NCBI GenBank assembly: GCA_029260495.1 | Contig: JAJDDD010000006.1 | Coordinates: 62,001 to 126,000 of the forward strand | DNA from: Phycisphaerales bacterium | GTDB lineage: Bacteria > Planctomycetota > Phycisphaerae > Phycisphaerales > UBA1924 | Length of the DNA stretch: 64,000 bases | Direction of reading: 5' to 3' | In this document: piece after piece, positions 1 through 64,000 of the stretch | How the letters are laid out: every line of letters starts with the position of its first letter | How positions within the stretch are numbered: the stretch's first letter is position 1 | Notes under the pieces: generated by a model | Database searches by the model: none | What the model was told of the DNA's origin: nothing | What the model saw: only the letters and a program-made list of their open reading frames with translations | Program-made: the position numbers and the translations under genes

Positions 1-1928
1 TCGGCGATGACGCGCCAACACAGGGCGAAGTCATCCAGCTTCTCGGGCAGTTGCACACTTCCAATCTGCTTCACGCTGACATTTCGCCCGATACAGCAGC
101 AGTCTTTCGCCGTCAGCGCAAAAGGACGCAGCGTGAGCTGACCCAGCGCCTCACCAACTTCTTCTATGTGCGCATTCCGCTTGTCGATCCCAATCGCTTT
201 CTCGATCGCTGGGCCTGGCTCGTTGGGTGGTTATTCACGCCGGTCGGCCTTGCGCTCTGGTGCATTCTTCTGCTCGTCGGTGCGTTTCATCTCATCGGCG
301 CTGGGCAAGGGCTTATCGAGGGGGCTGAGTCAGCATTGGCGCCGCGAAATCTCTGGCTGCTCTATGTGAGCTACGCCGTCATTAAAGGTGTGCATGAGCT
401 GGGGCATGCGTTTGCGTGCAAGGTCTTTGGCAAGCGCGATGGGGATTCCGGAGGCGAAGTTCACGCGCTCGGCATCATGCTGCTCTTCTTCATGCCTGTT
501 CCCTACGCAGACGCATCCAATGCCTGGACGCTGCGCAGCAAATGGCAGCGCATCGTCGTGGGGGGCGCCGGCATTATCGTTGAGCTTGCTATCGCCTCGG
601 TCGCCGCTGTCATCTGGACGCGCACGGCGTCGGATTCCACACTCCATGCCCTTGCGTATAACGCCATCCTCATCGCCGGTGTCTCCACGCTCTTCTTTAA
701 TGGCAACCCGCTGCTGCGCTATGACGGCTATTTCATTCTGTCGGATCTTCTGGAAGTTCCAAACCTTGCCCAGCGCAGCAAAGAACAGCTCTACTACCTC
801 GTTAAGAAACACATCTGGCGCGCCCCGCGCCTGCGTGAGTCCGCCCACACCCCCGGCGAGCGCATCTGGCTTCCCATCTACGCTGTCGTGTCGGGTGTCT
901 ATCGCATCTTCGTCAGCGTCGCCATTCTCTTCATGCTCGCGACACGATTTCTCTTCGTCGGCGCCGCCCTCGCGGCGCTTTCGATTGTGCTCTGGCTCAT
1001 CATCCCCGCCAGCAAGTTCTTCCACTATCTCGCGACGCACTCGGAAATTCAACGTGTCCGCACTCGCGCGGTCAGTTCTACGCTTGCGTTCGCGATCATC
1101 ATTCTCGCAGCGATAACTCTTATCCCTGCGCCCGATCGCGCCAAAGCCGAGGGCGTCGTCGAGCCGGCCCGTCTCGCGGTCATCCACGCGGAAGTCCCGG
1201 GTGTTCTCGAGGAGATGGAGCCCACAGGCTACATCATTGATTCTGACTCGAGCGCCTTGCTCAGGCTGAAAGATCCTTCGCTGCTCGCCCGAGTCGATGA
1301 GCTGCGCGCAGCTGTCCGGGAGGTGGAGCATCTGCGCCGGCGCGCGATCACGACTGATCCAGCCAGGGCTCTTGCCCTCGCCAGCCGTGCAAACGTGCTT
1401 CGTGAACAACTCGCCCGCGCTGAAACCGACGCAGCCTCTCTTGCTATCAACGCGCCCTTCCACGGCGTGTGGATCGCGCCTTCATCCTCCGAAATAGTCG
1501 GCAAGCACTTTGCTCGCGGCGAAGTTGTCGGCATTGTTGCGGACCTCGATCAACTCATTATCCGTGCCGCAGCGACGCAGCAAATCGCCGCCCGCCTTTC
1601 TCAAGCAGGCAAATCTGTGGAAGTTCGGACTGCGGCAAATCCGGGTCAAACCATTCAAGGCGCCATTCTCAAGATCGCTCCCGCTGGAGAAGACATCCTC
1701 CCGTCCGCGGCGCTCGGCTATCTCGGGGGCGGCGCGATCGCTGTCGATCCCAATGACTCAACCGGCCGGCGCGCCGCCCAGCGCTTTTTCGAGATACGCA
1801 TCTCTCTTCCGCCCAATACGAATCTTCTCCCAGGTCAGCGCGTCACCGTCCGCTTTGACACACCCAACAAACCCCTGCTCGCCCAGTGGACCCGCGCCAT
1901 TCGTCAACTGCTTCAGCGAACATCGTAG
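1..1928 (+). CDS. M50-type site-2 peptidase fused to HlyD-like adaptor (5' partial)
   Basis: The reading frame is open from base 3 with no start in the window, so the gene begins upstream; 641 residues are visible. The first residues (sequence GEVIQLLGQLHTSNLL) resemble the end of the PqqD-like winged-helix domain found at the N-terminus of such fusions. Several membrane segments follow, with the zinc-peptidase motif HELGHA at about residue 131 and the second M50 motif NPLLRYDGYF about 110 residues later. The C-terminal 250 residues look like a periplasmic adaptor: a helical stretch (VDELRAAVREVEHLRRR) and a lipoyl/beta-barrel part (APFHGVWIAP, LLPGQRVTVRFD). Known relatives work with exporters, some linked to modified peptides. 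The SecA-like gene starts 3 bp after the stop, so the two are probably co-translated. The substrate is unknown and peptidase activity is only inferred from the motifs. Confidence 0.85.
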   Translation, partial: GDDAPTQGEVIQLLGQLHTSNLLHADISPDTAAVFRRQRKRTQRELTQRLTNFFYVRIPLVDPNRFLDRWAWLVGWLFTPVGLALWCILLLVGAFHLIGAGQGLIEGAESALAPRNLWLLYVSYAVIKGVHELGHAFACKVFGKRDGDSGGEVHALGIMLLFFMPVPYADASNAWTLRSKWQRIVVGGAGIIVELAIASVAAVIWTRTASDSTLHALAYNAILIAGVSTLFFNGNPLLRYDGYFILSDLLEVPNLAQRSKEQLYYLVKKHIWRAPRLRESAHTPGERIWLPIYAVVSGVYRIFVSVAILFMLATRFLFVGAALAALSIVLWLIIPASKFFHYLATHSEIQRVRTRAVSSTLAFAIIILAAITLIPAPDRAKAEGVVEPARLAVIHAEVPGVLEEMEPTGYIIDSDSSALLRLKDPSLLARVDELRAAVREVEHLRRRAITTDPARALALASRANVLREQLARAETDAASLAINAPFHGVWIAPSSSEIVGKHFARGEVVGIVADLDQLIIRAAATQQIAARLSQAGKSVEVRTAANPGQTIQGAILKIAPAGEDILPSAALGYLGGGAIAVDPNDSTGRRAAQRFFEIRISLPPNTNLLPGQRVTVRFDTPNKPLLAQWTRAIRQLLQRTS

Positions 1929-1931
1929 CGC

Positions 1932-3908
1932 ATGACTCAACTCACACTCACATCCTACGAAGCCCTCGCCCGCTGGCCGGCGCACAAGCCGCTCCCCAAG
2001 GGGCTTGATGCAGTATGGGCATCGGCGCAAGGGCATCTTCAACCGTTCGCCCGGCGTCGAAATCGCTTCATAAGAGAAGCCGCGAGCATCATCGCGCTGG
2101 AAGAGAACTTTGCAAAAATGTCTTCTGCGGAGCTTGCGTCATGTCAAGATTCCTTGCGCGAGCGATTCCGCCGCTCGCGCGATGTGCGCACCGACCTTCA
2201 CCGCGCCTTTGCTCTTGTGCGCGAAGTCGCGTGGCGTGAGCGCGGCGAAAAGCCATACCTCGTGCAGGTCGCCGGCGCCCTGGCGCTTGAAGCCGGCTGC
2301 GTTGCGGAGATGGCGACCGGCGAGGGCAAGACGCTCACCGCCACCATGCCCGCTGTCATCGCAGGTTGGCGCGGGCGCGGTTGTCACCTCATCACCGCCA
2401 ACGACTACCTCGCCCAGCGCGACGCCAACGCGATGGCGCCAATCTATGAAGCCTGCGCTGTCACCGTCGCCGCCGTCACGACTGAAAGTGACACCGCCGC
2501 CCGCCGCGCTGCCTACCGCGCGTGTGTCACATATCTCACCAGCAAGGAGGCCGCGGGCGATCATCTGCGCGACCGGCTGGCGCTCGCGGGCGTCTGCCGG
2601 CTCTCTGACGCGCTGGCTCGCGATCTCACCGGCGCCCCCGTCGCAACTCCTATCCAGCGCAGCCTCGAATGCGCCATCGTTGATGAAGCAGACGCCGTCC
2701 TTATTGATGAAGCAGTCACGCCGCTCATTCTTTCAGCTTCCGCGCCAAACACCGAAGAAACCCATGCCTACGAGCAAGCCGCCACGATGGCCCGCAACTT
2801 TGAGCGCACAAAACACTACATCGTCGATGAAGCTCATCGCGAAGTTCGCTTGACATTCGATGGCTTCACTCTGCTCGATTCGTTGCGCCGCGACCAGACC
2901 GCTGAGCTTTCCGCTGTTTTTTCCGGCGCCCGCCGGGCTGAAGAAATGCTCACACAGGCGCTCACCGCGCGCGAGCTCTTTCTGCCTGGCAAGCAGTATG
3001 TTGTTCAGGATAACCGTCCCGTCATTGTTGATGAGTTCACCGGACGCCTCATGCCCGACCGCGAGTGGCGCGCCGGCCAGCACCAGGCCGTGCAAGCAAA
3101 AGAAGATCTCCCCATCTCCGCGCCGAAGGAAACACTCGCCCGCATCAGCTTTCAGCGCTTCTTCCGCCTCTATCGCAAACTCTCCGGCATGACCGGCACC
3201 GCGCGCGAGGGCCGGCGCGAGTTCTGGGATATCTACCGCATGCCCGTTGTCTCCATCCCCACCAACAAGCCCGTCGCGCGCACGCGCCGTCCCGCAAAGC
3301 TCTACGTCAACGCTCCTTCCAAGCGCCGACAAATCATCGCCGCAATCCAAACAGCTCACGAGCGCAGCCAGCCTATTCTCGTTGGCGCCCGCTCCGTGCG
3401 CGAAAGCGATACACTCAGCAAGCTTCTCGAGGACCGACACCTGCCTCACAGCGTTCTGAATGCCGAACGCCACGCAGAGGAAGCCAGCATCATCGCTCGC
3501 GCCGGAGCCCACGCCTGCATCACCATCGCCACCAACATGGCCGGCCGTGGCACAGACATCAAACTCGAAGATAAATCCCGCGCCGCGGGCGGCCTCTTCG
3601 TCATCGCCACCGAAATGCACGAAGCTGCCCGCATCGACCGCCAACTCTTCGGCCGCGCCGGCAGGCAGGGCGATCCCGGCGCCTGCCAGCTCTTCGCAAG
3701 TCTCGATGACGAACTCATCCAGCGCTTCGGCGGCCCATTTATGCTTTTAACAAAAACATTTGGCGAACATCCGCCGCGAACCCTCGCGCTTTTCGCGCTC
3801 CGCAGGGCCCAGCGCCGCGCCGAAAAACACGCCCGCCGTCTGCGCAAAGCCGTCCTTCGCTCTGACGACTGGCTTGATGACTCCCTCGCCTTCTCAGGAC
3901 GCGAATAA
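1932..3908 (+). CDS. Short SecA-like translocase ATPase
   Basis: The protein has 658 residues; housekeeping SecA usually has about 850-950. The SecA core is clear: Walker A (ATGEGKTLTA, about residue 127), TANDYLAQRDA, Walker B as VDEAD and LIDEAVTPLI (about 250), the preprotein cross-linking region with VDEFTGRLMPDR, then SGMTGTA, SIPTNKP, TNMAGRGTDIKL (about 534) and QLFGRAGRQGDPG. After the second nucleotide-binding domain only a short basic helical tail remains. Most of the helical scaffold/wing region and the Cys-rich zinc tail are missing. It is therefore a specialised paralogue rather than the essential SecA. The close link to the upstream M50/HlyD fusion suggests a dedicated export or maturation role, which is inference. 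The ATG lies 3 bp after the upstream stop. Confidence 0.85.
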   Translation: MTQLTLTSYEALARWPAHKPLPKGLDAVWASAQGHLQPFARRRNRFIREAASIIALEENFAKMSSAELASCQDSLRERFRRSRDVRTDLHRAFALVREVAWRERGEKPYLVQVAGALALEAGCVAEMATGEGKTLTATMPAVIAGWRGRGCHLITANDYLAQRDANAMAPIYEACAVTVAAVTTESDTAARRAAYRACVTYLTSKEAAGDHLRDRLALAGVCRLSDALARDLTGAPVATPIQRSLECAIVDEADAVLIDEAVTPLILSASAPNTEETHAYEQAATMARNFERTKHYIVDEAHREVRLTFDGFTLLDSLRRDQTAELSAVFSGARRAEEMLTQALTARELFLPGKQYVVQDNRPVIVDEFTGRLMPDREWRAGQHQAVQAKEDLPISAPKETLARISFQRFFRLYRKLSGMTGTAREGRREFWDIYRMPVVSIPTNKPVARTRRPAKLYVNAPSKRRQIIAAIQTAHERSQPILVGARSVRESDTLSKLLEDRHLPHSVLNAERHAEEASIIARAGAHACITIATNMAGRGTDIKLEDKSRAAGGLFVIATEMHEAARIDRQLFGRAGRQGDPGACQLFASLDDELIQRFGGPFMLLTKTFGEHPPRTLALFALRRAQRRAEKHARRLRKAVLRSDDWLDDSLAFSGRE

Positions 3909-3916
3909 CTGCCCCT

Positions 3917-4026
3917 GCTACACTGGGGTCGTTCGCTCGGGGCGCCGGCGCCCGCTCGTGAGACGCCAGCTGAGACGCACCCGTAGAACCTGATCCGGCT
4001 CGCACCGGCGTAGGGAACGCGACATC
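3917..4026 (+). promoter_or_regulatory. TPP riboswitch (THI element)
   Basis: The conserved core of the thiamine pyrophosphate aptamer is present in order: GGGG near 3925, CTGAGA at 3970-3975, ACCC just after, GAACCTGATC at 3986-3995 and GCGTAGGGAA at 4008-4017. CCGG/CCGG arms can form the P4-type helix between the last two boxes. It sits between the SecA-like gene and thiC, the usual target of this riboswitch, and should repress thiC when TPP is plentiful. I could not decide between transcriptional and translational control. No clear terminator is visible in the 140 bases before thiC. Confidence 0.93.
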
Positions 4027-4169
4027 GTGCTGCATTCACTTTCCACAAACACGCACACTCTTCACATCAACCAGCCCTATTCAGCCATGCCCGCGCCCAA
4101 TCTCTCTGCATCAACATCGCACATCGCCCCCGCGCCGATCATCGCTTCATCACCCGAAAGGCCCCGCCC

Positions 4170-6209
4170 GTGATTCATCCCAACAACAACACCAACAACG
4201 ACCACCCCTATCCCAAAGCCAACCCCGATCACCTCGCCAAAAACTCACCCGCGCGCAAAGCAGCATCCCTCGCGCACGGCGACTCTTCCCAGTGGGGCGC
4301 CGAAGTCAACACTCCCCGCACCGACGGCCCCAAACTCTCAAACAACTACCCCCCCCCCCTTCACGGCGCCCACAATCCCGCCTCCGACCGCGCCGGCACA
4401 TCGCCCGGCTCCTTCGCTCTCGCTCCCGATGTCGGCGGACCCCTCATGTTCAGTTCTCCCGACACGCCAGGCATGCCCGCCCCCTCAAACAAAACCGCGT
4501 GGGACTTTCTCCCGGAAGATTGGACAACTGATTTCCTCACCGGCAAGCGCGCACAAAGCGCAACACTCCGGCCCTTTGCATCTGCAACTGGCGCCGGCGC
4601 CAACTCCGAAACTGCAGAAGTAATTTTCCGCGACGCCCAGAACAACATCCGCCGCGTCACCTATCCCGCAAGCCTCACTCCCATCACCCAGCTTGAGTTC
4701 GCCCGGCTCGGCGTTGTCACTCCCGAAATGCGCCGCGTCGCGGAGCGCGAGCCACACCTCACACCCGAACAAATCCGCGATGAAATTGCCGCCGGCCGCC
4801 TCATCATCCCAGCCAACAAAGCTCATCTGGAGCACAGCCTCGACCCGATGGCCATCGGCCGCGCCTCGCGCACCAAGGTCAATGCCAACATGGGCGCTTC
4901 CCCCGTCTCCTCTGGCGCCGACCAGGAACTCGAAAAACTCCGCTGGGCAGAACACTGGGCCGCCGACACCGTCATGGACCTTTCCACCGGCGGCGATCTT
5001 GACGCCTGCCGCGAAGCAATCATCAAAAACTCCACCGTTCCCATCGGCACCGTCCCCATCTACTCCATGATCATCGGCCGCCGTCTCGAAGACCTCTCTC
5101 CTGAAATCATCCTCGAAACAATCGAACACCAGGCGCAGCAAGGCGTCGACTACATGACCGTCCACGCCGGCGTTCGCTTCGCGCATCTTCCTTTCATCAA
5201 AGACCGCCTCATCGGAATCGTCTCGCGCGGCGGCTCTCTTCTCGCCAAATGGATGCTCACGCACGACGCTGAAAATCCCATGTACACACTCTGGGATGAC
5301 ATCTGCCAAATCCTCCGCGCCCACGATGTCTCCTTCTCCATTGGTGACGGCCTGCGCCCCGGCGGCCTTGCCGACGCAACCGATGAAGCCCAGCTCCGCG
5401 AGCTCTCAACAATCGCAGAGCTCACCGAACGCGCCTGGCGCCATGGTGTGCAGGTCATGGTCGAAGGCCCCGGCCACGTCCCCCTCGATCAGATCGAATA
5501 CAACATGAAGCTCCAGCGCACGCTCTGTCACGGCGCCCCCTTCTATGTGCTCGGCCCCCTCGTCACCGATGTTTTCCCCGGCTACGACCACATCACAAGT
5601 TGCATCGGCGCCACCAACGCCGCCTGGCACGGCGCCGCCATGCTCTGCTATGTCACGCCTAAAGAACACGTTGGTCTGCCCAAGCGCGAAGATGTGAAAC
5701 AAGGGTGCATCGCCTACAAAATCGCAGCTCATGCCGCCGACGTCGCGCTCGGCATCCCCGGCACGCGCGACTGGGATGACAACCTCACCCGCGCCCGCGC
5801 CGCCCTCAACTGGGAAAAACATTTCGACCTCGCCTTTGACACCGACACCGCCCGCGCCCTTCACGATGAAGACCTCGATGTCGATACAGACTTCTGCGCC
5901 ATGTGCGGCCACGACTGGTGCTCCGTCCGCATCAGCAAGGAAATTCAGGAGTTCGCATCGGGCAAGGCAGAGGGTTTCGAGCGCGCCGGCGCCGGCGGCA
6001 AACCCGGCGCTCCGATCCAGTCCGCAGCGCTCACTGTCGAGCAAAAACAAATCCTCGAACAGCGCGGCGTCCTCTCACCCGAGGAAATCCATACGCTCGC
6101 GGCCAAGACCAAGAACAAAGTCGGCGCGGGCGCCGGCGATAAAGCCGCCTGTCATTCGGATTATGTGGATGCGACCGCAGCGAAGGACATTCAGGAATCA
6201 AGTGTGTGA
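4170..6209 (+). CDS. thiC: Phosphomethylpyrimidine synthase ThiC
   Basis: This radical-SAM enzyme converts aminoimidazole ribotide to HMP phosphate, the pyrimidine half of thiamine. The 679-residue length is slightly above the family norm because of extra residues at both ends. Family signatures include KVNANMGAS, AEHWAADTVMDLSTGG, YMTVHAGV, SIGDGLRPGG, EGPGHVPL and HITSCIGA. The C-terminal iron-sulfur motif CAMCGHDWC (CX2CX4C) is near residue 576. The start is a GTG at 4170; an upstream ATG at 4087 is out of frame. The TPP riboswitch directly upstream confirms both identity and regulation. No other thiamine genes lie in the window. Confidence 0.97.
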   Translation: MIHPNNNTNNDHPYPKANPDHLAKNSPARKAASLAHGDSSQWGAEVNTPRTDGPKLSNNYPPPLHGAHNPASDRAGTSPGSFALAPDVGGPLMFSSPDTPGMPAPSNKTAWDFLPEDWTTDFLTGKRAQSATLRPFASATGAGANSETAEVIFRDAQNNIRRVTYPASLTPITQLEFARLGVVTPEMRRVAEREPHLTPEQIRDEIAAGRLIIPANKAHLEHSLDPMAIGRASRTKVNANMGASPVSSGADQELEKLRWAEHWAADTVMDLSTGGDLDACREAIIKNSTVPIGTVPIYSMIIGRRLEDLSPEIILETIEHQAQQGVDYMTVHAGVRFAHLPFIKDRLIGIVSRGGSLLAKWMLTHDAENPMYTLWDDICQILRAHDVSFSIGDGLRPGGLADATDEAQLRELSTIAELTERAWRHGVQVMVEGPGHVPLDQIEYNMKLQRTLCHGAPFYVLGPLVTDVFPGYDHITSCIGATNAAWHGAAMLCYVTPKEHVGLPKREDVKQGCIAYKIAAHAADVALGIPGTRDWDDNLTRARAALNWEKHFDLAFDTDTARALHDEDLDVDTDFCAMCGHDWCSVRISKEIQEFASGKAEGFERAGAGGKPGAPIQSAALTVEQKQILEQRGVLSPEEIHTLAAKTKNKVGAGAGDKAACHSDYVDATAAKDIQESSV

Positions 6210-6343
6210 ACACTCACCGATGGCGATCGGAGCGGAGCTCGATGATGCCGGCCTCGTGACGCCGCCGTCAACGGAACACCGCGGCGCCGGCGTCTTCTGA
6301 TAATTATCTTTCAGCGACGCGTCCGAATCTGTACCATCCCGCC

Positions 6344-6663
6344 ATGATGCAACTACAAGACATGGAGCTGGCCCATCTTATTTTCGCCCTCATCATGGGC
6401 TTGCCTATCGCGTTCATTATGATGGCCCTCCTGGCCTCCATCGCAGCTCTACCCATGCGAGCAGGCTCAAAATGGTACGACGAGGACAACATGCCTATCG
6501 ACTACGGCGCCGCATTTATGACCCTCTTCATCGCGCTGGTGATCTACGCTATTCTGCGCCTCGCTGTGCGCTCACACTGCTCGCTTACACAATTTATATT
6601 CCGTTTGCCATTGTCGGCGCCATCATCTTGTTTGCTGCCCAGAGTCTGGCGCCGACTCAGTGA
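6344..6663 (+). CDS. Small three-helix membrane protein with an apparent frameshift
   Basis: From the ATG at 6344 the frame encodes two hydrophobic helices (HLIFALIMGLPIAFIMMALL, then AAFMTLFIALVIYAILRLA), after which it loses membrane character and runs basic and Ser-rich to 6727. In the -1 frame, starting at about 6570, a third helix appears (LAYTIYIPFAIVGAIILFAA) and ends at a TGA at 6661-6663. The natural product is most simply about 105 residues with three helices, broken by a one-base indel near 6560-6575. That could be an assembly error, a real mutation or recoding. I see no classic slippery heptamer. Function is unknown; no family was recognised. Confidence 0.5.
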
Positions 6664-6673
6664 CACGCGATCA

Positions 6674-8071
6674 TCATGTCACTCGCAGGGCTCGATACAA
6701 AGCAGATTCCCGCAGCTCCGCGCTTAAGGCCCACTCTTCATCGCGCTCGAGAACAGCCGCAGCTGCAAGGTATCCACTCCGCGCTGCGCCTTCCATCGTC
6801 GCCGGCCAGCCCGTCTGCACATAGTCCCCCGCCAGAATGATCCTCGATGTCCCCGTCGTTTCGGGACGCGCCCGCTCTGCCTCCGGCGTCGGCGCAAAGG
6901 TCGCCAGCTTCTCCTTCACCGCCCGAACGCGCACCAACTCCGCCTCCCTCGCAGCAGGCAAACACGCGCGCACATCCGCCAGCACGCGCTTTCCAATCAC
7001 TTCTTCACTGAAAGACATCCACTCATCCGCAGCGCTCACCACCGCATGCACATGCTCTGTGCGCGCGCCCGACGATTCATCGACATCACTCTTGCGAAAG
7101 AGCCACTGCGTCCCCCGCCCCACCAAAACCGCGTGCGGCAGCTCGCCCATCACCGCCCGATCAAACCACAGATGCACACCGAGAATCGAACTATGCTCCA
7201 GCTTCGCGACCGCAGAAAAACGTTCATCCCGCTGTCGCACCGCGGCATCAACAACACGCCCAACCCGCTCAAATGGGAGCGCGCAGACCGTTCGGTCAGC
7301 ATGCAACGTCTCGCCCGAAGCAAGCGTCACACTCGTTTCATCCATGCGCACCGCCGACGCGCCCAGACGGATCACTCCGCCGGCTCCCTCGATCGCGCTG
7401 ATCGCCGGGTCGTAAAGCTCCACCAAAGGCGCCGCGCTCACGCCGATTTCTGAAGCGACTCGATTCCCCAGAAAGCCGCCCTGAAACACATAGAGCGCCG
7501 TTGCGGCGCACACACGATTCACATCAAGATTGCACGCGCTCACAACGATCGGCGACCAGACCTTGTCAATCACACTCCCCGGCTGCTCATGCGCACAAAG
7601 CCACTCGCCAAATGTCTGATCCCGCCATTCATCCAGATTTGTGCGCGCAATCTCACGCATCCCCAGCGCCAGGGCGCCCTTTTCCCCAACAGTAAGAAAA
7701 CGCGACGCGAGAAATGAAGGCGCAAAATGCGCCGGCGCCGGAAGAAACGCCGCCGGCTTCCACACACTCCGCCGCCCGCCCTCCTCCAGCCAGTTGATCT
7801 CCGTTGTCCAGCGCAACTTATCCGTGACCCCCATGCGCGCGCACAAGTCCAGATAATTCACGCAGCAGCCCATCGCGACGTGCTGGCAGTTGTCGAGTCG
7901 ATCCCCCGTGCGCGCATCATCAAAGCTCGTCGCCCGCCCGCCCAGCTTTTTTCTCGTTTCAAGTAGCGTGACCGCAACGCCTTCCGCCGCCAGCCGAATC
8001 GCGCACGACAACCCGGCGACGCCGCCTCCGACGACAATCACGGACAGGCCGGATCCGGTCGGCGCCGTCAC
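6674..8071 (-). CDS. hpnE: Hydroxysqualene dehydroxylase HpnE
   Basis: This FAD-dependent amine-oxidase-fold enzyme reduces hydroxysqualene to squalene, the last of the three HpnCDE steps. The N-terminus has the dinucleotide-binding motif VVGGGVAGLSCAIRLA followed by LLETRKKLGGRATSF, and HpnE-type CQHVAMGCCVNYLDL. The C-terminus has the FAD-linked LAGDYVQTGWPATMEGA. The 465-residue length is usual for the family. The GTG start at 8071 overlaps the hpnD stop by 4 bases, so translation is probably coupled. It is the last gene of the minus-strand hpnC-hpnD-hpnE unit. Confidence 0.92.
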   Translation of the reverse strand: MTAPTGSGLSVIVVGGGVAGLSCAIRLAAEGVAVTLLETRKKLGGRATSFDDARTGDRLDNCQHVAMGCCVNYLDLCARMGVTDKLRWTTEINWLEEGGRRSVWKPAAFLPAPAHFAPSFLASRFLTVGEKGALALGMREIARTNLDEWRDQTFGEWLCAHEQPGSVIDKVWSPIVVSACNLDVNRVCAATALYVFQGGFLGNRVASEIGVSAAPLVELYDPAISAIEGAGGVIRLGASAVRMDETSVTLASGETLHADRTVCALPFERVGRVVDAAVRQRDERFSAVAKLEHSSILGVHLWFDRAVMGELPHAVLVGRGTQWLFRKSDVDESSGARTEHVHAVVSAADEWMSFSEEVIGKRVLADVRACLPAAREAELVRVRAVKEKLATFAPTPEAERARPETTGTSRIILAGDYVQTGWPATMEGAARSGYLAAAAVLERDEEWALSAELRESALYRALRVT

Positions 8072-9003
8072 GAGCGTTTGGCCTCACCCCGCGTCATCAG
8101 GGCAGCTCGAAACGCGATGCCGGCTTTGTGGATCGAGCGCACGCGAATCCGCCGATCAATAATGCGCTGCGGCGCGTTTTCGATCTTCTCAAGCAGCCTG
8201 GAATAAATCCTCGTCATCGCCCACAGCGCAGATCGGGAGTCCGCTTCGATGAGCTGATCCAGAGGCGCCGACGCGTCGTAGTGCGCCCGCGCGCGGGCAG
8301 CGCGATCGCGCACAAAGGCAGCGCACACACGCGGCTTGCGCCAGTGGCGCAGCTCCTCCGCGGTCAATCCCGCGCGCTCAAAGGCGTCGGCGGGCAGATA
8401 AATTCGGCCCGCGTCGAAATCCTCGACAAAGTCGCGCAGCATGTTGGTCTGCTGAAACGCCAGCCCGCGCTTCGTCGCCAGTTCGCGCGCCAGCGTTTCA
8501 TCCGCACCTGCGCGCACGCCCCAGATCGCGATGCACACGCGCCCCACCGTCGCAGCGACGCAATCGCAATAACGGTCAGCTTCAGCCTCCGTCGCGATGA
8601 CTTTGTTAACTGAAAGATCATCTTCGAGCCCGTCGAGCATAGCCCGGATGTCGGCGTGATCGATTGGAAACTCGTTGAGCGTGTGCGCGAGCGCGACCCA
8701 CATTGGCTCGGAAACGGGGGCGGCGTTCGTTGAAAGGAGCTGCTCGGTTTGGTCACGAAATGCGTGTAGCTTCTCTCGGCGGGTTGTTTCTGGTTCGTCG
8801 GCGTCTGCGATGTCGTCCCCGGTGCGCATCCATGCGTAGACAGCGAAGAGGGCGGATCGTTTGGGTTCGGGGGCGAGTTTGAGGCCGTAATAGAAGTTGC
8901 GGGCGCGTTGGCGCGTGACTGCTTTGCACTCTTCGAAGGCGTCTTGTACGACTGACGTGCGCGCGTGGACAGCAGTTGCGTTGTGGGGAGTGGCGCGTGT
9001 CAT
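8068..9003 (-). CDS. hpnD: Presqualene diphosphate synthase HpnD
   Basis: A trans-isoprenyl diphosphate synthase of the squalene/phytoene family with 311 residues, condensing two farnesyl diphosphates into presqualene diphosphate. The two Asp-rich motifs are DDIAD (near residue 63) and, in the second half, NMLRDFVEDFDAGRIYLP, which keeps DxxxD. The N-terminal NFYYGLKLAPEPKRSALFAVYAW is typical of HpnD, and squalene/phytoene-synthase paralogues are separable here because the neighbour is HpnC. The ATG at 9003 overlaps the hpnC stop (ATGA), and its own stop overlaps the hpnE start. Confidence 0.9.
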   Translation of the reverse strand: MTRATPHNATAVHARTSVVQDAFEECKAVTRQRARNFYYGLKLAPEPKRSALFAVYAWMRTGDDIADADEPETTRREKLHAFRDQTEQLLSTNAAPVSEPMWVALAHTLNEFPIDHADIRAMLDGLEDDLSVNKVIATEAEADRYCDCVAATVGRVCIAIWGVRAGADETLARELATKRGLAFQQTNMLRDFVEDFDAGRIYLPADAFERAGLTAEELRHWRKPRVCAAFVRDRAARARAHYDASAPLDQLIEADSRSALWAMTRIYSRLLEKIENAPQRIIDRRIRVRSIHKAGIAFRAALMTRGEAKRS

Positions 9004-10130
9004 GCGCTATTTCTCCGATTCCGTGCGCGCAGCAGGGAGGCTTGGGCGATGAGGGCGAGCTTGCGAGAGCGCGTCAGGCGGGGTCGTTTCCATAATGTTG
9101 TGCAGCCGATGCGTTCGATGCTGGTCAAAACGGATTCACCGCCGGCGCCGAAAAGCCAGATGACGGGTCCGATGCGCGCGTCGAGTGAGCGCGAGAGCGG
9201 CCGACCTTCCTGGAAGAGTTGGCGTGTGCGCACGACGAGTGGCCTGAGGGCGTATATGTAGGCGATTCTTGCTTCCGGATCGTGCGCACGAGTGAGCATG
9301 TCGCGAAGGGCGGGCGCGTCGAGGCTGGTTTCCTGTCGGGGGAGATAGACGCGGTCGCGCTCGAGGAGATCGCGCTGGACATCCTGCCAGAAGTTGGTGA
9401 GCTGGAGGGCGGTGCAGGTGGCGTCGGACATACGGGTGACATTTTTATTGCGATCAAGGCGCGGGTCAACGCCGGCGAGAGCGAGAACGATGCGTCCGAC
9501 GGGATTGGCGCTGCCTTTGCAGTAGTTGATCAGGCTGTCCCAGTGTTCGTGTTGATGGATTCGCTGATCGTCTTCGAAGGCGTCGAGGAGGTGATGGAAG
9601 GGGGCTGGATCGAGCGCATGTTTGCGGGCGGTTGCAGCGAGTGCGATGAAGACTGGATGGGTTGGCTCGTCTGAATGAGAGTCGCGGTTGGAGTTTGGCG
9701 TCGCTGGTCGAGGCGCGCCGGTATGGAGGAGGGGTGGCGGGGAGCTTTCGAGATCGACAGAGTTGAAGCAGCCGATGAGCTGCTGGCGCCAGCGGGCGAG
9801 AAGATCGAGTGATTGCGTTCGGGCTTTGGGTCCGGCGCCGGTTTCGTCGGCGAGATCATCGGAGCATCGGCAGAAGGCGTAGACGGCGGCGAAGTCGTCG
9901 CGCAGGTCTTTGGGCACAAGTCGGGAGAGAACGGAAAAATTTTCGTAGTGGCTTGTGGTGAGATCACGCAGTGTGCGACTTGCCTGCTCGTGGGTTATGG
10001 GCGATTCGTGGCTGGCGGGCGAGCGGAGATTGTGCGCAGGGGCGGCGGGGTTCTCGTCCTTTTCGGCGGCAGGGTCATTGGCAGGGCGAGGGCAGTTGTC
10101 GAGAGTGGTTGTTGACGCAGGTGTGGACAA
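9000..10130 (-). CDS. hpnC: Hydroxysqualene synthase HpnC
   Basis: Second squalene/phytoene-synthase-fold paralogue, 376 residues; HpnC turns presqualene diphosphate into hydroxysqualene. Signatures are HYENFSVLSRLVPKDLRDDF, YAFCRCSDDLADE (first Asp motif), the HpnC-like CKGSANPVGRIVLAL and NFWQDVQRDLLERDRVYLPR (second Asp motif). The roughly 65 residues before HYENF are Pro/Ala/Asn-rich and look disordered. The only in-frame start I find is TTG at 10130, so the N-terminus is uncertain. It is the first gene of the hpnCDE unit and is divergent from ispH, leaving about 175 bp for both promoters. Confidence 0.88.
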   Translation of the reverse strand: MSTPASTTTLDNCPRPANDPAAEKDENPAAPAHNLRSPASHESPITHEQASRTLRDLTTSHYENFSVLSRLVPKDLRDDFAAVYAFCRCSDDLADETGAGPKARTQSLDLLARWRQQLIGCFNSVDLESSPPPLLHTGAPRPATPNSNRDSHSDEPTHPVFIALAATARKHALDPAPFHHLLDAFEDDQRIHQHEHWDSLINYCKGSANPVGRIVLALAGVDPRLDRNKNVTRMSDATCTALQLTNFWQDVQRDLLERDRVYLPRQETSLDAPALRDMLTRAHDPEARIAYIYALRPLVVRTRQLFQEGRPLSRSLDARIGPVIWLFGAGGESVLTSIERIGCTTLWKRPRLTRSRKLALIAQASLLRARNRRNSA

Positions 10131-10305
10131 GGCTCTTGGCGCTCCAGTACATGACCCAGTCGTGGGATTTGGCGCGAGAAGCGCCTGAGGGCGCGGAGTG
10201 GGCCCGGCCCGCTATGATTGCGATATTGGGAGGCTGCGTCGAGTGACGCTGCCGAAATTGACGCCAATCACGGTTTTCACAGACTTGGAAAAGAACTGAG
10301 CACTC

Positions 10306-11346
10306 ATGCGGATTCTTCTTGCCAACCCTCGCGGGTTCTGCGCCGGCGTTCATATGGCGATTGATGTCGTGGATCAGCTTCTGGATCTTTTGCCTGGTGA
10401 ACCCATCTATGTGTTCCATGAGATCGTACACAACAAGCATGTGGTGGAGCGTTTTCGGGAGCGAGATGTCACGTTTGTTGAGGATGTCAACGAGGCGCCG
10501 GAGGGGAGCATTATTGTCTTCTCGGCCCACGGCGTTTCGCCGGCGGTGCGTGAGATTGCGCGGGCGCGGCGTCTGACTTCAATCGACGCGACGTGTCCGC
10601 TTGTGACCAAGGTTCACGCGGAGGCGATTCGATACGCCAGGCAGGGGTATCAGATTCTGTTGATCGGGCATGTGAATCATCAGGAGGTTGCGGGGACGCG
10701 CGGGGAGGCGCCTGATGCGATTCAGGTGGTGGAGACGACGGCGGACATTCCCAAGCTCTTTATCAAGGATGCTGACAAGCTTGTGTATCTGACGCAGACG
10801 ACGCTTTCAACGGATGACGCGGAGGTGATTATCTCAGCGTTGCAAGAGGTGTTTCCGAATATCAAGGCGCCGCCTTCGAGTGATATTTGCTACGCGACGA
10901 CGAATCGGCAGCGGGCGGTGCGGCAGATTGCGCCGGAGTGTGATCTTGTGCTGGTGGTGGGATCGAAGAACTCATCCAACTCGTTGCGTTTGACGGAGCT
11001 CTCTGAGAGTGAGGGGACGCCGGGGAAACTGGTTGATGATGTGAGCGAGGTTGATCATTCCTGGTTCCCGACGGGCGAAGAGACGGTGCTGGTGACGGCG
11101 GGGGCGTCGGCGCCGGAGTATTTGGTTGCGGAGTTGTGCAGGACGCTTTTGGATCGTCATGGAGGGACGATTGAGCTGCGCGACGTGGTGCATGAGGACA
11201 CTTATTTTGACATGCCGAAAACGCTGAAGGTGATGATGCGAGCCAAGGGGATGGATCCGAAAGAACGGCAGATTCGTATTACATCGCCGGTGGTGACGGC
11301 GGAGCTCTATGGGGCGGCGCCGCTCACGATCGGGGCGAGCGGATGA
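10306..11346 (+). CDS. ispH: 4-hydroxy-3-methylbut-2-enyl diphosphate reductase IspH
   Basis: This iron-sulfur enzyme makes IPP and DMAPP in the last step of the MEP pathway. It has 346 residues. Cluster cysteines and active-site motifs are visible: ANPRGFCAGV at the N-terminus, FSAHGVSPAV, DATCPLVTKVH, GHVNHQEVAGT, YLTQTTLS, DICYATTNRQ and GSKNSSNSLRL. The ATG at 10306 is 7 residues before the first conserved Cys region, as expected. It is divergent from hpnCDE, and dxs lies about 8 kb downstream. The next gene, rlmN, begins within or just after its 3' end. Confidence 0.96.
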   Translation: MRILLANPRGFCAGVHMAIDVVDQLLDLLPGEPIYVFHEIVHNKHVVERFRERDVTFVEDVNEAPEGSIIVFSAHGVSPAVREIARARRLTSIDATCPLVTKVHAEAIRYARQGYQILLIGHVNHQEVAGTRGEAPDAIQVVETTADIPKLFIKDADKLVYLTQTTLSTDDAEVIISALQEVFPNIKAPPSSDICYATTNRQRAVRQIAPECDLVLVVGSKNSSNSLRLTELSESEGTPGKLVDDVSEVDHSWFPTGEETVLVTAGASAPEYLVAELCRTLLDRHGGTIELRDVVHEDTYFDMPKTLKVMMRAKGMDPKERQIRITSPVVTAELYGAAPLTIGASG

Positions 11347-11359
11347 TGCGCAGCTAGCG

Positions 11360-12523
11360 GTGGAGCACCCGGAGCGCCATATTTTTGACGAAACGCCTGA
11401 ATCGCTTGGCGCTTGGTGCGCTGCGCACGGGATGGCGGGGTTTCGCTCGGAGCAGATTCTTAAGTGGGTGTATGAACAGGGTGTCGGCGTTCCGGCGGCG
11501 ATGTTGAATCTCAGCAAGGCTGACCGAGAGCTGCTTGGGCGGGAGTTTGTTTTTGTTTCGGGGCGGACGATTGCGCATCGGCAGGCGAGCGACGGGACAC
11601 AGAAATTGCTTGTGCAATGGGATGAGTTCGGGGGCGCCGGTGCTGAAGAACAGGTTGTTGACGAGAAAGAGGGGGTTTCGCTGCCGATTATGCAGGCTGG
11701 GGGCGGACAGAGCCGGGGCGCTCGCGATGATGAGCTTGACGCTGCGCGGCAGACTGAGTGTGTGATGATTCCCTCGGAGGGGCGCCAGACGGCGTGTATT
11801 TCTTCGCAGGTTGGGTGTCCGGTTGGGTGCCGGTTTTGCGCTTCGGGATTGGGGGGCTTGGATGGGAATCTTTCTACGGGGCGGATTGTCGAGCAGGTGT
11901 GGCGGCTGGGGCAGCTGCAGGGAGTCGGGCGGATTTCGAATGTTGTCTTTATGGGGATGGGGGAGCCGCTGGCGAACTTTGGGGCGGTGAAGCGGGCGGT
12001 GGAGACGATCGCGGCGCCGTGGGGGCTTGGGATTGGGGCGCGGAAGATTACGATTTCAACAGTGGGGCTTCCGGCGGCGATTGAACGGCTGGCGCGGGAG
12101 CTTGATCTGCCGGTGACATTGGCGCTGTCGCTACACGCGCCGAATGATGAGTTGCGGCGACAGCTTATTCCGTGGTCTGAGCATACGACGATTGATGCGC
12201 TGGTGGCTGCGTGCGAGGTGTGGTTCAAGAAGACGGGTCGTGAGATTACGCTTGAATATATTTTGCTGGGCGGGGTGAACGATCAGGAAGAGCACGCGCA
12301 GGAGCTGGCGCGGGTGACGAAGAGGCTGCGCGCGAATGTGAATTTGATTCGGTACAACGAGGTTGCGGGGTTGGAGTTTCGCAGGCCGCAGTCGCGGGAT
12401 GTGCTGCGTTTTCAGGAGGTTTTGCGCGGGTGCGGCGTGAATGCCCATATTCGGGCGAGCCGGGGGCGGGATATTGAGGCGGCGTGCGGGCAGTTGCGGC
12501 ACGAGACGGCGGGGGCTGGTTAA
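11360..12523 (+). CDS. rlmN: 23S rRNA (adenine-2503-C2)-methyltransferase RlmN
   Basis: This radical-SAM enzyme methylates A2503 of 23S rRNA and, in many bacteria, A37 of some tRNAs. The SAM cluster motif is CRFCASG inside SSQVGCPVGCRFCASGLGG. NVVFMGMGEP, STVGLPAAI, LALSLHAPNDELR and EYILLGGVND follow. I chose the GTG at 11360 because it gives the usual short lead before FDETPESLGAW; an in-frame ATG at 11309 inside ispH is the alternative. About 40 extra residues (Gly, Glu, Asp and Gln rich) sit between the N-terminal domain and the VMIPSEGRQTACIS strand, which is unusual for RlmN. The C-terminal cysteine region (FQEVLRGCGVNAHIRASRGRDIEAACGQL) is intact. Confidence 0.93.
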   Translation: MEHPERHIFDETPESLGAWCAAHGMAGFRSEQILKWVYEQGVGVPAAMLNLSKADRELLGREFVFVSGRTIAHRQASDGTQKLLVQWDEFGGAGAEEQVVDEKEGVSLPIMQAGGGQSRGARDDELDAARQTECVMIPSEGRQTACISSQVGCPVGCRFCASGLGGLDGNLSTGRIVEQVWRLGQLQGVGRISNVVFMGMGEPLANFGAVKRAVETIAAPWGLGIGARKITISTVGLPAAIERLARELDLPVTLALSLHAPNDELRRQLIPWSEHTTIDALVAACEVWFKKTGREITLEYILLGGVNDQEEHAQELARVTKRLRANVNLIRYNEVAGLEFRRPQSRDVLRFQEVLRGCGVNAHIRASRGRDIEAACGQLRHETAGAG

Positions 12524-12533
12524 AAGGGCGCCA

Positions 12534-13520
12534 TTAGGTTTGCATGAGTGATGCGAATCGCTCTGCGTCGACATTGCCGCCGGAAATGATGACGCCGATG
12601 CGTTTGTTGCGGGCTTGGATTTTTTCTTCCATGAGGGCGGCGGCGGCGAGGCTGCCTGTGGGCTCGACGACGATCTTCATGCGCTCGAAGAAGAAGCGCA
12701 TGGCGCGGACGAGGGCGGCGTCGGGGACGCTGACCATATCAGTGACGAGCGAATGGATGATGGCGAAGGTGTGCTCGCCGAGCGAGTTGGTGCTGGCGCC
12801 GTCGGCGATGGTGTTGGGCGTGTCGATGCGGATGAGTTTGCCGGCGCGGAAGGATTGGACGCCGTCGTTGCCGGCATCGGGCTCGACGCCGATGATTTTG
12901 CAGTGTGGCGCGAGTTCCCTGGCGGTGATGGCGCAGCCGGAGATGAGCCCGCCGCCGCCGACGCAGACGATGAGCATGTCCAGCGGGCCGGTTTTTTCGA
13001 GGAGTTCTTTGGCGACGGTTCCCTGGCCGGCGATGACATGCGGATGATCGAAGGGGGGGATGATGGTGAGGTTGCGTTCTTGTGCGAGCTCATTGGCGAG
13101 GGCTTCGCGGGATTCTTCCGAGCGGTCGTAGAGGATGACGTCGGCGCCGTAGGCGCGGGTGGCGTTGAGCTTCAGGCGCGGGGCGTCTTTGGGCATGATG
13201 ATTGTTGTTGAGACGCCGAGGAGTTTTCCTGCGAGGGCGGTCGCCTGGGCGTGGTTGCCTGAGGAGAAGGTGAGGACGCCTCGGGTTTTTTCGTCGGGGG
13301 AGAGGCGGGACATGGCGTTGTAGGCGCCGCGAAACTTGAAGGCGCCGACGCGCTGGAAGTTTTCCGCTTTGAAGAAGACCTCGGCGCCGGTGATTGTGTT
13401 GAAGGCGCGGGAGGTGAGGACGGGCGTGCGGTTGGCGACGGGGGCGAGGCGCTCGCTGGCGGAGGCGATGTCGGCGTAGGTGACGGCGACGGGGGGCGCG
13501 GATGGAGATTGGTTGGTCAT
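12534..13520 (-). CDS. PLP-dependent threonine/serine ammonia-lyase or racemase family
   Basis: A fold-type II PLP enzyme with 328 residues. The Schiff-base lysine is in FKAENFQRVGAFKFRGA, the phosphate-binding and Asn region is SSGNHAQATA, and the Gly-rich cofactor loop is CVGGGGLISG. Length and lack of a C-terminal ACT domain fit catabolic threonine dehydratase, serine racemase or threo-3-hydroxyaspartate dehydratase; these cannot be separated by eye. The likely reaction is deamination of Thr/Ser to a 2-oxo acid. It converges on rlmN with about 10 bp between stops. The ATG start at 13520 is supported by a purine-rich upstream stretch (GGGGGAAG on the complement is absent, so the ribosome site is weak). 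Confidence 0.85.
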   Translation of the reverse strand: MTNQSPSAPPVAVTYADIASASERLAPVANRTPVLTSRAFNTITGAEVFFKAENFQRVGAFKFRGAYNAMSRLSPDEKTRGVLTFSSGNHAQATALAGKLLGVSTTIIMPKDAPRLKLNATRAYGADVILYDRSEESREALANELAQERNLTIIPPFDHPHVIAGQGTVAKELLEKTGPLDMLIVCVGGGGLISGCAITARELAPHCKIIGVEPDAGNDGVQSFRAGKLIRIDTPNTIADGASTNSLGEHTFAIIHSLVTDMVSVPDAALVRAMRFFFERMKIVVEPTGSLAAAALMEEKIQARNKRIGVIISGGNVDAERFASLMQT

Positions 13521-13636
13521 GGGGGAAGTGTAGGGATGATTTCAACAAGATACCGGACATGTCAATGGGCATTTACTTGGTTTGAATGCAACCCAGTTGT
13601 CCGTCAAACAGCGTGCATTGAGATAGTGCCCGTTTT

Positions 13637-14566
13637 CTACCGTGAAGATCCGTAGCTGTCCCGAAAAGCTTGCAACGCTTTCCCAGGATTGACGTCGTTC
13701 GCTGTCTCATGGTTGGGAGGACTTATCCTGCTGTGTTCAGGAATGCGACCAAACGGTTGTCTTGCCCGTGCGACGAGATCGGAGTCAAACGGTGAATTGT
13801 CAGATAGCAGCCAGCGAACCAACTCAAGGGTTTCTTTGCATCCAGCGAAGATGCGCTCGCGCGCCCAGGAAGCAAGAAAAAAATTGAGATGACCAATGCT
13901 CAATTTGGCCACCTGTTCGAGAGCTTTTTCGTGTCCTCCGAACAGTGCAACATTTTGCGCTAGAGGGACGATTACCATGAATTCATTCTTGTTCAATCGA
14001 CCTGTTGTGCACACTGGATGGTCTGTAATAACTATTTTAGGATCGTTGTCAGATAACCAGTAAAACTTCCAGTTCCAGTCTTTACGGGCAAACAAATCCG
14101 AATATGTGGCGTACCAATGGACCCTTGTGTGGTTGTCAACGACATTCTTCATGTTTGTGAGACCATTAATAAGTCCTCGCGGAAGATATTGTGGCCAGGA
14201 AAGGGGCATGTCATTTACGAATTGAGTGCGTACAAGCATTGAAGCAACCCACGCTATCAGAGCGGATTCTTGATGGGTATCAAGGGCTTTCATTTCTAAT
14301 ACTTCGTCGTAGATTTTGGCAAAATTTTGTTCCAAGGGGATGAGCAACTCGGCATCAAGGTCACCTCCGCCGTATTTATAAAAATCGTCACGAAACAGGA
14401 TTCCACTCGGGCTGCGTCGTCGTGTGCCGACCTGAAACTCTGGCTTTACCATCTCGACGAGTTTGCCGTCTTCGCCGGCGAAGCGGCGGATCATTTGCTG
14501 GGGCACGATGTGCTGGCGCTTGCCTGTTTCTTGAGCTTTCATTGATCCAAAGGATAGCCGTGCCAT
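13637..14566 (-). CDS. DUF4238-family protein
   Basis: 309 residues with the N-terminal signature QHIVPQQMIRRFA followed by aromatic and Asn-rich blocks, which matches the DUF4238 family (HxVPxxxLRxFA). Family members are scattered in accessory regions of many bacteria and have no established biochemical role; a phage-defence or toxin role has not been shown. Base composition is visibly lower in GC than both neighbours and the codon choice differs, suggesting recent acquisition. The start is ATG 14566; an internal ATG at 14542 (MKAQETGKRQH) is equally plausible. It is divergent from the rsmB-like gene with only 31 bp between starts. Confidence 0.75.
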   Translation of the reverse strand: MARLSFGSMKAQETGKRQHIVPQQMIRRFAGEDGKLVEMVKPEFQVGTRRRSPSGILFRDDFYKYGGGDLDAELLIPLEQNFAKIYDEVLEMKALDTHQESALIAWVASMLVRTQFVNDMPLSWPQYLPRGLINGLTNMKNVVDNHTRVHWYATYSDLFARKDWNWKFYWLSDNDPKIVITDHPVCTTGRLNKNEFMVIVPLAQNVALFGGHEKALEQVAKLSIGHLNFFLASWARERIFAGCKETLELVRWLLSDNSPFDSDLVARARQPFGRIPEHSRISPPNHETANDVNPGKALQAFRDSYGSSR

Positions 14567-14597
14567 GGCGGCATCGTTTAGCGGTTAGACTCGGCTG

Positions 14598-16142
14598 ATG
14601 AATGGATCGAACAGGGGATCGAAGGGCGGTGGTTCGGGGCGGAGGCCGGGGGCGCGCGGGCCGGGCGGGGAGCGGAGCGGGAATCGTGGCGGTGGGCGCG
14701 GCGGCGGTGGATATAGCGGGAGCAGGCCGGGCGGGACGCGGGGGGGGCAGAAGCGGTCGGGTCCTGAGAGGCCGGCTCGTCAGTTTGGCGGGGGGACGGC
14801 GCGGGGGATTGTGACGCGGCGGATCGCGGCGCAGGTGAAGCGGTATCCGGATCTGGATATTTCGCGCCTTGAGACGGAGGGGCTTGATGCGCGAGACGCT
14901 GCTTTGGCGCACGCGATTAATGACATTTGCATGAGCCGGCTGCTGACGCTTTCGTATCTTTTGGCGCGCTCTGCCCAGCGTGAGTGGATCGAGATTGAGC
15001 CTCGGGTGCAGGCAGCGATGCTGGTTGGCGGGGCGCAGTTGGTGTTTCTCGATCGTGTTCCTCCGCACGCTGCGATTAATGAATCGGTCGAGTGGGCGAA
15101 GCGGACGGTTCGGGCGGGGGCTGGTGGGATTGTGAACGCGACGCTGCGGCGGCTGGCGGAGCTTGTGGATGCGGGGGGCGAGAGTGAGAAGCGAGAGCGG
15201 TGGACGGATGGGCGGGATGAAGTTCCACTTGAAGATGGTCGGGCGCTGGGGTTGATTGCGGATGTGATGCCTGTCGATCCGGTGGAGCGGCTGAGCGTGG
15301 CGACGAGCCATCCGGAGCATCTTTTGCGTTCGTGGATGCGTTTGATGTCTTTGCGCGAGGTGCGTGAGCTGGCTTTGCATGGGATCGCGCGGCCGCCGAC
15401 TATTTTGAATACGGCGCATTTTCAGGGAGATATCGCGGAGCTTTCGAGGGACGACGTGGAACTGACTGCTCATCAGGCGCCGGGGCATCATGTGTTTCGC
15501 GGGCCGCATGGGCGGCTGATTGAGCTGTTGAAATCGCGTGATGATGTGTGGGCGCAGGATCCGGCGTCGAGCCTGGCGGTGATGAGTGTGAGCGATCTTT
15601 CGCCGATGGTGGTGATGGATATTTGCGCCGGGAAGGGGACGAAGACGAGGCAGCTGGCGAAGACATTTCCCGAGGCGCAGATCATCGCGACGGACATTGA
15701 CGCGCCGCGACTGAAGATGTTGGGAGAGGCATTTGCGGGAGAGAGCCGGGTTCGTGTGATTCCGTATGCGGATCGGAATGAGTGGGCAGCAAAGGTTGAC
15801 CTGGTGTTGATTGACGCGCCGTGCTCAAATACGGGCGTGCTGGCGCGGCGGCCGGAGGCGAGGTACCGGGTGAGCCTGGAACGGACGGCGGATCTGGCCC
15901 GCATTCAACGGCAGCTCATCGCGGATTGCATTCCGCTGCTCACGCCGGAGGCGAGTCGGCGCGGGGGGATTGTCTATTCGACGTGCAGCCTGGACCCAGC
16001 GGAAAACGAGGAGCACATCGATTGGGCGGTGCGGTGGCATGGGTTGCGATCCTCACGGGTTGAGCGGCGTCTGCCTTCGGGAGGGCCGGGCGAGCCCTCG
16101 GAGCGATACACCGATGGCTCGTTCGCGGCGCTGATCGCGTGA
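14598..16142 (+). CDS. RsmB-type 16S rRNA cytosine-C5 methyltransferase with RGG-like tail
   Basis: 514 residues. After a roughly 70-residue Gly/Arg/Ser-rich lead (GGGSGRRPGARGPGG and similar) comes a NusB-like helical domain (residues about 75-230) and a Rossmann methyltransferase domain. Catalytic features of the RsmB/NOP2 family are visible: SAM motif MDICAGKGTKTRQLA, acidic IATDIDAPRL, motif IV DAPCSNTGVLARRPEARYR with the Pro-Cys pair, and the nucleophile motif VYSTCSLDPAENEEHI. RsmB methylates C967 of 16S rRNA in E. coli. The Gly/Arg-rich extension is unusual and may help RNA binding. The ATG at 14598 places the whole extension in frame; a later start would remove part of it. Confidence 0.88.
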   Translation: MNGSNRGSKGGGSGRRPGARGPGGERSGNRGGGRGGGGYSGSRPGGTRGGQKRSGPERPARQFGGGTARGIVTRRIAAQVKRYPDLDISRLETEGLDARDAALAHAINDICMSRLLTLSYLLARSAQREWIEIEPRVQAAMLVGGAQLVFLDRVPPHAAINESVEWAKRTVRAGAGGIVNATLRRLAELVDAGGESEKRERWTDGRDEVPLEDGRALGLIADVMPVDPVERLSVATSHPEHLLRSWMRLMSLREVRELALHGIARPPTILNTAHFQGDIAELSRDDVELTAHQAPGHHVFRGPHGRLIELLKSRDDVWAQDPASSLAVMSVSDLSPMVVMDICAGKGTKTRQLAKTFPEAQIIATDIDAPRLKMLGEAFAGESRVRVIPYADRNEWAAKVDLVLIDAPCSNTGVLARRPEARYRVSLERTADLARIQRQLIADCIPLLTPEASRRGGIVYSTCSLDPAENEEHIDWAVRWHGLRSSRVERRLPSGGPGEPSERYTDGSFAALIA

Positions 16143-16299
16143 ATCTTTGAGATAGTTTGCTGGTTGGGGGAGGTCGAGGTTTGCCGATGGTCGCGGCGCG
16201 GGTACACTTGACGATCACGCATATTCCGCACGGGAGGGGCCCAGGTTCGGCCTTTCTGTTCGACGGTCCTGGTCTTATGAGAAAGTAGAGGGGTTCAGC

Positions 16300-16767
16300 G
16301 TGACCTTGCTGGACATCCTGACGCCTGCTTGCATTAAAGCACCGCTCGACGCTTCGGATAAGAAGTGCGCGATCGATGAGCTTGTCGACGTGCTCGTCGA
16401 TGCGGGCAAGATTAACGACGGCGTCTCGCTCAAGGAAGCGGTCTGGGCGCGCGAGCAGACCCGGACGACGGGGATCGGCCATGAGCTTGCGATCCCGCAT
16501 GGCAAGTGCGGAGGGGTGCACAATCTCGCGATGGCGATCGGCAAGCCGGCGGAGCCGATTGATTTCGCTGCGATTGACTCGAAGCCTGTGAAGCTGATTG
16601 TGCTGTTGGCGAGTCCGGTGGATCGGACGAGTGAGCACATTCAGACATTGGCGCGCATCAGCCGGATGATGATTAACGACGAATTCCGCGAGCGCATCTA
16701 TGCAGCGACAAGCGCGGATGAGATTTACACGCTGCTGCAAGAGCAGGAGCAGTCCGTCGCGTCGTAG
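16300..16767 (+). CDS. PTS EIIA component, fructose/nitrogen (PtsN) type
   Basis: 155 residues covering a single EIIA-2 domain. The phospho-accepting histidine is in TTGIGHELAIPHGKC, and VKLIVLLASPVDRTSEHIQTLARIS is a family signature. With no permease domains and no other PTS genes nearby it most likely acts as a regulatory EIIA-Ntr rather than in sugar uptake. The GTG start at 16300 is preceded by an AGAGGGG ribosome site. It is separated from the rsmB-like gene by about 160 bp and convergent with the ExbB-like gene. Confidence 0.88.
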   Translation: MTLLDILTPACIKAPLDASDKKCAIDELVDVLVDAGKINDGVSLKEAVWAREQTRTTGIGHELAIPHGKCGGVHNLAMAIGKPAEPIDFAAIDSKPVKLIVLLASPVDRTSEHIQTLARISRMMINDEFRERIYAATSADEIYTLLQEQEQSVAS

Positions 16768-16815
16768 TTTTTGATGGGCCGAGAAGCAGCGGTCGCCAAT
16801 AAAAAAAGAAGATGT

Positions 16816-17499
16816 TCAGGCGGCAGGGTTTTTGTGCGCGCTGGGGATTGACTCTGCGGGGCGCTGCAGCGCTGTTTTTGTTTGGGTGGCAGCGGCGGTG
16901 AGCGATTCGAGGCGGCCGAAACATCTGTCAGCGCTCACGCGAAACCAGGCGTAGGGGAAGAGTGTGATCATCGCGATGATGAGTCCGAAGGCCGTCGTCA
17001 GTAGCGCCTCAGCGATGCCCGCAGCGACGGCGGTTGGGTCGGTGACGATGGCGTCATCGGCGCCGAGCAGGCGGAAGCTGGCGATGATTCCCATGACTGT
17101 GCCAAGAATCCCGAGCATGGGAGCAGCGGTGATGATGGTGGAGAGTGTGGCGCCGAAGCGCTCGATGGGTTTGCGGTGGGCTTCGATGATCTCAACGGCG
17201 CGGGTGTCGGCTTCATCGGGCGTGATGGGGCAGCGGGAGGCGAGGTCTGAGAGGGCGCGTCCGTAAACGGAGTTGTCCCGTCCGGCGAGGGCGCGCAGAG
17301 CGGAGAGATCGCCTGTGCGGAGCAGACTCGCTGCGGTGTCGAGCCAGCGGGTGCGGCCGGGGCGGTTGGTGACGAGCCAGAACATCGCCCGCTCGAGGGA
17401 GAAGGTGATCGAGACGAGGCTGAGGGCGAGCAAGGGCCACATCACCCATCCGCCAGCGATGAAGACTGATCGGACTGTCTCAAAAGAGCTGGTGAACAT
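16816..17499 (-). CDS. MotA/TolQ/ExbB-type proton channel protein
   Basis: 227 residues from the ATG at 17499 (a TTG at 17508 adds three residues). Three membrane helices are visible: one near residues 12-32 (WVMWPLLALSLVSITF) and a C-terminal pair in TIITAAPMLGILGTVMGIIASF and LLTTAFGLIIAMITLFPYAWF, the hallmark of this family. It would form the pentameric channel around an ExbD/TolR partner to harness proton flow. No ExbD, TonB or MotB gene is adjacent, so the partner must be elsewhere. It is divergent from the polyprenyl synthase gene. Confidence 0.87.
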   Translation of the reverse strand: MFTSSFETVRSVFIAGGWVMWPLLALSLVSITFSLERAMFWLVTNRPGRTRWLDTAASLLRTGDLSALRALAGRDNSVYGRALSDLASRCPITPDEADTRAVEIIEAHRKPIERFGATLSTIITAAPMLGILGTVMGIIASFRLLGADDAIVTDPTAVAAGIAEALLTTAFGLIIAMITLFPYAWFRVSADRCFGRLESLTAAATQTKTALQRPAESIPSAHKNPAA

Positions 17500-17594
17500 G
17501 GGCGCCAATCATATCCGGGGCGGCGAACGCAGCGGTATTCGCCAGGCGTTGTTTGTCCGGGGGTCGAGGCCTCCCTACACTCGCGCCCGTGACG

Positions 17595-18533
17595 ATGCAC
17601 ACAATCAAACCGGCAAATATTGAGGTGACGAGCGCTGCCAGCGCGCAGGAGGCCCTGAGAGCCGAGCCTGTGGCGCTGTCAGAGCCGACGCCGGCGATCA
17701 ATGACTACATGGCGGCCCGGCTGGATCGGTTTGATCTGCCGAAGAATCTTCGGGAGGCGATCGGCTACGCCCTGCTGGCTGGGGGCAAGCGAGGCCGGCC
17801 CGTTTTACTGGTCCAATGCTGCCGGGCTGTTGGCGGGGAGGCTGAAGCCGCCCTTCCTGCGGCGATGGCGATTGAGCTGATTCACAGCTTTTCGCTGGTC
17901 CATGACGATCTGCCCGCGATGGATAATGATGATCTGCGTCGGGGGAAGCCAACTGTCCATAAGAAGTTCGGCGAGGCGATGGGCATTCTCGTCGGCGATG
18001 CGATGATGAGCCTGGCGTTTCAGATTTTGTCCCCGCCGGAGGTTTCGATGGACCTTGTCGGCCCGCTGGCGAGGGAGCTGGCCCAGGGCACGACCGCGAT
18101 GATCGCTGGGCAGGTGTATGACACGCTGGGCGGCTTTACGCCCGATGAAACGGACGCCAGCCGGCTTAATTTGATCCATCGAAACAAGACGGGCGCTCTT
18201 ATTCGGTCGGCGTGCAGAATGGGGGCGATCGTGGGGCGGGCTGACGAAGGGGCGCTCGATGGCATCACCCGGTATGGCGAAGCTGTGGGGCTGATTTTCC
18301 AGATTGTTGATGATCTGCTCGATATTGAGCAGACGGTCGAACACACCGGCAAGCGGACCAATAAAGACGCTCAGGCGGGCAAGCTGACCTACCCGGCTGT
18401 GCATGGGGCGCCGGCGTCGAGGGCCCGGATTGAGGACTTGAGGCAGGTCGCCCAGGCTGCGATCGAACCTTTGGGTGCGAAAGCCGCCGCTCTGGCCGAA
18501 CTTTGCGATTTTCTGGCCGTTCGTACAAAGTAG
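17595..18533 (+). CDS. Polyprenyl diphosphate synthase (farnesyl/geranylgeranyl type)
   Basis: 312 residues from the ATG at 17595 (GTG 17589 and TTG 17553 are also in frame). Motifs of trans-prenyl chain-elongation enzymes are in order: LLAGGKRGRPVLL, first Asp-rich DDLPAMDNDDLRRGKPTVH, LIHRNKTGALI, the second Asp-rich IFQIVDDLLDIE and KLTYP. Short-chain (C15-C20) product length is likely from the spacing before the first motif, but product size is inference. It precedes dxs by about 107 bp on the same strand, so IPP supply and chain extension may be co-expressed; its product would feed HpnC/HpnD. Confidence 0.93.
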   Translation: MHTIKPANIEVTSAASAQEALRAEPVALSEPTPAINDYMAARLDRFDLPKNLREAIGYALLAGGKRGRPVLLVQCCRAVGGEAEAALPAAMAIELIHSFSLVHDDLPAMDNDDLRRGKPTVHKKFGEAMGILVGDAMMSLAFQILSPPEVSMDLVGPLARELAQGTTAMIAGQVYDTLGGFTPDETDASRLNLIHRNKTGALIRSACRMGAIVGRADEGALDGITRYGEAVGLIFQIVDDLLDIEQTVEHTGKRTNKDAQAGKLTYPAVHGAPASRARIEDLRQVAQAAIEPLGAKAAALAELCDFLAVRTK

Positions 18534-18640
18534 AGGGGATCAGCCTTAGGCGACGATCTCACGTTTGAGCTCTGCGGGAGACTCCGCGGGGGGATATCGT
18601 TGGCGCCAGAGACTCGCTGACTTGCGTAGGGAAGGACTCC

Positions 18641-20617
18641 ATGAAGCTGTTGCCCACTATCAACACACCCGCCGACATCAAGAAGATTCCTATTGATCGT
18701 CTTGATGATCTGGCTGAGGAAATCCGCGAGGCGATCTGCGCGCAGGTGCAAAAGACTGGCGGGCATCTGGCGCCCAACCTCGGAGTCGTTGAGCTCTCTA
18801 TCGCGCTGCACTATGTCTTTGATTTCGCCCACGACCGCCTGCTCTTTGATGTTGGGCATCAGTGCTATCCGCACAAACTGCTGACGGGCCGGCTTGGCAA
18901 GCTCGACAAGCTGCGCACCAGTGAGGGAATGTCAGGCTTTCCCGAGCCGCGCGAGTCGGAATACGACCTCTTCACTGTAGGTCACGCCGGGACCAGCATT
19001 TCGACGGCGGTGGGCATGGCGCGCGGCGACACGCTCGCGGGCGAAGCCTTCGATGCAGCAATCAAGCCTGATGGGCGCCGGGTTGTCTCGCTGATTGGCG
19101 ACGCTTCGATCGTCAACGGTGTTGCGATGGAAGGGCTCAATAATGCGGGGACGCTGCGCCGGCAGTTTCTTGTTGTTCTCAACGACAACGGGATGTCCAT
19201 CGCGAAACCGCAGGGCGCGATCGCGCGGTACTTCGATCGCGTGCGTCTGAGCAACCTCTACACCGATCTTAAGCGACAAGCAGCCCGTGTCCTTGATCGA
19301 CTGCCGGGGGGATCGATGGTCGAAGAGGCGTACCATCGCGCTGGCGAAGCGACCAAGGCGATGATTACGACAGATTCGTGGTTCGAGCACTTTGGGCTGA
19401 TCACAGTTGGTCCTGTCGATGGTCATGATGTGCGTTCGCTCATTGAAATTTTGGCGGAGTCGCGCGACTTTGATCGCCCGATGGTCTTGCACGTCAAGAC
19501 GATCAAGGGCAAGGGGTTTGGGTTCACCGAAGATGACGCGTGCGCATTTCACTCGCCGGCCGCCTTCAACATGCAGGGTTGCCGGGTTGAGATGAAGAAG
19601 AAGGGGCGGAGCTTCACCGCGGCGTTTGGGGACGCGATGGTTGATCTCATGCAGCGCGACGAGCGCATCGTCGCCTGCACCGCTGCGATGCCCGATGGAA
19701 CGGGGATCTCCAGAGTGCTTCCGCTGTTCCCTGAGCGGGCCTGGGATGTTGGCATTTGTGAATCGCACGCGATGGACATGATGGCGGGGCTGGCGAAGAC
19801 GGGATACAAGCCATTCTTCGCGGTCTACTCCACCTTCCTTCAGCGGGCTTTTGATCAGGCGTTTCAGGAAGTCTCTCTTCAGGGGCTGCCGGTGCGTCTC
19901 TGTCTTGATCGCGCTGGTCTTGTGGGAGGTGACGGAGCGGTTCACCACGGTTTCTGTGATGTCGCGCTCCTGCGCGCATTGCCCGGGGCGGCTCTGACCG
20001 CTGCGATAGATGAGCCTTCACTCATCGCTGCGCTGGAGTTCATGCGCAGCTACGAAGATGGATTGTCAGCGGTGCGCTATCCGCGCGACAATGTTTCCGA
20101 GCGTTTTACCGGGCAGGAATGCCCGCCTTTTGAGCTGGGCAAGGCCCGGCTTCTGACTGGCGACGCCGAAAGCGCCGACGTCGCGGTTCTGGCGTTTGGA
20201 ACGCCGGCGCTGGATGCCGTCCGCACCGCAGAGGCGCTCGCTGTTGAGTATCGTGTCGCGGTCTGGGATGCGCGCTTCGCCAAGCCAGTCGATCACGTGT
20301 TGCTGCGCTCGTTATTGGAGCGTCGCGTTCCGATCATCACGGTGGAGGATCACGGCGTGACGGGCGGTTTCGGCGCTGCGGTTGTTGAAGCCGCCGCTGA
20401 GATGGGGCTTGATGCCTCCCGCGTACGCCGTCTGGGGCTTCCCGATCACTGGATTTACCAGGATTCGCGCGACAGCCAGCTCGCGGAAGTGGGAATCGAT
20501 CAGGCGGGCATCACCAGGGCTATCCGGAACGCTGTTGATAGCGTTGCGGTGGAGACCAACGTGGCGCCGGTGCAGTTGGGTCGAGGCGCTGCGGCGGCCG
20601 GCTCTGTCGCACAATAA
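18641..20617 (+). CDS. dxs: 1-deoxy-D-xylulose-5-phosphate synthase Dxs
   Basis: 658 residues; a TPP enzyme that condenses pyruvate and glyceraldehyde-3-phosphate, the entry step of the MEP pathway. Visible are the N-terminal HLAPNLGVVELSIALHYVF, VGHQCYPHKLLTGR, the TPP-binding GDASIVNGVAMEGLN and VVLNDNGMSI, VDGHDVRSL, and in the pyrimidine domain HAMDMMAGLAKTGYKPFFAVYSTFLQRAFDQ and LDRAGLVGGDGAVHHG. The C-terminal transketolase domain is complete. The ATG at 18641 follows a GGAAGGA ribosome site. Its cofactor TPP depends on the riboswitch-controlled thiC found earlier in the window. Confidence 0.97.
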   Translation: MKLLPTINTPADIKKIPIDRLDDLAEEIREAICAQVQKTGGHLAPNLGVVELSIALHYVFDFAHDRLLFDVGHQCYPHKLLTGRLGKLDKLRTSEGMSGFPEPRESEYDLFTVGHAGTSISTAVGMARGDTLAGEAFDAAIKPDGRRVVSLIGDASIVNGVAMEGLNNAGTLRRQFLVVLNDNGMSIAKPQGAIARYFDRVRLSNLYTDLKRQAARVLDRLPGGSMVEEAYHRAGEATKAMITTDSWFEHFGLITVGPVDGHDVRSLIEILAESRDFDRPMVLHVKTIKGKGFGFTEDDACAFHSPAAFNMQGCRVEMKKKGRSFTAAFGDAMVDLMQRDERIVACTAAMPDGTGISRVLPLFPERAWDVGICESHAMDMMAGLAKTGYKPFFAVYSTFLQRAFDQAFQEVSLQGLPVRLCLDRAGLVGGDGAVHHGFCDVALLRALPGAALTAAIDEPSLIAALEFMRSYEDGLSAVRYPRDNVSERFTGQECPPFELGKARLLTGDAESADVAVLAFGTPALDAVRTAEALAVEYRVAVWDARFAKPVDHVLLRSLLERRVPIITVEDHGVTGGFGAAVVEAAAEMGLDASRVRRLGLPDHWIYQDSRDSQLAEVGIDQAGITRAIRNAVDSVAVETNVAPVQLGRGAAAAGSVAQ

Positions 20618-20905
20618 GCGAACGGAGCAAAACCTTTTTCCGGACGTTCGTCGCCGATAACGTGCGCCACGAGCGATTGCGCTGCGCGCGCGGTTTGTGA
20701 TGGGAGCGGCGCCCCTACAAGCGGAAAACCTCCGTGCCTGGACTCGCACATGCTGTTGCATGGGGCAGTTTAGATGCGTCAAGGCTTGACTCGCGCTCTC
20801 TCTCACAGACAGCACGACTCCAGCCGCTCCCCGGAAGCGAATGCACATCGCTTGCGGAGATCAGAACAAGAAGAACGACGCACGCACGTTTAGGAGTCAA
20901 TAAAG

Positions 20906-21628
20906 ATGAACTGGAAAAAGGGATTTGTTGTCGCCGGTCTTATTGGAGCTGGGCTCTTTGGCGCGACAGCAGCGCAGGCGGACACTGTTCAGATCGATTA
21001 CAGCATCGCGCACGGCACGGACGAAGGTTTCGGCTACTCCGTTTTTCATATCCCCAAGTGGAAGAATGGCGCTCAGGGCTGGGGCTCGGTCGCGTGGCGC
21101 ATGGTGGGCGGCTTCAGCATCCTCTTCGATGATGACGCTGACACGTTCGAGTTCACGGACTTCGACGCAACTATCTTCCAGGAGACGGATCTGAACCCGG
21201 ACCTGGGCGCGGAGGCTGGCGAAGTCTCCTTCGTTTCCAGCTCAACGTTCAATGTCAATGGCGCCGGCGTCACCGGCGGCGAACTCACGATGCACTTTGA
21301 CTTCGGCGCCAACCCCGGGCCCAATGCCAACGCCAACTCCTCGGGCGACATAACGATTGTCTTCCCGCAAATCGCTTTCAATCCCATCGCCAACCGCTTT
21401 GACACGACCACCTTTGATCTCGGCCTCTGGGGTGCGACAGCAAACGTCTTCAACTGGCAGAGCCCTCGCGGCATCACCGGCGACACTGGCATCTACAAAC
21501 TCGGCATGGACCTGCGCGGCGATCCCATGGGCCCGCCCGTCATGATCCCGCTGCCTGGGGGCGCGAGCCTCGCGGTCATGGGCTTCGGCGCCCTGGGCCT
21601 GGGCGGGATGACCCGCCGCCGCCGCTAA
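20906..21628 (+). CDS. Secreted protein with PEP-CTERM-like sorting tail
   Basis: 240 residues. The first 25 are a signal peptide (KKGFVVAGLIGAGLFG then AQA). The C-terminus has the tripartite sorting architecture: a Pro/Gly motif (IPLPGG), a short hydrophobic helix (ASLAVMGFGALGLGGM) and an Arg cluster (TRRRR). This is a PLPGG variant of PEP-CTERM, seen in planctomycetes. The middle is Asp/Asn/Gly-rich beta-type sequence, as in surface or matrix proteins. The family is processed by exosortase, but no exosortase gene is in the window. AGGAG precedes the ATG. A strong terminator follows. Function is unknown. Confidence 0.82.
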   Translation: MNWKKGFVVAGLIGAGLFGATAAQADTVQIDYSIAHGTDEGFGYSVFHIPKWKNGAQGWGSVAWRMVGGFSILFDDDADTFEFTDFDATIFQETDLNPDLGAEAGEVSFVSSSTFNVNGAGVTGGELTMHFDFGANPGPNANANSSGDITIVFPQIAFNPIANRFDTTTFDLGLWGATANVFNWQSPRGITGDTGIYKLGMDLRGDPMGPPVMIPLPGGASLAVMGFGALGLGGMTRRRR

Positions 21629-21717
21629 GCAGGATTCACGGAGAGAGACACACCGTCCCGGCTTGCGTCCCGGTGGAGCATGAGGCGCCATCCGCACCAA
21701 CCCGCGACACACCCAAG

Positions 21718-21746
21718 CCCCGTCGGCATCCGTCCGGCGGGGTTTT
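21718..21746 (+). terminator. Rho-independent terminator
   Basis: A 9-bp stem (CCCCGTCGG with CCGGCGGGG, one G-U pair) with a 7-base loop is followed by TTTT. It lies about 90 bp after the PEP-CTERM-like gene and isolates it from the next gene. Confidence 0.8.
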
Positions 21747-21805
21747 CTCATGAACAGACCCCGCAGGCGACCACCTTCAACGATTGAGGGCAATATCCTG
21801 TCACG

Positions 21806-22273
21806 ATGTCTCATGCTTTCCTATTCAGCCTGGCGAACGCGTCGGACGTGACGCGGACGCTCCTGCTCATCGGAGTTTTGATCGTTGTCGTCGTGATCGC
21901 ATCTGTCGGGATCATGGCGCTGCGGCGGCGCATTCTCAATGCTGACACTGGCGGAGGTATCGGGGGGGTGTTGCCCCTGCATGAGCTGCGCGCCATGAAG
22001 AGTCGTGGTGAAATCAGTGAGGAGGAGTTCCTGAGGCTTCGTGAGCGGATCGTGACGGCGGCGAAAGGGACGCCCGCCGGTGCGTCTGAGAGTCCGAAAA
22101 CGCCGGCAGGGGCTGAGAAGCGAGCAGACGTGGCGAGGCCGGGCTTCGATCTGACCGGCGATCCATTTCCTGGCGCCTCGCCGCCGGCGGATGAAGGCCC
22201 ACAGACCGGACAGGGCGACCGCTCTGGGGGCGGGCCGGAGAGAGGTCCAGGGGGTCCGTCAGAGGCTGGATAA
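21806..22273 (+). CDS. Membrane-anchored SHOCT-like protein
   Basis: 155 residues. One membrane helix near residues 15-35 (LLLIGVLIVVVVIASVGIMAL) precedes LHELRAMKSRGEISEEEFLRLRERI, which matches the short C-terminal oligomerisation motif (SHOCT) with its KxxGxISxEEFxxxK pattern. The last 80 residues are Gly/Pro/Asp-rich and look disordered. SHOCT pieces are often attached to membrane or secreted proteins of unrelated function, so no role is assigned. It is followed by clpX after about 180 bp with no obvious coupling. Confidence 0.6.
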   Translation: MSHAFLFSLANASDVTRTLLLIGVLIVVVVIASVGIMALRRRILNADTGGGIGGVLPLHELRAMKSRGEISEEEFLRLRERIVTAAKGTPAGASESPKTPAGAEKRADVARPGFDLTGDPFPGASPPADEGPQTGQGDRSGGGPERGPGGPSEAG

Positions 22274-22456
22274 CCGGGGCGTTGACCGCCGTCCGGTAAG
22301 TGTTCGTCTATATGCGCCGATCATGCGCGGAAGAACGGCATGTTGATGCTGCGAAAAGGCCGGAGCATGAAGAACATCTCGCACCCAGCCGATACACTGA
22401 CGCCGGTGCGCAGCGAGTGGGCTGTCGTTCTTCCAACGGGATAAAAAGAGGGATGT

Positions 22457-23815
22457 ATGGCGAAGAATCGAATCGACGGCGAGGACAACAACCCCGGCGC
22501 GAACGAGGGCGGTGGCTCTGGATCAGGATCGGGCTCTGGTTCGGGGTCGGGCTCTGGTGACGGCGGGTTCCGCGGGCGCAAGGTGACCACGTGTTCCTTC
22601 TGCGGAAAGACATCGCGCGAAGTCGGGCCCATGGTTGAAGGTCCGAGCGATGTGTACATCTGCTCCAACTGCACTGATTTGTGCCAGAATATTTTCAAGC
22701 AGGAGAAGCGCCGCGTTTCCGCGGGGCGTCCGCTCTTTACAACGATTCCCACGCCGCGCCAGATGAAGGAGTTTCTCGATCAGTATGTGATCGGGCAGGA
22801 GCAGGCGAAAAAGACGCTCTCAGTCGCGGTGCACAGCCATTACAAGCGTCTGACCCAACTCGATAATGATCAGGCGCCAGTCGAGCTTGATAAGTCCAAC
22901 GTGTTGATGATCGGCCCGACGGGTTGCGGCAAGACATTGCTGGCGCGCACGCTGGCGCGCATTCTCAATGTTCCCTTTGCAATCGGCGACGCGACGACGC
23001 TCACCGAAGCGGGATATGTCGGCGAAGATGTTGAAAACCTCCTGCTTAAGCTGCTCCAGGGCGCGGATTACGATCTTGAAGCAGCCCAGCGCGGCATTAT
23101 TTACATCGATGAGATCGACAAGATCGGCAAGACCACGCAGAACGTTTCGATCACACGCGATGTCTCCGGCGAAGGCGTGCAACAGTCGCTGCTCAAGATG
23201 CTCGAAGGCACCGTCGCGAATGTTCCCCCGCAGGGCGGGCGCAAGCATCCCGAGCAACAGTACATCCAGATGGACACCTCGCAGATTCTGTTTATCTGCG
23301 GCGGCACGTTTGTCGGGATCGACGAAATCATTCGCCGGCGCGTTGGCCAGAGGCGCATCGGATTCAACGCTGACACGATAATCAGCGAGGATGACAAAGC
23401 CGCGATGCTTTCGCAGGTGACAGCAGATGACGTGCTTGAATACGGGTTGATTCCTGAGTTGATCGGGCGTCTGCCTGTGATCACACCGCTCATGCCGCTG
23501 GATGTCGGCGCGCTGGTGAAGGTGCTGACCGAGCCGAAGAACGCGCTGATCAAGCAATATCAGCATCTCTTCAGCCTGGAAAATGCACGCCTGACATTTA
23601 CGGACGCTGCGTTGGGCACGCTTGCTGAGCGAGCTCTAAAGCGTCAGACCGGCGCCCGAGCCTTGCGCGCTGTCTTCGACGAGTTTATGCTTGATCTCAT
23701 GTACGACCTGCCTGAGCTTGACAATGACAACACGGAATATGTGATCGACAGCGACTCGCTGGAAGCCGGTGTGAATCTGGCGGATCTGCGCGTCCAGCGC
23801 AAAGAGTCTGCGTAA
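22457..23815 (+). CDS. clpX: ATP-dependent Clp protease ATP-binding subunit ClpX
   Basis: 452 residues. The N-terminal zinc-binding domain has TCSFCGKT and [10 protein letters not shown] (the four cysteines), followed by the AAA+ motor: Walker [14 protein letters not shown], the [11 protein letters not shown] pore loop, [10 protein letters not shown] (Walker B) and sensor/arginine regions, ending with [22 protein letters not shown]. The [12 protein letters not shown]-type loop and GGRKHP region are present. An extra Gly/Ser-rich stretch (about residues 15-35, [10 protein letters not shown] type) precedes the zinc domain and is not usual. AGAGGGA precedes the ATG. No clpP or tig gene is nearby, unlike the common tig-clpP-clpX order. 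Confidence 0.96.
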
Positions 23816-24059
23816 GAGCGGGCGGAGGTTCGAGACAGCCTTCGGCTGACGGCGTCCTGCAAGCGGGTGTCGCCAGTCTGTGCGCCCTTTCTGCCGTATG
23901 GAGCCAATATGAGGTTTCTCCCGCGGCGGCTGTGAGCCCCGGAGGTCGCTGTGCCTCTTACGCCGGCGCAGGCTGGGGGTTTCGCCTATCCTTGTCGTTT
24001 GAGCCAACTTTCGGGAAACCGGAGTCCGGCGCCCTGCGAATCTTCGACTTCAAGCAATC

Positions 24060-24746
24060 ATGGTGGGCATGTTTAGCAAATCAATCTTCAATCTGCCGGG
24101 CGTTCTCCCGCTCGTCGCGATCGCGATCAGCGTGGGCGTTGTCGTGGGCGTCGCCGGCTGTGAGATTGTCGGCGTTATGGCTGCGTCGGCGTACTACGAG
24201 GGCTCCCACGATGTGTACGAGGAGTACGACGGGCTGGCGGGCAAGAGCTTTGTTGTGCTTGTCGCAGCCGATCGGATGATTCAGTCCGAACACCCGCGCA
24301 TCGTGGGCGAGCTGACAAACAACATCACCCAGCGGCTCATCGGGCATGCGGATGTCTCCGGCTTCGTTCCAGCCCCGGCCGTTGCGCAGTTTCAGTATGA
24401 CACGCCGCAGTGGCCCGCGATGCCCTACTCCGATATCGCAGCCCATTTCGGCGTCGAGCGCATCGTCTTCATTGATCTCTACGACTTCCGCCTGCATGAA
24501 CCGGGCAATCAATATCTTTGGAACGGGCTCGCTGCTGCGACGTTGGGCATTGTCGAAGCGGATAGCGTGCTGCCTGATGAGTTCATCTTCACCAAGGACA
24601 TCACGGTGCAGTTTCCTGATGCGGCCGGCTACAGCCGATCAGATTTTCCCGCACAAGCAGTGAGTTCAACGCTGCGCAACCGGATGGTCGATCGCGTTTC
24701 ATGGCTGTTCTATGAGCACGAGGAGAAGAATGTTCTTGAATATTGA
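24060..24746 (+). CDS. Putative lipoprotein, first of a pair
   Basis: 228 residues. A hydrophobic signal (VLPLVAIAISVGVVVGV) leads to AGCEIVG, a lipobox-like VAGC. The mature part has FVVLVAADRMIQSEHPRIVGELTNNI and VERIVFIDLYDF, an alternating alpha/beta pattern, but no family was recognised. An MVGMF start at 24060 is chosen; the second Met at 24069 is possible. The downstream lipoprotein begins 17 bp before this stop, so they are probably translated together and may form a pair at the cell envelope. Confidence 0.7.
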   Translation: MVGMFSKSIFNLPGVLPLVAIAISVGVVVGVAGCEIVGVMAASAYYEGSHDVYEEYDGLAGKSFVVLVAADRMIQSEHPRIVGELTNNITQRLIGHADVSGFVPAPAVAQFQYDTPQWPAMPYSDIAAHFGVERIVFIDLYDFRLHEPGNQYLWNGLAAATLGIVEADSVLPDEFIFTKDITVQFPDAAGYSRSDFPAQAVSSTLRNRMVDRVSWLFYEHEEKNVLEY

Positions 24747-25437
24747 ACGTGCCTCATTGCTCGCAAGCTGGACGCGCTCGGCGCCTGTGACGCGAGTTGC
24801 GTGCGCGATGGTGATAGCGACTCTCAGCCTCTTCGGCGCCGGGTGCAATATCGTCGGGCCGGCGGCGTACATCATCCACGGGCCCCCCAAGGAATACGCG
24901 CTGCATGATCTCGACGCCGGCAAGAAAACCGTGATTTTCGTAGACGATCGCGGGAGTCAGATTCCCCGACGATCCTTGCGCCTCGTCATCGGCAAGCGGG
25001 CTGAAGAGACGATTCTCACCAATGATGTCATCAACAAAGACAAGTTGATCTCGTCTCAATCGTCCATGCACGCCGCTGCGGGAGAGCGCGCCGGAGCGCT
25101 TTTGAGCGTTGCAGATATTGGTCAGTCGGTCGGTGCGGAGGTGGTCATCTATGTGTCGATCCGGTCCTGGACCTTGCGTCCGGACGGACAAACCCTCGCG
25201 CCGATGGCGATCGTTGAGGTCAAGGCGCTGGATGTCGAAAGCAACACGCGCCTCTGGCCTTTGACCGAAGACGGACACCCTCTGGTGGTGCGCATGCCGA
25301 CCCAGACAGGCGCTGCCACGAATAACGCTGAGCTCAACCTCATGCACAAGGCGCTCGCGGAGCTGACCGGCGTGCAGCTCGCCAGACTCTTCTATACCCA
25401 CGAGCGTGACACGCTCTCGGGCTCGCTGAGCGATTAA
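24730..25437 (+). CDS. Putative lipoprotein, second of a pair
   Basis: 235 residues from the ATG at 24730, preferred over the ATG at 24712 because a GAGGAGA ribosome site ends 2-8 bases upstream. Signal region RVACAMVIATLSLFGAGCNIVG carries lipobox GAGC. The mature part resembles the upstream protein in layout: a KKTVIFVDDRGSQIPRR stretch parallels FVVLVAADRMI, and GAEVVIYVSIRSW parallels VERIVFIDLYDF, so they look like diverged paralogues with an anticodon-like alpha/beta fold. No known family recognised. The start overlaps the end of the preceding gene. Confidence 0.7.
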   Translation: MFLNIERASLLASWTRSAPVTRVACAMVIATLSLFGAGCNIVGPAAYIIHGPPKEYALHDLDAGKKTVIFVDDRGSQIPRRSLRLVIGKRAEETILTNDVINKDKLISSQSSMHAAAGERAGALLSVADIGQSVGAEVVIYVSIRSWTLRPDGQTLAPMAIVEVKALDVESNTRLWPLTEDGHPLVVRMPTQTGAATNNAELNLMHKALAELTGVQLARLFYTHERDTLSGSLSD

Positions 25438-25500
25438 GCTCTCGCCCATTTGAATAATGCTTCAATCGCCACTCGAACATCGCTGAGAGAGCGCGGGCGC

Positions 25501-26658
25501 ATGACTTTGCAGATTCTTCATTGTGTCGATCCATGTCGCGCCGGGTGGCCCGCCTTGGAAGCAATCGCGTCGCTCCAGGCTGCCCATTCGTCCGGGATTG
25601 CGCATCATGTCGTTTTGTTTGGAAACGCAAATGAAGAACAGCGCGCTCAGCGTCTCGGTGTGACGCCCGGGATTACGCTGTGTCCGCCGGGGCGCGATCC
25701 TGCGCTGGCGCGCCGATGCGCTGCTCGCGTAGCGCCCGCCTTCCTGGCAGCGGACATATGTTGCGCATGGAGCAGCCGGGCGCTGATCTTGGCTCGCCGG
25801 CTCTTTCTTGCGGACAACATCATCGGCGCCTTCGCGTCAGCGCCGGAGGACGGGCGGGGGGCGCGCGCCCTTCGAGGTTTCCCACAGCAGAAATACGAAA
25901 GCGCTCCCGTCGCGGTGGGCATGTTCTCGGATGAATCGCTGCGCGAAGCCTGGCGCACCGCCGGCCTGATCTGCGATGAAAGTGAGATTCTTGCCCCGCC
26001 TGTGCGCGCAGATCTCATCGATCTCTCTGCCCGCGAAAAACTCCGGGCTGAGCTTGAAATCGAGCCGAGCACACTGGCTCTCACATTGGTGGGTGAGCCG
26101 GAGGAGGCGATGGATGCATCTGTGTTCGCTTTCATAACAGCGGTCATGCAAACGGCGTTGAAGCGGCGGATTGTCGGTCTGCTGAGCGCCCGCGCCGCCC
26201 AACTGGAGCGCGGCAAGCGGTTTGCCCAGCGTCAGGGCGAACCCGTCGAAATCATCGTGCATGCCAACGATCTGTGGGATGTGCTTCCCGCTGTCGATGC
26301 GTGTGTGTGGGCGCCGACGCCGAGGTCTGTTCATGCCCCAAGTCTGCGACCTGCGCCGCGGGCCGGCTGGCGCAGCGTGGCGTATGCGTTGCAAGCGGGC
26401 ATGCCCACCGTCGCGCCGGCTCAAAGCGGCGGGGCAGCAGCCCTCGCTGGATCGCCACTCGCCGCGATCGCCATCACTGATGAACCCATAGAGCTGGCCC
26501 GCGCGCTGATGGAGAAACTCGCGGCGCGCGAAGCATGCGCGCCGGCAGGGGATCAGCAGCGTGAGCGCACACAGAGCGACTACGCTACGCAATTTGCACA
26601 GGTTTGCGAGCGCGTCATGAGCCGTTCGAAGTCTCAGCGGGCGTCCGCCGCGGGGTGA
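25501..26658 (+). CDS. Glycosyltransferase-like protein (GT4/GT-B type, uncertain)
   Basis: 385 residues from the ATG at 25501 (a TTG at 25450 is in frame). The opening QILHCVDPCRAGWPALEAIASLQ resembles GT-B glycosyltransferases such as MTLLHVxxxxxxGG, with LVGEPEEAMDASVFAF and VDACVWAPTPRS in the second half where GT4 enzymes carry the donor-binding loop, and AYALQAGMPTVAP matching the AMAxGxPVVA motif. The catalytic EX7E motif is not obvious, so activity is uncertain. Its 3' end overlaps the convergent YbbR gene by 44 bp. Confidence 0.5.
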   Translation: MTLQILHCVDPCRAGWPALEAIASLQAAHSSGIAHHVVLFGNANEEQRAQRLGVTPGITLCPPGRDPALARRCAARVAPAFLAADICCAWSSRALILARRLFLADNIIGAFASAPEDGRGARALRGFPQQKYESAPVAVGMFSDESLREAWRTAGLICDESEILAPPVRADLIDLSAREKLRAELEIEPSTLALTLVGEPEEAMDASVFAFITAVMQTALKRRIVGLLSARAAQLERGKRFAQRQGEPVEIIVHANDLWDVLPAVDACVWAPTPRSVHAPSLRPAPRAGWRSVAYALQAGMPTVAPAQSGGAAALAGSPLAAIAITDEPIELARALMEKLAAREACAPAGDQQRERTQSDYATQFAQVCERVMSRSKSQRASAAG

Positions 26659-27706
26659 TGGTCAGCGCGATCGGCGCATCAGCTCCCGTGATTTCCATCG
26701 AAGCAGGAACATTTTCAAACCGTCCCGCACTCGACTTGAGCAGCCACACATCGATCAGCTTGGACGAAATGCCTTGCTCAAGCTCATCTGTCGAAAGTGT
26801 GATGACGCCGATCAGCCGTTTGTCGCCGATCGTGATCTTCTCGATCAACTCGACCGGGCCTTTTACATTGAGATCAGAAACCAGCCCGCTGCCGACTGTG
26901 ACGGCGTACCGATCCGCGTCCCGCGGGATAAGCAGCGCTTGCACGGGGGCGGATGCGACTCGTGTTGAACTGACCAAACTCCGAACTGTAAATGTGAGCT
27001 GCACCTGGGTCGGTGTGAGCTGCGTCGCTCGATAGGAGGGCGCTCCGTCGGGTAGTAAAAGCGTCGCGGTGGCAGTGCGGGCGGCGCCCGGCGTGAGCAA
27101 GTCCATTTGCCGTTCGGGAAAACGCGCAATCACATGCGGGCCGCCCGGAAGATTCTGGAGCCATTCGATGACGGGCCTCGGCGCTCGAACCCGCGCCTGG
27201 GCGGGCTCCACCGCCGGCGGCTCATCGAACGCCACGCTTGAGATATCAGGCGCCACCGGCACATCCTCAAGAACGATTATTCGCTGCACATCAATGCGAA
27301 TCGTCGCGGGCTCGACCTCCGCCACAGACAACTCTCGATCGCGCAATCCCCTGTCATTGCGCAACGCGCCGGCGAGATCAAAGGTCTGAGGCCCTTCCGT
27401 CCAGAGCCCGGGCTTGGCGCCGGGAATCAAGAGCCCGCTCACCAGGTCCGGCGGCGCGACCTGCGTTGCGGTGGCGGATCCCTCCACCGTGACGCGCACC
27501 ACACCATCAAAATCGTCCAGCATGCGAATCACATGATCCCCCGCAGGATCGACAATCTCCACACGTCCCTGATGCGTCGCCCGAGTCAGGCTCGCAGACT
27601 CAGCAAAGAGCCAGATCAAGCCGGCGACCAATGAGACGACGACAAGGGTGAACCAATCCACACGCCCTGAGCGCACGCGCGCCATGTTGCGTTCGACGCT
27701 GCTCAT
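26615..27706 (-). CDS. cdaR: YbbR-domain protein, CdaR-like regulator of diadenylate cyclase
   Basis: 363 residues. One N-terminal membrane helix (WFTLVVVSLVAGLIWLFAES) is followed by extracytoplasmic repeats with the YbbR pattern (VRVTVEGSATATQV, LTFTVRSLVSSTRV and similar). CdaR proteins bind and modulate CdaA. Its ATG overlaps the cdaA stop (ATGA), the usual cdaA-cdaR arrangement. It is longer and more diverged than Firmicute CdaR, so the name rests on domain and position. Its 3' end overlaps the convergent glycosyltransferase-like gene. Confidence 0.82.
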   Translation of the reverse strand: MSSVERNMARVRSGRVDWFTLVVVSLVAGLIWLFAESASLTRATHQGRVEIVDPAGDHVIRMLDDFDGVVRVTVEGSATATQVAPPDLVSGLLIPGAKPGLWTEGPQTFDLAGALRNDRGLRDRELSVAEVEPATIRIDVQRIIVLEDVPVAPDISSVAFDEPPAVEPAQARVRAPRPVIEWLQNLPGGPHVIARFPERQMDLLTPGAARTATATLLLPDGAPSYRATQLTPTQVQLTFTVRSLVSSTRVASAPVQALLIPRDADRYAVTVGSGLVSDLNVKGPVELIEKITIGDKRLIGVITLSTDELEQGISSKLIDVWLLKSSAGRFENVPASMEITGADAPIALTITPRRTPAETSNGS

Positions 27707-28596
27707 GCCGCCGCTCCTTCGGATCGCTCCGGCTCCTTGTTCGCCTCCGTCGCCAGCGTGACAGCCTCCTGCTCATCTATGCCGTCATCGGGATCGGGGA
27801 GTTTCACGAGCAGTCGCCGCAAGAGCTCTTCCTGCAGCGCCTCCGGCGTGAGCCAGCGCTCCAGCCTTCCACGCTCCGCAATGCTGATCGCTCCCGTCTC
27901 CTCGGAAACCACGACGACAAGAGCATCCGCAACTCGTGTCAGACCCATCGCCGCCCGATGGCGCGTTCCGAGCGCTGAGTCACCGGTGTCTTGCGGGTCC
28001 GCCAGCGGGAACTGCACCCCGGCAGCCAGAATCTTTCCGCCCCGAATCACAACCCCCATGTCATGCAGGGGATTGCTGGGCCAAAAGATTGAGCACAGCA
28101 ACTCCGAAGAGACATCGGCGTTCATCACCTTGCCCCCTTCGACCGTGTCGCGGAGTCCGGACTGTCGCTCGATCGCGATGATTGCGCCGAACTTATTCTT
28201 GCTCAAGAAAGTGCTCGCATCCACGACGCAATCAACCAGCTGCGCCACTTCCGAGGGCGTCTGCCGAAGGAAAGGCGCCTCACCCAGGCGGATCAGCGCC
28301 CGCCGAAGCTCAGGCTGAAAGACCACAACAAGCGCAATCGCCGCAAAAGCGAGAAAGTTGTCAAATAGGAAGGCCAGCCGCTCAAACCGCCCCGCCGGTC
28401 CGAGCAGCCGCAATCCCAGCGTCACAACGACAATCAGCAAAATTCCCTTGATCGCACCCGCCGCCCGCGTTCCCCGAACAAATCTCCAGAACAGATACAC
28501 AACGAGCCAGATGAGCGCCAACTCAATCACCAACTCCAGCGTCGAGTAGCTCTGAAGCCGAAGGAAAAGTCGTTTGATGGATTCGAAAAACGTCAC
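27703..28596 (-). CDS. cdaA: Membrane diadenylate cyclase CdaA-like
   Basis: 297 residues with three membrane helices in the first 95 (residues about 20-40, 45-60 and 65-85), then the DisA_N cyclase domain. The nucleotide-binding motif RHRAAMG inside GTRHRAAMGLTRVADALVVVVSEETGA is typical. The other catalytic box, normally LHDGAVI, reads LHDMGVVIR, so DGA is DMG: the metal-binding Asp is kept but the next two residues differ. It would make c-di-AMP from two ATP at the membrane, controlling osmolyte and potassium balance in other bacteria. The GTG start at 28596 is the only candidate upstream of the helices. cdaR follows with overlap. Confidence 0.85.
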   Translation of the reverse strand: MTFFESIKRLFLRLQSYSTLELVIELALIWLVVYLFWRFVRGTRAAGAIKGILLIVVVTLGLRLLGPAGRFERLAFLFDNFLAFAAIALVVVFQPELRRALIRLGEAPFLRQTPSEVAQLVDCVVDASTFLSKNKFGAIIAIERQSGLRDTVEGGKVMNADVSSELLCSIFWPSNPLHDMGVVIRGGKILAAGVQFPLADPQDTGDSALGTRHRAAMGLTRVADALVVVVSEETGAISIAERGRLERWLTPEALQEELLRRLLVKLPDPDDGIDEQEAVTLATEANKEPERSEGAAA

Positions 28597-28737
28597 TGCG
28601 CCCTCCGCTGGCGTGCGCTCATAAAACGCGCCTCAGCAGAGTATATCGCTTCTCACTGTGTTGTCGGGGCGCCGATTGCATCTTTGTGCGCTGTTTGCAT
28701 GTTGCCTTTGAATAAAAGGTCGGCAAGAGCGACCCGC

Positions 28738-29457
28738 TCAGCCTTCCTCCACCACGCCGTCAGCCAACCGAAGAATCCGCTCGGCCCGGTTGGCAACCTC
28801 TTCATCATGCGTCACCATCACAATGGTCTGTCCCAGCTCCGTGTGGTAAGCCGCGAGCGCATCGAGGATCCTTCCTCCCGTCGCGCGATCCAGATTCCCT
28901 GTCGGCTCATCCGCCAGAAGCAGAGCAGGCTCATTCATGAGCGCCCGTGCGATCGCCACCCGTTGTCGCTCGCCACCCGAAAGCTCCGCAGGACGATGCC
29001 GAAGCCGCTCCCCCAGTCCGAAACGATCAAGCAGCTCCGTCGCCCTGGCGCGCTCGTTTCGTCGGCGCTTCATCCATCCGAACCGCCCATGCTGGATCAT
29101 CGCCCCAAGTTGGGAGTTTTCCAGAACGGTCAACTCAGGCAGCAGGTGATAGAACTGGAAAATGAAGCCGACCGACTCGCTCCGGTACCGATCCAGCTCG
29201 CGCGCCGACATGCTCGTCAGCGCTCGCCCGTCGAAGACCACCTCGCCGGCGCCATTCCCGTTGTTGCGCGTGTTCCTGTCCGGCCGATCGAGCCCGCCCA
29301 GCAAATGCAATAGTGTCGACTTCCCCGACCCCGAAGCCCCCAAAAGCGCCACCCATTCCCCGCGCTCGATCGAAGCCGTCGCCCCCTTGAGCACCGGCAC
29401 ATCCACCCGCCCCAGGCGATAGGTCTTGCGCACATCGTTGGCGAGGATCAATGTCAC
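28738..29457 (-). CDS. ABC transporter ATPase of the LolD/MacB class
   Basis: 239 residues. Walker A is LLGASGSGKSTLLHLL, followed by a Q-loop region (FIFQFYHLLPELTV), signature LSGGERQRVAIARAL and Walker B LLLADEPTGNLD, then the H-loop VMVTHDEEVA. An insertion of about 18 residues sits after GGLDRPD (Asn/Arg/Gly-rich), where LolD has none. The GTG start at 29457 lies 30 bp from the permease stop. It most likely energises the neighbouring LolC/E-type permease to extract lipoproteins from the inner membrane, or acts as a related MacB-class exporter. Confidence 0.87.
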   Translation of the reverse strand: MTLILANDVRKTYRLGRVDVPVLKGATASIERGEWVALLGASGSGKSTLLHLLGGLDRPDRNTRNNGNGAGEVVFDGRALTSMSARELDRYRSESVGFIFQFYHLLPELTVLENSQLGAMIQHGRFGWMKRRRNERARATELLDRFGLGERLRHRPAELSGGERQRVAIARALMNEPALLLADEPTGNLDRATGGRILDALAAYHTELGQTIVMVTHDEEVANRAERILRLADGVVEEG

Positions 29458-29487
29458 GAGCGAACGTTCTCCGTCATACAGCGAATG

Positions 29488-30990
29488 TCATTCAAAGCGA
29501 AGCGACCTCACCGGGTCCAGACTCGCCGCCCGCGCCGCAGGCAGCAGCGCCCCGAGCACACTGAACAGAACGCCGGCGCCCAGGACAATCGCTGCCTTGG
29601 TCGGCTCCACCTGATTGGGAATATCCGCGAAGAGGTACATCTCCGGATCCCAAATCACAATCCCAAGCGCCCGCCCGATCCATTCGTGAATCGGATTGAT
29701 GTTCCGAACAATCAAGACCGCGATCACGCCCCCCAGGATCGACCCCACCACCCCGATCGCTGTCCCATACCGCAGGAAAAGCCACGCCACGCCCAATCGG
29801 CTCGCTCCCAGAGCCCGCAAGACGCCGATGTCCTTCGTTTTCTCGCTCACCATCGACCAAAAAATAGCGCACACCAGGAACACCGCCGTCAGTGAGATAA
29901 ACGCGAAGAGCGCCAGCAAAAGCGCCGTCTCCTTCTTCACCGCCTGCACGAAGTTGCGTATCCCCGGCCGCTCATCCCACGTCTGAATGATGATCCGGCT
30001 CGAATCAGGCGGCTTCGGATTCGCATCATCATGCGCAAGGACAAACTCCGCATACACCTGCCTCACCCGCTCCTTGAGTTCGCCCAGCGACACGCCCTCC
30101 GCCGCCCGCACCAGCACGCTCGACACTCGCGCCGGATCAACACCGACAACGCGAGGCGCCGAAAAACTCTCTTCGCCATGTTCTGATTCTTCGATCACGC
30201 CAAACTCAAAGCCGTCTTCAATCCGCTGCGCCTCATCCATGCGCAAAAGCTCTTGCAGCGCATCACGCCGAATCAAAACAAAGTTGGCGTCCACCTCATA
30301 AAACCGCGTGCGCATCTCGTTGGCCACTGGAAACCGCTGCGCCTGCACATTGATCGGCGCCCCGTTCCTGCTGATCGGCAGCACCGTCAGCGTCACCTCC
30401 TCCTGAGGCATGAACACGAACGGCACAATCCAGCCTCCCCCAGTCGCGAAGTTGGCGTTGGCGACATTAATCCCAAGCACCACCGCGGGAACATTCGCAC
30501 CTGTTTCGCGATCAACCTCCGTCAGATGCAGCCCGAACTCCTCAAAGCCCTCCGGGATCTTGAGCCGCAAGTCTTCCTCATTCAAATCCTTGCGAAGCGG
30601 CTCATCAAGATGCCGCCACCACAGCGTCTCGCCGAACCCCGTCACCGCGTGATAGCTCGGCCCGTCAATCCCGATCACCTGCACGCCCATCGAGCCGCCC
30701 AGGACGCCGAGCAGCGCCTGCGCCTTCACCGTCGCGCTCGAGGCAGCGATCGCAGGGTCCGCCTCCAGCCGATCGCGCAGATCCTCGTAATAAGGCAGCC
30801 CGTTCAGCGACGCCTCAATCTCAACATCACCCATCAACGTCTTGCCCGAATCCAGCAGCGTCGTCAGAAATCCCGCCATCACCGACCACACGATCAGCAC
30901 CATCGCGGTGCACAGCATCACCGCAGCGATCGCCAGCAGTGGCATCACCTTGCTCAGGAGGTATCGACGGGTGAGGAGGGCTTGGTACAC
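29488..30990 (-). CDS. LolC/LolE-type lipoprotein-release permease
   Basis: 500 residues with the FtsX/MacB layout: one helix at the N-terminus (LLAIAAVMLCTAMVLIVWSVM), a large extracytoplasmic domain (about 40-365), then three helices (LLLALFAFISLTAVFLVCAIF; GTAIGVVGSILGGVIAVLIV; AAIVLGAGVLFSVLGALLPA). GVLRALGASRLGVAWLFL is the conserved coupling-type loop. It is longer than E. coli LolC (about 400 residues), mainly through its periplasmic domain. It is first in a two-gene unit with the LolD-like ATPase. Its GTG at 30990 lies about 95 bp from the end of the RNase P RNA terminator. Confidence 0.85.
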   Translation of the reverse strand: MYQALLTRRYLLSKVMPLLAIAAVMLCTAMVLIVWSVMAGFLTTLLDSGKTLMGDVEIEASLNGLPYYEDLRDRLEADPAIAASSATVKAQALLGVLGGSMGVQVIGIDGPSYHAVTGFGETLWWRHLDEPLRKDLNEEDLRLKIPEGFEEFGLHLTEVDRETGANVPAVVLGINVANANFATGGGWIVPFVFMPQEEVTLTVLPISRNGAPINVQAQRFPVANEMRTRFYEVDANFVLIRRDALQELLRMDEAQRIEDGFEFGVIEESEHGEESFSAPRVVGVDPARVSSVLVRAAEGVSLGELKERVRQVYAEFVLAHDDANPKPPDSSRIIIQTWDERPGIRNFVQAVKKETALLLALFAFISLTAVFLVCAIFWSMVSEKTKDIGVLRALGASRLGVAWLFLRYGTAIGVVGSILGGVIAVLIVRNINPIHEWIGRALGIVIWDPEMYLFADIPNQVEPTKAAIVLGAGVLFSVLGALLPAARAASLDPVRSLRFE

Positions 30991-31085
30991 GCAGGGGAAT
31001 CTTATAGGCGTCTCATCGGGGTTGTCGGTTTCGGGTTCACTTCTTCATCAATCCGCCAGCGTCGCCGTTCTGCGTCCCCTGCGCC

Positions 31086-31121
31086 AAAAAAGGAGGCGGG
31101 CGCCGGGTCTCCCCGACGCCC
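31086..31121 (-). terminator. Rho-independent terminator of rnpB
   Basis: On the minus strand a perfect 10-bp stem (one G-U pair) of GGGCGUCGGG with CCCGGCGCCC closes a GAGA tetraloop, followed after GCCTCC by TTTTTT. It begins about 15 bases past the rnpB 3' end. Confidence 0.88.
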
Positions 31122-31135
31122 AACCATTCGGCCGT

Positions 31136-31592
31136 GCGTGGACGATAAGCCGAGTTTTGTCCTCCCCGCGTCTCATCGCCCGAAAGCGCGAGCCACAAAG
31201 AGTGGCGACCATTTCTCTCGCCGCGCCGTTGCCGACGCGATCCATGCGGTCCACCCGCCCCCATTCCGACCGGACCGGCCGTCTGACGCCGGAAAACCGC
31301 CGTCAGCGGGGGCTGCATGACCTTGCACGCAGCGGGGCTTGCCTCGCCCCGACTGTCACCAGCCGGGCGGTGCGCTCTTACCGCACCATTTCACCCTTAC
31401 CTGTGCTCACGCCAGGCAAAGCCCAGCCCAAGCCATCGGCGGTGTTTTTTCTGTGGCGCTGTCCCTCGCCCGCGACCGACGGGCGGGTGGGTGTTGTCCA
31501 CCACTGTGTCCTGCCGTGCTCGGACTTTCCTCTGACGCCGACTCGTTCGCCCGAAGGTGAACTCGCCGACAGCAGCGGCCGCCTGTCCACGC
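31136..31592 (-). ncRNA. rnpB: RNase P RNA (bacterial type A)
   Basis: Read on the minus strand, the P1 helix is formed by GCGTGGAC at 31592-31585 and GTCCACGC at 31143-31136, perfectly complementary. The 5' CR-I box GAGGAAAGTCCGAGC is at about 31531-31517, and the 3' CR-V box ACAAAACTCGGCTTATCG is at about 31163-31146. These agree with the E. coli consensus GAGGAAAGTCCGGGC and ACAGAACCCGGCTTATCG. Estimated length is 457 bases, longer than E. coli (377), mainly in the region between the two boxes. It is followed by its own terminator. The role is the catalytic RNA for tRNA 5' processing. Confidence 0.95.
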
Positions 31593-31686
31593 ATTGCTGA
31601 AAGCGTAGCATGGCTGCGCTGCGAAAGGCCTGTGGAGAGTCAAATCAGGCGTGATGATTCAAATCCTGCCATTCCGATTCACTAAC

Positions 31687-31718
31687 CAGCAGGCTTCGGC
31701 AAGTGCCGAAGCCTGCTG
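31687..31718. terminator. Perfect 14-bp hairpin, possible terminator
   Basis: CAGCAGGCTTCGGC and its exact complement GCCGAAGCCTGCTG flank an AAGT tetraloop. On the plus strand it is followed by TATTTA, a weak U-tract, but no plus-strand gene precedes it. It lies between the RNase P RNA promoter side and the antiporter gene. Alternatives are a remnant of a mobile element or a protein-binding palindrome. Confidence 0.4.
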
Positions 31719-31864
31719 TATTTACGCCTAGTTCAATCTTGTCCTGTCACCTCAGGGACGCAGCCCCGGGATTGAACCTCGGGCGGTGGTTGGCCGTTCG
31801 ATCAATGGACTTTGCTTGAGTCTGTCACAGGCCGGCCGGAGTCTCTCGCGAATAGACTCTCGAT

Positions 31865-31978
31865 ATGCGCCACACGATAAAGATGTGCTTCCCTGCAACG
31901 CTCGCCGCGGTCCTGTGTAGCGGCTGCCAGTCGATGCGGTGGGCCCTGTCTGTCCACAGATGTCGAGCAACCGCATGA
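31865..31978 (+). CDS. Very small lipoprotein-like peptide upstream of the antiporter
   Basis: A 37-residue frame begins at ATG 31865 with a positively charged start and CFPATLAAVLCSGCQSM, which looks like a short lipoprotein signal with lipobox LCSGC. It ends at TGA 31976-31978, overlapping the antiporter ATG by 4 bases (ATGA). It may be a leader peptide, a cut-down lipoprotein or chance; similarity to known genes was not visible. Confidence 0.3.
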   Translation: MRHTIKMCFPATLAAVLCSGCQSMRWALSVHRCRATA

Positions 31979-33048
31979 ACGACTGGGTACTCATCGGGCT
32001 CGGGCTGGCGATTCTTGTCGGCGGCGCCGAACTGCTCGTTCGTGGTGCCTCGGTGCTTGCATCCCGGCTCGGCGTTTCTCCCCTTGTGGTCGGGCTGACT
32101 GTTGTCGCGTTCGGGACCAGTTCCCCGGAACTCGCGGTGTCGTTGAGCGCGGTTGCACGCGATCAGCCTGACCTTGTGCTCGGCAACGCAGTCGGAAGCA
32201 ACACGTTCAATGTGCTGTTCATCCTCGGGCTCTCGGCGGTGGTGCGTCCTCTCATCGTGAGCCAGAGGCTCATTCGGGTGGATGTGCCGATCATGATCGC
32301 CATCTCGATTGTGCTCTGGGCGATGCTCCTTGATGGTTCTCTGGGTCGCTTTGATGGCGTCGTTCTACTCGCGGGCATCGTTACCTACACGATCTTCGCC
32401 ATCCGAATGTCTCGCCGCGAGCCTCTGGCAGTTGTTGAGGAGTACGCCAGCGCGGTGCCAAAGCCGACCCGCCACTCGATTCTGAAGGCGCTGATCCTGA
32501 TCGCCGTTGGCCTGGCGGGGTGCGTTCTCGGCGCTCGATGGTTCGTCTCTGGTGCGGTTGCAGTCGCGACAGACATGGGGGTGAGCGAGCTTGTCATCGG
32601 CCTCACCATTGTTGCAGCGGGCACTTCACTGCCGGAGGTCGCAACCTCGCTGGTCGCTGTCGTTCGTGGCCAGAGAGACATCGCGGTCGGCAACGTCATC
32701 GGAAGCAACATCTTCAATATTCTCGGGATCCTGGGGCTTGCCGGTGTCGTTGCACCACGCGGCATTCCCGTCGAACCATCTCTCATGGCATTCGACCTTC
32801 CGGTCATGATCGCTGTCGCGGTCGCGTGCCTTCCGATCGCGTTTACCGGCTTTCGGATCAACCGCTGGGAAGGCGGCTTGCTCTTCGGCGCCTACGTCTC
32901 GTACATCGCTTTCATCGTGCTCACTTCGAACCAGCACGAGCTCGCTGGCTGGCTCAGCACTGCCATGCGGTACTTCGTCATTCCGATCGCGGGATTTGGG
33001 ATACTGATGAGTGTGGGTCATGTTCTCTTGGCCCGAGGTAGACATTGA
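31975..33048 (+). CDS. Calcium/sodium (or potassium) antiporter, YrbG/CaCA family
   Basis: 357 residues with two homologous halves. Each half carries the CaCA alpha-repeat: VVAFGTSSPELAVSLSAV with GNAVGSNTFNVLFILG in the first, and VAAGTSLPEVATSLVAVV with GNVIGSNIFNILGILG in the second. Ten or so membrane helices are visible. The acidic residue of each repeat (E in SPEL and LPEV) is kept. It probably exchanges Ca2+ for Na+ across the inner membrane. The ATG at 31975 is favoured because it overlaps the upstream stop; ATG 31960 and GTG 31939 are also in frame. Base composition with high GC third positions resembles the following copper cassette. Confidence 0.88.
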   Translation: MNDWVLIGLGLAILVGGAELLVRGASVLASRLGVSPLVVGLTVVAFGTSSPELAVSLSAVARDQPDLVLGNAVGSNTFNVLFILGLSAVVRPLIVSQRLIRVDVPIMIAISIVLWAMLLDGSLGRFDGVVLLAGIVTYTIFAIRMSRREPLAVVEEYASAVPKPTRHSILKALILIAVGLAGCVLGARWFVSGAVAVATDMGVSELVIGLTIVAAGTSLPEVATSLVAVVRGQRDIAVGNVIGSNIFNILGILGLAGVVAPRGIPVEPSLMAFDLPVMIAVAVACLPIAFTGFRINRWEGGLLFGAYVSYIAFIVLTSNQHELAGWLSTAMRYFVIPIAGFGILMSVGHVLLARGRH

Positions 33049-33116
33049 CTGCACCGAAGAGACTGCGAACCATGCTCAAGACTCGCATTATCTGTCACTA
33101 GAAAGTGACCCAGCCA

Positions 33117-33656
33117 GAAACCGCGTTTCCAGGCTCCAGAGCCCGATCTGTGCCGCAAAAAATTCAACTGGTGTCCTGTCACCCCGGGCGTTCTGCCAAG
33201 CGTGAGCCATCTTACGAAGGCGCCTCCGCTAGTTCTGACAGTGTCCCCGTCATCCGCGGATCCGTCGTTGGCGTCGTTTCGCCGTGCTTCTCAAACAGCC
33301 GCTCTATTTCGCGCCAGACCTGCTTCCAATCCTCCGTCGCGCTTCGTGCGCACCGCGCCAGTGCTGTCCGTCGTGGCAGCAGGCCGAGCCCGTGTGCTTC
33401 GTACACCATCGCAGCCAGCATCCGTGCGCACGCGCGGTCTTTATTCCGCGTTTATCGAACACCCACCGTGTCGATCACGCCAATCGCTCCATCTGGCCAG
33501 CGCACCAGATTGGAAAGTTTGTGATCACGACTCCGGCGCCCTCGATCAGCTCCGCCCCGCGCCACTGCCTGGGCGCCCTTGAACCTCCCACGATGAGCCG
33601 GGCCAGCTTCGTCAGTCCCGAAGAAGCAGGCGTGCGATTGAGCGCGATCTTCTACA
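33117..33656 (-). pseudogene. Degenerate partial copy of the downstream LPS-kinase-like gene
   Basis: On the minus strand this stretch aligns with 36376-37127, the 3' part and flank of the intact gene at 36480-37346, with shared stop codon position (33212 and 36480). The last 69 codons are readable and close to the intact copy. Upstream of them is an in-frame TAA just after the VIDTVGVR motif, and about 205 bp present in the intact copy (36793-36997) are missing, with TCGCGA at both ends of the lost segment. The N-terminal 70 or so residues are absent. It lies directly before the copper cassette. Confidence 0.85.
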
Positions 33657-33686
33657 TCGTGATGGACATGCCGATCCACTGGGGCG

Positions 33687-33902
33687 TTGAATAGGCGCCT
33701 GCGCCGCGCTCTTGGTGCGCGGGGCTGGAACTTGCTCACCGCGAGCATCTTGGGCGCGGTCGTGCTCGGCGCGTTTCTCCGGATCAAACTAGAATCAGAC
33801 CCATTGGTCGTCGTTGTCGCCGCGGCCGGGATGGCCACGATCTTCGCAGCCGAGTGGTGGTTCCTGCGACGGAAGGATTTAAGCGATGACGAACACGAGT
33901 AG
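33687..33902 (+). CDS. Small two-helix membrane protein upstream of the copper ATPase
   Basis: 71 residues beginning with TTG at 33687, no ATG being in frame. Two hydrophobic segments ([16 protein letters not shown] and [17 protein letters not shown]) are followed by a charged tail. Its stop overlaps the start of the P-type ATPase by 17 bases, so the two are translated together. Similar small proteins often sit with copper exporters, but no family was recognised. Confidence 0.55.
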
Positions 33903-36243
33903 GCCAACGACCGATCCCGTGTGCGGCATGACCGTGACCCCTGGCTCGGAAGCGGACCGCATCGAGCATGAGGGTGTCACGCACCTGTTCTGCTCGAAAC
34001 ACTGCGCGAACAAGTTCCGATCCGATCCTCAGCGATACCTGTCGAGCAGCGAACCTGTCGCGGAAGCCACGGAGCATTCCTGCTGCTCGCACACCCACGC
34101 GGGCCACGGGTCACAGACGCAGGATGGCCCCGCGGACGCCATCTACACCTGCCCGATGCACCCGGAGGTCCGCAAGGTTGGCCCCGGCGACTGCCCGATC
34201 TGCGGGATGGCGCTCGACCCGCTCGATGCCACCGCGGAGCAGGACGACACGGAACTGCGCGACATCACGCGGCGGTTCTGGGTCAGCGCTGCGCTCACAA
34301 CGCCGCTCCTGATCTATGTCATGGGCAGCATGCTGTTCGGTCATCCGTTCCATCGCTGGATCAGCCCCGCGCTGAGTCAGTGGGCCGAGTTGGTTCTGGC
34401 GACACCCGTGGTGCTGTGGTGCGCGTGGCCGTTCTTCGTGCGCGGTGTGCGGTCCATCCGAACGATGACGCCGAATATGTGGACCCTGATCTCGATCGGC
34501 GTGTCGCTCGCGTACATCTTCAGCGTTGTCGCGACCGTATCGCCGACGCTCTTCCCCAAGACCTTGCGGGACGAGGCGGGCCGGGTTGGCGTGTACTTCG
34601 AGGCCGCGGCCGTCATTGTGACGCTGGTGCTGCTCGGGCAGGTCATGGAGCTGCGAGCCCGACGCCGCACCGGCGGCGCGATCCGTGAGCTTCTCGAACT
34701 CGCGCCCCCCACCGCCCGGCGCATCGCCAAGGACGGCGCGGAAGCAGACGTACCGGTCGAGGAGCTGCGCCCCGATGATCGGGTGCGGGTGCGCCCCGGA
34801 GACAAGATCCCGATCGACGGAGAGGTCATCGAGGGCCGAAGCGCCATCGACGAGGCGATGCTGACCGGTGAGCCCGTGCCCGTCGAGAAGGGCGCCGGGG
34901 ACTCGGTCATCGGCGGCACGGTGAACAAAACCGGATCGTTCGTCATGCGAGTCAGCCGGACCGGATCGGACACAACGCTCGCGCAGATCGTGCAGATGGT
35001 CGCCGACGCCCAACGATCCCGAGCGCCCATCCAGCGCCTTGCGGACGCTGTCGCGGCATGGTTCGTCCCGAGCGTGATTCTGATCGCCTTCATCGCGTTC
35101 GTGGTGTGGTTGCTCGTCGGCCCGTCCCCGGCGTTCAGCTACGCGTTGGTTGCCGCGGTGTCGGTGCTGATCATCGCCTGCCCGTGTGCCCTGGGGCTGG
35201 CCACGCCCATGTCGATCATGGTCGCAGCGGGACAGGGGGCGAAGCAGGGCGTGCTGATCAAGAACGCCGCGGCGCTCGAGGCGTTCGAGAAGATCACCAC
35301 CATCGTCGTGGACAAGACCGGCACGTTGACCGAGGGCAGGCCCGAACTGGTCCTCGCGGAGGTTACGGATGGCCTCGACGAGCACCGTGTCCTGGCGCTG
35401 CTCGCGGCTGCTGAGCGGGGCAGCGAGCACCCGCTGGCCGAGGCGATCGTCGCCGGTCTTGAGGATCGAACCGATCAACGGTTCGACGCCGCTGACTTCG
35501 AGAGCATCACCGGCAAGGGGATCATCGCCACGGTCGAAGGCGCGCGTGTGGCTATCGGCTCGCCCGCGCTGATGCATGACGAGGGCGTCGAGGTTGATTC
35601 CCTGACCCCTCGGGCCGAGGAGCAGCGACGCAAGGGCGGCACATCGATGTTTGCATCGGTCGATGGAAAGCTCGCGGCACTGCTCGCGGTCGCAGACCCA
35701 ATCAAGAAGACCACGCGCCAGGCCATCGACGCCCTGCACGAGCAGGGGCTCTCTGTCGTCATGCTCACAGGCGACAATCACACCACCGCCCAGGCGATCG
35801 CCGACCAACTCGGAATCGATCGCGTGGAAGCGGAGGTGCTGCCCGACCAGAAGGCCGAGTTCATCCGCAAGCTCCAGAGCGACGGGCGCCGGGTCGCAAT
35901 GGCCGGCGACGGCGTCAACGACGCCCCCGCACTCGCGCAGGCCGACATCGGCGTCGCGATGGGAACCGGCGCCGGCGTCGCGATTGAGAGCGCCGGAATC
36001 ACGCTCGTCGGGGGAGACCTCAACGGCCTCGTCCGCGCACGGGAACTCAGCCGCGCCACCATGCGCAACATCCGGCAGAATCTGTTCTTCGCCTTCGCCT
36101 ACAACACCGCCGGAGTGCCCATCGCCGCCGGTGTGCTCTATCCGTTCTTCGATGTGCTGCTCAGCCCCATGATCGCCGCGGCAGCGATGAGCTTCAGCTC
36201 AGTCTCGGTCATTCTAAACGCCCTCCGCCTTCGGCTTCGATGA
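33886..36243 (+). CDS. copA: Copper-type P1B ATPase
   Basis: 785 residues. The N-terminus carries a YHS domain ([18 protein letters not shown]) and then a heavy-metal-binding motif ([21 protein letters not shown]) in place of the usual ferredoxin-like HMA domain. The ion channel motif is [10 protein letters not shown], the phosphorylation site DKTGTLTEG, and the hinge [14 protein letters not shown] with [13 protein letters not shown] with this N-terminal arrangement is typical of copper or silver exporters of the CopB/CopA-like group. It sits between the two copies of the LPS-kinase segment and has a richer GC third position than its neighbours. It is overlapped by the small membrane protein gene, and the direction of transport (export from the cytoplasm) is inferred. 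Confidence 0.92.
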
Positions 36244-36375
36244 CGCATCGCGTCCTTGTCTGGTAGCCAGCATTCCCCAACCCATGGCCGATTTGAGAAG
36301 ACATGAATGAGTGCGTCGCGCGGAGGCACATGGCGTCCCTTCCTGACTCGCCAGTTCAATGCTGCAGTCACTGCG

Positions 36376-37127
36376 AAACCAGTGTCCGCTTTTTTTTGGG
36401 CTCCAGAGGCCGATTTGGGCCTTACAAGATCAACCGGCGCCCTGTCACCTTTGGGGCGCTCAGCCAAGCGAGAGCCATCTTACGAAGACGCCTCCGCTTG
36501 CTCTGGCAGTCTCCCCGCCATCCTCGGATCAGTCGTCGGCCTCGTCTCGCCATGCCGAGCGAACAGCCGCTCCACTTCGCGCCACGCCTGCTTCCAGTCC
36601 TCAGTCGCGCTCCGGGCGCACCGTGCGAGTAGCGCTCGCCGAGGCAGCAGGCCGAGCCCGTGCGATTCGTACACCATCGCAGCCAGCATCCGTGCGCACG
36701 CGCGGCGCTGATCCCGCGTTTTTCGAACACCCACCGTGTCGATCACGCCAATCGCTCCATCCGGCCTGCGCACCAGATTGGAAAGTTTGTGATCGCGATT
36801 GAAAACGCCAGCTGTGACGAGCGTGCGCACAAGCGCTCCAAGTCGCTCCGCCAGCGCGCGCTCCGCTTGCTGTGAAAGACCCCCTCGATTGAGTAGGTCG
36901 ATCACCGCGTCGCCAGACAAAAACTCGAGCGCGAGCCATTCGCCCATCCCCGGCCCATCCCCCGTTCGGCCCCGCAACAGTGCGAGCGGCGTTGAGGTCG
37001 CGACCCCGGCTTTCTCGATCAGCTCCGCCCCGCGCCACTGCCTTTGCGCCCGCGAGCCTCCCGCGATGAGCCGGGCCAGCTTCGCCAGTCCCGAAGGAGC
37101 AGGCGTGCGCTTGAGCACGATCTTCAT
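36376..37127. repeat. Second copy of a direct duplication flanking the copper cassette
   Basis: This segment corresponds to 33117-33656: both contain CCAGAG, CCTGTCAC, GAGCCATCTTACGAAG and long runs through AACACCCACCGTGTCGATCAC, in the same orientation and about 3,268 bp apart. The first copy lacks about 205 bp. The segment between them (33657-36375) holds the small membrane protein and the P-type ATPase. Confidence 0.85.
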
Positions 37128-37346
37128 GCTCTCGTCCTCAGCGCGAAGATTCAGCGTCCCGATCCAGGTTTCCTGCGCAGCCCGCTGTCGAAATCCTCGC
37201 CCATTCTCGCTCTTGATGAGTCTCATTTCGCGCCAGGCGCCGGCGCGCAGAGCCTGGCACAACAAGCTCGTTCGCTCCTGGAACGTCGGGTGTGTGCGCA
37301 CGAGCCGGGCGGAATGTGGAACGCGGGGCCCGTCCATGTGTCGCAT
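36480..37346 (-). CDS. Lipopolysaccharide kinase-like protein
   Basis: 288 residues from ATG 37346 (ATG 37337 also possible). It shows the protein-kinase-like fold of LPS kinases: a Gly/Ser N-lobe, catalytic loop as FNRDHKLSNLV in place of HxDxxxxN and the metal-binding VIDTVGV. It would phosphorylate a sugar of the lipid A core in the cytoplasm, a role inferred from the fold. It is divergent from the neighbouring glycosyltransferase with about 75 bp between starts, fitting a shared role in the outer-membrane glycolipid. The residue at the start of the catalytic loop differs from the usual His. A partial decayed copy lies 3.3 kb upstream. Confidence 0.72.
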   Translation of the reverse strand: MRHMDGPRVPHSARLVRTHPTFQERTSLLCQALRAGAWREMRLIKSENGRGFRQRAAQETWIGTLNLRAEDESMKIVLKRTPAPSGLAKLARLIAGGSRAQRQWRGAELIEKAGVATSTPLALLRGRTGDGPGMGEWLALEFLSGDAVIDLLNRGGLSQQAERALAERLGALVRTLVTAGVFNRDHKLSNLVRRPDGAIGVIDTVGVRKTRDQRRACARMLAAMVYESHGLGLLPRRALLARCARSATEDWKQAWREVERLFARHGETRPTTDPRMAGRLPEQAEASS

Positions 37347-37421
37347 GGTATCGCAGCCTGCGCACAAGCCCTTCGGCGCCCGCGTTTGACAGCCCCCGGG
37401 GCGCCCTCGACGATTCATCTG

Positions 37422-38291
37422 ATGTCTTCCTCGCTGCCCAGCCCAAATGAGCCCCTGCCGCTCTCTGTCGCGATCGTGTGCAAAAACAACGAGAGCACGA
37501 TTGGCAGGACGCTCGATTCCGTCCGCGGGCTCGCTCGTGAGATCGTGGCGGTCGATTCCGGCTCGACCGATGGGACGATCTCCCTGCTCCGCGCTGCGAA
37601 CGCTCGGATCATCCCCAGCGAGTGGCTTGGGCACATCGCCACCAAGCAGAAGGCTCTGGAAGCGTGCGCGCAACCGTGGATTCTGATGATTGATTCCGAT
37701 GAGTCGGTCGAGCCGGAGCTTGCGCGATCCATCCGGACGGCGATCGAGCGCGATGACGCCTCGGTTGGCGGGTACGAGGTGAATCGGAAGGTTTGGTATG
37801 CCGGGGGGTTTCTTGAATACATGTGGCAGCCGGAGTGGCGATTGCGGCTGGCGCGCACGGGGGCGGCGAAGTGGGGCGGGCGCGACCCGCATGACAAGCT
37901 GGCGCTCATCAATCCTTCAGGCGGTGTGCGCACGGAGCGGCTTGTCGGCGACCTTCGCCACGATTCTTTCGTGACGCTGACCGACTACCTGCGCGCCCAG
38001 GTGGCGCATGCGCAGATCGCTGCGGAGACCTATCGGCAGGAGGGTCGCCGGGGGAGCTATGTGAGGCTTCTTGGTTCGCCAGTTGGGGCGTGGGTGAAGC
38101 AGGTCGTTTTCAAGCAGGCGTGGCGCGATGGGTGGCGCGGGTTGTGCGCAGCGTCCGGTGTTGCGGTGGCGACAGCGATGAAGCACATGATTCTGATTGA
38201 GCGCACACGCTGGTCTGCGCCGGAGGACGCGAGCGCCGATGAGCGCGCGCTTTCGGAAGAACAAACTGCGGGCGCGGGAGAGGCGGCGTGA
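37422..38291 (+). CDS. Family 2 glycosyltransferase (WaaE/KdtX-like)
   Basis: 289 residues from the ATG at 37422. The GT-A fold is clear: SVAIVCKNNESTIGRTLDSV, VAVDSGSTDGT, and the metal-binding MIDSDESVEPEL. The middle EVNRKVWYAGGFLEYMWQPEWRLRLART is characteristic of the lipopolysaccharide core glucosyltransferases WaaE/KdtX. A longer open frame reaches 37044 but begins inside the divergent gene. The plsY GTG overlaps the stop (GTGA), so the two are probably translationally coupled. Likely acts on an LPS core or similar glycolipid; donor and acceptor not determined. Confidence 0.82.
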   Translation: MSSSLPSPNEPLPLSVAIVCKNNESTIGRTLDSVRGLAREIVAVDSGSTDGTISLLRAANARIIPSEWLGHIATKQKALEACAQPWILMIDSDESVEPELARSIRTAIERDDASVGGYEVNRKVWYAGGFLEYMWQPEWRLRLARTGAAKWGGRDPHDKLALINPSGGVRTERLVGDLRHDSFVTLTDYLRAQVAHAQIAAETYRQEGRRGSYVRLLGSPVGAWVKQVVFKQAWRDGWRGLCAASGVAVATAMKHMILIERTRWSAPEDASADERALSEEQTAGAGEAA

Positions 38292-39007
38292 TCGCGTGGC
38301 TCGCCCTTGTCAGTCTGGGCTATGTCGCGGGGTCGGTTCCTTTTGCGGTTCTGATCGGCAAGGCGATCGGGAAGGATCCTCGGCGGGCGGGTTCAGGAAA
38401 CCCCGGCGCGACGAACCTTGGGCGAGTCGCGGGCAAGCGATGGGGGCTGCTCTGCTTTGGATTCGATGCCCTGAAGGGTTTGGCGCCCGTTGTAATGGCG
38501 GGGCTCGTGAAGAATCTTTATGGGGGGCAGTTGCTTGAGCCATCGCTCGCGTGGCTGTGGATCGCGGTAGCGGGGTCAGCGGTGCTGGGGCATGTTTTTC
38601 CGGTTTGGCTTGGCTTTCGCGGAGGGAAGGGCGTGGCGACAGGGTTCGGCGCCTTGCTTGGGCTGTGGCCGTTCCTTGCAATTCCCGCAGTTGGCGCCTT
38701 CGTCGTGTGGGTGATTGTTCAGCGGGCGACGCGCAATGTCGGCGTCGCATCTTGCGCGGGGGCGATTGTGCTGCCAATCTTCGCGGTGCTTGTCGCTGTG
38801 TTCTGGATTGGGGAAGCGGCGAGCGGTGTTGATGCGATCGCGGGCGCGTGGCCGTTTGAGCTTGCCGCGGCGCTGCTTATGATTCTGGCGCTCTTTACAC
38901 ACCGGAGAAATCTTCGCGCGGTGTTCGGACACGGCTGGCCGCCGCGCTGGAGGGTGCCGGTGGACATCGCCCCGGAGCGGGGCAGCGAGATTCAGTCAAC
39001 GAAGTAA
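38288..39007 (+). CDS. plsY: Acyl-phosphate:glycerol-3-phosphate acyltransferase PlsY
   Basis: 239 residues with about five to six membrane helices. The first conserved box GSVPFAVLIGKAIGKDPRRAGSGNPGATNLGRVAGKRWG (keeping SGNPGATN) and the second, HVFPVWLGFRGGKGVATGFG, define PlsY. It transfers acyl groups from acyl-phosphate to sn-glycerol-3-phosphate, the first step of phospholipid synthesis. The length is slightly above the norm (about 200-215). The GTG start at 38288 overlaps the stop of the glycosyltransferase gene. Its 3' end overlaps the convergent ferredoxin gene by 16 bases. Confidence 0.95.
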   Translation: MIAWLALVSLGYVAGSVPFAVLIGKAIGKDPRRAGSGNPGATNLGRVAGKRWGLLCFGFDALKGLAPVVMAGLVKNLYGGQLLEPSLAWLWIAVAGSAVLGHVFPVWLGFRGGKGVATGFGALLGLWPFLAIPAVGAFVVWVIVQRATRNVGVASCAGAIVLPIFAVLVAVFWIGEAASGVDAIAGAWPFELAAALLMILALFTHRRNLRAVFGHGWPPRWRVPVDIAPERGSEIQSTK

Positions 39008-39252
39008 TCGATGTTGATCTGGATGTACTCGCTCCACTCTTCGGGCAGATCTTCTTCGGGGAAGATGGCGCGGACAGGGCACTCGTCGACACACAGGCCG
39101 CAATCGATGCAGGTGTCGGGGTCGATGTAGAGCTGCGTCGCTTCCTCGAAAGGGGTTGCATCCTTGGTGGGATGGATGCAGTCAACAGGGCAGACGTCAA
39201 CGCAGCTGGTGTCTTTGGTGCCAATACAGGGCTCAGCGATCACATGGGTCAT
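38992..39252 (-). CDS. Ferredoxin with two 4Fe-4S-type centres
   Basis: 86 residues. Cysteine motifs CVDVCPVDCI preceded by TSC, and CIDCGLCVDECP, with VRAIFPEEDL, fit the 7Fe/8Fe ferredoxin family; the first motif departs from CX2CX2CX3C, suggesting one 3Fe-4S cluster or altered ligands. It would be a low-potential electron carrier; candidate partners in the window include the radical-SAM enzymes, but no partner is adjacent. Its stop lies 16 bases within the end of plsY. Confidence 0.85.
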   Translation of the reverse strand: MTHVIAEPCIGTKDTSCVDVCPVDCIHPTKDATPFEEATQLYIDPDTCIDCGLCVDECPVRAIFPEEDLPEEWSEYIQINIDYFVD

Positions 39253-39573
39253 CGTGGTGCATCCCTCAGAAAAAAGGGGGTGTGGAGTCGGTCTATTGGC
39301 CCGGCGGCGTTCAGAGGCGCCGGGCGTTGTCGCGCGCCGCTGCGCCGGGAGGAAGCTCCCAGTGATTGGCGACAGCGGGACAACTACTATATCCGCGAAA
39401 GTGCGGGTTGTGGTGGCGCAGGGCCGGCGGGGCGAGTCGGCGGGCGTGGCGGAATGGGGGTGTCAAAAAGAGCAGCGGGGCCGGACGATCCGACCCCGCT
39501 GGGCGTTCTCAACGAAAAAAATGAGTTTCAGATCCGCCTGGCTCGCTCGAGCAGAGCCCGACGGACTGAGGGT
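39253..39573. other. Intergenic region between ferredoxin and H1-like gene
   Basis: Apart from the terminator at 39465-39500, nothing further was recognised. The left half probably holds the ferredoxin promoter on the minus strand. It is GC-rich with no convincing coding frame. Confidence 0.4.
39465..39500 (-). terminator. Rho-independent terminator of the H1-like gene
   Basis: On the minus strand an 11-bp stem (AGCGGGGTCGG with CCGGCCCCGCT, one G-U pair) has loop ATCGT and is followed by GCTCTTTTT. It lies about 75 bases past the stop of the gene at 39574-39999. Confidence 0.85.
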
Positions 39574-39999
39574 TTATGAAGCGCGGCGCCGGCGAGCCTT
39601 CTTACGGGTCGCCTTTTTGCGTGTTGCCTTCTTGCGCGTTGCTTTCTTGCGACGAGCCTTCTTGCGGGTCGCCTTCTTGCGTGTCGCTTTCTTGCGAGTG
39701 GCCTTCTTGCGGCGAGCCTTCTTACGGGTCGCTTTCTTGCGAGTGGCCTTCTTACGCGTTGCCTTCTTGCGACGAGCCTTCTTGCGGGTCGCCTTCTTGC
39801 GAGTGGCCTTCTTACGCGTTGCTTTCTTGCGTGTCGCCTTCTTGCGGCGAGCCTTCTTACGGGTCGCCTTCTTTGCCGTCGTCTTGCGACGGGCCTTCTT
39901 GCGGGTTGCCTTCTTCCGGGTCGCTTTCTTGCGCGTTGCTTTGCGACGAGCTTTCTTTCTCGTCGCCTTCTTGCGCGTAGCACGTTTCTTCTTGGCCAT
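39574..39999 (-). CDS. Histone H1-like Lys/Arg/Ala-repeat protein
   Basis: 141 residues made almost entirely of the pentapeptides KKATR and KKARR, arranged as three KKATR plus one KKARR, a 20-residue (60 bp) higher-order unit repeated about five times at the C-terminal side. Only Lys, Arg, Ala, Thr, a few Ser and one Met occur, so the charge is extreme. It resembles bacterial H1-like or AlgP-type nucleoid proteins and should bind DNA through its flexible basic tail. The ATG at 39999 is fixed by AGGAGG on the minus strand (40012-40007), 7 bases upstream; a longer frame to 40134 lacks this signal. A strong terminator follows. Confidence 0.88.
   Translation of the reverse strand: MAKKKRATRKKATRKKARRKATRKKATRKKATRKKARRKTTAKKATRKKARRKKATRKKATRKKATRKKATRKKARRKKATRKKATRKKATRKKARRKKATRKKATRKKATRKKARRKKATRKKATRKKATRKKARRRRAS
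39590..39995 (-). repeat. 15-bp and 60-bp tandem repeats within the H1-like gene
   Basis: The minus-strand DNA repeats a 15-base unit such as CGCAAGAAGGC plus a variable codon; four units form a 60-base period. Synonymous changes (CGC/CGT/CGA, AAG/AAA) differ between units, so the array is old enough to have diverged. It invites slippage or unequal recombination. Confidence 0.8.
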
Positions 40000-40432
40000 T
40001 TTAAGACCTCCTCTTTCGAGTTCGGAGCACGAGGTGTCTTCTGAAATACGAGAACGCCTGTTCAGTGTCGCAGATACATTATCGGCGACCGCAGGCCCAT
40101 GTTCCACATCGCGCGTACTAGTTGTCAAGCGCACTCCATTGTGGCGCTACTGAGTTTCATCGGGCGCACAGTGGCCCTGCTTTGGCGACATTCGGATCAT
40201 CGCGCGCCATTTCTTGAGTGAATTCACCCAACGCACGGGCGCACAATGTCGTATTCACCACTCAGAAAGAGCGTCGCGACGCCCGAAACCGGCGCGCTGC
40301 GCAAGTGAATCGGTTGGCGGAGCAACGTGTGCGCCGCTGGCGTCGAGGTGAAAATAACTGGGAGCGCGATGGGCGCCGCTACGGCGCAAAACCGGCACTG
40401 CAAGCCGATTATCGAGTGCTAGCGCGTTGAAA
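40000..40432. other. Intergenic region upstream of the H1-like gene
   Basis: The first 60 bases carry the H1-like ribosome site and probably its promoter. A basic 70-residue frame at 40218-40430 (plus) begins with GTG, has no ribosome site and no recognisable family, so it is not called. Nothing else was seen. Confidence 0.4.
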
Positions 40433-41041
40433 TCATTCTTTCCGCGGCGCGGTGGGATCAAGATCATCGGGGTCGAAATGATTGGGATCGTGATCTTCAG
40501 CAGCGTCGGCGAGGACGGCTTCGGGTTCAGGCCCGCTCTTGATGAGCTTTCGAGCTTCGCCTTCTTCGAGAAAATCTGAAAAAATCGAAGAGAGCTGGGC
40601 GCCGTTCACAGTGTTGTAGAGGCTTGTCGCTTCGGCGTCGGGCAGATTTGCAGGCACTCGAGCTCGCACGATGCCGTTGCCGGGGTTGTACCAGAACTCT
40701 GCTGTCGTGCGATCGGCGACGATGCGAACGATCGGGTGAATCAGGTCGGCATGTTCGATCGGGGCGATATCAATCCATGGTCTGGAGCCCGTGATCAGCT
40801 CGTTGTGCGGGATTGAGTCATTGAACCACTTGTGGTTGACCGTGAGCGACCAGCCGCGTCCGTTGATGATTGTCGCGCCTGTCGCCGAGCGAATCCGCAC
40901 CTCGCGGGAGAGTGTGTGGACTGCGGATTTCGTCTGATCCGTGCGTTTTTCGATGTTGTTGTCGGCGCGCATTGTCGCCCACAGCCCTACCCCGACGGCG
41001 AAGATCACAACAGCCACAATGACGTCAATAAGCCAGCGCAT
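40433..41041 (-). CDS. Single-pass membrane protein of unknown function
   Basis: 202 residues from ATG 41041. The first 20 residues (MRWLIDVIVAVVIFAVGVGL) form one membrane anchor. A periplasmic-looking domain follows (NGRGWSLTVNHKWFN, NTVNGAQLSSIFSDFLEEGEARKLI) and ends in an acidic tail rich in Asp and Pro. An in-frame extension to 41167 exists, but GAGAGAAAGAC sits at the right distance from 41041. No family recognised. It is divergent from the M16-like gene. Confidence 0.65.
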   Translation of the reverse strand: MRWLIDVIVAVVIFAVGVGLWATMRADNNIEKRTDQTKSAVHTLSREVRIRSATGATIINGRGWSLTVNHKWFNDSIPHNELITGSRPWIDIAPIEHADLIHPIVRIVADRTTAEFWYNPGNGIVRARVPANLPDAEATSLYNTVNGAQLSSIFSDFLEEGEARKLIKSGPEPEAVLADAAEDHDPNHFDPDDLDPTAPRKE

Positions 41042-41269
41042 AGTCTTTCTCTCACTTTCATCATCGGATTCAGCGTGCGCGGCGGCGCTCGGGATCTGGA
41101 AAAACGCACTCACGACGGGCCGGCTGGCGCGTTGGGGCTGAATGTGCGCCGCAGGCTGATTCTGCACCCTTTGGAAGCGTCCGATAGACTCAGCTTTTCG
41201 CTGGAGATCGCCGCCCTGTGCCTGTTTGAAATGGCGTGGGGCAGGCTCAGGAAAGACAAGGGCCGATAT

Positions 41270-42529
41270 ATGAGCGCACAGGTTCAGACCATCACACTTG
41301 CGTGCGGGATGCCTCTGATTGTTGAGCAGATAGAGGGCGTGGGTTCGGTCGCGATGTCCTGGATGGTCTCCGGGGGCGTCGCCCGCGAGCCCGAGAATAT
41401 GCTCGGACTCAGCGCGATGTGGTCGGAGCTGCTCTTTCGAGGGGCTGGGGATCTTGACTCACGCGGGCACAGCGACGCGCTGGAGCGGTTTGGCGTTTTG
41501 CGAAGTTCGTCGGCTCATACGTTCTTTCTGAATATCGGTGCGACGCTTCTGGGCGCCAAGCTGGAGCAGGCGATGCCGCTCATCGTGGATATGGTTCGCG
41601 CGCCTCGGATGGAGGAGGATTCGATTCCGCCGGTTCGGGATCTTTGCTTGCAGGCGATCGAGGGGTTGAAGGATGAGCCGCAGGACATGTTGATGCATGC
41701 GCTGCGGAGGCATTCAGCTCCGCCGCCGCTTAATCGTTCTTCACTGGGAACAGAAGACGGACTGGGCGCGATTACCCGGGATGACCTGGTGAAGGAGTGG
41801 CGCCGGCTGGGGGATCCGAAGCAGTCGATTTTTGCGATTGCTGGGGCGGTGGAGGCGGGTCGTGTGGCGGCCCAACTGAACGAGCTGCTTGAAGGCTGGG
41901 AAGGCGCCTGTCCGGATGTCTCGTGGCGGGCGGAAGACGCGACGCTTGGCTATCACCATGAGATAGACGAAACCAATCAGGTTCACATCGCGATTGCCCA
42001 TGAGGCGCCGAAGGCAGATGCGAAGGACGCCTGGCTTGAGCGGGTTGTCATTTCGGCGTTGTCTGGGGGGATGAGCGGGCGGCTCTTTACGGAGGTTCGT
42101 GAGAAACGGAGTTTGTGTTATTCGGTCAATGCGTCGTACAGGCCGGATCGTGATTTTGGGAAGGTCGTAGCGTACGCGGGGACGACGCCGGAGCGGGCCC
42201 AGGAGACGCTTGACGTGCTTTGGGGAGAGTTGGGGCGCATCAACGGGCCGGCTTCGAGTGGCGGCGGTGTGAGCGAGAGTGAGTTCCAGCGGGCGGTTGT
42301 TGGGTTGAAGTCGCGCGTGGTGATGAATGGCGAATCTTCAGCGGCTCGGGCGGGAGCGTTGGCGCGGGACTTATGGACGCTGGGGCGGACTCGTTCTCTG
42401 GAGGAGCTTGCGGCGGAGATTGATGCAATCACGCTTGACGCGGTGAATGACTATTTGGAGCGCCGGAAGCTGGAGCAGGTGACGATCGTGACGGTGGGGC
42501 CGGCGCCGCTCGCGCCGCCGGCGTTTTGA
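41270..42529 (+). CDS. M16-family peptidase-like protein lacking the zinc ligands
   Basis: 419 residues from ATG 41270. The overall M16 form is clear: two-lobed fold with LACGMPLIVEQIEGVGSVAMSWMV at the start and the conserved second-half motif GGMSGRLFTEVREKRSLCYSV, which holds the Arg/Tyr pair. The inverted zinc motif HxxEH should follow GLSAMWSELLF, but here the sites read M and L and no HFLEH-type motif is present. The protein is therefore probably a non-catalytic M16 subunit, as in paired M16 systems where one partner holds the active site. No active M16 gene is adjacent. An extended frame to 40832 overlaps the neighbouring gene and is rejected. Confidence 0.83.
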   Translation: MSAQVQTITLACGMPLIVEQIEGVGSVAMSWMVSGGVAREPENMLGLSAMWSELLFRGAGDLDSRGHSDALERFGVLRSSSAHTFFLNIGATLLGAKLEQAMPLIVDMVRAPRMEEDSIPPVRDLCLQAIEGLKDEPQDMLMHALRRHSAPPPLNRSSLGTEDGLGAITRDDLVKEWRRLGDPKQSIFAIAGAVEAGRVAAQLNELLEGWEGACPDVSWRAEDATLGYHHEIDETNQVHIAIAHEAPKADAKDAWLERVVISALSGGMSGRLFTEVREKRSLCYSVNASYRPDRDFGKVVAYAGTTPERAQETLDVLWGELGRINGPASSGGGVSESEFQRAVVGLKSRVVMNGESSAARAGALARDLWTLGRTRSLEELAAEIDAITLDAVNDYLERRKLEQVTIVTVGPAPLAPPAF

Positions 42530-42539
42530 TTCGCAGGCA

Positions 42540-43259
42540 TCACGTCCACGCAGAAAGTTTCTCTCCTGCGAGTGTGAAGCGGTGGGCGAGTATCCTCGCG
42601 CGATAGTCGCAGTAGGTGAGATCGAGTCGTTGGGCGAAGTCGAGGACTTCGCGTCTGGTGAAGCCGGCTTCGACGCTGACGCGGGCGTCGTGGCGGATGA
42701 CTTCGGGTTTACCAACGGTCATGAGTCGGATGGCGAAGACGCCGATGCGGGAGCGCATAAGATCGTTCCAGACGATGCCGGTGCGGGCGAGGCGATCCAT
42801 GATGCGGAGGACGGTGAGCACTTCGATTTCCGGCAGGTGATGAAGAAAAAGCCCTGCGTGGACGTAATCGAACGAAGCTGGCTCGAAGCGATCCATCAGT
42901 GAGCGTGCGTCAGCCTGGATGATTTCGATGTGCTCCGTTCCTGCGCGCGCGACATGCTCCTGGGCGAGTTCGACCGTTGTTTTGTGCGCATCTATGGCGG
43001 TGATGCGGAGGTCAAATCCGGATTTCTGGGCCCATTGGCGGGCGGCGATGGGGAGGTCGGCCGAGCCCGTAGCGACATCGAGCAGCGTGATTGGTTGATC
43101 GGCCGGCCAGCGGGCACTCCACTTTTTCAGGTGTTGGAGCAAGGCGCTGGCGCCCCCGAGGCGGCGATTGACAGCCCGGATATAGCGCAGCGAGTGATCG
43201 AGATCCTCGCGCGCGATGTTGGGATCATCCATGAGTTCAGGTGTCAGGCGGCGGCGCAT
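42540..43259 (-). CDS. Class I SAM-dependent methyltransferase
   Basis: 239 residues. Motif I is LLDVATGSADLPIAARQWA, followed by the acidic ITAIDAHKTTVELAQEHVA and IIQADARSLMDRFEPASFDYVHAGLFLHHLPE (motifs II-IV). The N-terminus RRRLTPELMDDPNIAREDLDHSLRYIRAVNRRLGG is distinctive and seen in methyltransferases near polyketide or quinone-type genes, but no such gene is adjacent. Substrate unknown. Stops with the M16-like gene are 10 bp apart, convergent. Confidence 0.78.
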   Translation of the reverse strand: MRRRLTPELMDDPNIAREDLDHSLRYIRAVNRRLGGASALLQHLKKWSARWPADQPITLLDVATGSADLPIAARQWAQKSGFDLRITAIDAHKTTVELAQEHVARAGTEHIEIIQADARSLMDRFEPASFDYVHAGLFLHHLPEIEVLTVLRIMDRLARTGIVWNDLMRSRIGVFAIRLMTVGKPEVIRHDARVSVEAGFTRREVLDFAQRLDLTYCDYRARILAHRFTLAGEKLSAWT

Positions 43260-43329
43260 ATCGCCATGGTACGTCAGGCGCTGGGGGGGTGAGGATCAGA
43301 AGCGATGGCGCGCGGGTACACTCGCGATT

Positions 43330-44238
43330 ATGCCTGACACGGTTTGGATTAACGGTGAGTTTGTTGCGCACGCAGAGGCGCGGGTGAGCGCTTTTGACGC
43401 TGGCTTTCAGCATGGGGTGGGGCTCTTTGAGACGATGCTCGCGGTTGACGGCGCTCCCCTTGATGTCGCGCGGCATATCGAGAGGCTTATCGGGAGCGCG
43501 GCGCAGTTGGGGCTTTCGGAGTCGCTGCGAGTCGGGCCGCTTATCGAGGCGGTGAAGGTGGTTGCGCAAAAAAGTGAGCTTCCCCGGGCGAGACTTCGGC
43601 TGACGGTGACGGGGGGGGATCTGAATATGCTCGCGTCGACGGGGCAGAGCTCGACCGATCCGACGATTCTGATCGTCGCGACGCGGGCGACGGAATACCC
43701 TCGGGAGATGCTTGAGAAGGGCGTGCGTGTGACGATCGCGGACACACGTGTGAATCCGCTTGATCCGTTTGCTGGGCATAAGACGCTGAACTATTGGCTG
43801 CGTTTGCGCGCGCTGCAGGAGGCGTCGGCGAAGGGGGCGGGGGAGGCTGTCTTTTTTCAGGTGACGAATCACATCGCGGGCGGGGCGGTGAGCAATCTCT
43901 TCATTGTGAAAGAGGGCGCGTTGCACACGCCCATTGCGCGGGGTGAAGAGGAAGCGGGGGCGATTGCGAGCCCGGTGCTGCCCGGGATCACCAGGCAGCG
44001 GATATGTGAGCTGGCGGACCCGCTGGGTGTTGGGCTCCGGACAGGGCTCCTGAGCATTGATGATCTGCTGGGCGCTGATGAGGCGTTCTTGACGAACTCA
44101 AGTTGGGGTGTGCTGCCGATTGTTCAAGTGGAGGCGGAGCGTGTGGGCGAGGGGTCGCCGGGCGAGATCACGCGGCGGCTTCAGGAGCGGTGGGGGGCGT
44201 GGACGATCGAAGAAGCTTCGGCGTTGGGGTCGGGCTGA
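43330..44238 (+). CDS. Class IV PLP aminotransferase (aminodeoxychorismate lyase/BCAT/D-amino acid family)
   Basis: 302 residues from the ATG at 43330. The start VWINGEFVAHAEARVSAFDAGFQHGVGLFETML is the classical opening, and the PLP lysine is in PFAGHKTLNYWLRL. NLFIVKEG and LPGITRQRICELA follow, ending with ADEAFLTNSSWGVLPI. This layout fits 4-amino-4-deoxychorismate lyase (folate) or branched-chain/D-amino acid aminotransferase; they cannot be separated by eye. A longer frame begins at 43216 but overlaps the divergent methyltransferase gene. The following nadK begins 37 bp after the stop. Confidence 0.85.
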   Translation: MPDTVWINGEFVAHAEARVSAFDAGFQHGVGLFETMLAVDGAPLDVARHIERLIGSAAQLGLSESLRVGPLIEAVKVVAQKSELPRARLRLTVTGGDLNMLASTGQSSTDPTILIVATRATEYPREMLEKGVRVTIADTRVNPLDPFAGHKTLNYWLRLRALQEASAKGAGEAVFFQVTNHIAGGAVSNLFIVKEGALHTPIARGEEEAGAIASPVLPGITRQRICELADPLGVGLRTGLLSIDDLLGADEAFLTNSSWGVLPIVQVEAERVGEGSPGEITRRLQERWGAWTIEEASALGSG

Positions 44239-44275
44239 CCCCGATTGCTGAACGGTCGCAGGCTACACTTGGGCC

Positions 44276-45142
44276 ATGGGTCGTTCCGTCCTTCTTCTTG
44301 TCAATCATCACAAGCCGGGCGCGATCCAGGCGCTTGATGAGGTTCGCAAGCTGATCGGCGCTCACGGCGTCCTAGCGGATGAACAAGAGGCGAACGGCGA
44401 GCCCATCGGGACCACCGTGCGAGCGGACCTCATTGTTGTGCTGGGCGGGGATGGCACGATTCTGGCGCAGGCGCGGCGATGTGCGCATCTTGATGTTCCG
44501 ATGGTTGGGATCAACTTCGGGAATCTTGGGTACCTCGCGGAGTTCGACTTTGCTGCGTTTCGCAGGCAGGCGGGGAGTTTGATTGGGGACGGTGGACTGA
44601 CGCTTTCCAGACGAGCGTTTTTGCAGGCGTCGATTCTTTCTGAAGGAGAAGTAGCGCCTCGATTTGTGGGTCTGGGGCTGAACGACGCGGTGATCACTGC
44701 GGGGCCGCCATATCGGATGATTGAGCTGGAACTGACGATTAACGGCGAATCAGGGCCGACGATCCGTGGGGATGGTGTGATTGTTTCGACAGCGATTGGA
44801 TCAACGGGATACAACGTGAGCGCGGGTGGTCCGCTGGTGTCGCCGGAGCTGGAATCGCTGAGTGTGACGCCGATCGCTGCCCACTCGCTTTCGTTTCGGC
44901 CTGTTGTGCTTCCAGGCTCTGCGGTGGTGGAGCTTGGTGTGCGCAGAGCCAATCGGTCTGATGCAGGTGGAACGACTCTGGTTCTGGATGGTCAGGTGGA
45001 TGAGCCAACGGTGCAGGGGGATCGCATACGGATCGAGAGATCGGCGCAGTCGATTCAGCTTGTTCGCAATGCTGAATCCACATATTGGCGCACGTTGATG
45101 CGCAAGCTTCATTGGGCGGTGTCGCCGAGCGCGGATGGGTGA
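44276..45142 (+). CDS. nadK: NAD kinase
   Basis: 288 residues. The GGDGT motif is in LIVVLGGDGTILAQARR, followed by GINFGNLGYLAEF (the NxGxLGFL box), and the second domain has GDGVIVSTAIGSTGYNVSAGGPLVSP, TPIAAHSLSFRPVVLP and DGQ. It phosphorylates NAD+ to NADP+. The length is typical. The ATG at 44276 is 37 bp after the aminotransferase stop, with no clear ribosome site. It is followed by the structured RNA at 45300. Confidence 0.96.
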   Translation: MGRSVLLLVNHHKPGAIQALDEVRKLIGAHGVLADEQEANGEPIGTTVRADLIVVLGGDGTILAQARRCAHLDVPMVGINFGNLGYLAEFDFAAFRRQAGSLIGDGGLTLSRRAFLQASILSEGEVAPRFVGLGLNDAVITAGPPYRMIELELTINGESGPTIRGDGVIVSTAIGSTGYNVSAGGPLVSPELESLSVTPIAAHSLSFRPVVLPGSAVVELGVRRANRSDAGGTTLVLDGQVDEPTVQGDRIRIERSAQSIQLVRNAESTYWRTLMRKLHWAVSPSADG

Positions 45143-45299
45143 TTAACCCCTGAGTTGGCGTTAAGGCGGTGAAGCTGGGGAAGCTGCGGCTTCTGCGGGA
45201 AGGTGGAGAGCGCATACAGGAAGGCGAGGCGTGCGGAATGTGCTGATCATGCGGTTTTTTTGGCAATAGCTGTAAAAGAGGTAGCATCTGGGCTTGACG

Positions 45300-45584
45300 C
45301 CGGGTAGATTGGTATGTGGTAGGAGTGGAAGCGTCCGCAGTGATGCGGGCATCAGGAGGGATGTCCTCTTTTGAGGACGGAAACACGTCGATTGTCTCGG
45401 GCTTGCCCGGGGCAGGGGAAGTTTGTCACCTGCTAGGCCCAGGTGAACACAACACGTCACCGCTGGTCTTCGGATTGGCATGGGGGATGGTGGAGAGTAG
45501 CCTACCACCGAACTTACACGCAGCTCTCGGGCTGTGTGGCAGAAGCTGAGGTCACCGTTTACTCGGTGGCTTCAGCTTTTTTTT
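45300..45584 (+). ncRNA. Candidate structured noncoding RNA
   Basis: No coding frame fills the 515 bp between nadK and serS. The stretch holds several stable hairpins: GTCCTC-TTTT-GAGGAC (45363-45378), CACCTG-CAGGTG with a 7-base loop (45427-45445), GGTGG-CCACC (45489-45509), and CAGC-GCTG near 45523-45536, and it ends with a strong terminator. A TTGACG at 45294-45299 could be a -35 box, but no clear -10 box with the right spacing follows. RNase P RNA, tmRNA, SRP RNA and T-box consensus motifs were looked for and not found. 6S RNA remains possible. Either an independent RNA or a leader of serS. Confidence 0.55.
45543..45584 (+). terminator. Strong Rho-independent terminator
   Basis: AAGCTGA and TCAGCTT (7 bp) with an inner CACCG/CGGTG stem form the hairpin, followed by TTTTTTTT (45577-45584). 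It lies 76 bp before serS and ends the candidate RNA. Confidence 0.88.
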
Positions 45585-45660
45585 GTTTTGAAAGAGGCGA
45601 TGGGCGCTCTCAAGCAGCATTCAATGCATCTTGCGCGCACACGCTGGTACTATCCGCGCC

Positions 45661-47064
45661 ATGATCGATCTGAAAGCACTCCGCGACGACCCTGAGCGCT
45701 ATCGCGACGGCGCGCGCAAGAAGAACTCCACCGTCGATATTGATCGCATTCTGATGCTCGACACGGAGCGGCGTCGGCTTCTTTCTGAGCGTGAGAACGC
45801 GAGGGCGGAGCAGCGTGTTCTTGAAAAAGAAGCGGGTCCGCAGATCGGGAAGCTGATGAAGGAGCTCAAGACGGCGCCCGGCGGCGCGAAGGCTGCTCTT
45901 GAAGCTCAGATTGAAGAGCTGCGCAACAAGCCGGCGGCGCTGAAGGAGACGGTTCAGGAGTATGAGCGATCACTGCAGCAGATGGAGCCGGAGCTGGAGG
46001 CGTTGCTTCTTGAAGTGCCGATGCCGCCCGATGCGGATGTGCCGGTTGGCGCGGGTTCCGAGGACAATGTTGAGATTCGGACGTGGAATCCGCCTGGGTT
46101 TGACGCTTCAAAGTCCTTTGAGGAGAACAGGGGATTTTCGCCGAAAACGCATGTTGAGCTCATTCGTGATCTTGGGCTGACTGATTTTGAGCGCGGGGTG
46201 AAGATGGCGGGGGCGCGGAGCTATGTGCTGACGGGTGATGGCATGCGTCTGCATCAAGCTGTTCTCCGTTATGCGTTTGATTTTATGGTTGAAGCGAACG
46301 GGTTTACACCTGTCAGTGTGCCCGTCGTGGTGCGCGAAGAGTGCATGGTTGGCACGGGTTTCTTTCCGACGGGGCGCGATCAGGCGTACCACATTGAGGA
46401 ATCAAAGCGCGGGTCGGGGCACGATCTTTTTCTGACTGGGACGGGTGAAGTCGGGTTGATGGGTTTGCATGAGGATGAGATTTTGGATGAGGAGACGCTG
46501 CCGCGCACCTATACGACTGTTTCGACGTGTTTTCGCCGGGAAGCGGGAGCTGCGGGCAAGGACACAGCGGGTTTGTTTCGGATTCACCAGTTTGACAAGG
46601 TTGAGCAGGTTGTGATTTGCAAAGCGGATGAAGCGGAGAGTCGGGAGTGGCACACGAGGATGATTGGATTTGTTGAGGCGTTGCTACAATCGCTGGAGTT
46701 GCCTTATCGCTTGCTTCAGTGTTGCACGGGGGATTTGGGTCAGAAGAATGCGGACATGATTGATATTGAATGTTGGATGCCCGGTCGCGGGGAAGAGAAC
46801 GCGAAGGGCCGGCCGACGGGGGCGTACGCGGAGACGCACAGCGCGTCACGGCTGTATGACTTTCAGTGTCGGCGGCTCAATTTGCGGTATCGGGGTGAAT
46901 CGACGGGCGGGAAGCCGGTTGTGTGTCATTCGCTGAACAACACAGTGCTGGCGAGTCCGCGGTTTTTGATTCCGCTGTTGGAGATTTATCAGAATGAGGA
47001 TGGAAGTGTGACAGTGCCGGCGCCGCTGCGAGGGCATATGGGGGGGCGGGAACGGATTGGGTAG
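45661..47064 (+). CDS. serS: Seryl-tRNA synthetase
   Basis: 467 residues from the ATG at 45661 (a 30-base extension to 45631 is unsupported). The N-terminal coiled-coil arm runs from about residue 28 to 110 (LSERENARAEQRVLEKEA onward). The class II core has motif 2 as TVSTCFRREAGAAGKDTAGLFRIHQFDKVE and motif 3 as NNTVLASPRFLIPLLEIYQNEDGSV, with TGTGEVGLMGLHEDEI between. It is longer than E. coli SerRS (430) by insertions in the arm and around the TGTGEV region. It charges tRNA-Ser. The structured RNA and terminator upstream may regulate it. Confidence 0.96.
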   Translation: MIDLKALRDDPERYRDGARKKNSTVDIDRILMLDTERRRLLSERENARAEQRVLEKEAGPQIGKLMKELKTAPGGAKAALEAQIEELRNKPAALKETVQEYERSLQQMEPELEALLLEVPMPPDADVPVGAGSEDNVEIRTWNPPGFDASKSFEENRGFSPKTHVELIRDLGLTDFERGVKMAGARSYVLTGDGMRLHQAVLRYAFDFMVEANGFTPVSVPVVVREECMVGTGFFPTGRDQAYHIEESKRGSGHDLFLTGTGEVGLMGLHEDEILDEETLPRTYTTVSTCFRREAGAAGKDTAGLFRIHQFDKVEQVVICKADEAESREWHTRMIGFVEALLQSLELPYRLLQCCTGDLGQKNADMIDIECWMPGRGEENAKGRPTGAYAETHSASRLYDFQCRRLNLRYRGESTGGKPVVCHSLNNTVLASPRFLIPLLEIYQNEDGSVTVPAPLRGHMGGRERIG

Positions 47065-47246
47065 GGCGTGCGTTGGTTTTGTTTGGGGTGTCTGGCCGTG
47101 TTCCGGTTTTGGGTTCGCTGCAATTTTTGGCAAACATCTCTACGCTTTGATGATCTCTGGAGCGGGCTTCTCGACTGGAATCGCGCCTTTGACGAGTGGC
47201 CGGACGGGTTTGCATTGTGCCGGACGAGCATTTCGCGGAGAGAACG

Positions 47247-47864
47247 ATGAACTTTTTCAGGCGCCATCTGCGATTTTGTGCACTGGGCTTTTTTATGTTG
47301 TTTGCGGTCTCGGCGCTGGTTCAGTGCCGGCCTGAGGCTGAGGCGGCGCCGGATGGCGCGGCGGCGATGACAGCGCTTGAATCGTTCGAGGTTGTCTATG
47401 GGGTGCTTCAACATCCGCGCTGCATGAACTGTCATCCGGGTGGAGACCGTCCGCTTCAGCATGATGATCATCAGCCACACGCGATGAATGTTCAGCGTGG
47501 GCCTGATGACCGGGGGCGATTCGCGATGCGGTGTGACGCTTGTCATGGAACAGGCAATCTGCCTGGCGCGAACATGCCGCCGGGTGTTTCGACTGGATGG
47601 CATTTAGCGCCGCGCGAGATGGTTTTTGAGGGGCTTTCTCGACATGAGCTTGCGAAGATGCTCATGGATCCTGAGCGATCCCACATGAGTTCCGATGAGC
47701 TTATCGAGCATGTGACCAGTGACCCGTTGGTGCTTTGGGGTTGGGATCCCGGCGACGGGCGCGAACCTGTTCCGACGCCGCACGCGGAGTTTGCGGCGGC
47801 ATTTCGCACCTGGATTGCGGCGGGCGCCCCGGCGCCGCCTGAGGAGGAGGCACAGGTCCGATGA
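47247..47864 (+). CDS. Di-haem c-type cytochrome-like subunit of a molybdenum hydroxylase
   Basis: 205 residues from the ATG at 47247. The signal region is [22 protein letters not shown]. Two haem-binding motifs occur: CMNCH and CDACH. The His-rich linker is HDDHQPHA. The stop overlaps the 2Fe-2S subunit start (ATGA), so the three genes form one translationally coupled set. By analogy with aldehyde/isoquinoline oxidoreductases with a cytochrome subunit, it would take electrons from the 2Fe-2S centres to the respiratory chain. Export to the periplasm is inferred from the signal. Confidence 0.85.
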
Positions 47865-48322
47865 TTGTTTTGAAGATTAATGGCAAGGCGCATGAGCTGG
47901 CTGACGTGGACGCTGACACACCGCTCTTGTGGGTGTTGCGCGACGAGCTTGGTCTGACGGGAACCAAGTACGGGTGTGGGATGGCGCAATGCGGGGCATG
48001 CACGGTTCATGCTGACGGGCAGGCTGTTCGATCGTGCGTTAAACCTGTGGGGGATCTTGTGGGGAAGGAAATTACGACGATTGAGGGGTTGTCGGCTGAT
48101 GGCGACCATCCGGTTCAACGCGCGTGGAAAAAGTTCGGCGTCCCGCAGTGTGGATACTGTCAGGCTGGGCAGATCATGAGCGCGGCGGCTCTCATCGAAT
48201 CGGTTCCCGTTCCGACTGATGACGATATAGACGCGGGCATGGCGGGCAACTTGTGCCGCTGCGGAACGTATGTGCGCATTCGAGCTGCGATCCATGCGGC
48301 TGCTCAGGATGCTCGCCCGTGA
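47861..48322 (+). CDS. 2Fe-2S subunit of a molybdenum hydroxylase (IorA/small xanthine dehydrogenase-like)
   Basis: 153 residues with two 2Fe-2S centres: the plant-type [26 protein letters not shown] and the helical [16 protein letters not shown] plus [16 protein letters not shown]. It is the electron-transfer partner of the large molybdenum subunit that follows, with GTGA overlap. The set lacks an FAD subunit, as in IorAB-type enzymes, where electrons pass to a cytochrome; the preceding gene supplies one. Confidence 0.94.
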
Positions 48323-50583
48323 CGCCGGCACAACTGAGTCGTCGCTTGTTTTTACAAGGGCTTGCTGCGGGGTCGCTGGTCGTCGCGGTTCGAGTTTCCG
48401 GTCCGTGCGCTCTGGCGTTGGTTGATCTTGAAACTGAAGCTGCTCTCCCCTTTGAACCTGATGTGTTTGTCTCGATTGCTCCGGATGGCTGGGTGGCGAT
48501 CGTCGCGCACCGATCGGAGATGGGCACGGGAATTCGCACGGCGCTTCCGATGATTGTCGCTGACGAGTTGGGCGCTGATTGGGAGCGTGTGCGCATTGAG
48601 CAGGCGATCGGCGACGCGGAGTATGGCTCACAAAACACGGATGGATCGCGGAGCGTACGGCGATTTTACGAGCGCATGCGCATCGCCGGGGCGACAGCTC
48701 GAACTATGCTTGAGCGCGCAGCGGCGGCGCGATGGGGCGTCGATGCGACCGACTGCGCCGCCCGGAATCACGAGATTGTCCACAAGCCGACGGGGCGCTC
48801 CGTTGGTTTTGACGAACTGGTGACGGCGGCTGCGGCGCTTGAAGCGCCGGCTCGAGAAGAGCTCCGCATGAAGCCTGCGAGCGAGCGGCGCTACGTCGGT
48901 CGTGATATCCCCATCGTCGATTTGGATGCGATCGTCACGGGGCGGGCGGTGTTTGGGACGGACGCGCGACGCAAGGGCCAGCTTTATGCGGTGGTGGCGC
49001 GCTCGCCGGCGCTGGGTGGTCGCGTTCGGTCTGTGGATGCGGCGAAGGCCAAGGCGATCACAGGGGTTGTAGATGTGATTGAAATACCGCCGTTCAAGGC
49101 GCCTCATGCGTTCCAAGCTCTTGGAGGCGTGGCTGTGATCGCAAAGAGCACCTGGGCAGCGCTGCAGGGGCGGCGCGCGCTCGTCATCGAATGGGAAGAT
49201 GGGGAGAACGCTCGCTTTGACTCAACAAGCTATGAGCGAGCTCTTGTCCAGGCGGCGCGTGAGTCCGGGAAGACGCTGCGCGACGAGGGGGATGTGGACG
49301 CAGCTTTTTCGGAAGCCAAGGACATATTTGAAGCTGACTACTATGTGCCGCACCTTGCGCATGCATCGATGGAGCCGCCCTGTGCGGTTGCGGAGGTGAC
49401 GACGGAAAGCGATGGCACGGTGGCGCGCTGTGATGTGTGGGCGCCGACGCAGAATCCGCAGGCCGCGCAGACTGAGGTCGCCCGGACGCTTGGGATTCAA
49501 CCGGCCAACGTGACTGTGAATGTGACGCTGCTGGGAGGTGGATTTGGGCGGAAGTCGAAGCCGGATTTCATTGCTGAGGCTGCGTACCTGGCGCGGCGTC
49601 TGAAGCGACCAGTGCATGTGACATGGACGCGTGAGGACGACCTCCAGCACGATTATTACCACGCGGTCGCTGCGGTCCACATGCGCGCGGCGCTTGATGG
49701 CGCGGGTCGACCGCAGGGGTGGCTGCAGCGATCGGCGTTTCCGCCCATTACTTCTACGTTCGTCAGAGGGGCGCGCTATGGCAGCGCAGGCGAGATGGGC
49801 CTCGGCTTCACCGATCTGCCTTATTCAGTGCCGAATCTTCGCATCGAGAACGGTCCGGCGGAAGCGCATTTGCGGATCGGCTGGCTGCGATCGGTCGCTC
49901 ACATCTATCACGCATTCGCGGTGTGCTCGTTTCCGGATGAGCTTGCGCACCGGGCTGGGCGAGATCCGTTTGAATACCTCATGGAGCTCCTTGGCGAACC
50001 ACGTTTCGTTGGGCTCGAAGGGGTGGAGTACCCAAATCACGGCGAGCCGCTCGCGCGCTATCCGATTGACGTCGGTCGGCTCCGGCATGTGACCGAGCGA
50101 GCGGCTGAGCTTGCGGGGTGGGGCCGCGCATTGGCGCGCGGGCGCGGGCTTGGCATCGCGTGCCATCGCAGCTTTCTGAGTTATGCCGCCAATGTTGTCG
50201 AGGTTGAAGTGGGGAGCGACGGAGCCATCACCATTCCACGGGTTCACGTTGTCATTGACGCTGGCCTTGTCATCAATCCGGACCGTGTGCGAGCGCAGAT
50301 GGAAGGCGCGACGGTCTTCGGCGCCAGCCTGGCATTGTATGGCGAGATCACGGCTGAGAATGGTCGCGTCCAGCAGTCAAACTTCCACAACTACCGGATT
50401 GCGCGTATTTACGATGCGCCGCGCGAGGTGAATGTGGAGATTGTCGCGAGTGAGGCGCTGCCGGCTGGGGTCGGCGAGGTCGGCGTACCTCCCTTTGCCC
50501 CTGCTCTGTGCAACGCGATATTTGCTGCGACGGGCAAACGCATTCGGCGTTTGCCGATTGCGCGGCATGATCTGTCCTCGTGA
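48319..50583 (+). CDS. Molybdopterin-binding large subunit, xanthine dehydrogenase family (IorB-like)
   Basis: 754 residues from GTG 48319. The start has an Arg-Arg twin-arginine-like signal ([17 protein letters not shown]), consistent with periplasmic export after cofactor insertion. Domain signs are [74 protein letters not shown] and the C-terminal [30 protein letters not shown], which carries the catalytic Glu. It would hydroxylate an aldehyde or N-heterocycle using a Mo cofactor. Substrate unknown. No XdhC/MocA maturation gene is in the window. Confidence 0.9.
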
Positions 50584-51032
50584 CGGATTGCGGCGCGCGA
50601 TGAGAACGTTGCATGCTGCGAGGGTTTACGGATTGATGCGACAGGAGGCGGCAATCGAAATGGGGCGGACCGGGATCGATTCGGCAACCTCACGCTTGCA
50701 AAGCCAGCGATCATTTCATTGGAAATCTGTGTTTGACGCCATAAAATATGTTTCTGTCAGAGGATGTAGCCCCAATAGGCGCGATGAAGATCGCGATGAT
50801 ACTTCACCGGTGTTGAATGACGCTTGTCTGTGTTTTCTGGTCGTATTTTGGTCTGTAGAGGCGCGAAGACTCATCCTTCGGTGAATAAAAGAGTAGGAAG
50901 GCGCGTTTACCCAGGGGTGAATAATCTGACCATGTGAGCTTGAGGGTCAAGCTCCGGGCGTCAGGCTCAACCATGACGAGTTCGTCAGCAACAGTTGTTG
51001 TTTCAAGGGCGTACAGATAGAAGGATCCAGTC
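50584..51032. other. Intergenic region after the molybdenum hydroxylase
   Basis: It holds a possible minus-strand small gene (50804-51034, listed separately). In the first 220 bases I see no coding frame, RNA or terminator. AT content is higher than in the flanking genes between 50700 and 50930. Confidence 0.4.
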
Positions 51033-51034
51033 AT
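50804..51034 (-). CDS. Possible small protein of unknown function
   Basis: 76 residues from ATG 51034 to TGA 50804. The codon use and residue mix (SLTLKLTWSDYSPLGKRAFLLFY) look like a real protein, but its start overlaps the start of the divergent glycine-zipper gene on the shared CATG, and no ribosome site is evident. It has no signal peptide and no family was recognised. Confidence 0.3.
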   Translation of the reverse strand: MTGSFYLYALETTTVADELVMVEPDARSLTLKLTWSDYSPLGKRAFLLFYSPKDESSRLYRPKYDQKTQTSVIQHR

Positions 51035-51674
51035 GGCGTCACTATCAAGTTCTCACCACGAGTTGTTTTCGAATCAAACCGGCTCACAGTTTTCTTTTTG
51101 GAAACGAGCGCTTGCCACGCTCGTCGTGGGCATGATGACAGTCTTCACAGGCTGCGAGACCGACGGTCAGTCCGGGCTTCTTATTGGAGCCGGCGTGGGC
51201 GCGCTTGCGGGACAGGCGATCGGCGGCAGCACGGAGGCGACGCTCATTGGAACTGCGGTGGGCTCCGGTGTCGGATATGTGGTTGGAAATGAACGGGACA
51301 AGAAAAAAGCGTCGGAGAGGAGTCGTCCGAGCGAGACGAGGGGATATGCACGTGAACGTGACATGGGATATGCACATGAGGAGGTGACGTCGCTTGGTGG
51401 GACGCGATGGAGCCTCATTAGTCTTGTCCCGCGCGACGCCGTTCCGCCGTATAGTTCGAAAGTTATTGAGTTTGGCAGGGACGGGCGTGTAATCACGACG
51501 ACGACCAGTCCTGCTGGGACGGTTAACACCACCGACGATAGCTACAGGGTTGTCGGCGACACGCTCATCATCAACGAGCCCGGTCGCGTCATCAACTCTC
51601 GCTTCAATCTGTCTGACGATCAGCTGATCATCAGCGCGGAGGATTACAGCGCTGTCTGGCAGCGCTTGCGCTGA
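51033..51674 (+). CDS. Glycine-zipper lipoprotein
   Basis: 213 residues. The signal (FWKRALATLVVGMMTVF) ends at lipobox FTGC. Next comes a glycine-zipper membrane segment, GLLIGAGVGALAGQAIGG with GTAVGSGVGYVVGN, typical of the 17-kDa surface antigen/OmpA-like family. The C-terminal 90 residues (RWSLISLVPRDAVPP, GRDGRVITTTT, DSYRVVGDTLIINEPG) form a compact beta-type domain. It is probably anchored in the outer membrane. The first 25 residues before the hydrophobic core are Ser/His-rich, so an internal start may be possible, but none is in frame with a ribosome site. Confidence 0.7.
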   Translation: MASLSSSHHELFSNQTGSQFSFWKRALATLVVGMMTVFTGCETDGQSGLLIGAGVGALAGQAIGGSTEATLIGTAVGSGVGYVVGNERDKKKASERSRPSETRGYARERDMGYAHEEVTSLGGTRWSLISLVPRDAVPPYSSKVIEFGRDGRVITTTTSPAGTVNTTDDSYRVVGDTLIINEPGRVINSRFNLSDDQLIISAEDYSAVWQRLR

Positions 51675-51868
51675 TCGCTCGCAGGACTCATGAAGGAAAG
51701 GGCGCGTGCGATCCCTCGGGAGGCGACGCCGGTGATATCGAGCAAAGTCGGCTCGTGGAGCAGGTCGAAATCAAAGAGGGGACTGCCACGGAGAGCGTGG
51801 TTGGGCGCTGCGCCTATGGAGCGCCCAGGGCTTTGGATGAAGCGAATCGGCGCGACGTGATGCGCGAA

Positions 51869-51941
51869 TGGAGCGGAAGGGGCTCGAACCCTCAACCTCT
51901 GGCTTGCAAAGCCAGCGCTCTCCCAATTGAGCTACCGCCCC
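51869..51941 (-). tRNA. tRNA-Ala (anticodon TGC)
   Basis: A 73-base cloverleaf on the minus strand. The acceptor is GGGGCGG with CCGCTCC and includes the G3-U70 pair that identifies tRNA-Ala. The anticodon arm is CTGGC-TTTGCAA-GCCAG, giving TGC. The T-arm contains GGGTTCGAGCCCC. The discriminator is A. CCA is not encoded. It lies in the convergent region between the glycine-zipper gene and the B12-fold gene. Confidence 0.97.
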
Positions 51942-52048
51942 CTCATTGAAGCCAGATGATAGCGGGGAATAAGAAGGTTGTGGTGTATGAAGCGGAGACG
52001 CGGTGTGCATGCTTGGTTGCGTCGTCGCGACAGTGTGGATTGCCATGC

Positions 52049-52082
52049 AAAAGAAACGCCCAGCCATTGGGTTGGCCGGGCG
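52049..52082 (-). terminator. Rho-independent terminator of the B12-fold gene
   Basis: On the minus strand a 9-bp stem (CGCCCGGCC with GGCTGGGCG, one G-U pair) and an 8-base loop precede TTTCTTTT. It lies about 42 bases past the stop of the gene at 52124-52825. Confidence 0.82.
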
Positions 52083-52123
52083 CTTCGGGCGAGGTGTGTA
52101 CGATGTACTTGGGTGTCGCCGGA

Positions 52124-52825
52124 TCAGGCGACTTTGCGCCGCTTTTGCCGGCCGACGGTGCGTTGATCAGATGTTGCGCGGCGGTCTGCGGAATCGCGCA
52201 TTACTTCGAGCAGCTCATCTGGCGAAGTGGCCCAGAGGTCGGCGCCGATTTCTTCTGCGAGCCCCTCGGCGCGATTGAAGACGCCGCCGCCGACGACGAT
52301 TTGCGTATTCCGGCAGGCGCCAATCTCGTTGAGCTTGTCAACAAGAGCGCGGATGGATGGTAAATCACTCGGCGCTGACGCAAAGAGGAGCAGCACATCA
52401 GGCTGGACCTGATGGATGCGCGAGAGGATTTCGTCATTGGCGATGCCACCTCCGGCGAAAGCGACCTCGTAGCCGTCTCCCTCAAGGAGATCGACTGCGA
52501 TCTGCCCGCCGAGTTCGTCGCTGTCGGAGGGTCCGGAGACAGCGAAGATGGAACGGTTGCGCGGCGACTTGCATCGGTAGTTGGCGGCTGCCTGGTCGGC
52601 GAGGGAGCGAAGAAGGCGCGTGGCGAGATGGTGGGCGACTGTTGAAATTTGATCTTTGCGATGTAGTTTCTGGACGCGCTCATAGACGGGCCAGAAGAGA
52701 TTCATCACGATTGCTTCATGGCAGGCGCCTTGATTGATTGATTCCTGGACGATTTGTCGTGACGCTTGACGATCGCCGTTGATAAGCGCTTCAAACATGC
52801 GCTCTTGAAGTATGTCTTGGCTCAC
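52124..52825 (-). CDS. B12-binding-fold regulator-like protein lacking the lower-ligand His
   Basis: 233 residues. The N-terminal four-helix domain (VYERVQKLHRKDQISTVAHHLATRLL) and C-terminal Rossmann domain match cobalamin-binding modules of the MetH/CarH/MtrC kind. The cobalamin motif DxHxxG(x41)SxL(x26-28)GG is altered: the region is SDSDELGGQIAVDLL, so Asp replaces the ligand His, while the GGG near VVGGGVFN remains. It either binds cobalamin base-off or no longer binds it. The acidic/basic tail ends QKRRKVA. No DNA-binding domain is attached. It is followed by a terminator. Confidence 0.72.
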   Translation of the reverse strand: MSQDILQERMFEALINGDRQASRQIVQESINQGACHEAIVMNLFWPVYERVQKLHRKDQISTVAHHLATRLLRSLADQAAANYRCKSPRNRSIFAVSGPSDSDELGGQIAVDLLEGDGYEVAFAGGGIANDEILSRIHQVQPDVLLLFASAPSDLPSIRALVDKLNEIGACRNTQIVVGGGVFNRAEGLAEEIGADLWATSPDELLEVMRDSADRRATSDQRTVGRQKRRKVA

Positions 52826-53030
52826 CTCGCTGCTCCATTCATTCTTGGATCAATATCACTATTGACAGGCTCCGCTGTCCCTGGGTTTGTTCCCGGGGCG
52901 TCCTGATGCGCCGGGGAGGGGCAACATGCCGCTCAGGACCAACCATCGTGAGTGTGGAGCGCAGGCCGTGAGATTGGTGGTGGCGCGCACGACATTTTCG
53001 CGCGGCGGTGTTTGAGCCCGATAAGCCGTG

Positions 53031-53840
53031 CTATTGGCGTTTTACCGCCCGATAACATGTGCAGACGCCGAAGGTGAGCGGGTGAGCCTGAACGTCCGAG
53101 AATAGTGCTGTTTTCAAGGAGTTTTCAAGCTCTTCGGGTTTGAGGAAGGTATCGATGGAGCGGGGAAGATAGTGGTAAGCGCCGGAACGATCGCGGCTGA
53201 TGAGTGTTGCGGTTCTGGGCATGATGTGTGTGCAGTAGAGATTGCTCATCCAGGCAATGGGCACGAAGGCGGGCTGGCTGAACTCAAGGATGATGAGCCT
53301 GCCGCCCGGGCGCAGGACGCGGTGAAACTCCGATAACGCGATCGCGGGGTCTGCGACATTGCGGATGCCGAAGGCGATGGAGATGACATCGACGCTTCCG
53401 GGCGCGAGTGGGAGATTTTGCGCGTCGCCTTCAATGAAGGTGATGCGGGAGTTCACAGCATGTTTGCGCGCACGTCGGCGGGCGATATGGAGCATGCGGG
53501 GGGTGAAGTCGAGGCCGATGACGGGGTCAGCGCCGGCGCGGGCGAAGGCGAAGGCGAGATCACCGCTTCCAGTTGCGACGTCAAGGACGGAATCGGTGGG
53601 GCGCACCTCGGAGAGGCGGACAGCGGCGCGGCGCCAGGCCTGGTCGCGCCCGAAGGAGTGGAGCCGATTGTTGAGGTCGTAGCTGGGGGCGATTGAAGTG
53701 AACATATCGCGCACTTTTTTCGCCTTGTCGGCGCTTGCGTGCGGATTGGCGGCGAGGTCTTCCGGGGTCCACGCTGGGGGCGGTGTCGGCGATGGCGCCG
53801 TTGATGGATCGGAGGGAGCTTGGGAAGGGGCGTGCGTCAT
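53031..53840 (-). CDS. ubiE: Demethylmenaquinone/2-polyprenylbenzoquinol methyltransferase
   Basis: 269 residues from ATG 53840 (a longer frame to 54023 overlaps thrC). After a Pro-rich N-terminal lead, VRDMFTSIAPSYDLNNRLHSFG is the MenG/UbiE signature, then VLDVATGSGDLAFAFA, GLDFTPRMLHIAR, PLAPGSVDVISIAFGIRNVADP and RVLRPGGRLIILEFSQP. It transfers methyl to the quinone ring in menaquinone or ubiquinone synthesis. Whether the organism makes menaquinone cannot be told from the window. It lies 17 bp past the thrC stop on the same strand, so the two form one unit. Confidence 0.92.
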   Translation of the reverse strand: MTHAPSQAPSDPSTAPSPTPPPAWTPEDLAANPHASADKAKKVRDMFTSIAPSYDLNNRLHSFGRDQAWRRAAVRLSEVRPTDSVLDVATGSGDLAFAFARAGADPVIGLDFTPRMLHIARRRARKHAVNSRITFIEGDAQNLPLAPGSVDVISIAFGIRNVADPAIALSEFHRVLRPGGRLIILEFSQPAFVPIAWMSNLYCTHIMPRTATLISRDRSGAYHYLPRSIDTFLKPEELENSLKTALFSDVQAHPLTFGVCTCYRAVKRQ

Positions 53841-53856
53841 GATGTGTGAAGCATAC

Positions 53857-55104
53857 TCAGGCGCCCTTGATGAGCGGCCAGTTGATTTTGTTGTGGTCGA
53901 GTGTGGGGAGCTTGGTTTCGATGACTTCGACGTACTTTTGGGCAGCGCCGGTGTTGAAGATGACGACGGACTGGCCGGGTTGAATGGCGCCCTGTTCGGC
54001 GCAGCGGGCGACGGCGCCGACACAGGCTGCCGCTTCAGGGCAGAGGGAAATGCCTTCGAGCGTCGTCGTGAGGCGCATCCAGTGTGTGAGAGAGTCTTCG
54101 TCGATGGCGCGGGCGCTGCCGCCGGATTCGCGGATGGCGTCGAGAATCAGGAAATCGCCGATTGCCTTGGGAACGCGGAGGCCGGAGGCGATGGTGTGTG
54201 CGTTTTCAGCTGGATCGGCGAAGCGCTCGCCTTGAGCGAAGGCAGCGGGGATTGGGGCGCAGCCGGTGGATTGGCAGGCGTGCATGGCGGGTTTGTCTGC
54301 GTTGGCGTCGAGCCAGCCGATCTGTTGGAGTTCGCTGAAGGCTTTCCACATGCCGATCAATCCGGTGCCGCCGCCGGTGGGGTAGAAGATGTGATTTGGC
54401 AGGCGCCAGTTGAGCTGTTCCGCGAGCTCCAGGCCCATCGTCTTTTTTCCCTCGATGCGGTAGGGCTCTTTCAGCGTGCTGATATCGAACCAGCCGAACT
54501 GGTCCGCGCCTTCGCGGATGATTTTGGCGCAGTCGGTGATAAGGCCGTTGACGAGGAAGGCGCGGGCGCCGAAGAGGGCTGCTTCATATTGATTGACGAC
54601 GGGTGTGTCTTCGGGCATGAAGACGAATGCTTCGAGTCCGGCGCGGGCGGCGTAGGCAGCGAGGGCGCCTCCGGCGTTGCCAGCGGTTGGGATGGCGATG
54701 TGTTTGACGCCGAGCTCTTTTGCCATGGAGACAGCCACAGAGAGGCCGCGTGACTTGAAGGAGCCGGTGGGGAGCTGGGATTCATCTTTGATGAAGAGCT
54801 GGGGGGGAGTTGAGGATGAGGAGAATGATTTGAAGAGGGCGGCGCCGAGCGCGGGGCAGGGGAGAAGGGGGGTCATGCCTTCGCCAAGCGTGACAATGTT
54901 TTCATTGTGTTCGACGGGGAGGAGTTCGCGGTAGCGCCACATGGTGGCGTCGCGGGCGGTGAGTTGATCGCGGGAGATTGCGCGGCTGACTGCGGGAAGG
55001 TCGTAGCGAACGAGCAGGGGGCGATCTTTGTGGGTGGTCGCAAGCTGGCGCGCTTCGAGACGCGAGCCGTCGATCGCGCCTTCCAGATGAGTGACAAAGC
55101 TCAT
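53857..55104 (-). CDS. thrC: Threonine synthase
   Basis: 415 residues from ATG 55104 (an extension to 55131 is in frame but unsupported). PLP lysine is in LPTGSFKSRGLSVAVS, with TAGNAGGALAAYAA (phosphate loop) and GGGTGLIGMWKAF. The N-terminal segment GEGMTPLLPC is typical of threonine synthases. It converts O-phosphohomoserine to threonine. It is transcribed with ubiE. Confidence 0.93.
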   Translation of the reverse strand: MSFVTHLEGAIDGSRLEARQLATTHKDRPLLVRYDLPAVSRAISRDQLTARDATMWRYRELLPVEHNENIVTLGEGMTPLLPCPALGAALFKSFSSSSTPPQLFIKDESQLPTGSFKSRGLSVAVSMAKELGVKHIAIPTAGNAGGALAAYAARAGLEAFVFMPEDTPVVNQYEAALFGARAFLVNGLITDCAKIIREGADQFGWFDISTLKEPYRIEGKKTMGLELAEQLNWRLPNHIFYPTGGGTGLIGMWKAFSELQQIGWLDANADKPAMHACQSTGCAPIPAAFAQGERFADPAENAHTIASGLRVPKAIGDFLILDAIRESGGSARAIDEDSLTHWMRLTTTLEGISLCPEAAACVGAVARCAEQGAIQPGQSVVIFNTGAAQKYVEVIETKLPTLDHNKINWPLIKGA

Positions 55105-55219
55105 GGATCGTGCTCCTGGGCGCCGCGGCATGGGGCTCGCAGCGGTGAACGTATGCTACTGGCCGGGCGCGCTGGCGCGGCGTCGGGCGGGAGTGAACCG
55201 ACGGGCGTATACTCGTTCT

Positions 55220-56348
55220 ATGCATTATGAGACTCATCAACCGGTCATTAATGACCTTGAGGCGCGGATCTTGACAATCCGTGACTCTCTTTAACTACGA
55301 CGCAAAGAAGTCGCGCTTGGGGGAGCTTGAAGAGAAAATGGCTGCGCCGGGATTCTGGGACAAGCCCGATACGGCGCAGAAGGTCGTGGGTGAGCTGAAG
55401 GTGGTGAAGGCGCAGATCACGCCTTTGGAAAAACTTCATGCTGAGCTTGAAGATGCGCAGGTCGCGTTTGAGCTTTCCAAGGAAGCGGGCGACGCGGAGC
55501 TTCTCTCTGAGGCGGATGAACAGCTCTTTGAGCTTGGCAAGCGCATGGAGCAGGTGGAGTTGCAATCGCTGCTCTCGGGTAAGCACGATCATCGCAACGC
55601 CTTTGTGACTATCTCAGCGGGCGACGGCGGCACCGAGGCGAACGATTGGGCGGAGATGCTCTTTCGGATGTACCTCAAGTTTTTCGATCGGCGCCCGGAG
55701 TGGAAGATCGAAGAGCTCTCCATGCAGCATGGCGTTGAAGTCGGGATCGACTCGGTGACGCTGCGGGTTTCCGGGCCCTTTTCGTATGGGTACCTTTCGT
55801 GTGAGCGCGGGACGCATCGGCTGGCGCGGGTGAGTCCGTTTAACGCTCAGGGCAAGCGGCAGACGAGCTTCGCGACGGTGGACATCATTCCTGAGTTTGA
55901 AGAGACGGATCTTGAGATTCCGGATGAAGAGCTTGAGTTCACTTATTTTGCGCGCTCAAGCGGGCCTGGCGGGCAGAATGTGAACAAGGTCGCGTCAGCG
56001 GTGCGCGTGGTTCATAAGCCGACTCAGATCATGGTTGTGTCGAGCACGCATCGTGATCAGTTCCAGAACAAACGTCAGGCGCTCACTATTCTTCGGGCCA
56101 AGCTCGAACAGATTGAGGAAGAGAAGCGCGAGAAGGAACTTTCGGAAGCGACGGGCGGGGCGGTTGATCGGGGCTGGGGCACCCAGATTCGCAGCTATGT
56201 GATCTATGACAATCGCGTGAAAGACCACCGGACTGGGTACGAGATCGGCAATCCGCAGACCGTGCTCGATGGCGACCTGCAGGGTTTTCTTGACGCTGAA
56301 CTCAAGCGCAGAAGGCGCGAGCTTGCGGACCAGGCGATGAAGAAGTGA
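55220..56348 (+). CDS. prfB: Peptide chain release factor 2 with programmed +1 frameshift
   Basis: The protein is encoded in two frames. Frame A runs from ATG 55220 through residues ending ARILTIRDSL to a stop at 55292-55294; frame B continues NYDAKKSRLGELEEKM after a +1 slip on CTT (55289-55291), giving about 375 residues. RF2 markers are SPF in RVSPFNAQGKR and GGQ in SSGPGGQNVNKVASAV. The slip site is CTT TAA C, so the stop is UAA, not the usual UGA. The SD-like AGGGGG normally a few bases before is missing. A GTG at 55281 in frame B could start a shorter form, but the frame A part aligns with other RF2 N-termini. Confidence 0.92.
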
Positions 56349-56364
56349 GCAATTTTTTGAGTAG

Positions 56365-56820
56365 TCAGGCGAGCGAATAGAAGCCTTGGCCGGTGTTTTT
56401 GAGTCTGCCAGATTTGGCGAGTTCGCGCCAGATTTCTGCTGGGAAGTCAGTGGGCGGGATGATGGCGTCGATTTCAGATTTTCGTCCGCCTGAGAGTTGT
56501 CGTCCGCCGAGCTTGGACTCATCCGCGAGGCGCATGACTTTAAGGCGCTTGCGAAAAGCGCGAAGGGCGGCGGCGAGATCGTCATCGGAGAAGGTGGCGC
56601 CTTCTGTTGGCGCCGCTTCCTTGGGGTTTTCAAGGGAGGAGACGATCGTGTCGAGGCGGGCTGCGTCATGTTCCTTGCAAGTGCGCTCGAGCTCTGATTG
56701 ATCGATCGGCATGCGCCCAAGCAAACGCTGTACAAGATCCCATGCTGCTTGCGATTCTGCCGGGTTCGCTGAGGCTTGGATCTCATCGACCAGTTGTCTG
56801 ATTTTTTGTAGAGCGTTCAT
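56365..56820 (-). CDS. Hypothetical protein
   Basis: 151 residues, ATG 56820. The first half is helical and acidic (QKIRQLVDEIQASANPAE, WDLVQRLLGRMPIDQSELE); the second half has a Lys/Arg-rich stretch (RAFRKRLKVMRLADESKLGG) and a conserved-looking PPTDFPAEIWRELAKSGRL. No family recognised. It converges on prfB with 16 bp between stops and is followed upstream (minus strand) by the sigma/anti-sigma pair. Confidence 0.55.
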   Translation of the reverse strand: MNALQKIRQLVDEIQASANPAESQAAWDLVQRLLGRMPIDQSELERTCKEHDAARLDTIVSSLENPKEAAPTEGATFSDDDLAAALRAFRKRLKVMRLADESKLGGRQLSGGRKSEIDAIIPPTDFPAEIWRELAKSGRLKNTGQGFYSLA

Positions 56821-56865
56821 CGCGGCGCCATGATACTCAGTGAAGGCGTCGGGAAAGCAGGGCGG

Positions 56866-58107
56866 TTATGGCCCGACGAAGACGTCGCGAGCGTCGGCGG
56901 GTTTTTCGACGCCCTTGATTTGTGCGTCTTTATCGCCGGTCGCCCAGCGGGGGAGCCAGATGTTGTCGCCGCTGTCGAGGTTTGGCTCGCCGAGCCACTC
57001 GACCGAGCCATCTGAAAAGAGCGCATTCTGCCCGAGTCCCATGTGATTGAATGACCCCATTTCCGAGTCGAATCGTTCGCCGCGACGGGCCCGCTCAACC
57101 ACTGGCGACTTATCGACGACGACCAGCACGCGAACCGGCGTCTTCCACATCGGGCGATCTTCGCCAAACAACTGGTAGCTGAATGAGACTTCTTCGTGAG
57201 CGCGCCAATCTTTGTGGGCGCTCAAGTCAAGGTGAATCGGCGCCGTCGCATTCCCCGGGCATGAAAGCTCGCTCAGTGTCACATATCCGCTTGTCACGAG
57301 TACGAAGAGGTTCGCGGAGTGTGACTGGCCCGGCTCGCCGACATTCCACCACCGCGCCTGGGATGATGTGGAGCGTTGCGCTTTCGGGAGTTCGCCGTCG
57401 TGGTCGTTGGCGTACATCGAAAAACCAAGGCCGGCGCCGGCGAGGTTGCTTTGTCCAGCTTGCCGTTTGGCGTGTTCGCGCGTCGCGGTCAGTGTGGGCC
57501 AGACAACTGAAATTGCGATGAGGATCATCGCTGCGAGCGAAACAAGGTCTGTCAGAGCAAATCGGCTGCGCGAAACGAGAGCTGGCTCCGGCGATGCGAG
57601 GGCCCGGCGATGTTCTTCGCGCGATATTCGCGCCAATGTGGCAGCAATCAAGTCCTCGCGGTTGCGATCATCGAGGACGTCGGTCTGCGAATGCTCCAGG
57701 GCGCCGAGAAGGGAGCTGGCGCGCTGGGCGCGTTCAGCGTTGGCGCTGCTGACTTTGCCAGGGTTCCATGAAGCGGTGACGAGGGCGTCTACTGCGTCGG
57801 CGTCAGCTTCACAAAGGGTTGCCGACGGGCGAGCCACCGAGGGCGATTCGCAGGCATCGGTCGGGGTGCAGAGAACGCGGGCCAGAGTTGCGTCGACCAG
57901 CGCTGCTCGCCGTGCTGCTGCGACCGCGTCGGCCTCGAGGCTGGCGGGTCCCGTGTTGAGTTGCCCCAGCAGCGAGGCGAGCTTTTCAGCCCGCTTGCGC
58001 AGAGCAGTCGGGACGGCTGCTGGGTCAAACCCAGCTTTAACCAGCGCGTCGAGAGCCTCAGCGTCAGAAGAGGAAAGCTTGGCGGAATGGGAATGTGGTT
58101 CAGACAT
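56866..58107 (-). CDS. Membrane partner of the ECF sigma factor with a pseudopilin-like exterior
   Basis: 413 residues from ATG 58107, with AAAGAGG as ribosome site. The N-terminal cytoplasmic part holds two copies of a 65-75 residue unit: SSDAEALDALVKAGFDP..ALRKRAEKLASLLG and EADADAVDALVTASWNP..NAERAQRASSLLG. One membrane helix (LVSLAAMILIAISVVWPTL) follows at about residue 205. The exterior part begins QSNLAGAGLGFSMYANDHDGELP, like planctomycete pseudopilin/DUF1559 proteins, and ends HMGLGQNALFSDGSVEWLGEP, close to their H-x9-DG motif. It lies 16 bp after the sigma factor stop, so it probably acts as its anti-sigma or sensor; this is inferred from position. Confidence 0.7.
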   Translation of the reverse strand: MSEPHSHSAKLSSSDAEALDALVKAGFDPAAVPTALRKRAEKLASLLGQLNTGPASLEADAVAAARRAALVDATLARVLCTPTDACESPSVARPSATLCEADADAVDALVTASWNPGKVSSANAERAQRASSLLGALEHSQTDVLDDRNREDLIAATLARISREEHRRALASPEPALVSRSRFALTDLVSLAAMILIAISVVWPTLTATREHAKRQAGQSNLAGAGLGFSMYANDHDGELPKAQRSTSSQARWWNVGEPGQSHSANLFVLVTSGYVTLSELSCPGNATAPIHLDLSAHKDWRAHEEVSFSYQLFGEDRPMWKTPVRVLVVVDKSPVVERARRGERFDSEMGSFNHMGLGQNALFSDGSVEWLGEPNLDSGDNIWLPRWATGDKDAQIKGVEKPADARDVFVGP

Positions 58108-58123
58108 AGCGTTGACAACCTCT

Positions 58124-58669
58124 TTACGACGCGCCACGCCCGGGGTTCGGCGAATCTTCATCTGAATTCGCCAAAGCCCAATTTCGTCCGAAGGAGGCCA
58201 CCGCGGCGTGCAGGCGCGACTTCACCGTCCCCAGAGGCACTTCCAGCAGGTCCGCGATGGTCTGGTAACTCAGTTTTTGGAAGTAGGCGAGGAGGAGAAT
58301 TTCCCGCTGATGGTCCGGCAACTCATCAACCGCTTGCTGGACCCGCTGGTCGAGCTCCCGCTTGTCCATCGCTTCAGAGGGCGCGGGCACGTCGATCTCC
58401 ATGAGATCAACGAAAGATCGCCCGTCGTCCCCTCCGATCCGGGCCGAAAGCCCCAGCGTGGGTCGCCGGGCGCTTTTTCGATGCTGATCCCGCCCCTTGT
58501 TGGCAGCGATGGTGAAGAGCCAGGGCTTGAAGGAGCGGCTCATATCAAAGGTGTCCAGCGACTGATGGACCTGCAAAAACGTCTCCTGGAAGACATCCTC
58601 CGCGGCTTGGCGATCGCCCATGAAACGAATCAGGAACCGGAGCAGGGCGTCATGGTGGCGCTCCATCAC
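58124..58669 (-). CDS. ECF-type RNA polymerase sigma factor, start uncertain
   Basis: 181 residues from GTG 58669. Region 2 is LLRFLIRFMGDRQAAEDVFQETFLQVHQSLDTFDMS, region 2.4 DQHRKSARR and region 4 LPDHQREILLLAYFQKLSYQTIADLLEVPLGTVKSRLHAA. The family's first helix (ELLSAYQDGDVGAF) lies in frame upstream (58717-58670), but no ATG, GTG or TTG is in frame there until a TGA at 58925-58927; an ATT, ATC or CTG start would be needed. It likely controls a regulon sensed through the downstream membrane partner. Confidence 0.85.
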   Translation of the reverse strand: MMERHHDALLRFLIRFMGDRQAAEDVFQETFLQVHQSLDTFDMSRSFKPWLFTIAANKGRDQHRKSARRPTLGLSARIGGDDGRSFVDLMEIDVPAPSEAMDKRELDQRVQQAVDELPDHQREILLLAYFQKLSYQTIADLLEVPLGTVKSRLHAAVASFGRNWALANSDEDSPNPGRGAS

Positions 58670-59062
58670 CGTTCGGAAGGCGCCGACATCGCCATCCTGA
58701 TATGCCGACAGCAGTTCAACGTCTGTGCGGTCGTCGACGAGGCGATAGGCGGGCTTTTCCTGGGCAGCGGCGATCTCACATTCTCCATCAGACTGAGGGA
58801 AAGAGCAGTTCTCCTGCCGACGCCAGGCGTCGGGCTGCCCCCGGGAAGACAGGGCCTGGCGAGCATCTTTGCTGCATGGGGCGTCTGCCTCTTCCCTGAC
58901 AATACGCGCCAGAGAGCCAGCGGTTCAGGATTCGGCGTGAAACCGCTGATCCGGATTCACATTCGACCTATCGGACCGCCGATGGACCGGACGTGAGCAG
59001 CCGCTAGCATGGTCCCTCTGCACACACTTTCGTATGACCATTGATTTTTGCCAGGAGCTTCC

Positions 59063-60217
59063 ATGGGCGTTCCCCTCAGCCAGATGTACACCGTCGCCAG
59101 CTATGTGCTGGGTCAGAAGCTCCGCGGGAACAAGCGCTATCCGCTGGTGTTGATGCTTGAGCCTCTGTTCCGGTGCAATTTGGCATGCGCGGGCTGCGGG
59201 AAGATTCAGTACCCCGCCCACATTCTTAAGAAGGATCTGCCTCTCAAAGATTGCTTGCGTGCGGTCGATGAGTGCGCGGCGCCGATGGTTTCGATTCCCG
59301 GTGGCGAGCCGCTGCTGCATCCGCAAATCAAAGAGCTTGTCGAAGAGCTCATCGCGCGCAAGAAATACATCTATCTTTGCACCAACGCACTACTGCTTAA
59401 ACAAAAACTCGATGAGGGCTTGTTCACACCCAGCAAGTATCTCACGTTCAGCGTTCACATGGACGGGCAGGAAGATCACCACGATTTCGCGGTCTGTCGT
59501 GATGGCACATATACCAAGGCGATCGAGGGCATCAGGCTGGCGGTGGAGATGGGTTTTCGTGTGACCACGAACACGACGCTCTTTGACGGCGCTGACCCCA
59601 ACTCCGTACGCGCATTCTTTGATGAGATGATGGATGTTGGTGTGGAAGGCATGATGGTGTCGCCCGGGTATGCTTATCCCAAGGCGCCGGATCAGAAGTC
59701 ATTCTTGAGTGAACGCCGGAACACCAACAAGCTCTTTGAGATGATCCTCTCGAACCGCAAGAAGCGCTGGCGGTTCAATCAATCTCCGCTTTTCCTTGAA
59801 TATCTCATGGGCACGCGCGAATATGAGTGCACCCCGTGGGGCAATCCCACCTTCAACATTTTCGGCTGGCAGAAGCCGTGCTATCTCCTTCAGGACGGCT
59901 ACGCGGACACCTTCAAGGAGCTCATCGAAGAAACGAACTGGGACAACTACGGCCGGGCTTCGGGGAATCCGTCATGCCAGCAGTGCATGGTGCATTGCGG
60001 CTACGAGCCGACGGCTGTCGATCACACGTTCGCCTCATTTGGCGGCTTGTGGGGAACGGTCAAGGCGATGGTCTTCAACACCTACGCCAACCCACGGGCC
60101 CAAAAACGTCTGGAAGAAGAGAAGGCCAAACCCCACGGTCCGCTGGCCCATCTTGGGCTGACGATTGAAGGCAAGCCGATGACGAAGGAAGAGCGCGAAG
60201 CTGTCGAGGCGGCGTAA
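59063..60217 (+). CDS. hpnH: Adenosyl-hopene transferase HpnH
   Basis: 384 residues from ATG 59063 with an AGGAG ribosome site. The radical-SAM motif is LFRCNLACAGCGKI (CX3CX2C), followed by IPGGEPLLHP, YLCTNALLL and SVHMDGQEDHHD. The C-terminus has a Cys-rich segment (CQQCMVHCGYE) and LWGTVKAMVFNTY. HpnH links an adenosyl group to hopene, the first step of side-chain addition to hopanoids. With hpnCDE it makes a hopanoid lifestyle likely, although squalene-hopene cyclase (hpnF/shc) is not in the window. Confidence 0.94.
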   Translation: MGVPLSQMYTVASYVLGQKLRGNKRYPLVLMLEPLFRCNLACAGCGKIQYPAHILKKDLPLKDCLRAVDECAAPMVSIPGGEPLLHPQIKELVEELIARKKYIYLCTNALLLKQKLDEGLFTPSKYLTFSVHMDGQEDHHDFAVCRDGTYTKAIEGIRLAVEMGFRVTTNTTLFDGADPNSVRAFFDEMMDVGVEGMMVSPGYAYPKAPDQKSFLSERRNTNKLFEMILSNRKKRWRFNQSPLFLEYLMGTREYECTPWGNPTFNIFGWQKPCYLLQDGYADTFKELIEETNWDNYGRASGNPSCQQCMVHCGYEPTAVDHTFASFGGLWGTVKAMVFNTYANPRAQKRLEEEKAKPHGPLAHLGLTIEGKPMTKEEREAVEAA

Positions 60218-60456
60218 AAGCTCCGCCTGAGACGCCGTTTTCACACGCTGAGGGCACATTTCTCATGCATTTTTTACTTTGCTGCGCCATTCTCGCGCTG
60301 GGAGGACGCTCACCCTCTTGGCGGGGACGGTTGGTTTCATGTTGAGATCAATCTATCCCTCGCTGGCTTTGGTCAGCGTCAAGAATCGAGCCAGCCTGCG
60401 CTGTTTCGAGCTGATTGAAGACCTCATCGAACACCTTTCCTTGTGAGGATTTCATC

Positions 60457-62640
60457 ATGTCTGCCTTTACGAAATCGTTGTGCGCTGTTCGTGCGCGCTC
60501 TGATTCCTTCCATAACCGTTCTTTCGGCGCATTTCTCTGTGCTGGAGCGGGCGCCGCGGCGATGTTTGCATCTGTCGGTGTCTCGGCGGAGCCTGTTTAT
60601 GTCACGCTCCCGAACGGATCGAATTTTTGCTTTGAACAGATTCCGCCGGACCCTTGCCCCCCGATTGAGCCGATTGTTGTTGAAGACGGTTGCCTTGGAG
60701 TCACGTTCATGGGCAACGGCATGGGCGATACGCAGTCTGTGCATACGGTCACCAACGGATCGCTTGCTGAGCCTATTTGCGGCATTGCGATCGCGGTGAC
60801 AGATGACGCTGCGGTCACACTGTCTGATGATGGGGTGAGCGAGTTTTGGCAATCTGCGATTGTCAGCCGAAATGAATGGAACGCCGGGTTCCAGTTCGAG
60901 GGCAGCGCTGGGGCGTGGCAGCCGATTCAGACCAACGGCACGTTTGATGCGCTGTTTGGCGCTGAGTTTGACCTGGTCGCTGTCTATTGGGCATCAACGA
61001 ATTTTTCCACAGCGCCGATCGGTCCTGACCAGACGGTCGCGTTGTATGTTGGGCCGCAACGCGTGCTCTCACCTGAGATTCCCGCGGGGTTTCCGTATGT
61101 CTTGTTTGGCGATGGTGTGATTCTGCAAACGGGTGGCGAGCCTGTTCGAGCCATCGATCAGTTCGGCTTGACGCACACAGCGATTGACGGCGCGACGCTG
61201 GAAGTTGACGCGGGCGGCCGTCTTAAAGTTTCGAATCTCGGTTCGTCCGGGTGCGATGGCGTCTCGATCGACCTTGGCGAAGGTGAAGGTTGGGGCGTGC
61301 TGCCTCTGCCGCCGGTCATCGCGCCGGGCTCGAGCGTGAAAAGCTCATTCAACGGGCGCGTAAATGCCGTTGACAACACGCCGGTGCTGATCACCTGTCT
61401 TGAAGGCGCTGTCGGACCGGGATTTCGTCACAACCTCATCTTCGATTTTGATCTCATTCTCCCTGGCCAGGTGCGCATTGATCTGTTTGATGACAATGGC
61501 GTCATCGTCGGCGGGTACGACACCACCAGCCCCGCTTCGGTTTCGCTTGACGGCCTTCCCCCCGGAACGCCCATCCGCGCGATCTGTGAACCCGGCGGCG
61601 ATGTGGGCCTCTTCGCGACCGGCGGCCTGGTTGATGTCTTTGATCCCAGCTCCGGAACCACGTTCCCCGGCGTCGCTCTCATTTCCGCGACCGCTGTCAA
61701 CACAGCTGCGACTGTTGACTTCATCTCTGATGTCGTCATCACCGGCGTCAACATTCCAGAGCTTGTCTTCATCGATGAAGAGATTCAGAAGTTCGGCCTG
61801 TTTGAGTCTGCGCTCGGGGACGTCAAGTTTGACACGACCGGCGGGAAGCTCAAAGTTTCCAACCTCGGTTCAAGCGGATGTGACGGCTTTTCCATCGTTC
61901 TTCCCGACGACACCGAGCAGTTTGAAATGCGCTGGCTTCCCCTTGATCCGTGCGCTGGGATTTTCCCGCCCCCGCCTGGATGCGATCCGTTCCTCGCCTT
62001 CTTTGAGTTGCACTCCACCGGCATAGTTGGCGGCCTTCCCAACCAACAGCTCGGCACGCTTCGCGTCAGCAATGACGAGGGCGCGACCGGCTTCCCCTCC
62101 GTGCGCATTGAAGCGGATTACTCCCCGGTTGGCTCACCTACACAACAGCTTGAAATCTATTCCGGCGGCTTGCTCGTTGACATCTTTACCGGCCATCCCA
62201 ACGGTCCGGTTGCGGTCGCCACGGATTGGCCCAAAGGCTGCGGCAAGGGCGCCGTCGAAATTGGCGGTGTTGACACTGCCTGCTATGTCATCTGCTGGGA
62301 CCAGCCGCAACAGATCCAGATTCCCGGGTTGCCGCCCGTGCTCGGCGATGAACTCCGCGTCCTTGCTGAGAACCCCGCGGCGCCCTTTGAGGCGCTCCAG
62401 TCCTTCGAGTTCTTTGGTGCAGAGATTCCGGAGATTGATCTGACTTCAATCTTCGGGTTCGGGCCTCCCCCGTGCCCGGCTGACCTCGACGGCGACGGAA
62501 ATGTTGGCGCGTTTGACCTGGCGATCCTGCTCGGCGCCTGGGGACCAGACCCGCAGGGCGTTGTTGATCTTGACGGCGATGGAAACGTCGGCGCTTCTGA
62601 CTATGCGATCGTGCTCGGCTCGTGGGGCCCGTGCCCGTGA
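60457..62640 (+). CDS. Large secreted protein with C-terminal dockerin-like repeats
   Basis: 727 residues from ATG 60457. The signal peptide is FGAFLCAGAGAAAMFASVGVSA. Two copies of a 30-residue unit occur (GRLKVSNLGSSGCDGVSIDL and GKLKVSNLGSSGCDGFSIVL, about 210 residues apart). The end has two calcium-binding dockerin-like repeats, DLDGDGNVGAFDLAILLGAWGP and DLDGDGNVGASDYAIVLGSWGP, finishing GPCP. Such tails are common on planctomycete secreted proteins. The body is Asp/Gly/Thr-rich beta sequence of unknown role. The upstream 60415 ATG adds 14 residues but lacks a ribosome site. Confidence 0.85.
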   Translation: MSAFTKSLCAVRARSDSFHNRSFGAFLCAGAGAAAMFASVGVSAEPVYVTLPNGSNFCFEQIPPDPCPPIEPIVVEDGCLGVTFMGNGMGDTQSVHTVTNGSLAEPICGIAIAVTDDAAVTLSDDGVSEFWQSAIVSRNEWNAGFQFEGSAGAWQPIQTNGTFDALFGAEFDLVAVYWASTNFSTAPIGPDQTVALYVGPQRVLSPEIPAGFPYVLFGDGVILQTGGEPVRAIDQFGLTHTAIDGATLEVDAGGRLKVSNLGSSGCDGVSIDLGEGEGWGVLPLPPVIAPGSSVKSSFNGRVNAVDNTPVLITCLEGAVGPGFRHNLIFDFDLILPGQVRIDLFDDNGVIVGGYDTTSPASVSLDGLPPGTPIRAICEPGGDVGLFATGGLVDVFDPSSGTTFPGVALISATAVNTAATVDFISDVVITGVNIPELVFIDEEIQKFGLFESALGDVKFDTTGGKLKVSNLGSSGCDGFSIVLPDDTEQFEMRWLPLDPCAGIFPPPPGCDPFLAFFELHSTGIVGGLPNQQLGTLRVSNDEGATGFPSVRIEADYSPVGSPTQQLEIYSGGLLVDIFTGHPNGPVAVATDWPKGCGKGAVEIGGVDTACYVICWDQPQQIQIPGLPPVLGDELRVLAENPAAPFEALQSFEFFGAEIPEIDLTSIFGFGPPPCPADLDGDGNVGAFDLAILLGAWGPDPQGVVDLDGDGNVGASDYAIVLGSWGPCP

Positions 62641-62967
62641 AGTCGCATCAGTAAACTTCTGGCAAGTGGGGCGCTGCCGCGCCCTATTTGTCATTCCTGC
62701 GAAATCCTTCTCGCATGACAGCTCGTGCGCCGGGGCGCAAAGCGGCGCGCGAGTCAGCGAAGAAGGAACATTCTTTGCAGGAGGTGTTCGATAGGCTGCC
62801 GGCGCATTCTTGGCGACGGCAGCCTTTTTATTGAGGAGACGTGTCCGATGAATCCCCCAGCTTGCCTCGCCTGGCGCAGTGGGCTTTTGTCTTTTTCCTT
62901 TCCATACTTCTTCGCTGCCATATGATGTCACTTCAGTCACCACAAAGACATGGGGAGATTTTCACAG
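62641..62967. other. Intergenic region between the two secreted-protein genes
   Basis: Contains the terminator at 62793-62829. A GAGGAG ribosome-like site at 62833-62838 precedes a GTG-started frame (62841-63062) and an ATG at 62848 giving a 25-residue hydrophobic peptide; neither is convincing. No other feature seen. Confidence 0.4.
62793..62829 (+). terminator. Rho-independent terminator
   Basis: AGGCTGCCG and CGGCAGCCT form a perfect 9-bp stem with a 15-base loop, then TTTTTA. It follows the dockerin-type gene by about 150 bp. Confidence 0.82.
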
Positions 62968-64000
62968 ATGTCCATGCTGCAGCGAGTTCTTGTTTTCACC
63001 AGGTGGGCGCCGGTTCTCTTTGCCGCCGTCGCGTTGGCAGACCGCGCTCCGATCGCCATTGACGGCGCCTTCTCCGATTGGTCCGCCGTTGCGCCTGCGC
63101 TGGCCGACACGGCCGGCGATGCGGGAGCGAGCGGGATCGACATGACCGCTGTTCATCTTGCTGACGATGATGAGTTTCTCTTCATCCGCGTCGAGTTTGT
63201 TTCGGAGCTTGATCTCGCAGAGTTCAACGCGCTCCGCCTGTATCTTGACACCGACAACAACAACGCCACCGGGCTGGCTGTCTCTAACATCGGCGCTGAG
63301 CTTGAGGTTCGGCTGGGCGATCGAACCGGTGTTTTCTATCCTCCGCCGGGCGCGGTCGGGCTTGCGACGCTTGAAGCGGTTCGCTTTCGCTCCCAGCCGA
63401 CGGTGACCGCGACTTCCTTTGAAATAGCGATCGCCCGCGACGTGAGCCCCGATGGCGCCAACGCGCTCTTCCCACTCGGACCTGCGCCGACCGTGCGCCT
63501 CTTTCTTCGTGATGAAGCCGCCGGCGATCAAGCCCCCGATGGCGCCAGCTCAATCTCCTACACACTCGATCAGGGTGATCCCCTTCCACCATCTCCTGCG
63601 ATTCCGTTTGGCAAGGAGCGGCCCACTGATCTGCGCGTGATGACGTACAACGTCCTTTTCGATTCGCCATGGGATCCGGGTGAAGAGGAACGCTTTGGCA
63701 GGCAGCTTGCCGCCATTCAGCCGGACATTGTCAACTTTCAGGAAGTGTTTAATCACTCGGCTGCGCAGGCAGCGGCGCTGGTCAACACATGGGTTCCGCT
63801 GCCCGTCGGCGAGTCCTGGGGCGCGGCTGAGCAAAACGATTGCATCACGGTTTCACGGTTTCCCATCGTCGATAGCTGGCCTCTCGATGGCAACCTCGCG
63901 GTTCTTATCGACGCGACAGCGGGCATCGGCGCGCAGATGCTCATCATCAACGCCCACACACCCTGTTGCGGCAATGACTCGGGACGCCAGGCGGAAATCG
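62968..64000 (+). CDS. Secreted endonuclease/exonuclease/phosphatase-family protein (3' partial)
   Basis: Open from ATG 62968 to the window end (344 residues visible); GGGAG lies 10 bases before the ATG. The signal peptide is VFTRWAPVLFAAVALA. Residues about 25-195 resemble a CBM9/DOMON-type beta domain (IAIDGAFSDWSAV, DDEFLFIRVEF). The catalytic domain then begins with TDLRVMTYNVLFD and IQPDIVNFQEVF, which carry the Asn and Glu metal ligands of the EEP fold. The rest of the domain is beyond the window. Likely an extracellular nuclease or phosphodiesterase; substrate unknown. Confidence 0.85.
   Translation, partial: MSMLQRVLVFTRWAPVLFAAVALADRAPIAIDGAFSDWSAVAPALADTAGDAGASGIDMTAVHLADDDEFLFIRVEFVSELDLAEFNALRLYLDTDNNNATGLAVSNIGAELEVRLGDRTGVFYPPPGAVGLATLEAVRFRSQPTVTATSFEIAIARDVSPDGANALFPLGPAPTVRLFLRDEAAGDQAPDGASSISYTLDQGDPLPPSPAIPFGKERPTDLRVMTYNVLFDSPWDPGEEERFGRQLAAIQPDIVNFQEVFNHSAAQAAALVNTWVPLPVGESWGAAEQNDCITVSRFPIVDSWPLDGNLAVLIDATAGIGAQMLIINAHTPCCGNDSGRQAEI

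Follow-up and report, generated by a model that had tools for sequence, protein, structure and literature searches.

How is release factor 2 (RF2) made from a prfB gene in which a short reading frame is stopped by UAA ahead of the RF2 frame, and in which the slip site is not preceded by the SD-like element of the well-known +1 frameshift? In the window, i.e., the complete stretch of 64,000 nucleotides analyzed from a Phycisphaerales bacterium (assembly GCA_029260495.1, contig JAJDDD010000006.1, positions 62,001 to 126,000), prfB is split into a short zero-frame ORF and an RF2 body (FNYDAKK...) that is encoded solely in the +1 frame until position 56348. The following elements define this layout:

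55220..55294, + strand: zero-frame ORF of 24 codons plus TAA, encoding peptide MHYETHQPVINDLEARILTIRDSL, opening at ATG 55220 and ending in CTT TAA (55289-55294)
55289..55295, + strand: slip site CUU UAA C, read from the sequence, with the final C at 55295
55293..56348, + strand: RF2 body (prfB) in the +1 frame, TIGR00020 at 410.5 bits (cut-off 370)
55272..55274, + strand: TGA in the sequence, a stop closing the RF2 frame ahead of the slip site, situated in a hairpin loop
55281..55283, + strand: GTG in the RF2 frame, a candidate alternative start here, though rejected as a general route

From the host genome (22 contigs, 3.2 Mb, completeness 96.8%), a single strong match to RF2 can be deduced, and the next-best protein, at 35% identity, is taken to be the putative RF1. 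The nearest RF2 relatives are encoded in metagenome genomes, mostly of Phycisphaerales, Phycisphaerae or Planctomycetota. In the following, the order is Phycisphaerales, with sampled relatives in six families (f1 to f6), and class and phylum are those of the window's host.

A search for RF2 covered 150 genomes from the family of the host (140 matched) and 251 from its order (242 matched). The order sample comprises the 5' regions of 185 prfB loci from the six families, with 20 of the 140 matching family genomes outside the sample and f2 to f6 represented by 65 chosen loci. Loci L190 to L269, largely duplicates of other genomes, were excluded from counts and kept only in a 157-row tree, from which identical proteins were removed; L118 and L119 are repeats of G014 and G141, respectively. 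Most statistics refer to 172 sites of the order, 67 of other orders of the class and 16 of other classes of the phylum, without L174, L288, L305, L310 and L311, which are situated close to contig ends.

As proposed in a first-pass annotation of this DNA, the heptamer CTT TAA C is present at the slip position. RF2 continues only in the +1 frame, and the alignment of the relatives' recoding regions it had called for places the slip site in register in 173 of the 185 order loci, hence neither chance nor error. UAA replaces UGA not only in the window but in 125 of these 173 sites, the other 48 having UGA. CTT is conserved in 171 of 172 order sites, likewise the final C (171/172), and an ATG stands 69 nt ahead of the slip site in 143 of 170 members. 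In L093, GTT TAA A is found in place of CTT TAA C, together with a G/G mismatch in the stem described below (L093:189-225). At one further locus, L042, CTTTGAC is visible in a sequence too short upstream for analysis. The remaining 11 loci (L041, L050, L059, L073, L081, L161, L164, L170, L173, L179 and L189) lack a slip site and show an RF2 start that is in-frame or otherwise altered. In-frame relatives, named earlier as evidence that would speak against recoding, thus do exist, but they are a minority restricted to two of the six families (f1 and f6) and represent losses of the frameshift.

The choice of stop codon varies between families (UAA/UGA among the 172 sites: f1 91/23, f2 10/14, f3 1/0, f4 0/6, f5 4/2, f6 18/3), so that UAA is the majority in the sampled order and not in every family. 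In the other orders of the class, 65 of 67 sites have UGA and 2 UAA, and all 16 sites from other classes of the phylum have UGA. On FastTree phylogenies, the stop codon switches at least 15 times (157 rows) or at least 24 times (239 mostly short rows, 85 of which have at least 300 residues), and UAA and UGA therefore interconvert often. Among the loci left aside, L174 is an additional order site with UAA and seven core pairs of the stem, L288 (f16) has UGA and one core pair, and L311 has UGA, three core pairs and an SD-like GGAGG. No slip site was found in the 5' regions of L305, L310 and L294 (f15), and in L324, from another class and inspected over 90 nt, the slip site is doubtful.

Synthesis of RF2 might also dispense with frameshifting altogether if initiation took place at GTG 55281 or a later internal codon. 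Since the RF2 frame is shut 5' by the TGA at 55272, this GTG is the only possible in-frame start in the window, and a GTG is likewise offered by other order sites with the codon pair CGT GAC (CGT in 19 sites). It is not conserved, however: between the upstream stop and the slip site, 130 of 172 order sites have no ATG, GTG or TTG in the RF2 frame, so that a frameshift is needed in these, while in 19 such a codon occurs only close by, and in 23 at a greater distance upstream (4 of these with a frame that stays open to the end of the DNA examined). The loop triplet in the RF2 frame is TGA in 85 and TAA in 51 sites, i.e., a stop in 136 of 172. As the zero frame and the slip site are conserved in addition, the GTG start, already considered in the first-pass annotation, was rejected as a general explanation, and production of RF2 by internal initiation is very improbable.

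The start of the zero frame itself is preceded by a further element:

55208..55213, + strand: TATACT in the sequence, a -10-like hexamer ending 6 nt ahead of the prfB ATG

A TANNNT motif beginning at -15 to -11 is shared by 95 of 170 order members, and 54 of 170 have an SD-like tetramer no more than 20 nt from the start, with none ahead of the window's ATG (55208-55219). A sigma-70 scan of the region around 55208 did not find a full promoter. Judged from these motifs, the proximity of TATACT to the ATG and the lack of an SD suggest a leaderless prfB mRNA.

At the slip site, an SD-like AGGGGG 3 nt before CUU was not found in the window. When the 13 nt preceding CUU are paired with the 16S tail ACCUCCUUU, the most stable duplex has +0.6 kcal/mol, compared to -10.2 kcal/mol for AGGGGGUAU, and the 16S rRNA of the host genome has a normal tail ending in GGATCACCTCCTTT. 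Over the order, the median is +0.4 kcal/mol, and values of -4 or below are reached in just 1 of 172 sites. Pairing with a longer 16S tail was considered and rejected: GAUC-containing tails reach -5.7 kcal/mol in the order, while the core tail gives no such SD. Hence, the element whose loss had been noted is indeed missing, but the conclusion that the stimulator is absent goes too far, as a conserved and covarying hairpin fills its place:

55259..55287, + strand: hairpin with a core stem of 7 pairs (55263-55269 with 55277-55283), loop 55270-55276, a lower stem of 3 pairs (55259-55261 with 55285-55287) and a G/A mismatch between both (55262, 55284)
55286..55288, + strand: conserved E-site codon UCU, present in 141 of 172 order sites

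The inverted repeat lies directly 5' of the slip site, with the pattern GAG-G-CGCGGAU(7 nt)AUCCGCG-A-CUC-U-CUUURAC. Of the 172 order sites, 165 form all seven core pairs and the remaining 7 form six; the lower three pairs are complete in 155, compared to 13 of the 67 sites from other orders of the class. The stretch between GAG (55259) and the slip site is near-invariant, with a mean column identity of 91% over 93 distinct order sites, and synonymous variation is seen just before GAG (codon -1: CTC 93, CTT 53, CTG 8, TTG 5, TTA 4; codon -2: GAC 80, GAT 53). The frequency of the UCU codon contrasts with general serine codon usage: over 58 RF2 bodies from the order, TCT makes up just 3% of serine codons. 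In families f18, f20, f23 and f24, the E-site codon is UGG instead (TGG CTT TRA C; L287, L290, L295-L297 and L365-L368, i.e., 9 of the 67 other-order sites).

RNAalifold recovers the core stem unaided. In the 93 distinct sites, 97.4% of the cells pair, compared to 28-47% after displacement of the partner by 1-3 columns, and 10 double-sided changes are counted against a shuffle mean of 1.3. In L174, all seven pairs are kept with Ser TCG where others have Ala GCG. Among the 67 other-order sites, none of the slip-bearing ones being left out, pairing is seen in 92.5% of the core cells and 23 double-sided changes face 5.6 in shuffles, and the number of pairs with a double-sided change, two, shows no excess over shuffles. 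A search of 55000-56400 with the Rfam 15 covariance models gave no match at E up to 1. The hairpin appears within the predicted fold of 55220-55330, whose z score is only -1.2. Recoding with synonymous codons places 58 of the 93 distinct sites in the best 5% (median z -2.26) and the window at 6.4%, a moderate outcome. Plain fold energy was discarded as proof of the hairpin, as relatives with an in-frame gene fold nearly as well: the best 29-nt segment has a median of -13.1 in 172 frameshifted and -11.9 in 11 in-frame members, with no separation.

These similar energies fit the possibility that the hairpin has no role in frameshifting: constraints on the peptide EARI..IRDSL and its codons would create the stem, and CUU UAA C, preceded by the UCU E-site codon, would slip unstimulated. 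Part of the stem indeed follows from the RI..IR codons alone, and 2-6 of the 7 core pairs are retained in the seven in-frame relatives that can be aligned; pair 5-25, however, is broken in all seven. The strongest contradiction comes from columns 6 and 24, which hold the wobble positions of an Ala (GCN) and an Arg (CGN) codon. Both positions are four-fold degenerate and thus free of constraint by the protein. In class sites having both codons, these columns form a standard pair in 227 of 230 cases (G-C 165, C-G 41, G-U 16, A-U 5; exceptions A-C 2 and A-G 1), whereas shuffling reached at most 223 within families (10,000 tries) and 173 globally (2,000 tries). Family f11 alone shows C-G 5, G-C 4, G-U 1 and A-U 1, and column pair 9-21 covaries too. 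Independent C/G flips of column 6 are matched by column 24 in 3 of 3 cases on the 157-row tree and 4 of 4 on the 239-row tree, too few for significance in a sign test; A/G changes of column 6 (157-row tree) give mixed pairs with a mostly unchanged partner, as G-U pairing allows. Codon choice is likewise at odds with protein constraint, GCG and CGG being used in 166 and 167 of the 172 order sites, respectively, versus 36% of Ala and 22% of Arg codons in the same genes, while the 58 RF2 bodies of the order prefer GCC (52%) and CGC (58%). A hairpin without a role in frameshifting is consequently improbable.

Function as a transcription attenuator, with the hairpin followed by a pyrimidine-rich tail, would account for a terminator scan flagging 55263-55283 (1 found, 0.1 expected in shuffles). 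Yet C and A interrupt the T run, the position of the element is fixed relative to the slip site, and the seven aligned in-frame prfB genes lack the full core, all of which makes attenuation highly unlikely.

For tracing the hairpin beyond the order, the covariance model R1 was used, which matches 190 of 248 sampled class genomes compared to 18 of 246 sampled phylum genomes. The latter matches comprise 10 order members, 2 other class members and 6 members of other classes, these six being weak (E 2.6e-4 or worse), with RF2 located in five and two of these hits at prfB. As 40 of the 67 other-order sites were chosen by the R1 model, this set is biased towards the hairpin. Among the 28 slip-bearing other-order sites chosen by protein, seven core pairs are found in 16, six in 5, five in 2 and three or fewer in 5, the last belonging to f7 (both sampled), f12 (one of two) and f16 (both sampled), all within the class. 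In most other orders of the class, pair 6-24 is flipped (GCC..CGG), a weak SD-like GGGA is kept, and the stop is nearly always UGA. GGGA lies near the slip site in 46 of the 67 sites (median of the SD core -4.0 kcal/mol), mostly as flipped stem GCCCGGAU..AUCCGGGAC, and the SD median of the other 21 is +0.4 kcal/mol. Other classes of the phylum mostly have an SD-like sequence without the full stem: in the 16 sites, the SD median is -4.3 kcal/mol (to -11.4), 12 are at -4 or below, and 1-5 core pairs are formed, with L320 as outlier at 6. At this locus, inspected over 90 nt, CTTTGAC is located further upstream and accompanied by an SD-like AGGAG, and 6 of the 7 registered pairs are formed; it represents either chance or an independent case and counts against a clean phylogenetic split. 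Of the 192 class sites that lack GGGA, 125 have UAA, as does 1 of the 47 that contain it. The probable succession started from an SD, passed through a stage with the hairpin plus a weak SD and led to the hairpin alone, with UAA tolerated.

The distribution of GGGA also bears on a reading in which rRNA pairing is still the stimulator. The core hairpin would then act as a spacer that, by folding away, lets the anti-SD pair with AGG (columns 2-4, 55260-55262) close to the slip site. Where GGGA is lacking, 181 of 192 class sites contain AGG, compared to 10 of 47 where it is present; however, AGG also supplies the 5' strand of the lower stem, and this accounts equally well for the association. We know of no bridged SD in elongation. 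Moreover, the +1 shift normally requires the SD 3 nt before the slip site, according to the account in Atkins 2016 (PMC5009743). A displaced SD is therefore unlikely, albeit less so than a hairpin without a role.

Taken together, the sequence of the window, a gene layout that requires frameshifting in most relatives, the missing SD, the conserved covarying hairpin and the exchange of both elements along the phylogeny point to an autoregulatory prfB +1 frameshift with a swapped stimulator, where refolding of the hairpin in the mRNA exit channel replaces the SD/anti-SD helix; we assign this reading a probability of roughly two in three. With CUU and UAA occupying its P and A sites, respectively, a ribosome would pause until a release factor arrives. 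At this point, the core stem would have its 3' arm at -12 to -6, near the place of the E. coli SD/anti-SD helix, for which -9 to -4 results from the 3-nt spacing given in Atkins 2016 (PMC5009743). The upper stem could refold inside the exit channel, whereas zipping of the lower stem, in which GAG pairs with CUC (-4 to -2), would be possible only through invasion of the E-site codon UCU. This zipping would shift the mRNA by one base and allow the leucyl-tRNA to re-pair on UUU, resulting in RF2 synthesis, while abundant release factor would lead to termination as a 24-residue peptide instead.

UAA is recognized by RF1 as well as RF2, and a switch built on it would therefore sense both factors, as had been anticipated in the first-pass annotation. 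The 44 window ORFs of at least 200 residues end in TGA (29), TAA (10) or TAG (5), and with 29 of 44 ending in TGA, the demand for RF2 in the host looks high. Quenching of a UAA sensor by RF1 would also be expected, except where most UAA termination is handled by RF2, and RF2 is suggested as the main UAA terminator for most taxa in Prince et al. 2025 (PMC12421855). More tentatively, at somewhat less than even odds, it may be proposed that across most of the class prfB gave up its SD/anti-SD helix in favor of a 5' mRNA hairpin acting as a spring in the exit channel, thus gaining a natural +1 stimulator residing wholly within the mRNA, and that in Phycisphaerales the GGGA remnant was then lost and UGA mostly became UAA, with RF2 synthesis sensing the joint capacity of RF1 and RF2.

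The gene prfB is the textbook bacterial +1 frameshift and has been described with one near-invariant design. In the main text of Prince et al. 2025 (PMC12421855), surveying 12,753 RefSeq genomes, TAA is reported in 1.4% of 8,164 motif genomes from several phyla and as 'not ... broadly fixed throughout particular clades', and the SD-like element as almost universal; the terms planctomyc and hairpin are absent from that main text. UAA at prfB is thus already published as a minor variant, and the RefSeq survey may hold few of the present, largely metagenome, genomes. The UAA majority in one order contradicts the view of UAA as merely scattered and raises cross-regulation of RF1 and RF2 as a testable question. 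If true, the class-wide hairpin swap would mean that size and place of the duplex behind the E site matter, whatever the partner, and the class would supply natural sequences for testing the duplex requirement. A natural upstream hairpin in prfB was not found in a search of open-licence PMC literature, nor is one named for prfB in the consulted parts of a 2026 Pseudomonas prfB paper and a 2013 frameshift survey.

With the canonical E. coli-type prfB frameshift, as outlined in PMC12421855 and PMC5009743, the locus shares the gene, the place, the CUU slip codon, the A-site stop, the C after the stop, the UCU spacer codon and RF2 in the +1 frame, the spacer codon typically being UAU or UCU according to PMC13245932. 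In contrast to that system, the window has a 5' hairpin instead of the SD-like AGGGGG, and UAA instead of UGA is found in most order sites. Synthetic upstream hairpins described in Cho 2013 (PMC3639245) and Huang 2018 (PMC6321510) also adjoin the E site, refold behind the ribosome and stimulate +1 slipping, including at CUUUGA in 70S extract. In the E. coli extract experiments reported in Huang 2018 (PMC6321510), a 12-bp hairpin next to the E site gave about 60% of the +1 stimulation by an SD at CUUUGA, and only without RF2, and a destabilized version stimulated much less. The synthetic hairpins are designed, with 6 bp (yeast) or 12 bp (70S), whereas the prfB element is natural and conserved and has 7 core and 3 lower pairs. 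That its stem is shorter than the 12-bp hairpin counts against the favored explanation; in yeast, a 6-bp hairpin stimulates the +1 shift, as stated in Cho 2013 (PMC3639245). The 5' stem loop in bypassing of T4 gene 60 is likewise natural, acts on a bacterial ribosome and, in the description of PMC5009743, is proposed to zip in the exit channel and to pull the mRNA, albeit for a long hop with take-off and landing codons and not for a one-base slip as in prfB. By analogy with these cases, the element in the window looks like a natural prfB version of such hairpins.
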